Below the pieces are notes generated by a model, which was given only the letters and a program-made list of their open reading frames with translations, ran no database searches and was not told the DNA's origin. From assembly GCA_945869855.1 (NCBI GenBank), contig CAMBQC010000011.1, forward strand, positions 1 to 32,706: a stretch of DNA of 32,706 bases. Reading direction: 5' to 3'. This document shows, piece by piece, positions 1 through 32,706 of the stretch. The stretch's first letter is position 1; each line of letters starts with the position of its first letter. A program made the position numbers and the translations under genes. This DNA comes from Prosthecobacter debontii. GTDB lineage: Bacteria; Verrucomicrobiota; Verrucomicrobiia; Verrucomicrobiales; Akkermansiaceae.

Positions 1-1
1 G

Positions 2-592
2 GAGGGCTTCGTGCGCCAAGTAATTGGCTGGCGGGAATTCATGCACGGCATTTACAAGCACCGTGGCGTCGCGATCCGGACCACGAATTTCTTTGGGCAC
101 ACGCGCTCCATTCCCAAATCCTTCTACGATGCCACCACCGGCATCCCGCCTATCGACCGCATCATCCGCCAACTCCACGACGAGGCCTACTGCCACCATA
201 TTGAGCGCCTGATGATCCTCGGAAATTTCATGCTGCTATGCCGCTTCAATCCCGATGAAGTTAACAAATGGTTCATGGAGTTTTTTATCGACGCCTACGA
301 TTGGGTCATGGTGCCGAATATTTACGGCATGTCGCAGTTTGCGGATGGCGGCACCTTCACTACCAAGCCCTACATCTCGGGTTCCAATTACGTCCTGAAA
401 ATGTCCGACGAGAAATCCGGTAAGTGGACGGAAACATGGGACGCGCTTTTCTGGACCTTCGTCGCCGACCACCAAGAGCTTTTCCGGAAAAACCCGCGCT
501 CCTCGATGATGGCGCGAACATGGCAAAAATTCTCCACGGAAAAACAAGAGCGTCACCGTGAAACTGCACGCATCTTCTTAGGGGGGATATGA
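2..592 (+). CDS. Cryptochrome/deoxyribodipyrimidine photolyase-related protein (FeS-BCP/PhrB-like), C-terminal part; 5' end outside window
   Basis: Frame is open to the left edge (EGFVRQVIGWREFMHGIY). Conserved motifs CHHIERLMILGNFMLLC and WFMEFFIDAYDWVMVPNIYGMSQFADGG are typical of this photolyase family. Confidence 0.9.
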   Translation, partial: EGFVRQVIGWREFMHGIYKHRGVAIRTTNFFGHTRSIPKSFYDATTGIPPIDRIIRQLHDEAYCHHIERLMILGNFMLLCRFNPDEVNKWFMEFFIDAYDWVMVPNIYGMSQFADGGTFTTKPYISGSNYVLKMSDEKSGKWTETWDALFWTFVADHQELFRKNPRSSMMARTWQKFSTEKQERHRETARIFLGGI

Positions 593-786
593 AAGGATGT
601 GGGTTCGGAGCGAGCCGGACACCCTCTGCAGCGGCGATCCGCATTTGCGAACATATTAGGACGGTCTCGCTTAAACCCGAACTCCGAAGTTGCAGGGGGA
701 TTCATTGAAGAGCTAATAGAATCTTGACAGACGGCATGTTGGTAAAAAGATTAGTTCGGAAAAGGAACTTAGATCATTGAGATGAT

Positions 787-1623
787 ATGCAACTTCAGCC
801 CGCCTCGTTACTTGCCGGATTTATGACGCTTACCAGCGTTTCGGAAGCTGCAACCAGTGTTTTGCAATCTGCAACCGCCTATGCGGTGGATCTTCGCAAT
901 GATCGTTTCCTGAGCTTCGACGTCAAAAATCCCGGTTCCCAGAATGTATTGGCCACGGGTTATTCGGGGAACTATTTCGGACTCGATTTCAATCATACGG
1001 GAACGACCCTCTACGGGCTGTTATATACCGATTTTGGAGCGGCTCGGTTGGATAGTTTGAGTCTCACCAATGGTTCCATCCTCGGCAGCGTGACCGTCGG
1101 GGGTCTTGACTCCAACGCGGTGGTGACGGGTCTGACCGTCGGGCCGAACAATTTAGCCCATCTCACCACATTCGGCGTCAGTACATCGAAGCTCTACACG
1201 ATTGATCTTACCACCGGCACCACCGCGCTTGTTGGGGTTATGACAAGCTCCGGATTCATCGTGGATATCGCCGCGAGTCCGAGTGGTGATCTTGTGGTTC
1301 ATAATGCGACCACAGATTCGTTCCATTCTGTCAATCCAGAGACAGGTGCACTCACCCTGATCGGGTCGCATGGCATCGACGCGAATTTTACGCAGGGAAT
1401 GGATTTCGATCCGACAAGCGATTTTTTATTCGCTGCGGTTTATAGCGGTGACGGAGTAAACACCTATGGCACGGTTAGCTCCGACGGAACGATCGACCAG
1501 ATCGCCGGCTTGTTGTCGGGAGAATACGAGATCGCGATCGTGGTGGTGCCCGAGCCAGGAATCGCATCGCTCCTCATCGCGACCGCAGCCATGATGTTCC
1601 GCCGCAGGCGTCCCGGGACTTGA
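787..1623 (+). CDS. PEP-CTERM sorting-domain protein, secreted, possible beta-propeller (DUF4394-like)
   Basis: N-terminal hydrophobic stretch ending ..SEAAT. C-terminus VVPEPGIASLLIATAAMMFRRRRPGT is a PEP motif, TM segment and Arg cluster. Confidence 0.8.
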   Translation: MQLQPASLLAGFMTLTSVSEAATSVLQSATAYAVDLRNDRFLSFDVKNPGSQNVLATGYSGNYFGLDFNHTGTTLYGLLYTDFGAARLDSLSLTNGSILGSVTVGGLDSNAVVTGLTVGPNNLAHLTTFGVSTSKLYTIDLTTGTTALVGVMTSSGFIVDIAASPSGDLVVHNATTDSFHSVNPETGALTLIGSHGIDANFTQGMDFDPTSDFLFAAVYSGDGVNTYGTVSSDGTIDQIAGLLSGEYEIAIVVVPEPGIASLLIATAAMMFRRRRPGT

Positions 1624-1696
1624 TGTAGGAAATAATCTTACAGCCACTTTTCATGGTCCAAACTTGCTGGAAATCCATCAGATTTGGGAGAATAAG

Positions 1697-1769
1697 TACG
1701 AAGACTGGGACTCGAACCCAGGACCAATTGGTTAAAAGCCAACTGCTCTACCAACTGAGCTATCTTCGC
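1697..1769 (-). tRNA. tRNA-Lys (anticodon TTT), CCA not encoded
   Basis: Minus strand GCGAAGA-TA-GCTCAGTTGGTAGAGC-A-GTTGG-CTTTTAA-CCAAT-TGGTC-CTGGG-TTCGAGT-CCCAG-TCTTCGT-A folds as a cloverleaf; the anticodon loop CTTTTAA gives TTT. Confidence 0.95.
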
Positions 1770-1873
1770 GTTGGATTGTTTACCATCTTTCGGTGGCGGG
1801 GCGAAACCTAGCGGGGGGCGGCAGAAGTTGGCAAGTTCATTTTGGGAAAAAGATTAGGCCCTCCGTAAGGCAT

Positions 1874-2632
1874 TTAGGGATAGCGGACGCTCTCAAAGTA
1901 AAGGCCGTCAGCAGGGGCGCAGAGGGGGACTTTGCCGTGGGGAAGACCAGGTGGCTGGTCAAGAAAAACAGCGAGATCATCAAGTCGCAATTTTCCTTGT
2001 GCGGCCTTTACTGCCGAGCCGGTGAGCATGCGCACCATTTTGTATAGGAAGCCATTGCCTGAGAAGGTCAGGCGGTATCCATCGGAGAGCGTTTCGAGAT
2101 CGGCGGCGTGGATCATGCGGACGTAATCGGTGTCCTCCTGCTCGTTTCCCCGGTAGGCGGCGAAGGCGTGGAAATCATGTTTCCCGACAAACAAGGAGAG
2201 CGCATGGGAAAGGACATCGGCATCGAGCAGGCGTGGCAGGTGCCAAGCGAGACCTGCTTTCAAGGGCGGCAGGACGGGATCCGTGCAGATGTCGTAGCGG
2301 TAGGTTTTTCCGGTGGCGGAAAAGCGGGCGTGGAAGCCGGGCGGCACCTCTTCGCAAGCCATCACGCGGATGGTGGCGGGGAGCTTCGTATTGAGCGCGG
2401 GCACCCAGTTGTAGGGATTCATATTCGAGCCTTCGGGCGCATCGAAGTGGGCGGTCTGGCCGAGTGCATGGACGCCGGCGTCGGTGCGACCGGCGCCTTG
2501 CAGGCGTAGCGGCTCCTTGGCCACGGCTTCCAAGGCCTCGTTCAGGAGGTCCTGTATGGTGTTGCCGCCGACCTGCGATTGCCAGCCGAGGTAGGGACGC
2601 CCGTCGTAGGCGATGGTCAGCATGAGCCTCAT
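1874..2632 (-). CDS. truA: tRNA pseudouridine synthase A
   Basis: MRLMLTIAYDGRPYLGWQSQ...LQGAGRTDAGVHALGQTAHFD, with the catalytic GRTDAGVHA motif. Confidence 0.96.
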   Translation of the reverse strand: MRLMLTIAYDGRPYLGWQSQVGGNTIQDLLNEALEAVAKEPLRLQGAGRTDAGVHALGQTAHFDAPEGSNMNPYNWVPALNTKLPATIRVMACEEVPPGFHARFSATGKTYRYDICTDPVLPPLKAGLAWHLPRLLDADVLSHALSLFVGKHDFHAFAAYRGNEQEDTDYVRMIHAADLETLSDGYRLTFSGNGFLYKMVRMLTGSAVKAAQGKLRLDDLAVFLDQPPGLPHGKVPLCAPADGLYFESVRYP

Positions 2633-3102
2633 GAAATCTCCCCCATCCAGCGGTTCAGGATCTCGACGGCGGCGGCCTGATCGATGATGCCTTTTTGTTG
2701 GTGCGCCTTACGACCGGCTTCGCGGAGTTTCTCCGAGGCGTCTGAGGTGGTGTAGCTTTCGTCCACGAAAACCATGGGGATCTCGGGCAGGGCGGCGGTG
2801 AGGCGTGTGGCGAAAGCCCGGACTTTTTTCGCGGAGTCGCCCTCTGATCCATCGAGCCGCAGCGGCAAACCGACCACCAGCGTCCTCACTTTCCGCATGG
2901 TGGCGATTTCGCGAATGCGTGGAAGGGGATCGCGGTGGGAGAGCGGAATCGTTTCCACGGGATGCGCCATGATGCCGAAATCATCCGTGGCGGCGAGGCC
3001 GATGCGTGCTTCGCCGAAGTCCACGCCGAGGGCGGGGTGGGGGGGCGGCGCGGGATCGATGGTGTTATGGAAATCTGTTTTCAAGAAGAAGTGAAATATC
3101 AT
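2629..3102 (-). CDS. ruvX: Putative pre-16S rRNA nuclease / Holliday junction resolvase YqgF family
   Basis: ALGVDFGEARIGLAATDDFGIMAHPVETI...LVVGLPLRLDGSEG...FVDESYTTSDA. 4-bp ATGA overlap with truA. Confidence 0.92.
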   Translation of the reverse strand: MIFHFFLKTDFHNTIDPAPPPHPALGVDFGEARIGLAATDDFGIMAHPVETIPLSHRDPLPRIREIATMRKVRTLVVGLPLRLDGSEGDSAKKVRAFATRLTAALPEIPMVFVDESYTTSDASEKLREAGRKAHQQKGIIDQAAAVEILNRWMGEIS

Positions 3103-3388
3103 CCGGGATGGGCGCGGCGATCAAGCCTTGCAGAGTGGAAATTGTGTCTCCCGCATTAAGAACCACGAATGCCAGAGGAACCACGGATTTTCATTGGTTC
3201 ACCCAATACGTGAAAGGCTGAGTTCCCTAAATTCTATTTTGAAAAAACTAGCATAGCTCTGCGATCCTTTTGCAACATAAGCTTTACGGTGAAAATTTTG
3301 AATACCAAATGCGGATTCTAGGTTCACTCAGCTGCCGATAATTCCGTTGCTTTTCAGTTAGGCGGTGAGTGATAGTCCGCGCAGCGTC

Positions 3389-4135
3389 ATGTTTTTCCAA
3401 CCCAATTCGAAGACCCTTGCCCTCTTGGCGTTGTTGCTCATGGCTGCCGGTGCATACCACGCGTGCGCGCAGGAGCCGGAGAAAAAGGAGCAGCCTGCGA
3501 AGGAAGCCAAGGCCGAAGACAAGCCGGAGGATAAAAAGCCGGAAGATAAAACTGAACTCGAGACCGTGAAAGACGGAGAAGAAAAGCCAGAGGAGGAGAA
3601 GCCCGCGGAGGCGGAGCTGAAAGAAGTTGATCCAGATGACGAGGCTGCGTCGGAGGCCGCGGAGGCGGAGACGGCGGCTGTCGCGAGACCCGTATCGCCC
3701 GATCCAAGCCAGGTTTATGGTTGGAGGGAAAAAATCCTGATCGATGGGATTGAGGGCAAGATTTACGCGAAGCTCGACACGGGTGCCTACACCAGCTCGA
3801 TCCACGCGGAGGAGACGGAGCTCTTCGAGCGCGACGGAAAAAAGTGGGTGCGCTTCATTGTCACCGAGCCTCGTATGAAAGACTCGCCGCGCGTGCGGAT
3901 CGAGGCGCCGTTGGTGCGCATCGCCAGGATCAAGAATCCCGGCGGCGAATCCGAGACGCGCGAGGTGGTGAGGCTGGCTTTCAAGATCGGTGAGCGCAAA
4001 CTGCGTGGAGATTTCACATTGAACAACCGCTCGAACATGCTTTCCGCCGTGCTCATCGGCCGCACCACGATACGGGAACTTGGTTGGATCGATCCTTCGA
4101 GGACGAACCTCGCCGAAAAGAAGATCATGCGCTGA
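3389..4135 (+). CDS. Retropepsin-like aspartic endopeptidase ('ATP-dependent zinc protease', PF05618) with signal peptide and acidic/Lys-rich linker
   Basis: MFFQPNSKTLALLALLLMAAGAYHACAQ signal peptide; YGWREKILIDGIEGKIYAKLDTGAYTSSIHA contains DTGA; C-terminal IGRTTIRELGWIDPSRTNL. ATG at 3389 preferred over the GTG at 3365. Confidence 0.85.
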   Translation: MFFQPNSKTLALLALLLMAAGAYHACAQEPEKKEQPAKEAKAEDKPEDKKPEDKTELETVKDGEEKPEEEKPAEAELKEVDPDDEAASEAAEAETAAVARPVSPDPSQVYGWREKILIDGIEGKIYAKLDTGAYTSSIHAEETELFERDGKKWVRFIVTEPRMKDSPRVRIEAPLVRIARIKNPGGESETREVVRLAFKIGERKLRGDFTLNNRSNMLSAVLIGRTTIRELGWIDPSRTNLAEKKIMR

Positions 4136-4157
4136 GCCCCATGGTTTTCCGAAACGA

Positions 4158-5693
4158 ATGAAAGCGCAGGCGAAATTGCTGTTGGCGGTTGGGCTGTTAA
4201 TCGCGGTCGGCGGTGGGATGGCGGCATATAAAAGCGTCAAGCTCGGCGTGCCATTTTGGCAAGGCGATCGTGTCGACGAATGGCTCATCGAGGCGAGGGT
4301 ATCATTCCTTGCCACGGGCCGCGATGTAAAGGCGAGGTTGGCCTTGCCCACGATCGCCATGGAGCGGGGCGGGGGGCAGGAGTCGGGTTCGCTGGATTAC
4401 AGTTTCAGCGTTGAGGACAACAAGGGTGAATTCACGGCGTTCTGGTCATCTGGACCACGGGAAGAGGGGCAGGCGCTTTATTACCGTGTCCGTTTCAAGG
4501 AAGGATTGGATAGCGGTGGGGAGCCAAAGCCTGCTTATGAGAAGCCGAATCCACCCGATGTGCCGCGCTTGCCGGGCTCGCTCGGGGCGGCCGCGAATAG
4601 TATCGTCACGAAGGCAAAGAATATTTCCGCGGATCCTGATTCTCTTTTCGTGACCCTTTTCAAGCAGATCAACAGCGCCGAGGCCTCGCAGGAGTATCTC
4701 ATCGTGAAACGCCACTATGAAAAGGAAGACAGCGCGAATCCTGAGATCGCGATGGGTATCGACCTTCTGGGACTGGCCGGCGTGACGGCACGCCCGGCGT
4801 ATGGGGTGAGGTTGTCCGATCAGAACAGCGGGCAAGCTCCTGTCCCGCTCATCGAGTATTACGACGGAGCATTCTGGAAAGTGCGCGATCCCGCCGAGCC
4901 CACTAAGATTCCCGACGGACGCGAGCTTTTCGTCTGGCATCGTGGCGGCGGCGCACTGCTTGACGATGTGACAGGCGGGGAAAATTCCCGCGTGACTTTT
5001 ACCGTCGTAAAAGACCGCATCCCGCTCGCCACTCTCACGGATCTGCGAGATTCGCCGTTGCTGGTCTCAACGATCCTCGCGCTGCCCGTCTCGGAGCGGG
5101 CGGTTTTCCGCTACATCGTGCTGATTCCGCTCGGGGCGTTTGTCGTGGTGCTGCTGCGAAATATCGTCGGTATCTCCACCCTCGGCACTTTCATGCCGGT
5201 GCTACTGGCGCTCGCGCTGCTTGAGATCAAACCGCTTACCGGCATCATTATGTTCTCCATCCTAGTTGGAGCAGGCTTATGGTTCCGTTTCCTGCTTTCT
5301 CGAATGAATCTGCTCGTTGTTCCGCGCGTGGCGGCCTGTGTGGTTATCGTTACTTTACTGATGATGCTGATGAGCGTGGTGAGCTATCAGCTCGGAATCG
5401 ATGCGGGCATCAAGATCACCCTTTTCCCGATGATCATCATCGCGTGGACTTTGGAGCGGATGTCGCTGATCTGGGAGGAGGAGGGGAAACGCAACGCGAT
5501 CACCCAGGTGGCGGGATCGGTATTCGTGGCGGTGTGCGCCTATCATTTCATGAAGATCTCGCAGATTCAGTATTGGGCGTTCTATTTCCCCGAGATGCTG
5601 CTGATCCTGCTGGCTGGCATCCTTCTCATCGGCCGTTACACGGGCTACCGGCTCTCCGAGCTGATCCGTTTCAAATCCTTCTCCAATGCCTGA
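4158..5693 (+). CDS. Inactive transglutaminase fused to seven transmembrane helices (UUP1/7TM_transglut family)
   Basis: N-terminal TM, soluble domain, then several TM helices (FRYIVLIPLGAFVVVLLRNIVGISTLGTFMPVLLALALLEI...). Context between the PF05618 protease and the ATP-grasp gene. ATG at 4158 (MKAQAKLLLAVGLLIAV) preferred. Confidence 0.85.
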   Translation: MKAQAKLLLAVGLLIAVGGGMAAYKSVKLGVPFWQGDRVDEWLIEARVSFLATGRDVKARLALPTIAMERGGGQESGSLDYSFSVEDNKGEFTAFWSSGPREEGQALYYRVRFKEGLDSGGEPKPAYEKPNPPDVPRLPGSLGAAANSIVTKAKNISADPDSLFVTLFKQINSAEASQEYLIVKRHYEKEDSANPEIAMGIDLLGLAGVTARPAYGVRLSDQNSGQAPVPLIEYYDGAFWKVRDPAEPTKIPDGRELFVWHRGGGALLDDVTGGENSRVTFTVVKDRIPLATLTDLRDSPLLVSTILALPVSERAVFRYIVLIPLGAFVVVLLRNIVGISTLGTFMPVLLALALLEIKPLTGIIMFSILVGAGLWFRFLLSRMNLLVVPRVAACVVIVTLLMMLMSVVSYQLGIDAGIKITLFPMIIIAWTLERMSLIWEEEGKRNAITQVAGSVFVAVCAYHFMKISQIQYWAFYFPEMLLILLAGILLIGRYTGYRLSELIRFKSFSNA

Positions 5694-6720
5694 GGCACCC
5701 GTCATCGCCGATGAGAAAACGGTGGCCTCCGAGCACCGCTGGTGGCACCGCTGGTTCCGCACGCCCGGCGAGCTGCATGAGCTGGGCGTGGTCGGCATCA
5801 ACATGCGCAACGCGCGTTTCCTGCTGCCTAACAACCCGCGCCGCCTCTATGAGCTGGTGGACAACAAGCTTCGCACAAAAGCCCTCGCCGAGGAGCACGG
5901 CATGAACGTCGCTGAGACCTACGGCGTGGTGCGCAATCCCCACGATGCAAACAGGGTCGAGAAGTTTTTGGGTGGCAACGAGTCATTTGTGATCAAGCCG
6001 ACGCGCGGATCAGGTGGAAAAGGCGTGCTGGTGATCGACGGTAAGAACGGGGCGAATTTTGTGAAGCCAAGCGGCACGGAACTCACTCCAGGCGATCTGC
6101 GGAACCACGTCACCAATATCCTCGCGGGTCTTTTCAGCCTCGGCGGGAAACGCGACTACGCACTGATCGAATACCGCGTCCTCCCCGCTGCGCTGCTTAC
6201 GGCGCTGAGTTTCCAAGGTGCGCCGGACATCCGCGTGGTCATGCTCCACGGCTATCCCGTCATGGCCATGCTGCGCGCCTCCACCAAGGAGTCCGATGGT
6301 CGATCGAACCTTCACCAGGGTGCGATCGGTATTGGCATCGATATCGCCACAGGCATCACCGTCCGCGCGATCCACCATGGCAAGCAAGTCAACAGGCACC
6401 CGGATCTCGGCATCAATCTCATCGGCGTGCAGATCCCTGAGTGGGACACGATCCTCCGGATGTCCGTCACCTGCCAGGAAATGACCGGCCTCGGCTACCT
6501 CGGCGTGGACATCATGATCGACGAAACGAAGGGTCCGCTGATGATTGAGGTGAATGCCCGCCCCGGCCTCGCCATCCAGATGGCCAATGGCATCGGGCTC
6601 ATGAAAAGGCTGGAGCCCGTGGTTGAGGAGCACCGCCGCCACCCGAATGCCGATCTGCCCGCCAAGATCGCGTTTTCCAAAAGGCATTTCCGCGCGAAGC
6701 TGCCGACGGTGTCATGGTAG
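5686..6720 (+). CDS. Alpha-L-glutamate ligase-like protein, ATP-grasp (RimK-related)
   Basis: ESFVIKPTRGSGGKGVLVID and GYLGVDIMIDETKGPLMIEVNARPGLAIQMANG are ATP-grasp motifs. 8-bp overlap with the upstream gene. Confidence 0.9.
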   Translation: MPEAPVIADEKTVASEHRWWHRWFRTPGELHELGVVGINMRNARFLLPNNPRRLYELVDNKLRTKALAEEHGMNVAETYGVVRNPHDANRVEKFLGGNESFVIKPTRGSGGKGVLVIDGKNGANFVKPSGTELTPGDLRNHVTNILAGLFSLGGKRDYALIEYRVLPAALLTALSFQGAPDIRVVMLHGYPVMAMLRASTKESDGRSNLHQGAIGIGIDIATGITVRAIHHGKQVNRHPDLGINLIGVQIPEWDTILRMSVTCQEMTGLGYLGVDIMIDETKGPLMIEVNARPGLAIQMANGIGLMKRLEPVVEEHRRHPNADLPAKIAFSKRHFRAKLPTVSW

Positions 6721-6842
6721 ATGACGGTGAGTGCTACTCGAACCGCTTTCGGATTGCAGGAGTGATTTCGGATGGCAAGACTTGTGTGGCACTCGTTTCA
6801 AATGAGCGAAATGAATCATCATCGATCTTACAAAATTAAAAT

Positions 6843-8003
6843 ATGAACAGAAAACTCAAAATGGGTATGGTAGGTGGCGGGCGCGGGGCATTCATCGGCT
6901 CCGTGCACCGGATGGCGGCGAACCTCGACGGTAAGATCGAGCTGGTAGCCGGTTGTTTCTCGTCGGATCCGGAAAAATCTCGGCTCTCCGGCGAGGACTT
7001 TTTCCTCTCCCCGGATCGCGTTTACGCGACCTTCGAGGAGATGGCGGAAAAGGAATCGGCGCTGCCTCTCGGCGAGCGCATTGACTTCGTGAGCATCGTC
7101 GCCCGCAACGACCTCCATTACAAGGTGGCGAAGAAATTCGTGGAAAGCGGCATCCATGTGATCTGCGAGAAGCCGCTGGCTTTCTCGAAGGCGCAGGGCG
7201 AGGAGATCAAGGATATCGTCGAAAAGAGCGGATTGGTTTTCGCGCTCACACACAACTACACCGGCTACCCGATGGTAAAGGAAGCGAAGGCGATGGTCGC
7301 CGAAGGCAAGCTCGGCAAGATCCTAAAAATCGTCGCCGAATACCCTCAGGGCTACGCGATCGGTGCCTACGATGAAGCGGCATCTTCCGGCGGCGCGATC
7401 TCGAACTGGCGTATGGATCCCTCCATTTCCGGCGTTTCCAACTGCATGGGCGACATCGGCTCCCACGCGGAAAATCTCGCTCAATACATCACCGGGCTGA
7501 AGCTGGAGGAAATCGCCGCCGACCTGAACACTTTTATCCCCGGTCGACAGCTTGACGATGACGGCTCCATGCTCTGCCGCTACAAGGGCGGTGCACGCGG
7601 CGTGCTCTACGCCTCCCAGATCTCCACCGGCGACGAGAACAATCTCAATATCCGGATCTACGGCACCAAGGCCTCCCTAGAGTGGCACCAGGAGCATCCC
7701 AACGAACTCATCGTGAAATTCGCCGACAAGCCCCGTGAGACCTGGCGCCGCGGCAATAGCTACAACGGCGCCGCTGCCGCGAAATACACCCGCCTTCCCT
7801 TCGGCCACCCCGAGGCATTCATCGAGGCTTTCGCGAACATCTACCTCGCCGCCAGTGAGGCCATTTCCGATTCCATCGAAGGGAAATTCAGAGGCAACGA
7901 AGCTTACGATTATCCCAACGTGCAGGACGGCGTGGACGGCATGGCCTTCATCGAAGCCGCCGTGAAATCCTCCGGAAACAACGCAGCCTGGACGAAGCTC
8001 TGA
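6843..8003 (+). CDS. Gfo/Idh/MocA family oxidoreductase
   Basis: KMGMVGGGRGAFIGSVHRMAA (Rossmann motif), HVICEKPLAFSKAQG (EKP motif), WRMDPSISGVSNCMGDIGSHAENL. Confidence 0.92.
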   Translation: MNRKLKMGMVGGGRGAFIGSVHRMAANLDGKIELVAGCFSSDPEKSRLSGEDFFLSPDRVYATFEEMAEKESALPLGERIDFVSIVARNDLHYKVAKKFVESGIHVICEKPLAFSKAQGEEIKDIVEKSGLVFALTHNYTGYPMVKEAKAMVAEGKLGKILKIVAEYPQGYAIGAYDEAASSGGAISNWRMDPSISGVSNCMGDIGSHAENLAQYITGLKLEEIAADLNTFIPGRQLDDDGSMLCRYKGGARGVLYASQISTGDENNLNIRIYGTKASLEWHQEHPNELIVKFADKPRETWRRGNSYNGAAAAKYTRLPFGHPEAFIEAFANIYLAASEAISDSIEGKFRGNEAYDYPNVQDGVDGMAFIEAAVKSSGNNAAWTKL

Positions 8004-8251
8004 GAAGCAAGGAGAGGTTGCACTCTGCTGCCAGATGGTCAGGAATCGACTCTATCCGCATGTGATGGAGCGACCGGGGGTAGGGGAGATTGCCAGCCCT
8101 TTGCCTCCAGCATGTAGCCCTAGGCAACAGCCGACGCAAAATCTGGGGCTAGGGATGATGAACTCGATCCTTCAAAAAACCGCCGCAGTTATTTTTCTCA
8201 TCCGCCGCTTGCCACGGTGTCCGGGTCGCTTAGGATTCGGGTCGAGAAAGC

Positions 8252-9121
8252 ATGAAAATCTGGTTAGACGGAGAGTTGGTGGATGAAAGCGCGGCGAAAA
8301 TTTCGGTTTTCGACCACGGGTTGTTGTATGGCGACGGGATCTTCGAGGGGATCCGTTTCTATAATGGGAGGGTGTTCCGATTGGAGGAGCATATCCATCG
8401 TTTGTTCGATTCGGCGAAAGCGATCCTGCTGAATATGCCGTGGACACAGGAAGAGGTTTGCAAGTTTACCTGCGAGACGGTGGCGGCCAACGGTCTGCGC
8501 GACGGTTACATCCGGCTGGTGGTGACGCGCGGAGCGGGAGAGCTGGGTCTGAACCCCTACCTTTGCCCGAAGCCCTCGATGTTTATCATCGCCTCGACGA
8601 TCAAGCTGTATCCCGAGGAGCATTACAAAAACGGCCTCGCGATCATCACCTGCGCGACGCGCCGCCCTGCACCCGGCGCGCTGATGCCGCAGGTGAAGAG
8701 CCTGAACTATCTCAACAACATCATGGCCAAGGTCGAGGCCATCCAGGGCGGCGCGCTGGAGGCGGTGATGCTCAACGAGCAGGGCTATGTGGCGGAATGC
8801 ACCGGCGACAACCTGTTCCTTTTCAAAAACGGCGAGTTACTCACGCCGCTGATTTCCGATGGCGCGCTGGACGGGATCACGCGGGCGGTGATGTTTGAGA
8901 TCGCGGAAAAGCTCGGCATCCGGGTGATCGAGCGCTCACTCACAAGGTATGATATTTTCATCGCGGACGAGTGTTTCCTCACCGGCACGGCCGCGGAGGT
9001 GATCCCCGTGGTGTCGCTCGACAGGCGGGTGATCGGCGATGGGAAACCCGGCGAACTCACGAAGCGTTTCCTCGCGGAATTCCACGAACTCGCGAAGAAT
9101 ACCGGCACGCCGTTTGCATGA
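8252..9121 (+). CDS. ilvE: Branched-chain amino acid aminotransferase (class IV PLP enzyme)
   Basis: MKIWLDGELVDESAAKISVFDHGLLYGDGIFEGIRFYNGRVFRLEEHIHRLFDSA; PQVKSLNYLNNIMAKVEA; ECTGDNLFLF. Confidence 0.93.
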   Translation: MKIWLDGELVDESAAKISVFDHGLLYGDGIFEGIRFYNGRVFRLEEHIHRLFDSAKAILLNMPWTQEEVCKFTCETVAANGLRDGYIRLVVTRGAGELGLNPYLCPKPSMFIIASTIKLYPEEHYKNGLAIITCATRRPAPGALMPQVKSLNYLNNIMAKVEAIQGGALEAVMLNEQGYVAECTGDNLFLFKNGELLTPLISDGALDGITRAVMFEIAEKLGIRVIERSLTRYDIFIADECFLTGTAAEVIPVVSLDRRVIGDGKPGELTKRFLAEFHELAKNTGTPFA

Positions 9122-9141
9122 TGTGTTAGCTTATTGATGAA

Positions 9142-9651
9142 ATGAAGTGCGACTACTGCGACAGCAAGGCAACCGTGTTCCTCACGCAGCTCGCGGAGGG
9201 GCAGATGAAAAAGGTCTGCCTCTGTGACAGTTGCGCGCAGGAGCGCGGCGTGACGGATCCCACCGGGTTCGCGCTGGCGGACATGCTGCTCGGGAAATTC
9301 GAGAAAGCGGTGCCCGGCGCTCCGACACAGCGCAAGGAAAGGTCGGCGGGCGGGGCGAAGGTTTGCCCGGAGTGCGGTTTCACCATCGATGATCTACGCA
9401 AGGTGCGGAGGTTCGGCTGCGGGAACTGCTATCATGTTTTCGCGGACGAGGTCGCGCCGATGCTGCGCGGCATGCACAAGGGATCCAGCCACATCGGCAA
9501 GGTGCCTGAAGGGCTGATGGAAAGCCATACGCGCCACCAGCGTTTGGAGGAGCTGCGGACGAAGCTGGAGCAGGCCATCGCTTCCGAGAGCTACGAGATT
9601 GCGGCGGGATTGCGCGATGAAATCCGAACCCTTGACGAGGTGAGCAAATGA
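9142..9651 (+). CDS. mcsA: McsA-like protein arginine kinase activator / UvrB-UvrC motif protein
   Basis: Zinc-finger Cys pairs CDYC...CLCDSC and CPECG...FGCGNC; C-terminal UVR-like motif LEELRTKLEQAIASESYEIAAGLRDEIRTL. Confidence 0.9.
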   Translation: MKCDYCDSKATVFLTQLAEGQMKKVCLCDSCAQERGVTDPTGFALADMLLGKFEKAVPGAPTQRKERSAGGAKVCPECGFTIDDLRKVRRFGCGNCYHVFADEVAPMLRGMHKGSSHIGKVPEGLMESHTRHQRLEELRTKLEQAIASESYEIAAGLRDEIRTLDEVSK

Positions 9652-10778
9652 TGCGTTTCTCAACATTGATACGCCACCCGGCGGACTGGATGACAGGTGG
9701 GCAGACGGAGAGCGGTGCTGTCCTCACCTCGCGCATCCGCTTGGCGAGAAATCTGCGCGGGCATTCCTTTCCTGGCTGGGCGAAGCGTGACGAACGCGCC
9801 GAGACATTGGCAGTATTGCGTCCCGCCGTGGAGGAGCTTTCCGCGATGAAGGACGCCTTTTCCCGCGAGCTGGGAGATCTCACGCCCGTGCAGAAACAGG
9901 TGCTGGTCGAACGCCATCTCATTTCCCGCGAACACGCGGCGCGCGGTGAGGGCTCGGCGGCGGTGATCGAGCGGCGGCAGAGTTTCTCTATCATGATCAA
10001 CGAGGAGGATCACCTCCGCATGCAGGCCATCCGCCCCGGCCTGCGCCTCACCGAGGCTTTCAACTCGCTCTCCGCCCTCGACAGCGAGCTGGAAAAAAAA
10101 CTCGAATACGCCTTCGACCCGACCCTCGGCTATCTTACCACCTGTCCGACAAATCTTGGCACCGGCCTCCGTGCTTCCGCGATGCTGCACCTTCCCGGCC
10201 TCGTCCTCAGCGACCAGATCGGCCCGGTGCTGCAGGCGGTCGCCAAGATCGGCTTGGCGGTGCGCGGGCTCTACGGTGAGGGCACGGAATCGCTCGGAAA
10301 CCTTTACCAGATGTCGAATCAATCCACGCTCGGCGAGAGCGAGGAAACGATCATCACGAGGCTGGAGCGGGTCATCGCACAGGTCGCCGGCCACGAGCAG
10401 AATGCCCGCGAGAAACTCATGGAGGACGATCCGCACATGGTCGCCGACAAGATCGGGCGCGCCTATGGAGTGCTGCGGCACGCGCATCTCATCGATTCCA
10501 AGGAGGCGCTGAATCACCTCTCGCTGCTCCGTCTCGGCGGAAATCTCGGTTTTTTCCCCGCCGACACGTTGAATCTATGCGACACACTTCTGATGGACAT
10601 CCAGCAGGCGCACTTGCAACTTCACGCAGGCATGAAACTCTCGCCCGATCACCGCGATTCGATCCGCGCGGAAATCATGCGCTCCCGTTTGCAATCACTC
10701 GATACGCCTGTTAAACGTATCCCCAACAACGAACCAACAGACCGCTTCCCCGAAGGCGGCAACCCTGAAAACGAATGA
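9648..10778 (+). CDS. mcsB: Protein arginine kinase McsB
   Basis: [53 protein letters not shown] (catalytic Cys region); RDSIRA near the C-terminus matches the RDxxRA pArg-pocket motif. ATGA overlaps with both neighbours. Confidence 0.94.
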
Positions 10779-13327
10779 ACAATTTTACACCCCGAGCACA
10801 ACAGGTGCTGGCACTAGCCCGTAAGGAGGCCGACCGTTTTAACCACGCCTATGTCGGCACCGAACATTTACTGCTTGGCCTGATCAAGCTCGGCCAAGGC
10901 GTCGCCGTGAGCGTGCTCGAGCGCATGGGGTTAGAGCTGGAGACCGTGCGCCAGGAAGTCGAGAAAGAGGTCGGCTCAGGCCCGCCCCAGAAGACTGTAG
11001 GAAACATCCCCTATACGCCGCGAGTGAAGAAAGTCCTCGCGCTCGCCAACAAAGAGGCGAAGGCACTCAACCATTCCTACGTCGGCACCGAACACCTGCT
11101 GCTCGGCCTGCTGCGCGAGGGCGAGGGGGTCGCTGCCCGCGTGCTCAAGCGCCTTGACGTCGATATCCAGCGCACCCGAAACGAGGTTCTCGCCGAGATT
11201 GATCCGAATTTCTCCCCCGCTGACATGGAAGATGACGATGACGAAGATGATGACGACGATATGGCGGGCTTCGAGGACGAAAGCCCATCCAATGCCGACA
11301 ACAGCGAAGGGGAAGGTAAAACCAAGACCCCGGCGCTGAAAGCGTTCGGACGTGATCTCACGAAACTCGCCAAGGAAGGCGGCCTCGATCCCGTCATCGG
11401 CCGCGAGAGCGAGATCGAGCGCGTGATCCAGATCCTTTGCCGCCGCACGAAAAATAATCCCGTCCTGATCGGTGAGGCCGGAGTTGGCAAAACCGCCATC
11501 GTCGAAGGCTTGGCGCAGGAAATCGTCACCGGCAACGTCCCGGAGCTTTTGCGCGATAAGCGCGTGATCACCCTCGACCTCGCGCTGATGGTGGCGGGCA
11601 CGAAATACCGCGGCCAGTTCGAGGAGCGCATCAAGGCGGTCATGGACGAGATCCGCAAGGTGAAGAACGTGATCCTTTTCATCGACGAGCTGCACACGAT
11701 CGTCGGCGCGGGTTCTGCGGAAGGCGCGATGGACGCTTCCAATATCATCAAGCCCGCCCTTAGCCGTTCCGAGCTGCAATGCGTCGGCGCAACCACGCTC
11801 AACGAATTCCGCAAATACATCGAGAAGGACTCCGCCCTCGAGCGCCGTTTCCAACAGGTCAAGGTAAACGAGCCGTCCGTCGAGGACGCGATCCTTATCC
11901 TCCAGGGTTTGCGCGACAAATACGAGACGCATCACAAGGCGCGATACACCCCAGCCGCCATCGAGGCTTCTGTGAAACTCACCTCCCGCTACCTAACCGC
12001 CCGTTATCTGCCCGACAAGGCGATCGACGTCCTTGACGAGGCCGGCGCGCGCGCGCGCATCGGCACGATGACCCGCCCGCCCAGCATCAAGGAAGCGGAG
12101 CTGAAAATCGAGGAGATTCTCCGCGAGAAGGTCGCCGCGATTTCCGCCCAAGATTTCGAAAAAGCCGCAGCCCTCCGCGACGACGAAAAGCAGGCCAAGA
12201 AGCACCTCGAGGAAACGCTCAAAGCATGGCGCGCCTCCTCCGAGGAGATGGTCGTCATCGTGGACGACCAGGACATCATGTCGGTCGTCTCGAAATGGAC
12301 GGGCGTGCCGCTGCAGCGCATGGAACAGAAGGAGACCGAAAAGCTCCTGAAAATGGAGGACGAGCTCAAAGGCCGCGTGATCGGTCAGAACGAAGCGGTC
12401 ATCGCCATTTCCAAGGCGCTCCGCCGCTCCCGCGCCGACCTCAAGGATCCAAAGCGCCCCATCGGGTCGTTCCTTTTCCTCGGCCCCACGGGTGTCGGGA
12501 AAACCTATCTCGCCCGCAACCTCGCGGAGTTCATGTTCGGCGACGCGGAGGCACTCATTCAGATCGACATGTCGGAATACATGGAGAAATTCACCGCCAG
12601 CCGCCTGATCGGCTCGCCTCCGGGTTATGTCGGCTATGAGGAAGGCGGCCAGCTTTCCGAGGCCGTCCGCCGCAGGCCGTATTCGGTCGTGCTTTTCGAC
12701 GAGGTCGAGAAAGCCCATCCGGACGTGATGAACCTGCTCCTGCAGATTCTCGAGGACGGCACTGTCACCGACTCGCTGGGCCGGAAGATCGATTTCCGCA
12801 ATACGATTATCATCATGACTTCGAATGTCGGTGCCTCGACGATCAAGCGCCAGACCTCGCTCGGCTTCGGCGCGATGAATGCGGATGAATCCGATTTCGA
12901 GGGCATGAAGGAGAAGATCCTCGAGGAATCGAAACGCTATTTCAAACCGGAATTCCTCAACCGCCTCGATGATCTCGTGGTCTTCCACATGCTGGAGAAG
13001 GTGGATCTCAACCAGATTGTGGATCTGGAGGTTTCCAAGCTCGTCAAGCGCCTTAAGGAGAAGGAGATCGTGATGACCCTCTCCCCGGAAGCCCGCGATC
13101 TACTAGCCGAGAAAGGCTTCGATCCCGCCTACGGCGCGCGCCCGATGCGCCGTGCGGTGGAGCGTTTCTTGGAGGATCCGCTCGCCGAGGCCTTGCTGCG
13201 CGGCACGGTAAAAACAGGGGATATTGTCCAGGTCGTCCGCATGGAAGGCAGCGAGGAACTCGTTTTCGAAAGCTCCCGCCCCGACGGCGAGCCGCAGCCT
13301 GATGTCGCCACGGTGGGAGCTGAGTGA
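10775..13327 (+). CDS. clpC: ATP-dependent Clp protease ATP-binding subunit ClpC
   Basis: Double Clp-N repeat ([11 protein letters not shown] twice), Walker A motifs [15 protein letters not shown] and [18 protein letters not shown]-like middle domain, [17 protein letters not shown]. Confidence 0.97.
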
Positions 13328-13336
13328 TTTTTTATC

Positions 13337-13693
13337 ATGGAAACCGAAATGGCCCATTTCACCGCGAACGCCGATTATGAGGAGCGCGACACCCATGCCC
13401 TGCACCTGGCCGCCGGGCAGGAGGTGACCAGCGGTCCCGCCGATAAGGCATGGCCCGGCTGGATCTGGGTGAGTGATTCCAGCGGCCGCAACGGCTACGT
13501 CCCCGCCGATATCCTCGAACCCCTCGGCGAAGACCGCTGGGCCGCGCTGGAGGATTTCGATCCGACCATACTTAAGTTGCGGCGCGGCGATGCGCTCACT
13601 TCCCTGAGGCAAATCCACGGCTGGCATTGGTGCCAGAACGAGAGCGGCGGGCAAGGCTGGGTCGCCGGCTATCTTCTCCATCCCAAGAATTGA
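13337..13693 (+). CDS. Small protein with two tandem SH3-like domains
   Basis: Repeated ALHLAAGQEVT...WPGWIWVSDSSGRNGYVPADIL and ILKLRRGDALTSL...WHWCQNESGGQGWVAGYLL patterns typical of variant SH3. Confidence 0.75.
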   Translation: METEMAHFTANADYEERDTHALHLAAGQEVTSGPADKAWPGWIWVSDSSGRNGYVPADILEPLGEDRWAALEDFDPTILKLRRGDALTSLRQIHGWHWCQNESGGQGWVAGYLLHPKN

Positions 13694-13817
13694 CACCGCC
13701 GTCATATTACGGCTCTCCTCCGAGCGGTGCGGAATGGGATTTCTCACGTGACTTTCGGCTTGCAAGCCTCTTCTTTCACACCTAGAAGACTGTCAACGAA
13801 CAAGCTCTGTGAAACGG

Positions 13818-13843
13818 AGAGTGGGTCAAAAACCCACTCTTTT
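13818..13843 (+). terminator. Terminator-like hairpin in the nusA 5' leader
   Basis: AGAGTGGGT-CAAAA-ACCCACTCT is a perfect 9-bp stem with a 5-nt loop followed by TTT, 72 nt upstream of the nusA ATG. Confidence 0.7.
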
Positions 13844-13915
13844 GCGTCTTTGGAAGTCTCGTAAAAAGACCGCTACAAACGCCCAGAACGAATTCCCCGA
13901 ACACTGCCCGCCACC

Positions 13916-15193
13916 ATGACCAACGACATCGTCGCACTCATCGAATACTACGAAAAAGAGAAAGGGATCGATCGCGAAAAGATCGTCGCCGCCCTTGAGT
14001 TTTCCTTTGTTTCCGCCTACCGAAAAATGGTTCCCGGCGCGGATGCCATCGAGATCCTGCGCGCCGAGGTGGACACGAAAAAGGGTACCACCAAGATTTT
14101 CGCATCGCTGACCGTGGTGGCGGACGACGACCACCAGGACAAGTTCAACGAGGTTCCTCTCGCCATTGCCCTGAAGAAGGATCCGGCCGCCGAACTTGAC
14201 GGCAAGCTGGAGTTCAACGTCACGCCGAAGGATTTCGGGCGCATCGCCGTCCAGACCGCGAAGCAGACGATGATGCAGCGCCTGCGCCAGGCGGAGAAGG
14301 AGATGATTTATGAGGAGTTCAAGGACAGGGCGGGGGACATCGTTTCCGGAACCGTCCGTCGCTTCGAGCGCAACGACGTGATGATCGACCTCGGTAAGTT
14401 CGAGGGCATCATGCCGAACAAAGAGCGCGTCCAAGGCGAGGATTACAACATCGGCGACCGCATCCGCTGCTACGTGCTGGCGGTCGAGAACGAAGGCCGC
14501 GGCCCGGAGATCATCCTTTCGCGCAGCCACCCAAATTTCGTCCGCCGCCTTTTCGAGGCCGAGGTCAACGAGATTTCCGACCACACCGTCGAGATTCGCG
14601 CCATCGCCCGCGAATCTGGTTTCCGCACGAAAGTCGCCGTCTGGAGCAACGACCCGAAGGTCGATCCCGTCGGTGCATGTGTCGGTATGCGCGGGGCGCG
14701 CGTGAAGAACATCGTCCGCGAGCTCAACAACGAGAAGGTCGATATCATCCGCTGGAGTGAGGATCCGGCGGAGCTTGTCCGCGAGGCCCTGAAGCCCGCC
14801 GAACTGATCACCATTTCCGTGAACAAGGAGGACAAGATCGTCAACGTAACGGTCAGCGAGGAGGATCTCAGTAAGGCCATCGGCCGCAAGGGTCAGAACG
14901 CCCGCCTTTCCTCCCGCCTCATGGGATGGGACGTGCAGGTGCGCCGCGACGAGACGAAGGAAGAGCAGTTCCGCGACAAGATCGGCGGCGTGGCTCACTC
15001 GCTCGGCGAGCAGCTCGGCATCTTCGACGAGATGGCGGAGAAACTCACGCTGATTGGCGGGGTTAGCGCGGAGATGATCATCGACATGCCTTCCGATTTC
15101 TTGGCAGGTGCTCTCGAAATCACCGAAGAAGAGGCAAACTCCATCCTCGCCCGCGCCAACTCCATCGTCGCAGGTGATATCACCTCGGCCTAG
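13916..15193 (+). CDS. nusA: Transcription termination/antitermination protein NusA
   Basis: MTNDIVALIEYYEKEKGIDREKIVAALEFSFVSAYRK; S1/KH region GACVGMRGARVKNIVRELNNEKVDIIRWSEDP; AIGRKGQNARLSSRLMGWDV. Confidence 0.97.
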   Translation: MTNDIVALIEYYEKEKGIDREKIVAALEFSFVSAYRKMVPGADAIEILRAEVDTKKGTTKIFASLTVVADDDHQDKFNEVPLAIALKKDPAAELDGKLEFNVTPKDFGRIAVQTAKQTMMQRLRQAEKEMIYEEFKDRAGDIVSGTVRRFERNDVMIDLGKFEGIMPNKERVQGEDYNIGDRIRCYVLAVENEGRGPEIILSRSHPNFVRRLFEAEVNEISDHTVEIRAIARESGFRTKVAVWSNDPKVDPVGACVGMRGARVKNIVRELNNEKVDIIRWSEDPAELVREALKPAELITISVNKEDKIVNVTVSEEDLSKAIGRKGQNARLSSRLMGWDVQVRRDETKEEQFRDKIGGVAHSLGEQLGIFDEMAEKLTLIGGVSAEMIIDMPSDFLAGALEITEEEANSILARANSIVAGDITSA

Positions 15194-15252
15194 ACCATCT
15201 TTTGCGAACATCACCCAGCACACCACCCGCCATCAATACCTCAGAAAGCCGG

Positions 15253-17382
15253 ATGCCCAAGAAAAGCGACAATTCCTCGGAAGAGCCCAAGAAAGTCCTC
15301 GATCTACTGGATGATACGAAGAAGCCGTCACGGAGGCAGCGTCAGAAAATCGTCGCGGAAGTCGTTGTCACGCCCAGCAAGTTAGATAAAGCGAAGGCCA
15401 ACGCGCTCGACCTGTTCTCGGAGGAGGGGAAACCCAAGGCGCGCAAGCAGGCAAGCCCAGCGAAGAAAGGTGTAGGCGGTATTTCTAGGATCATTGATCA
15501 CACCGGTGAGGATCCTGTCTTTGTAAAAGGCACGGACATCGCCCCCATTGCGGCTCCCGCTCCAGTGGTTTCCACTCCCACAGAAAGCGAATCCGGCGAT
15601 CCCAAGCTGATCGTCATCAAGCCGCCCATTCTCGTCCCGGATCTCGCTGCGCGCCTCGGTCTCAAGCCGTTCAACGTGATGGCCGATCTGATCAAACTCG
15701 GCGTTTTCCCCGCACCCAATCAGCCGCTGGAACCCGATATCGCGGCCAAGGTTTGCGAGATACACGGATTCACTTTCGAGCGCGAGAAGCGTGACAAGGA
15801 CAAGGGTTTCCACAAGGTCGAGGAGGTCATCGTCGAGCCGGAAGCACCGCAGTCCGAGCCCGAGGATCTCCTGAAAGTCCGCCCCCCCATCGTCACGATC
15901 ATGGGGCATGTCGACCACGGTAAGACATCGATCCTCGACTACTACCGCAAGAGCAAGGTTGTAAGCGGTGAGGCCGGCGGAATCACCCAGCACATCGGTG
16001 CTTATCAGGTGAACCACAACGACCAGCTCATCACTTTCCTCGACACCCCGGGTCACGCCATTTTCTCTGATATGCGTGAGCGCGGTGCGAACATCACTGA
16101 CATTGCGATCATCGTCGTCGCCGCAAACGACGGTATCATGCCGCAGACAACCGAGGCCATCAAGCATGCCCAGAAAGCCGGTAAAACAATCATTGTTGCT
16201 ATCAATAAGTGCGATCTTCCCTCGGCGAACATCGAGAGGGTGAAAAGCCAGCTCGCGGAGACAGGTCTCCAGACCACGGATTACGGTGGCGATACGGAAT
16301 TCGCCACCATTTCCGCGCTTAAAGGCGAGGGTATGGATGATCTCCTCGAACTCATTGTCCTCCAAGCGGAAGTCCTTGAACTCCGCGCCAACCCCAAGGC
16401 CACAGCCCGCGCAGGGGTCATTGAGGCTAGGGTTGTTCCCGGTCGCGGCACTACCGCCACGGTCATCGTGGAATCCGGCACCCTAAAAATCGGCACCCCT
16501 TTCATCTGCGGCCCTTTCGCCGGGAAAGTCCGCTCCCTGATCAACGACCTCGGGGAACAAGTGAAGTCCGCGCTTCCCGGTATGCCCGTCGAAGTGATCG
16601 GTTTTGAGGAGCTTCCCAATGTCGGCGACCACCTCACCGAGATGAAGACCGAGCGCGAGGCAAAAGCCCTTGCCGCCGATCGTCAGGAAGAACTCCGCCT
16701 CAAACGTCTCAAACCTCAGCACCGCAACCGAATGGAAGACCTGTTCTCCATGGTCAACGACGGCGGCGGCAAGAACCAGCTCAAGATCATCCTCAAGTGC
16801 GATGTGCAGGGTTCTGTGGAGGCGATCAAGAAGGCGATCCTCGCCATCGAGTCCGCGAAGGTGGACTGCCAGTTTATCACCGCCGCTGCCGGACCAGTCA
16901 CCGAGTCCGATATCGCCTACGCCGACTCCTCGGACGCGATAATCATGGGCTTCAACGTCAAGGTGGAAGCCAAGGCCGTGAAAGCCGCCAAGTCCGCTGG
17001 GGTCGAGATCAAGCTCTACTCGATCGTTTACGAACTTATCGATCAGGTGCGCGAGGCGATGCTCGGCCTGCTGGAACCGCTCACCCGCGAGACGGTCATC
17101 GGCCACGCCGAGTGCCGCCAGGTTTTCAAGGTCAACAAGGGCAAGGCCGCCGGTTGCTTCATCACCGACGGCAAGGTGCACCGCAAGGCGCACGCCCGCG
17201 TCATCCGCGGTGGGATCCCGGTGTTCGATGGTAAGATGTCCACCCTCCGCCGCTTCCACGAGGAGGTCGAGGAAGTCCGCACCAATTTCGAATGCGGCAT
17301 CCGCCTCGGCGAGTTTAACGAATACCAGGAAGGCGACATCATCGAGTGCTACAAGCTCGATAAGGTCGCGCAAACCCTCTGA
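15253..17382 (+). CDS. infB: Translation initiation factor IF-2
   Basis: [22 protein letters not shown]...[12 protein letters not shown]...[37 protein letters not shown] at 15253 (MPKKSDNS) chosen over the TTG at 15202. Confidence 0.97.
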
Positions 17383-17473
17383 TAGACGAAAGACACAAGA
17401 CACAAGACTTTTGCTTACGCGCATTTCCATCTCTTTTCTTGTGTCATGTGTCTCCAAGTCTTGAGTCTTTTAC
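17383..17473. repeat. 7-bp-periodic inverted-repeat element in the infB-rbfA spacer
   Basis: Read in 7s from 17383: TAGACGA AAGACAC AAGACAC AAGACTT ... TTGTGTC ATGTGTC. 17391-17407 (AGACACAAGACACAAGA) pairs with 17437-17453 (TCTTGTGTCATGTGTCT) at 16/17 positions. Confidence 0.85.
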
Positions 17474-17474
17474 C

Positions 17475-17846
17475 ATGTCCCGCCGCATCGACAGAGTGAA
17501 CGAATTGCTTCGCCGTGAAATTTCCACGGTGATCCAGCATGATTATGAATGGGACGGGAAACTTGTCACGGTCAGCGCTGTCGAGGTGACGCAGGATTTG
17601 AAAGAAGGCAGGGTGTGGATTGGCGTCATCGGCGGATCAGCCGAGCCGATCATCGATAAGCTGAATAAGGCACACGGAGCGATCCAGAAAGAGGTAATGA
17701 AACGCGTTGTCCTCAAATCCACTCCGGTGCTGCGTTTCAAACATGATGCCTCCGCCGTCCGTGGCGTCGAGATCGTGAACCTGCTCGAAGAGGTGGACAA
17801 ACTTCCGAAGGCTCCCACCGAGGAGGAGGAGCAACGACCTTCTTAA
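17475..17846 (+). CDS. rbfA: Ribosome-binding factor A
   Basis: MSRRIDRVNELLRREISTVIQ...VTVSAVEVTQDLKEGRVWIGVIG...TPVLRFKHDAS. Position after infB. Confidence 0.93.
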   Translation: MSRRIDRVNELLRREISTVIQHDYEWDGKLVTVSAVEVTQDLKEGRVWIGVIGGSAEPIIDKLNKAHGAIQKEVMKRVVLKSTPVLRFKHDASAVRGVEIVNLLEEVDKLPKAPTEEEEQRPS

Positions 17847-17960
17847 CGACTCCATGCAGGTCACAAACCTCCAGGGTTTTAGGTTCACGTTTTGTGGGGT
17901 TGATTGCATGGACAACTCGACACTTTTCATCCGAGCGGAGGCAGCGTATCAACTGCCTAC

Positions 17961-18803
17961 ATGTCGCACGAGTTGATTAGGATGGCGTTGGAGGAGGACA
18001 TCGGGACAGGCGATGTAACCTCGCAATACTTCGCGCTGGATGACCGGCTTGCGCGGGCGTTCGTTACAGTGCGGAAAGAGGGCGTGATATCGGGCATGGA
18101 GCTGGCGGCAGCGGTTTTCCTTGAGGTGGATCCATCATTAGTTGTTCAGGTGCTCGTGGAGGATGCGAGCAATGTCCCATCAGGAACGACGCTGATGCAA
18201 GTGGAGGGCAAGGCCCGGTCCATACTCACGGCGGAGCGGACAGCGCTGAATTTCCTGCAGCGCCTCTCCGGCGTAGCAACGCTGACATCGCGATACGTTT
18301 CTCTCGTAAAACACACGAACGCGAAGATTCTCGATACCCGCAAAACGACACCCGGCTACCGCGCCCTTGAGAAAAAGGCGGTGTTAGACGGAGGCGGTAT
18401 GAACCATCGCATGGGGCTCTACGACCGTGCAATGGTGAAGGACAATCATCTCGTTACCGAGCGTGGAATCGGGGCGTTACAAGAGGCAATCCGCAAGCTC
18501 AATGAGGAGAAACCGCAAGTGGAGGTCGAGCTTGAAGCGGACAAGCTGGAGCAGGTGGAAGTATTCCTTAAACTTGAAGGGGTGGATTACATCCTGCTGG
18601 ATAACATGAACCTGGCGGAACTCCGCGAGGCGGTGGCGATGCGCGATGTTCGGCATCGCGTTAAGTTCGAGGCTAGCGGCGGGGTGAATTTGGAAACGGT
18701 CGCGGCAATCGCGGAGACGGGGGTGGATTTTATTTCAGTTGGCGCGCTGACCCATTCGGCTCCGGCGCTGGACATCGGATTGGATTTCGTGGAGTTGGTA
18801 TGA
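17961..18803 (+). CDS. nadC: Nicotinate-nucleotide pyrophosphorylase (carboxylating)
   Basis: LEEDIGTGDVTSQYF; ERTALNFLQRLSGVATLTSRYV; ILDTRKTTPGYRALEKKAVLDGGGMNHRMGLYDRAMVKDNHL. ATG at 17961 preferred. Confidence 0.95.
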   Translation: MSHELIRMALEEDIGTGDVTSQYFALDDRLARAFVTVRKEGVISGMELAAAVFLEVDPSLVVQVLVEDASNVPSGTTLMQVEGKARSILTAERTALNFLQRLSGVATLTSRYVSLVKHTNAKILDTRKTTPGYRALEKKAVLDGGGMNHRMGLYDRAMVKDNHLVTERGIGALQEAIRKLNEEKPQVEVELEADKLEQVEVFLKLEGVDYILLDNMNLAELREAVAMRDVRHRVKFEASGGVNLETVAAIAETGVDFISVGALTHSAPALDIGLDFVELV

Positions 18804-19543
18804 GCGAATTTGATCATGTAGCGGTCTTTTTGCCCAATCCCTTCAGGCTCCTCTGGCGGGAGAAAGTTTCCTCGACGAACGACGAACTCCGCGACCTCGC
18901 GGAAAAGGGAACGACGGAGGGTTTGATACTGATTGCGGAAGAGCAGACGGCGGGGCGCGGTCGGCGCGGGGCGGCTTGGCTTTCACCGAAGGGGGAGAAC
19001 CTGGCGTTTTCCGTCCTGCTGCGTCCGGCCGAATCGAAGGCGCTGTGGCATCGGCTTTCGTTGGCAGCGGGACTTGCGGTCGCTGAGGCGTTGGAGGCTC
19101 GTGTCCCCTCAGCGGAGATCAAGTGGCCGAACGATGTGCGCGTTTCTGGAAAAAAAATCGCGGGCATCCTCGTGGAAGCGGGGGCGGATTTCGTGATCAT
19201 CGGGATCGGGATCAATGTGAACTCCACGGGCTTTCCCGAAGAACTCGCGGCGACATCTCTGCGGGAAGAACTCGGGGTGGAGATGGATCGTGCGGAGGTG
19301 CTGCACGGGGTTATCAACCGGCTTTCCCGCCGCGCCGGGGAGATCGGTGTGGGTTTCGAGGGGATGTTGAAATCGATCCGCGAGCGCTGCGCGTTGACGG
19401 GTCACCGCGTCTCTTTCCTCTCCGCCGACAAGCGCCGCGAAGGTGTCGTGAAGGGCATAGGCACGGCGGGGGAGCTGTTGGTGGAGATCGATGGGGTCAC
19501 GGAAAGCCTTGTGCAGGCGGATGAGGTGCGGATCGTTGGTTGA
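18800..19543 (+). CDS. birA: Biotin-[acetyl-CoA-carboxylase] ligase
   Basis: EEQTAGRGRRGAAWLSPKGENLAFSVLLRP; IKWPNDVRVSGKKIAGILVEAG. ATGA overlap with nadC. Confidence 0.93.
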   Translation: MSEFDHVAVFLPNPFRLLWREKVSSTNDELRDLAEKGTTEGLILIAEEQTAGRGRRGAAWLSPKGENLAFSVLLRPAESKALWHRLSLAAGLAVAEALEARVPSAEIKWPNDVRVSGKKIAGILVEAGADFVIIGIGINVNSTGFPEELAATSLREELGVEMDRAEVLHGVINRLSRRAGEIGVGFEGMLKSIRERCALTGHRVSFLSADKRREGVVKGIGTAGELLVEIDGVTESLVQADEVRIVG

Positions 19544-19550
19544 GATGGTT

Positions 19551-19572
19551 CTTGCGATACACGTATAGCAAG
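19551..19572. promoter_or_regulatory. Candidate autoregulatory operator of the toxin-antitoxin operon
   Basis: CTTGCGATAC-AC-GTATAGCAAG is an inverted repeat with 10-bp arms, one mismatch and a 2-bp centre, 13 bp upstream of the antitoxin ATG. Confidence 0.6.
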
Positions 19573-19585
19573 ATAAACTCTCTTC

Positions 19586-19792
19586 ATGCTCGCCATCCGT
19601 CTCGACCCAGAAATCGAAAAGCGCCTGAATGTTCTCGCGAAGAAGACCGGGCGCACCAAAACCTTCTATGCTCGCGAGGCGATCCTCGAACATCTTGAGG
19701 ATCTTGAGGACATCTATCTGGCCAGGCAACGATTGGAGAGGCCGGGCAAAACCCACTCCGCCGAGGAGGTGAAGCGTGAACTGGGTCTATAG
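19586..19792 (+). CDS. relB: RHH-type antitoxin (RelB/StbD-like)
   Basis: MLAIRLDPEIEKRLNVLAKKTGRTKTFYAREAILEHLEDLEDIYLA is typical of RelB-like RHH antitoxins; overlaps the toxin gene. Confidence 0.85.
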   Translation: MLAIRLDPEIEKRLNVLAKKTGRTKTFYAREAILEHLEDLEDIYLARQRLERPGKTHSAEEVKRELGL

Positions 19793-20042
19793 GTTCGACG
19801 ACCGGGCATTGAAGGAACTCCGCAAGCTCGGCAAGAACGCGAAGCGTGACATCATCGCCTACCTCGATGATCGGATTGCCGGGGAGAGTGATCCACGCCG
19901 TTTCGGAAAAGGATTGAAAGCGGATCTCGCGGGGCTTTGGCGCTACCGGGTTGGCGATTACCGCGTTCTTTGCCAGATCCGGGACGGGGAGCTTCTGGTT
20001 CTCGTGGTTGCGGTCGGGCACCGCAGGGATGTTTACGGCTAA
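19776..20042 (+). CDS. relE: RelE/ParE family toxin (GTG start)
   Basis: ALKELRKLGKNAKRDIIAYLDDRIAGESDPRRFGKGLKADLAGLWRYRVGDYRVLCQIRDGELLVLVVAVGHRRDVYG is a canonical RelE fold with C-terminal GHRRDVY. 17-bp overlap with the antitoxin gene. Confidence 0.9.
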   Translation: MNWVYRFDDRALKELRKLGKNAKRDIIAYLDDRIAGESDPRRFGKGLKADLAGLWRYRVGDYRVLCQIRDGELLVLVVAVGHRRDVYG

Positions 20043-20048
20043 GGCGAC

Positions 20049-20969
20049 TCATACCGCTTTCCCGGGAATGATCTTCTCCGGTCCCTGCACACCGAGTTTC
20101 GCCTCAAGGCGGCGGAGGGCGTAGATGAGAATGAAGGAAAGCTGCATGAGGAGATACCATGCGGTGAACTTCGAGAAATGGACGGGCTTCCAGCCATTTT
20201 CCTGGCCGGGGTATTGCCACGCGCGGGCGGCGGTGCCGAGGTTCTCGGCGAGGTAGATGAAAAACGCGACTAGGCAGAAACCGATCAGTAGCGGCATCTT
20301 CAGCGTGCGGTTCTTCGGGGTGTAATGAATCCGAGTTTTTCGAAACACAATGGCTCCCACCATGATGAGCGGCCAGCGGATGTCGGGGAGGTAGTGATGG
20401 GTGAAAAAATTCGCGTAGGCGAAAACCGCGATCACTGCCGCGAGCCACAGCGGCGGGAAGCCGGTGAACGAGAAATGGAACCCCCGCCACGCGCGAGCCA
20501 TGTAAGAGCCGACGGCGGAATACATGAAGCCGGTGAAGAGCGGGACGTTGGCGATGCGGAGGAAGGAGTTTTCCGGATACGACCACGAGCCGATCGCATC
20601 GGAAGTCTTGAAAAGCTCCATGGCGGTGGCAATGAGGTGGAAAAGGAAAATTACGCAGAGTTCCCGCCAGGATTCGAATTTCAGGAGAATGAGAGCGAGC
20701 TGAATGCCCACCGCGTAGAAGACAAGGAAGTCGTAGCGTGCGAGCGGGATCTGGGGATACCACAGCCGAGTGACAAGGATACCCGCGAGAAGGAGCGCTC
20801 CGAAAACGCAGGCCCAAGCCTGTTTAAGTCCGAACCAGAGGAACTCGTGGAGAGCGGGATGCTTGCGTAAGAGGGGAAGCAGGGCTTTCTCGATGCAAGT
20901 CTTGCCAGGAGTATTTTCGTGATGCACCCAATCCGCTACAACTTTTACAAAATATAGGAATTTGTGCAT
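20049..20969 (-). CDS. DUF817 family integral membrane protein
   Basis: KQAWACVFGALLLAGI...CVIFLFHLIATAMELFKTSDAIGSWSYPE...PLFTGFMYSAVGSYMARAWR; multiple TM helices; matches the remembered DUF817 pattern. Confidence 0.8.
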   Translation of the reverse strand: MHKFLYFVKVVADWVHHENTPGKTCIEKALLPLLRKHPALHEFLWFGLKQAWACVFGALLLAGILVTRLWYPQIPLARYDFLVFYAVGIQLALILLKFESWRELCVIFLFHLIATAMELFKTSDAIGSWSYPENSFLRIANVPLFTGFMYSAVGSYMARAWRGFHFSFTGFPPLWLAAVIAVFAYANFFTHHYLPDIRWPLIMVGAIVFRKTRIHYTPKNRTLKMPLLIGFCLVAFFIYLAENLGTAARAWQYPGQENGWKPVHFSKFTAWYLLMQLSFILIYALRRLEAKLGVQGPEKIIPGKAV

Positions 20970-21155
20970 TTGTTATTACCCCAGTCGACAATTTGAGTAA
21001 TGGTTTGAATGGCAGTGGTGAAAAAATAGCAAGTGATAACTCGATTCGAGCTCCACTGCTCGTGCAAGAAAAAATGGCTTTTTACAGAATCCTCTTCTTC
21101 TGCGGCAGCTCTCCCTTGCTCCATAAAATTCCACGAAGAACCAAAATTATGCAAA

Positions 21156-24100
21156 TCAGGAGAAATATAGGACTCCTGCGGAAAAGATGGGCTGGGCTTT
21201 GTTTCCGGGGATGTTTTTCGCGACGTTTTCGGAGAAACGCTCGGAGTGTGCCATTTTCCCGAAGACGCGGCCGCAGGGTGAGGTGATGCCTTCGATGGCG
21301 GCGAGGGAGCCGTTGGGGTTGAAGGGGTGCTCCATGGTGGGGGTGCCGGAGGGATCGCAGTATTGGGTGGCGATCTGGCCGTTGGTGGCGAGGGCGGCGA
21401 GAGTTTCCGGCGTGGCGAAAAACTTGCCCTCGCCGTGGGAGACGGGAACGGTGTGGATTTCACCGACGGCCATGTTCGCGAGCCACGGGGAAGAGTTCGA
21501 TACAATCCGGGTTTGGACGTATTGGGAGATGTGGCGGGAAATGTCGTTGTGGATTAATGTCGGCTGTACCGACGGATCGTGGATCGTCGATTGTAGATGG
21601 GAATCTTCGATCTTCGATCCGCTATCCACGATCTGCCCGTAGGGCACAAGGCCGGTTTTGACGAGCGCTTGGAAGCCGTTGCAGATGCCGAGGACGAGGC
21701 CGTCGCGGTTTTCGAGGAGGTCGGAAATGGCGTCGCTCACGCGCGGGTTGCGGAGAATGGTGGCGATGAATTTCGCGGAGCCGTCGGGTTCATCGCCGGC
21801 CGAGAAACCGCCGGGGATGAAGAGGATCTGGGATTCGCTGATTTTTTGGGCGAGAGAGTGGATGGATTCGGCGATGTGTCTCGCGGAGAGGTTGCGGAAG
21901 ACCTCGATGTGGGTGGTTGCGCCGACGCGGTGGAAGGCGCGGGCGGAGTCGTATTCGGAGTTGGTGCCGGGGAAGGCGGGGATCAAAACCTTTGGTTTTG
22001 AGATCGTGGATTGTGGATTGCGGATGGTGGATGACTGGAGCGGAGTATCTACAATCATCAATCCACGATTTACTATCTCCGATCCGGCCTCCGGCCGGGA
22101 TGGGTAGACGGGCTCGAGGGTGGATTGCCAGGCGGATTGGAGATCGGCTAGGGAGTGGGTTTCGCCGTTGAGGGTGAGGGTTTCGGCTTCGGTGGTGGTG
22201 CCGATTTCCCGGGAGTTTAGGTAAGTGGGAAGTGCTTCGTTGTGTTCGATGAGGAATTGGAAATAGGCTTCGTTGAAGAGGTTGACCGGGCGACCGAAGA
22301 TCGCTCCCACGTGGTTGCCGAGGCAGCATTTCGTGATGGCGGCGGCGAGGCCGGCTTTGCCGATGTGGTGGAGGGAGAGGATTTTTCCGGCCTTGTTGAG
22401 GTTGTGGAGAGCTTCGGCGGTTTGTTTGAGGGCGTCGAAATCGGGGAGGCCGTTTTCGAGGATGGGGGTTTCTACGATGGATACCGTAGATCCGGGTTGC
22501 TTGAACTCGGGGGAAAGGGCGAGGGAGGCGAGGCCGGGGGCGAGAGCGAAGGAGACGAGGGTGGGCGGGACGTCGAGGTCGTTGAAAGAGCCGGACATGG
22601 AGTCCTTGCCGCCGATGGCGGCGAGGCGCAGTTCGTGCTGGGCGCGGAAGGCTCCGAGCAGGGCGGCGAAGGGAAGTCCCCAACGTTTTGGGTCTTGCCC
22701 GAGTTTGGGGAAATATTCCTGAAGGGTGAGGCGGATGTCTGAGAGCCGTGCTCCAGCGGCGACGGCCTTGCAGACGGATTCGGTGACGGCGTAGGCGGCT
22801 CCGAGGAAGGGGGAATTTTCAGAAAGGTGGGGATCGAAGCCCCATGCCATATAAGTGGCGTGATCGGTTTCGCCTTCCAGCACCGGCAATTTCGCGACCA
22901 TGGCGTCGGGCGGGGTGAGTTGGTGTTTGCCGCCGAAGGGCCAGAGGACGGTGTTGGCGCCGACGGAGGAATCGAACATTTCGCCGAGGCCTTTTTGGGA
23001 ACAGATGTTGAGGGAGGCCAAGTGATCGGTGATCGGTGATCGGTGATCGGTGGGAGAGGTTGCGGACTGAAGTCGGCAGTCCGTGACGTGGACTTTGGCG
23101 GTTTGCTGGACGCCGTTGGTGTCGAGGAAGGCTCGGCTGAGGTTGACGATTTCCTTGCCGCGCCAATGCATGATGAGGCGGCCGGAGTCGGTGACGTCGG
23201 CGACGTGGACGCATTCGAGGTTTTCCTTGTCGGCCTCGGCGATGAAGTAGGCGATTTCCGAGCGGTCGATGCAGACGGCCATGCGTTCCTGGGATTCGGA
23301 GATGGCGAGTTCGGTGCCGTCGAGGCCGTCGTATTTTTTCGGGACGGCATCGAGGTTAATGACGAGGGAGGGGGCGATTTCACCGATGGCGACGGAGACG
23401 CCGCCGGCTCCGAAGTCGTTGCAGATCTTGATTTTGCGGGTGAGTTGCGGGTTGCGGAACAGGCGCTGGATCTTGCGTTCGGTGGGGGCGTCGCCCTTCT
23501 GGACTTCGGCGGAATTTTCGAGGGCGGTTTCGGTGTGCTCTTTTGAGGAACCGGTCGCGCCGCCGACCCCATCGCGTCCGGTGCGGCCGCCGATGAGGAG
23601 AATCACATCGCCGGGGGCTGGCGAGCCGCGGAAAACGTTGGAGCGTGGGGCGGCGGCGACGACGGCTCCGATTTCAAGGCGTTTCGCGACGTAGCCGGGG
23701 TGGTAGACCTCGGCGACCTGGCCGGTGGCGAGGCCGATCTGGTTGCCGTAGGAGGAGTAGCCTTTGGCCGCGACCTGGCAGATCTTTTTCTGGGGAAGTT
23801 TGCCGGGGAGCGTTTCGGAAAAGGGTGTGAGCGGGTCGCCCGCGCCGCTGAAGCGCATCGCCTGATAGACGTAGGAGCGACCGGAGAGGGGATCGCGGAT
23901 ACAGCCGCCGAGGCAGGTGGCCGCGCCGCCGAAGGGCTCGATCTCAGTGGGGTGGTTGTGGGTCTCGTTTTTGAACTGGATGAGCCATTCCTCGGTAATG
24001 CGGGCAGGCACGGGGGCGATCTGAAGGTCGATGGGAACTACGCCGTTTTCCGAAAGAATGAAGTTGTCAGGTTTCGCGTCGATCACGGCGATACCATTGG

Positions 24101-25637
24101 GATGCGACCAGCCGAAGAAGGATTTGGCAACCGGGTGGAAGCCCTTTTCGAGCATGTAGTCGGCGATTTGCGCGAGACTGGGGAGAGGAAGTGAAGGGTC
24201 AGCGGCCTGAATCCATTCTTGGGAAATTACGGCACTGGGTTGGCCGGAGGCTTGGCCGATAACGAGTCCCGGCTCGGTGGAGATGGAAACGCCCTCGAAT
24301 TTGAGGTCGCTTCCAAACAATGCGATGTGGAGTGCCATCCTGAGGAGGTAGGCGGGGAGTTCGGCGTTCTCGCGATCCAGCGCGGAGGAGTCATCCGCTT
24401 GGACGGGCACTTGGCCGAAGACGCCAGGCCAGGTGCGTTTGAGGGCGCGGATCCTGGTTTCATCAAACCATACCTGATGCTCGCTGGTGTATGAGGAAAT
24501 GGGATCGCCATGTTTGGCGAAAAAGGAAGCGAGGATCAGTTGCCCTGCATTTTCGGCCCAGACGAGATCCGTTCCATCTGTTTGCGGGCGGCCTCGACCT
24601 GCGCCACCGCCATGGCTCGCGTGACTGGCGGCTTGGAGGAATTCGCGGGCTTGGCGGGCGAGGTTTTCGGGGAGAGCTGAGAGGCTTTCATCAGACAGAA
24701 TATGGTGGATGAGATTGGGGTTGTCAACGGTGCGGGTGACCGGGACGACGATGGAGGCGGCGTTGATTTCTTCGGAGACCTCGAGGTTGTTGAGTTCTCC
24801 GAATGCTTTGAGTTCGCGCATGCCGATGAGGGCGATGTCCATCAGGGTGACGGGCTTGTCGTCGCGTCCTAGTTTCTCGCGGATGCTACGATAGATATCG
24901 TAGGTTTCCCCTATGACTTCGGTGCCGGGATCGAAGGTGACCTCGTCGATGGCGGTGAGGAAAGTGGTGTGGCGGCAGTGGTCGGACCAGTAGGTGTCCA
25001 ACATGCGGATCTCGGTAAGGGTGGGCGGGCGGTTTTCCTCCGTGCCGAAATAATTTTGGGTGAAGGCGATGTCGGCCTCGGCCATAGCGAGGGACATGGC
25101 TTTGCGGATTTTATCCGGGGTGTCTGTTAGGAAATCGTGGAGGATTTCTATGTCTTTGGGTTCTGGGACGACTGGGCGACCGAAGATCGCCCCCACGTTG
25201 ATCTCGTGGGAATCGACGGGGTTGATGACGTAGGATTTGATTGACGTGATCTCGGCGGATGAAAGCTCGCCGGTGAGGATGATGACGCGCGAAGAGGTGA
25301 CGGCGGGTTTGTCCTTTCCAGTGAGGATCTGGATGCACTGGGCGGCGGATTCGGCGCGCTGGTCGAACTGGCCGGGGAGGTAGGAGTGAGCGAAGGCGTG
25401 TTCGTTTTCCGCGAGGGAGAGGTTGTTGGCGATGGAATCGACCTGTGGCTCGGAGAGGATGCGGGTCGTGGCGATCTGGAAATCGGCTTCGTCGATGCCG
25501 GTGATGTCGTAGCGGTTGACTACGCGCAGGGAAGCGATGCGGGGCAGTGCGAGGGAGGCGCGGAGATCGTGCAGGAGGTGGCGGGACTCGGAGGCAAAGG
25601 GGGGGAGTTTTTCGACGAAGAGAGTGTGCTGTTTCAA
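21156..25637 (-). CDS. purL: Phosphoribosylformylglycinamidine synthase, single-chain large type, with in-frame repeat-derived insertions (TTG start)
   Basis: DTYWSDHCRHTTF; FKNETHNHPTEIEPFGGAATCLGGCIRDPLSGR; GATase motifs PAFPGTNSEYDSARAF, GICNGFQALVKTGL, SHGEGKF. Confidence 0.96.
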   Translation of the reverse strand: MKQHTLFVEKLPPFASESRHLLHDLRASLALPRIASLRVVNRYDITGIDEADFQIATTRILSEPQVDSIANNLSLAENEHAFAHSYLPGQFDQRAESAAQCIQILTGKDKPAVTSSRVIILTGELSSAEITSIKSYVINPVDSHEINVGAIFGRPVVPEPKDIEILHDFLTDTPDKIRKAMSLAMAEADIAFTQNYFGTEENRPPTLTEIRMLDTYWSDHCRHTTFLTAIDEVTFDPGTEVIGETYDIYRSIREKLGRDDKPVTLMDIALIGMRELKAFGELNNLEVSEEINAASIVVPVTRTVDNPNLIHHILSDESLSALPENLARQAREFLQAASHASHGGGAGRGRPQTDGTDLVWAENAGQLILASFFAKHGDPISSYTSEHQVWFDETRIRALKRTWPGVFGQVPVQADDSSALDRENAELPAYLLRMALHIALFGSDLKFEGVSISTEPGLVIGQASGQPSAVISQEWIQAADPSLPLPSLAQIADYMLEKGFHPVAKSFFGWSHPNGIAVIDAKPDNFILSENGVVPIDLQIAPVPARITEEWLIQFKNETHNHPTEIEPFGGAATCLGGCIRDPLSGRSYVYQAMRFSGAGDPLTPFSETLPGKLPQKKICQVAAKGYSSYGNQIGLATGQVAEVYHPGYVAKRLEIGAVVAAAPRSNVFRGSPAPGDVILLIGGRTGRDGVGGATGSSKEHTETALENSAEVQKGDAPTERKIQRLFRNPQLTRKIKICNDFGAGGVSVAIGEIAPSLVINLDAVPKKYDGLDGTELAISESQERMAVCIDRSEIAYFIAEADKENLECVHVADVTDSGRLIMHWRGKEIVNLSRAFLDTNGVQQTAKVHVTDCRLQSATSPTDHRSPITDHLASLNICSQKGLGEMFDSSVGANTVLWPFGGKHQLTPPDAMVAKLPVLEGETDHATYMAWGFDPHLSENSPFLGAAYAVTESVCKAVAAGARLSDIRLTLQEYFPKLGQDPKRWGLPFAALLGAFRAQHELRLAAIGGKDSMSGSFNDLDVPPTLVSFALAPGLASLALSPEFKQPGSTVSIVETPILENGLPDFDALKQTAEALHNLNKAGKILSLHHIGKAGLAAAITKCCLGNHVGAIFGRPVNLFNEAYFQFLIEHNEALPTYLNSREIGTTTEAETLTLNGETHSLADLQSAWQSTLEPVYPSRPEAGSEIVNRGLMIVDTPLQSSTIRNPQSTISKPKVLIPAFPGTNSEYDSARAFHRVGATTHIEVFRNLSARHIAESIHSLAQKISESQILFIPGGFSAGDEPDGSAKFIATILRNPRVSDAISDLLENRDGLVLGICNGFQALVKTGLVPYGQIVDSGSKIEDSHLQSTIHDPSVQPTLIHNDISRHISQYVQTRIVSNSSPWLANMAVGEIHTVPVSHGEGKFFATPETLAALATNGQIATQYCDPSGTPTMEHPFNPNGSLAAIEGITSPCGRVFGKMAHSERFSENVAKNIPGNKAQPIFSAGVLYFS
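21575..21637. repeat. Heptad inverted-repeat insertion A in purL (GATase domain loop)
   Basis: GATCGTG GATCGTC GATTGTA GATGGGA then ATCTTCG ATCTTCG ATCCGCT ATCCACG ATCTGCC. GATCGTGGAT (21575-21584) is the exact reverse complement of 21624-21633. Confidence 0.85.
22002..22102. repeat. Heptad inverted-repeat insertion B in purL (FGAM synthase-GATase linker), with adjacent GGCC palindrome
   Basis: GATCGTG GATTGTG GATTGCG GATGGTG GATGACT ... ATCTACA ATCATCA ATCCACG ATTTACT ATCTCCG ATCCGGC. 22003-22013 and 22059-22069 are exact 11-bp inverted repeats; ATCCGGCC-TCC-GGCCGGGAT follows. Confidence 0.85.
22288..22312. repeat. 25-bp palindromic repeat in purL, copy 1
   Basis: GGGCGACCGAAGATCGCTCCCACGT; 24/25 identical to 25174-25198; encodes VGAIFGRPV. 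Confidence 0.85.
23024..23083. repeat. Tandem (GATCGGT)x4 plus REP-like hairpin CGGACTG-AAGTCGG-CAGTCCG inside purL
   Basis: 23024-23051 holds four exact GATCGGT units; 23063-23069 and 23077-23083 are 7-bp inverted arms. Confidence 0.85.
25174..25198. repeat. 25-bp palindromic repeat in purL, copy 2
   Basis: GGGCGACCGAAGATCGCCCCCACGT; GGGCGA/TCGCCC stem; also encodes VGAIFGRPV. Confidence 0.85.
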
Positions 25638-25718
25638 AACCTTAAACTTTAAATTTTAAATACGGATGAAGTTTGTGCTGCGCGGTTGGCAGGAAGCCAG
25701 CTGGAAGCGCGGCACTCC

Positions 25719-27431
25719 CTAGCCTTTGATCTCCATAAGCATCTGCGGGTTGTTGGGGAACTTTTTAACGAAGTAAAGCAGGCGCTCCATGGCTTCGAAG
25801 GGGCGGTGGCCGGAGAGGCCGCGGCGGATGAGGTGGATTTTGTGGAGGGTGTGTTCCTGGAGGAGGAGTTCCTCGCGGCGGGTGCCGGATTTGAAGATGT
25901 CCACGGCGGGATAGACGTAGTTTTCGGCGATCTTGCGGTCGAGGACGAGCTCCATGTTGCCGGTGCCCTTGAACTCCATGAAAATGGCCTCGTCGGCGCG
26001 GGAGTTGGTTTGGATGAGGGCGGTAGCGAGGATGGTGAGGGAGCCTCCGCCGCGGGTGTTGCGGGCCGCGGCGAAGAGGCGGCGCGGGACTTCGAGGGCG
26101 CCGATGGTGATGCCGCCGGAGCCGGTGGCGCGGTTGCGGCCTTCGCGGCCTCCGCCCATGTTTGCGTTGTAGGCGCGGGCGAGGCGGGTGATGGAATCCA
26201 TCAGGATGAAGACGTCCTTGCCGGCCTCGACGAGTCTTTTCGCGCGCTCGATGGCGAGCTCGGCGATGCGGCAATGGTTGCGCGCCTGCTCGTCGTTGGA
26301 GGAGGCGTAAATCTCTGCCCCGGGGAGGGCGCGGCGGAACTCGGTGACCTCCTCGGGGCGCTCATCGACGAGCAAAACCATCAGGTGGATCTGCTCGTCG
26401 TATTTTTCGCGGATCGCCTCCGCCATGTGGAGGAGCAGGGTGGTTTTTCCGGAGCGCGGGGGCGAGACGATGAGTCCGCGCTGGCCGCGGCCGACGGGTG
26501 CGACGATATCGACGACGCGGGTGGTGTAGCGGTCGGGGGTGGTTTCGAAAGCGATGCGCTTGTTGGGGTTGATCGCCTTGAGTTCGTCGAAGTGAGGGAG
26601 GACGGCGGCTTCCTCGGGAGGCATGCCGTTGACGGAATGGATTTCGACAAGCTGCGGGCCGCGGTTGCTGGTCTGGTATTGGCCGTGGAGCCATTGGCCG
26701 TGGCGGAGGGAATGGCGGCGGATGAGTTCCGGGGAGATGAAAATGTCTTCCTTGGCCTGCTCGAAATTCGCATCCGGGAGGCGTAGGAACCCGAAGCCTT
26801 TGGGTGTCATTTCGAGGAGGCCTTTGGTCTCAATCACCGGGCCGTTGAGGACGGTGGCGGAGCGGTCTTCCTGCGGCGCTTGGCGGTCGTTGCGCTCAGG
26901 GCGGTTTTCGTTCCAATGTTCGCGGCGCTCATGTGGTTCGTTGCGGTTGCCCCGGTTTAGTTCGCCGCCTTGGTCGCGGCGGCGCTTGCGTTTCTCGCGG
27001 CGTTTCTTGGAGCGGGAAATGGGCTGTTGGCCATCGTGGTGGGATGGCGGATGATTGACGGGGCCGCCGCCTGGGACGCGGCCGATGCGTGGGTTGTCGT
27101 TGGCTGGTGGTTGCTCGGGTTGTCTTTCCTCGCGTGGCGCGGATGGCTCCGGCAGCGGCGGAGGGATCGGGGCGGGGGCTTGGATGGGAAGGGGTGCTGC
27201 GCTTGCAAGGGGCGAGGGTTTCTCGATAACGGCGGGTTGTGCCTCAGAGGCCGCAGGAGCTTTCTTTGCCACCGCTTTTTTCGCAGCTGTTTTTACTGCG
27301 GCGACCTTCTTCTCGGCTTTCTTGGCCGCCTTTTTGGCGGGGACCTTCTTAGCGGCGGTTTTGCACGCGGGCTTTGCTTTGCTTTCCGGGGGAGGCATTT
27401 CGAAAAGGTCGTCAGTGGTGTTTTTGCTCAT
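25719..27431 (-). CDS. rho: Transcription termination factor Rho with long low-complexity N-terminal extension
   Basis: GLLEMTPKGFGFLRLPDANF (CSD); GLIVSPPRSGKTTLLLHMAEAI (Walker A); DSITRLARAYNANMGGGREG. N-terminus MSKNTTDDLFEMPPPESKAKPACKTAAKKVPAKKAAKK. ATG at 27431 chosen. Confidence 0.95.
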   Translation of the reverse strand: MSKNTTDDLFEMPPPESKAKPACKTAAKKVPAKKAAKKAEKKVAAVKTAAKKAVAKKAPAASEAQPAVIEKPSPLASAAPLPIQAPAPIPPPLPEPSAPREERQPEQPPANDNPRIGRVPGGGPVNHPPSHHDGQQPISRSKKRREKRKRRRDQGGELNRGNRNEPHERREHWNENRPERNDRQAPQEDRSATVLNGPVIETKGLLEMTPKGFGFLRLPDANFEQAKEDIFISPELIRRHSLRHGQWLHGQYQTSNRGPQLVEIHSVNGMPPEEAAVLPHFDELKAINPNKRIAFETTPDRYTTRVVDIVAPVGRGQRGLIVSPPRSGKTTLLLHMAEAIREKYDEQIHLMVLLVDERPEEVTEFRRALPGAEIYASSNDEQARNHCRIAELAIERAKRLVEAGKDVFILMDSITRLARAYNANMGGGREGRNRATGSGGITIGALEVPRRLFAAARNTRGGGSLTILATALIQTNSRADEAIFMEFKGTGNMELVLDRKIAENYVYPAVDIFKSGTRREELLLQEHTLHKIHLIRRGLSGHRPFEAMERLLYFVKKFPNNPQMLMEIKG

Positions 27432-27786
27432 TCGGGAGAGTAGTGAAAAATCGGGTGCGTCGTTCTTTGCTGATGGATGACGGCGTGGGAAACGTGGAGG
27501 CGGATAGGGTTCTAGGGCTTCACCGGGGATATGGAAATCCGACGGGAGCTTGGAAAAAGGGGGACGGCGCGGGGGTCGTTTCCGGTCGTGGATTCCATCG
27601 CGCGCGGCGGGAGGTGACGTGGGATTCGACCGGTGGCGTGGTGGCAAGGGAGAAGATCCCGAAGCCGCCAACCGTCGTGACAACACTCGCAACATGCGGA
27701 CTTGGCGGGCGTTTGGCAATCCCAAAAAACGGGCGGTGACAGGCGCTGGTTGACGTCTGCGGCGGCGGGTGTGAGTTTCGTGGCGG

Positions 27787-28719
27787 ATGTGGATACGGTT
27801 TATCGGAATTGCGGCAGCGCTGTTTTTGGTGGCGGCATGTGAAAGGGAGAAGCGGGTTCCGAGGGCGGTCGCGGTTTCTGAGGACGGGGCGATGGAAGTG
27901 AGCGCGATGACGTTCAACATCCGCTACGAGAACGGGGGCGACAAGGGTCGGCGGAGCTGGGGCGAGCGGGTGGTGGGCGTTGTGAAAATGCTGCGGGTGG
28001 AGCAACCGGATTTCCTGGGCATCCAGGAAGGTCTGCACGGGCAGGTGGCGGATCTGCGTGCGTCGTTGCCGGAATACGGCTTCGTGGGGATGGGGCGCAG
28101 AGATGGCATGCGCGAGGGGGAGTATTCGGGGATCTTTTACCAAAGGGATCGCTTTGCGGTGGATGGGGACAAGAGCGGGATGACCTGGCTTTCCGATACG
28201 CCGGACAAGCCTGGATCGATGACATGGGGAAATGAGATCCCGCGTGTCGCGACTTGGGTGCGGCTGTTAGATCGGGCGAGCGGGCAGGGGATCTGGGTGG
28301 TGAACATGCACCTCGATCATATCAACCAGCCATCGCGTGAAAAGGGCGTGAGGTTGATGGTGGAGAGATTGGTGAAGATGAATCGCCACAACGATCCGGT
28401 GTTATGGATGGGGGATTTCAATGCGGTGGAGGGGAATCCGGCGGTGTCTTTCCTCGCGGGCAAGCGGACACCGATCCCGGCGGTGCAAGGTTTCGAAGGG
28501 ATGGTCGAGACCTACGATGTGTTGAACGCCGGGGTGAAAGAACGCGGCACGCTGCATTTCTGGATGAGCGATCCGAACCGGCAGTGGAAGGTGGATCACA
28601 TTTTCATCTCGAAGGGAGGGGCGGTTCTACGATCGGGAGTTCTCCGGGGAAGGGAGCCGTATCTGTCGGATCATTTTCCGGTAACGGCCACGGTTCGGTT
28701 TCCGCCCCGCCGGAAATGA
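27787..28719 (+). CDS. Endonuclease/exonuclease/phosphatase family lipoprotein
   Basis: Lipobox-like FLVAAC; MTFNIRYENGGD; PDFLGIQEG; WMGDFNAVEGNPA; DHIFIS...YLSDHFPVTATV. Confidence 0.9.
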   Translation: MWIRFIGIAAALFLVAACEREKRVPRAVAVSEDGAMEVSAMTFNIRYENGGDKGRRSWGERVVGVVKMLRVEQPDFLGIQEGLHGQVADLRASLPEYGFVGMGRRDGMREGEYSGIFYQRDRFAVDGDKSGMTWLSDTPDKPGSMTWGNEIPRVATWVRLLDRASGQGIWVVNMHLDHINQPSREKGVRLMVERLVKMNRHNDPVLWMGDFNAVEGNPAVSFLAGKRTPIPAVQGFEGMVETYDVLNAGVKERGTLHFWMSDPNRQWKVDHIFISKGGAVLRSGVLRGREPYLSDHFPVTATVRFPPRRK

Positions 28720-30871
28720 TTTCTCGTAGGGATTGCTTAAAGGACTCGGGCCAAGTGAGTGAGTCGATGTTATCTAAGTTGTTCCACTTCGGGCTTATGG
28801 CGGTGAGTTGGGCGTGATGAGAGGCGGCCATTGTGGAATCGCCGAGCATGTTTTGGGCGATGGCTAAAAGTGCGGTAGTGTTTTCGATTTCGGCGGGAGG
28901 AAGTCCCAGTTTGGTGGCGTGTTTCAGGTAGCGGATGGCGTCTTCGGTGTGGTCTGTTAGAAGGGCGATCCAACCGGAGCGGATCGCGGCGGAGGGGGCG
29001 TTGGGGAAACGGAAGAGGCCGGTGTTGAGGATCTCGATGGCTTGGCGAGGGTTGCCGGTTTCGAAGGCGGTATGGGCGGCCTCGGTGTAGTCGGTGGGGA
29101 GGTGGTCGGCTTCCGGTTGGTGGGTGATGAGATCGATCCACGTCGCGTGGGCAGTATCGAAATCGGCGAGCGTGACGAAAGCCGTGGCACGGACTCGCAG
29201 GCACTCCGCAGCTTGTGTGCCGAGGCGTTGCGCGTATTCGGCGAGACGGATGGCGGTGGCGGCGTGCTTGGGATTTTCCGAAAGCATGCGGGCGGCGGCG
29301 ATGGCTTTCCCGGCGATGATGGCTTGGCCGAGGGTATCGATGGTTGCGGAGTCTGTTAGACGCAGCGAGAAGGCAGAGATGTCGTCTTCGGACGGATCAT
29401 CGGGAAGGGTGAGCGACAAAAGGTGATCCGCTTGATCCTTGCGGAAACGGTTCAGGAGCGGAGCGAAATCCGGGGATTCGTAGCCATGCCAATCCTGGGT
29501 GCGGCGGAGGTGATCGAAGTCTGTGTCCGGCGGAACCCCGCGATTCGCCAAGGCGAGCAACGCGGGAGGCAGGTCGGTTGCTTTTTCCATAGCGCGCGAG
29601 ATGAACTCCGGTTTCTGCGAATCCAGCGCGAGGAACAGGGCGGTGGCGAAGGGCAGCCCCTGGGTGGCGGAATCGATCACGGCGAGAGTGGCTTCGCGGT
29701 CGCCGGTGGCGAAGACTTGTTTGATGATGTCAGCGTGGGCACGGTCGGCTGCGGTGAGTTCGGGAAACTGTTCGGGATAGGCGTCGGCGAGCCGGCGGGT
29801 GATGGGTGTCTCCGCAGAAAAGATGCGCAGTGTTTCCGGAAGCCTGCCGGGTAGCTCCTTGGCGAGGGTTTCGAGCCGGTTCGGGGTGGGGATTTCCGTG
29901 AGGGTTTGGGTGGCGGGATCGAGCTTGTATCCGTTGAGGGCGTTGAGGAGGTTTCCAGAACTGTTAGATAGTTCTTCGGAGTCCAGGCGCAGCGTGCGAT
30001 GGATGGTGAGTGTGTTTTCCGCAGTTAGCCTGATGCCGGATGCGGGGCGCTCGGAGACGGTGGCTTTCTTGGAGGACGGAGGGTGGAATTCTGCGTCACC
30101 CGCGAGCGGGATTTCACATGCGCTTCCGTCATTCATTTCGATGCGGAGGGTGGTGCCCCCGAAGATGGCGGAGGTGACGAAGGCGGAACTCGGGATGAGC
30201 GTTTCGGAGCGCAGGGCTTCGCCGGTGTTGGAGTCGTGGATGCGCCAGATCTGCAAGCCGTTCGCATCCGTGGTCGGGTGCGCGAACAACAGTCCGTTCT
30301 CCGAAAAGGGCTGGCAGGTTTCGGGATCGAGCCCTTTCGCGAACGTGCCGAGGGCGGCGATGGGTTTCTGTGTTCCCGCATGGCAGAGGAAGTTGATTTC
30401 ATCGCGGTGGACGATGATGAATTTCGAGTCCGGCGAGACGTTGAGGTGGGTGATTCCTTTGGCTTTCGCGGGGAACATGACGGCACCGACGGAAGGTTCA
30501 TCGGAAAGTTTCCAACGGATCACGGTCGGGTATTCACCCCCGACGGCGACGAAGAGATTTTCGCCCGCCGCTTTGAAACGGAGCACGGGAAAAGGGTGGC
30601 GCAGCTCCTTGACGGGCAGGGTGAATTCCGTGGAAGCGAGGATCTTGTCGAGGGCGGATTGGGTTTCGGGCGAAGCTTGGTTTGAAAGGGATGCGACGAG
30701 GTAGGGGACGGCCTTGTGGGGCTCGTTGTGATCGAGGTGGTTTTTCGCAAGGGCGAGCTGCGCGGCGGCGAGCGTGGGATTGCTTTTGGGCGCGGGGGAG
30801 CCTTGGGGAGCGGCAGGCTTTTCCCCGCAGGAGATCAGGAGGGCTAGGATGATGAAGATCCCGGATTTCAA
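28604..30871 (-). CDS. Predicted lipoprotein with beta-propeller-like N-terminal and TPR-like C-terminal region, function unknown (TTG start)
   Basis: MKSGIFIILALLISCGEKPAA lipobox; helical-repeat pattern AAHTAFETGNPRQAIEILNTGLFRFPNAPSA... Confidence 0.7.
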   Translation of the reverse strand: MKSGIFIILALLISCGEKPAAPQGSPAPKSNPTLAAAQLALAKNHLDHNEPHKAVPYLVASLSNQASPETQSALDKILASTEFTLPVKELRHPFPVLRFKAAGENLFVAVGGEYPTVIRWKLSDEPSVGAVMFPAKAKGITHLNVSPDSKFIIVHRDEINFLCHAGTQKPIAALGTFAKGLDPETCQPFSENGLLFAHPTTDANGLQIWRIHDSNTGEALRSETLIPSSAFVTSAIFGGTTLRIEMNDGSACEIPLAGDAEFHPPSSKKATVSERPASGIRLTAENTLTIHRTLRLDSEELSNSSGNLLNALNGYKLDPATQTLTEIPTPNRLETLAKELPGRLPETLRIFSAETPITRRLADAYPEQFPELTAADRAHADIIKQVFATGDREATLAVIDSATQGLPFATALFLALDSQKPEFISRAMEKATDLPPALLALANRGVPPDTDFDHLRRTQDWHGYESPDFAPLLNRFRKDQADHLLSLTLPDDPSEDDISAFSLRLTDSATIDTLGQAIIAGKAIAAARMLSENPKHAATAIRLAEYAQRLGTQAAECLRVRATAFVTLADFDTAHATWIDLITHQPEADHLPTDYTEAAHTAFETGNPRQAIEILNTGLFRFPNAPSAAIRSGWIALLTDHTEDAIRYLKHATKLGLPPAEIENTTALLAIAQNMLGDSTMAASHHAQLTAISPKWNNLDNIDSLTWPESFKQSLREIISGGAETEPWPLPENDPTDTAPFPGELPIVEPPLPSR

Positions 30872-30956
30872 AGCGGTTTATTGGAGTGTAATGCCGGCGG
30901 GGGCTTGATTTGCCTATGCGCGAGCGTGGGGGCATTTATAAGCTTGGGAATGAGAG

Positions 30957-31003
30957 CGTTGGGACAGGATATCCCAACGACGGACTGGGACTCCAAGTCC
31001 CAG
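30957..31003. repeat. Two adjacent REP-like hairpins between the U32 gene and the TPR-like lipoprotein gene
   Basis: CGTTGGGA-CAGGATA-TCCCAACG (30957-30979) and CTGGGAC-TCCAA-GTCCCAG (30985-31003), both perfect stems with no long T tract. Confidence 0.75.
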
Positions 31004-31009
31004 CCACGG

Positions 31010-32706
31010 TTACGCGAGGGTGCCTTCGGTGACGCCGAGTTTCTCTGTGGCGTGGATTTCGTTGAGGAGCGTGGCGGGTGAGATTTTTTCCGAAAGCAGA
31101 TCCTGATAGGAGCGGATGGTGGAGAGCGCGTCGGTTTGGTTTTCGTCGAGGAGCTCGATGCGGAAATGGCGGAGTCCGGAGGCGAGAAGCTGGGGGAGGA
31201 AGCGGGCGCCGGTCTGGGCGCGGCCGTTGAAGAGGGTGTTGCGGCAGCCGACATCGGCCTGCAGGCGGTGGAGCTGGCCGACGCGGTCGCGGAGGTGGAC
31301 GGTGTGCTTTTCGCAGGGTCGGCCGCAGTCCTTGTAGGTGGTGCCGGAGCTGAGGAAGGTGCAGAACACGCAGTGCTCCATATGAAACATCGGCATGTGC
31401 TGGTGAAGGGTGAGTTCCAACCATTCCGGCGGGGTTTTTCCTAACAGGTCTAGGACTTGGGAGATGTTCAGGTCATAGGAGATGGTGAGGCGATCGAGGC
31501 GGGCGGCTTCGCGGAGGAGCTTCGCGGAGAGAGGGTTGGCGACGTTGAGGGAGAAATCGCCGATCTTCACAATGTCGCTACGGTCTTTGTAGTAGTTGAG
31601 GGCGGCGAGGTTGCGGAGGAGGAGGCCGTGGGGTTCGGCGCGCTCGATGAGTTTCAGGTAGCCGGTTTCGCCGGGTTTGAGGATGCGGGGGGTGGCTAGA
31701 ATGATTGTTGATTGAGGATTGATGATTGAGGATTTGAAGAGGGATACCGCTTCCTTGTAGCGGCGGGGGTCTTCGAAATCGCAGTAGATTTGGGGGATGC
31801 CGGCTTCGAGGGCGGCTTCAAGTTGGGGGAGGGTGCGGGTGAGGACGCTTAGTTTTGGAGTGCCGGGTGATCGGTGATCCTCCGTCGCTGGAGCTATGGC
31901 GGACAGGTCGGTGATCGGTGGGAAGAGGGCTTCGGTTGTGGTGGGGGAAGATTGGCGATTGATGATTGATGATCCGACTTCGCCGAGGCTACGACGGACA
32001 GGTTGCTGATTATTGATTTGGGAGAGGTTGGTGACGAGGTCGCGGCGGAGTTGGTTGAGGGCGGAAAGGGGGAGGTGGCAGTTGCCTTCGATTTGGTTGT
32101 CGAGGGAGGCGAGTTCGTAGGGGGTGTCGCCGAGGCGGGAGAGTTGCTTTTCGAGAGTTTCGGTGGTGAGCGGTTGGTTCGATGCAGGTTCGAGCGGGAT
32201 CGTGGAAGACGCCTTGGAGACAAAGCCTGCGACCGATGCGGTGAGCGGATCGCCGGGTTGGCCGGTGAGGGTGATGTGGATGGGGGTTTTCTTGATTTTT
32301 GGTTTAGCGGATTGCCAGAATTTGCGGATTTCGGATTCGAGGGCGGGGTCGGCGGTTTTGTAGAGGGTGACGCCGGGGCGGATGCGGTCGAAGTTGATGC
32401 CGGAAAAGGTGCGGTGGAAGATGATGCGGTCGTTCTCGATTTTCCAGATCGAGGCGCCCTGTTCGAGATCGCGGTTCTCGCCGGCGTCGAAGACGATGCC
32501 GTCGCCGGCTTTGAGCGGTGGTTTTTGTTGGGATGGCGGGGTGTCGAGGCGGATCCAGCCGTTCTGTGCTTCGATGATCGTGCCGAGAAACGGGCCGCGT
32601 TTTTTTCCGAATTTCCCGTGAGTGAGGTAGGGGTGGTTGGTGCCTGCGAGCCAGCCGGTGGTGAGGCCGCGGGAGAAGGTCATTTCTAACTGGTATTTCT
32701 CTTCTT
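31010..32706 (-). CDS. U32 family peptidase (RlhA/YdcP-like), 5' end beyond the right edge, with in-frame repeat insertions
   Basis: The frame stays open past the ATG at 32683 to the edge (EEKYQLEMTFSRGLTTGWLAGTNHP...). MFHMEHCVFC, GRPCEKHTVHLRDRVGQLHRLQADVGCRNTLFN. Confidence 0.9.
   Translation of the reverse strand, partial: EEKYQLEMTFSRGLTTGWLAGTNHPYLTHGKFGKKRGPFLGTIIEAQNGWIRLDTPPSQQKPPLKAGDGIVFDAGENRDLEQGASIWKIENDRIIFHRTFSGINFDRIRPGVTLYKTADPALESEIRKFWQSAKPKIKKTPIHITLTGQPGDPLTASVAGFVSKASSTIPLEPASNQPLTTETLEKQLSRLGDTPYELASLDNQIEGNCHLPLSALNQLRRDLVTNLSQINNQQPVRRSLGEVGSSIINRQSSPTTTEALFPPITDLSAIAPATEDHRSPGTPKLSVLTRTLPQLEAALEAGIPQIYCDFEDPRRYKEAVSLFKSSIINPQSTIILATPRILKPGETGYLKLIERAEPHGLLLRNLAALNYYKDRSDIVKIGDFSLNVANPLSAKLLREAARLDRLTISYDLNISQVLDLLGKTPPEWLELTLHQHMPMFHMEHCVFCTFLSSGTTYKDCGRPCEKHTVHLRDRVGQLHRLQADVGCRNTLFNGRAQTGARFLPQLLASGLRHFRIELLDENQTDALSTIRSYQDLLSEKISPATLLNEIHATEKLGVTEGTLA
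31703..31737. repeat. Heptad tandem array in the U32 gene
   Basis: GATTGTT GATTGAG GATTGAT GATTGAG GATTTGA: five consecutive 7-bp units. Confidence 0.85.
31869..31919. repeat. GATCGGT heptads interrupted by a palindromic element (E1) in the U32 gene
   Basis: GATCGGT GATC-[CTCCGTCGCTGGAGCTATGGCGGACAG]-GTCGGT GATCGGT. The 33-bp window 31876-31908 aligns without gaps to 31971-32003. Confidence 0.8.
31950..32021. repeat. GATTGAT heptads interrupted by a palindromic element (E2) in the U32 gene
   Basis: GATTGGC GATTGAT GATTGAT GATC-[CGACTTCGCCGAGGCTACGACGGACAG]-GTTGCT GATTATT GATTTGG. Confidence 0.8.

Follow-up and report, generated by a model that had tools for sequence, protein, structure and literature searches.

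Rickettsia palindromic elements measure about 100-150 bp and are not known outside Rickettsiales. The HUH elements IS200/IS605, IS91 and Helitron have hairpin ends and cause no target duplication. The SDR elements of Nostoc punctiforme are reportedly hairpins of 21-27 nt with compensatory changes, which are said to be embedded in heptameric arrays and other repeats at a precise insertion point, to nest within themselves and to be confined to a cyanobacterial subgroup. We know of no mobiliser for these SDRs. Among them, SDR5 has been described as precisely inserted into HIP1 (PMC4390886). REP/REPIN elements occur with RAYT transposases and fall into GTAG and CGTC super-families (Di Nocera et al. 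2013, PMC3733652).

By its behaviour, the element reported here finds its nearest known kind in the Nostoc SDRs, a likeness that is drawn from their description: it is a similarly small dispersed unit (30 nt, below a limit of about 35 nt) with precise ends, forms a hairpin with compensatory changes and sits in heptamers and in itself. In contrast to the SDRs, it occurs in nine phyla or more, and REPs and hairpin loops are among the sequences that it interrupts. With the REP/REPIN elements, which are palindromes of 20-40 bp (PMC3733652), it has in common that copies are dispersed, multi-phylum and sometimes intragenic; however, it lacks a GTAG/CGTC end tag, was not found beside RAYT at the locus inspected and uses CGTC REPs as insertion targets. 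It resembles the Rickettsia elements as a palindrome in frame within unrelated proteins, but is only 30 bp long and pan-phylum. The A/T junction (a slash marks the insertion point) with its 5'-TC is reminiscent of Helitrons, and CTTG is similar to the tetranucleotide that IS91 targets. Unlike HUH elements, the 30-bp unit has no coding part, and the A/T junction is not general across phyla.

Two hairpin insertions in the linker of a U32-peptidase gene

The window, that is the whole stretch of 32,706 nucleotides analysed, belongs to an Akkermansiaceae-type verrucomicrobial MAG (G000; 1.96 Mb, 136 contigs, 80% complete). A gene on its minus strand (31010..32704), running off the contig end, encodes a U32-peptidase/DUF3656 protein in which both the DUF3656 and the Peptidase_U32 domain were found. 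The linker between these domains carries two copies of the element within one open frame. E1 (31878..31907, minus strand; CCTGTCCGCCATAGCTCCAGCGACGGAGGA) is of subtype CATAGC..GCGACGG and is supported by alignment, flanks and absence from orthologues, and E2 (31973..32002, minus strand; CCTGTCCGTCGTAGCCTCGGCGAAGTCGGA) is of subtype CGTAGC..GCGAAGN and is supported by core matches in the genome and absence from orthologues. On the plus strand, a GATCGGT heptad array lies to the left (31866..31877) and to the right (31908..31920) of E1 (GGTGATCGGTGA / TCGGTGATCGGTG), and the joined flanks agree at 7/7 positions at lag 7. E2 has a GATTGAT array on its left (31950..31972) and a degenerate heptad array on its right (32003..32019), both on the plus strand (GATTGATGATTGATGA / TTGCTGATTATTGATT), with 6/7 agreement upon joining. 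A third array in the same gene (31701..31734, plus strand) contains no palindrome and serves as an unoccupied comparison. A perfect GTGATCG array of 4.4 copies in another long open reading frame (23022-23052) is likewise free of it.

In full agreement with the initial annotation, positions 31876-31908 and 31971-32003 align without gaps with 25/33 identities on recomputation, both copies interrupt heptad arrays with the flanks it described, and the two are read in different frames of one open frame, E2 as PVRRSLGEVG and E1 as DLSAIAPATED. Its alignment of 33 bp is thus correct; the insert itself, judged by comparison with empty sites, amounts to 30 bp and not 33, over which E1 and E2 share 22/30 positions. 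The insertion point is indeed fixed within heptads, but the proposed 'GATC' end reflects a boundary ambiguity of 1-2 bp, the junction on the element strand being A/TC.

Comparison with empty orthologous sites, which had also been suggested, was informative. Both insertions are absent from 26 related U32 genes, all but two of them from the same genus. In the relative L015, the E2 position is occupied by a heptad array, and in L014 the E1 position by heptad-like repeats, neither of which contains the palindrome. Taking orthologues and unoccupied repeats of the same genome together, the insert is shown to be exactly 30 bp without duplication of its target. Since other relatives carry unrelated heptads (TTCGACGTTCGATG) in the same linker, the latter gathers heptad arrays repeatedly and gives the impression of a site that tolerates their expansion. 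The linker arrays differ between species, with AATCATC, GATCACC and TTCGACG/TTCGATG units in orthologues L014, L015, L017, L022 and L033. Polymorphic insertion within a species was not seen, which counts against a mobile element. Several copies in the genus are common to more than one species, so that the activity of the element may be old. A second stretch of the genome (G000:C94:6336-6566) matches the initial 77 residues of the U32 protein at 94% identity and is probably a strain-variant overlap at the contig end or a paralogue.

The minus-strand consensus of the element reads CYTG-TCCGYCRWAGC-nnnn-GCGAMGnCGGA. Searching the genome for further copies, as the initial annotation had advised, returned eight exact matches to TCCGNCRNNGCNNNNGCNNNGNCGGA in 1.96 Mb and none for the reversed-pattern control; with E1 as the ninth there are nine clear copies, which are therefore not attributable to chance. 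Seven of the nine reside in heptads, all in the same phase (A/TC) and orientation, where a heptad call means a lag-7 score of at least 6/7 across the junction, a threshold reached by 0.25% of random positions. Strict lag-7 arrays number 38 in about 1.10 Mb sampled from the genome, or 0.13% of bases, compared with nine of period 6 and four of period 8. The enrichment of copies in heptads rests on the unbiased search of the own genome; the query for the genus-wide search carried heptad flanks, which biases the heptad fraction found there. The remaining two copies split other dispersed repeats, CGCGCCCA / TTCGCGTTCATTCGCGG and GCATCCGCGTGGA / TCCGTGG. Unoccupied relatives of the hosts are present in the same genome: AATCAAAAATCCAAAATCAACAATCATCAATC (L293) for an AATC heptad, with a similar array in L271, ATTCGCGCCCATTCGCGTTCATTCG (L292) for the TTCGCG host and ATCCGCGTCCATCCGTGG (L279) for the CCGTGG host, the last being the exact host of a filled copy in another species (L064). 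One genus thus offers at least four host types, i.e., two heptads and the TTCGCG and CCGTGG repeats, and the element ends are identical in all. A separate dispersed family around GGGACTTGNAGTCCCAGC (30960-31012 in the window; L271, L310, L320) is often bordered on one side by a diverged palindrome copy.

Seven of the nine copies in this genome lie in long open frames, encoding the U32 protein (twice), an M3 peptidase, an IS91-type transposase, SMC, AlaRS and a pyruvate-carboxylase-type enzyme. Protein linkers tolerate the element because its 30 bases correspond to ten codons and, as read from E2, five of six frames are open. The CYTG strand is the sense strand in all seven genic copies. This bias stems from the fixed orientation relative to the heptads, whose antisense contains TGA stops, and hence need not mean transcription-coupled insertion. 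The AlaRS gene (G000:C43:2830-6351; L303) is also unusual in another respect: its 1174-aa open frame contains an in-frame RAYT/Y1 transposase domain (aa 484-579) that splits the tRNA-synt_2c domain after profile position 376, in addition to the palindromic element, and another species of the genus looks the same. RAYT matches within frames of more than 1000 aa were also observed in other genomes, and related long frames are located at G136:C17:18955, G405:C8, G380:C46, G375:C66 and G204:C53.

Hairpin structure and occurrence across phyla

The unit consists of CYTG followed by an imperfect hairpin of 26 nt with a 6-bp outer stem, a 3x3 internal loop (for example GWA opposite GAA), a 2-bp inner stem and a tetraloop. 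Folded as RNA, the cross-phylum consensus adopts the structure ((((((...((....))...)))))) with CTTG unpaired at -13.3 kcal/mol; E1, the more diverged copy, folds no better than shuffled sequences. Over 112 distinct sequences, 993 cells are paired as compared with 958.6 +/- 5.2 upon shuffling, a procedure that ignores relatedness. Covariation is found mostly at the ends of the tetraloop, where C-G and T-A replace each other, and individual genomes exhibit double changes in the outer pairs (CCCGCC..GGCGGG, TCCTCC..GGAGGA, TCCGCT..AGCGGA). The GWA/GAA internal loop is largely non-canonical. The pairing of the hairpin is shown to be maintained by compensatory change.

That the core resembles a palindrome dispersed over several environmental phyla had been put forward in the initial annotation and proved right. 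An exact scan of GTDB representatives for TCCGYCRWAGCNNNNGCGAAGNCGGA yielded at least 120 stretches, compared with about one chance match expected in 264 Gb on the assumption of even base composition. Among the matches listed are Pseudomonadota, Bacteroidota, Verrucomicrobiota, Planctomycetota, Acidobacteriota, Omnitrophota, Elusimicrobiota, Patescibacteria and Actinomycetota. With a 29-nt pattern and up to two mismatches, copies were retrieved in 43 of 44 of these genomes and the control gave 0 throughout. Copy numbers reach 80 in a 2-Mb Omnitrophota MAG and 48 in Pedosphaera; the isolates Flaviaesturariibacter aridisoli and Bradyrhizobium ivorense have 15 and 12, respectively. The occurrence in isolates and in multi-copy genomes argues against binning contamination. 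In the sample of Verrucomicrobiota, the element is found in 57 of 295 genomes and in 41 of 154 genera, as opposed to no match with the control pattern. The distribution is patchy, as exemplified by genome G305 with 17 copies, most species of whose genus have none. In Acidobacteria and Acidimicrobiia (L088, L094, L098, L107, L152, L184; G112), copies are often of a subtype with GCGG instead of CTTG before the hairpin, the ends of which may be defined differently.

The consensus had no match in PLSDB plasmids, INPHARED cultured phages or E. coli genomes, and IMG/VR contained only 21 exact stretches. Spread by sequenced plasmids or cultured phages was rejected on the PLSDB and INPHARED results. 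Rfam gave no match over the elements at E<=5, and a literature search by sequence and by words, which covered few subscription papers, brought up no description of the palindrome.

Insertion sites outside the genus

In Bradyrhizobium, 13 CGTC-type REPs are filled with the exact unit, nearly all at GCGA/AGCAATCC (GCGA/AGC), and 13 are unfilled, eight of them in the 29-bp form. The element also enters itself. Nineteen copies sit at TCCGCCGW/AGC, which is its own internal loop, and several in the Omnitrophota genome sit at the apical loop, CT/TG. Further hosts are hairpin loops such as CATCCCGGCGG / AAGCCGGGATCC. Of 250 copies, 157 have CTTG or CCTG as the tetranucleotide before the hairpin. The proposal that the element targets heptad arrays stands with respect to the fixed site; heptads are, however, only one target among several (9-mer-type repeats, REPs, hairpin loops and own copies), and the association may in part be due to co-dispersal of heptad and palindrome.

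When flanks are joined across the insertion, inverted repeats arise in 8 of 119 cases and heptads in 5 of 119, as opposed to 0.6 and 0.37 with flanks shuffled between loci. The cross-phylum copies were grouped into 118 flank clusters. With one site per cluster, both junction bases are unpaired inside a helix at 50% of sites and at 35% of random sites (p=6e-4). Overall fold energy at the empty sites did not differ significantly, and a general excess of strong hairpins there was not significant either (p=0.16). There is thus a genuine, if modest, preference for unpaired tips. Most cross-phylum sites have no recognisable host repeat or structure, and this counts against a mobile element.

Possible modes of dispersal

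Taken together, we regard E1 and E2 as copies of a small, non-autonomous, mobile hairpin element of 30 bp that inserted precisely, and we put the probability of this reading at roughly 0.65. The element would move in the form of a folded single strand, most probably of DNA, and this strand would be joined in trans to repeated DNA where the latter is itself unpaired or exposed. The predicted enzyme would act in the manner of REP/IS200 single-strand transposition or of Nostoc SDR spread. The single-stranded-DNA step by itself falls somewhat short of even odds. More tentatively still, a single lineage of the 30-nt hairpin may constitute an independent mobile element in nine or more phyla, entering unpaired tips and internal loops of hairpins, its own included, as well as heptad arrays precisely and without target duplication, by means of a structure-guided activity, hitherto undescribed, that either belongs to the host or acts in trans.

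The main competing explanation, which we consider unlikely, is that the hairpin entered each kind of host repeat only a few times and that the host repeats then spread with the hairpin inside. In one genome at least, G305, such composite dispersal seems to take place: 12 of 12 copies inspected there have flanks of the AAAGAAAGTAACCAAAGAAAG..GGTTG/AGCGGGAGGCGG type, one of them weaker. The heptad flanks of the own-genus copies also look alike (TCAAAAATCCNNAATCAACAA on the left, TCATCAATC on the right). The composite repeat, AAAGAAAGTAACCAAAGAAAG..GGTTG-element-AGCGGGAGGCGG, is common to G305 (L357-L390) and a Lentisphaeria MAG (L151), which is evidence that amplification of a host repeat can carry an enclosed hairpin along; as many G305 copies share the larger repeat, copy number overstates the number of insertions. 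Yet within one genus the element has the same ends in no fewer than four types of host, unfilled heptads with matching flanks are present, REPs and self-nesting show insertion of the 30-bp unit alone, and the cross-phylum copies fall into as many flank clusters as stated above. Independent insertions would accordingly number fewer than one per copy, to judge from the at least four host types in the genus and many more across phyla. That the two copies, 65 bp apart in one linker, arose by local duplication of a conserved protein segment has practically no probability left: orthologues lack the segment, further copies are dispersed in the genome, and E1 and E2 differ in frame and belong to two subtypes, both of which occur elsewhere. 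The two refuting conditions named in the initial annotation, a lack of other genomic copies and an origin by local duplication, therefore both fail.

Two further explanations concern the mobiliser of the element. A look for a RAYT transposase, which the initial annotation had recommended, gave six RAYT-family matches in the genome of the window; the closest-inspected RAYT locus is flanked by other repeats and has no copy of the element beside it, and element-rich genomes can lack RAYT/Y1. We consider it improbable that we are dealing with a REP element proper moved by these Y1 enzymes. The unpaired 5' tetranucleotide and the internal mismatches of the hairpin would fit, and RAYT matches were obtained in 49 of the 57 Verrucomicrobiota genomes with the element and in 160 of the 238 without it, a comparison made without phylogenetic correction. 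Against it speak the missing GTAG/CGTC tag and two genomes without any Y1 match, G305 (17 copies) and G129 (21 copies), whose copies may nevertheless be composites; indeed, the argument is weakened by the fact that the 12 inspected G305 copies share one host repeat and may have been amplified by other forces. RAYT/Y1 as obligatory mobiliser is not supported in view of these two genomes, which have no Y2 or RVT_1 match either. An IS91/Helitron-type Y2 mobiliser is not supported, Y2_Tnp being present in 2 and absent from 23 of the 25 genomes searched. Copying of the hairpin as RNA followed by insertion through reverse transcription, a route suggested for some of the Nostoc SDRs, is very improbable. 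The stable RNA fold of the consensus and one RVT_1 gene in the genome of the window are in line with it, but the absence of RVT_1 matches from G305, G129, G102, G133 and G106 (17-80 copies each) speaks against a resident reverse transcriptase, and neither poly-A nor 5' truncation was evident in the copies inspected. None of the RAYT, Y1, Y2 and reverse-transcriptase genes consistently tracks the element, which we count against the mobile-element reading.

The precisely inserted hairpin may rank among the smallest and most widely distributed of mobile DNA elements and, if mobile by itself, would cross phyla, unlike the Nostoc SDRs. Many clean pairs of filled and empty sites are available, including some in growable isolates (Bradyrhizobium, Flaviaesturariibacter), and through these the movement of elements below 50 bp becomes testable. 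The element also explains odd inserts of ten residues in essential proteins such as AlaRS, SMC, the pyruvate-carboxylase-type enzyme and UvrA-type ATPases, which pass through annotation pipelines as protein sequence.
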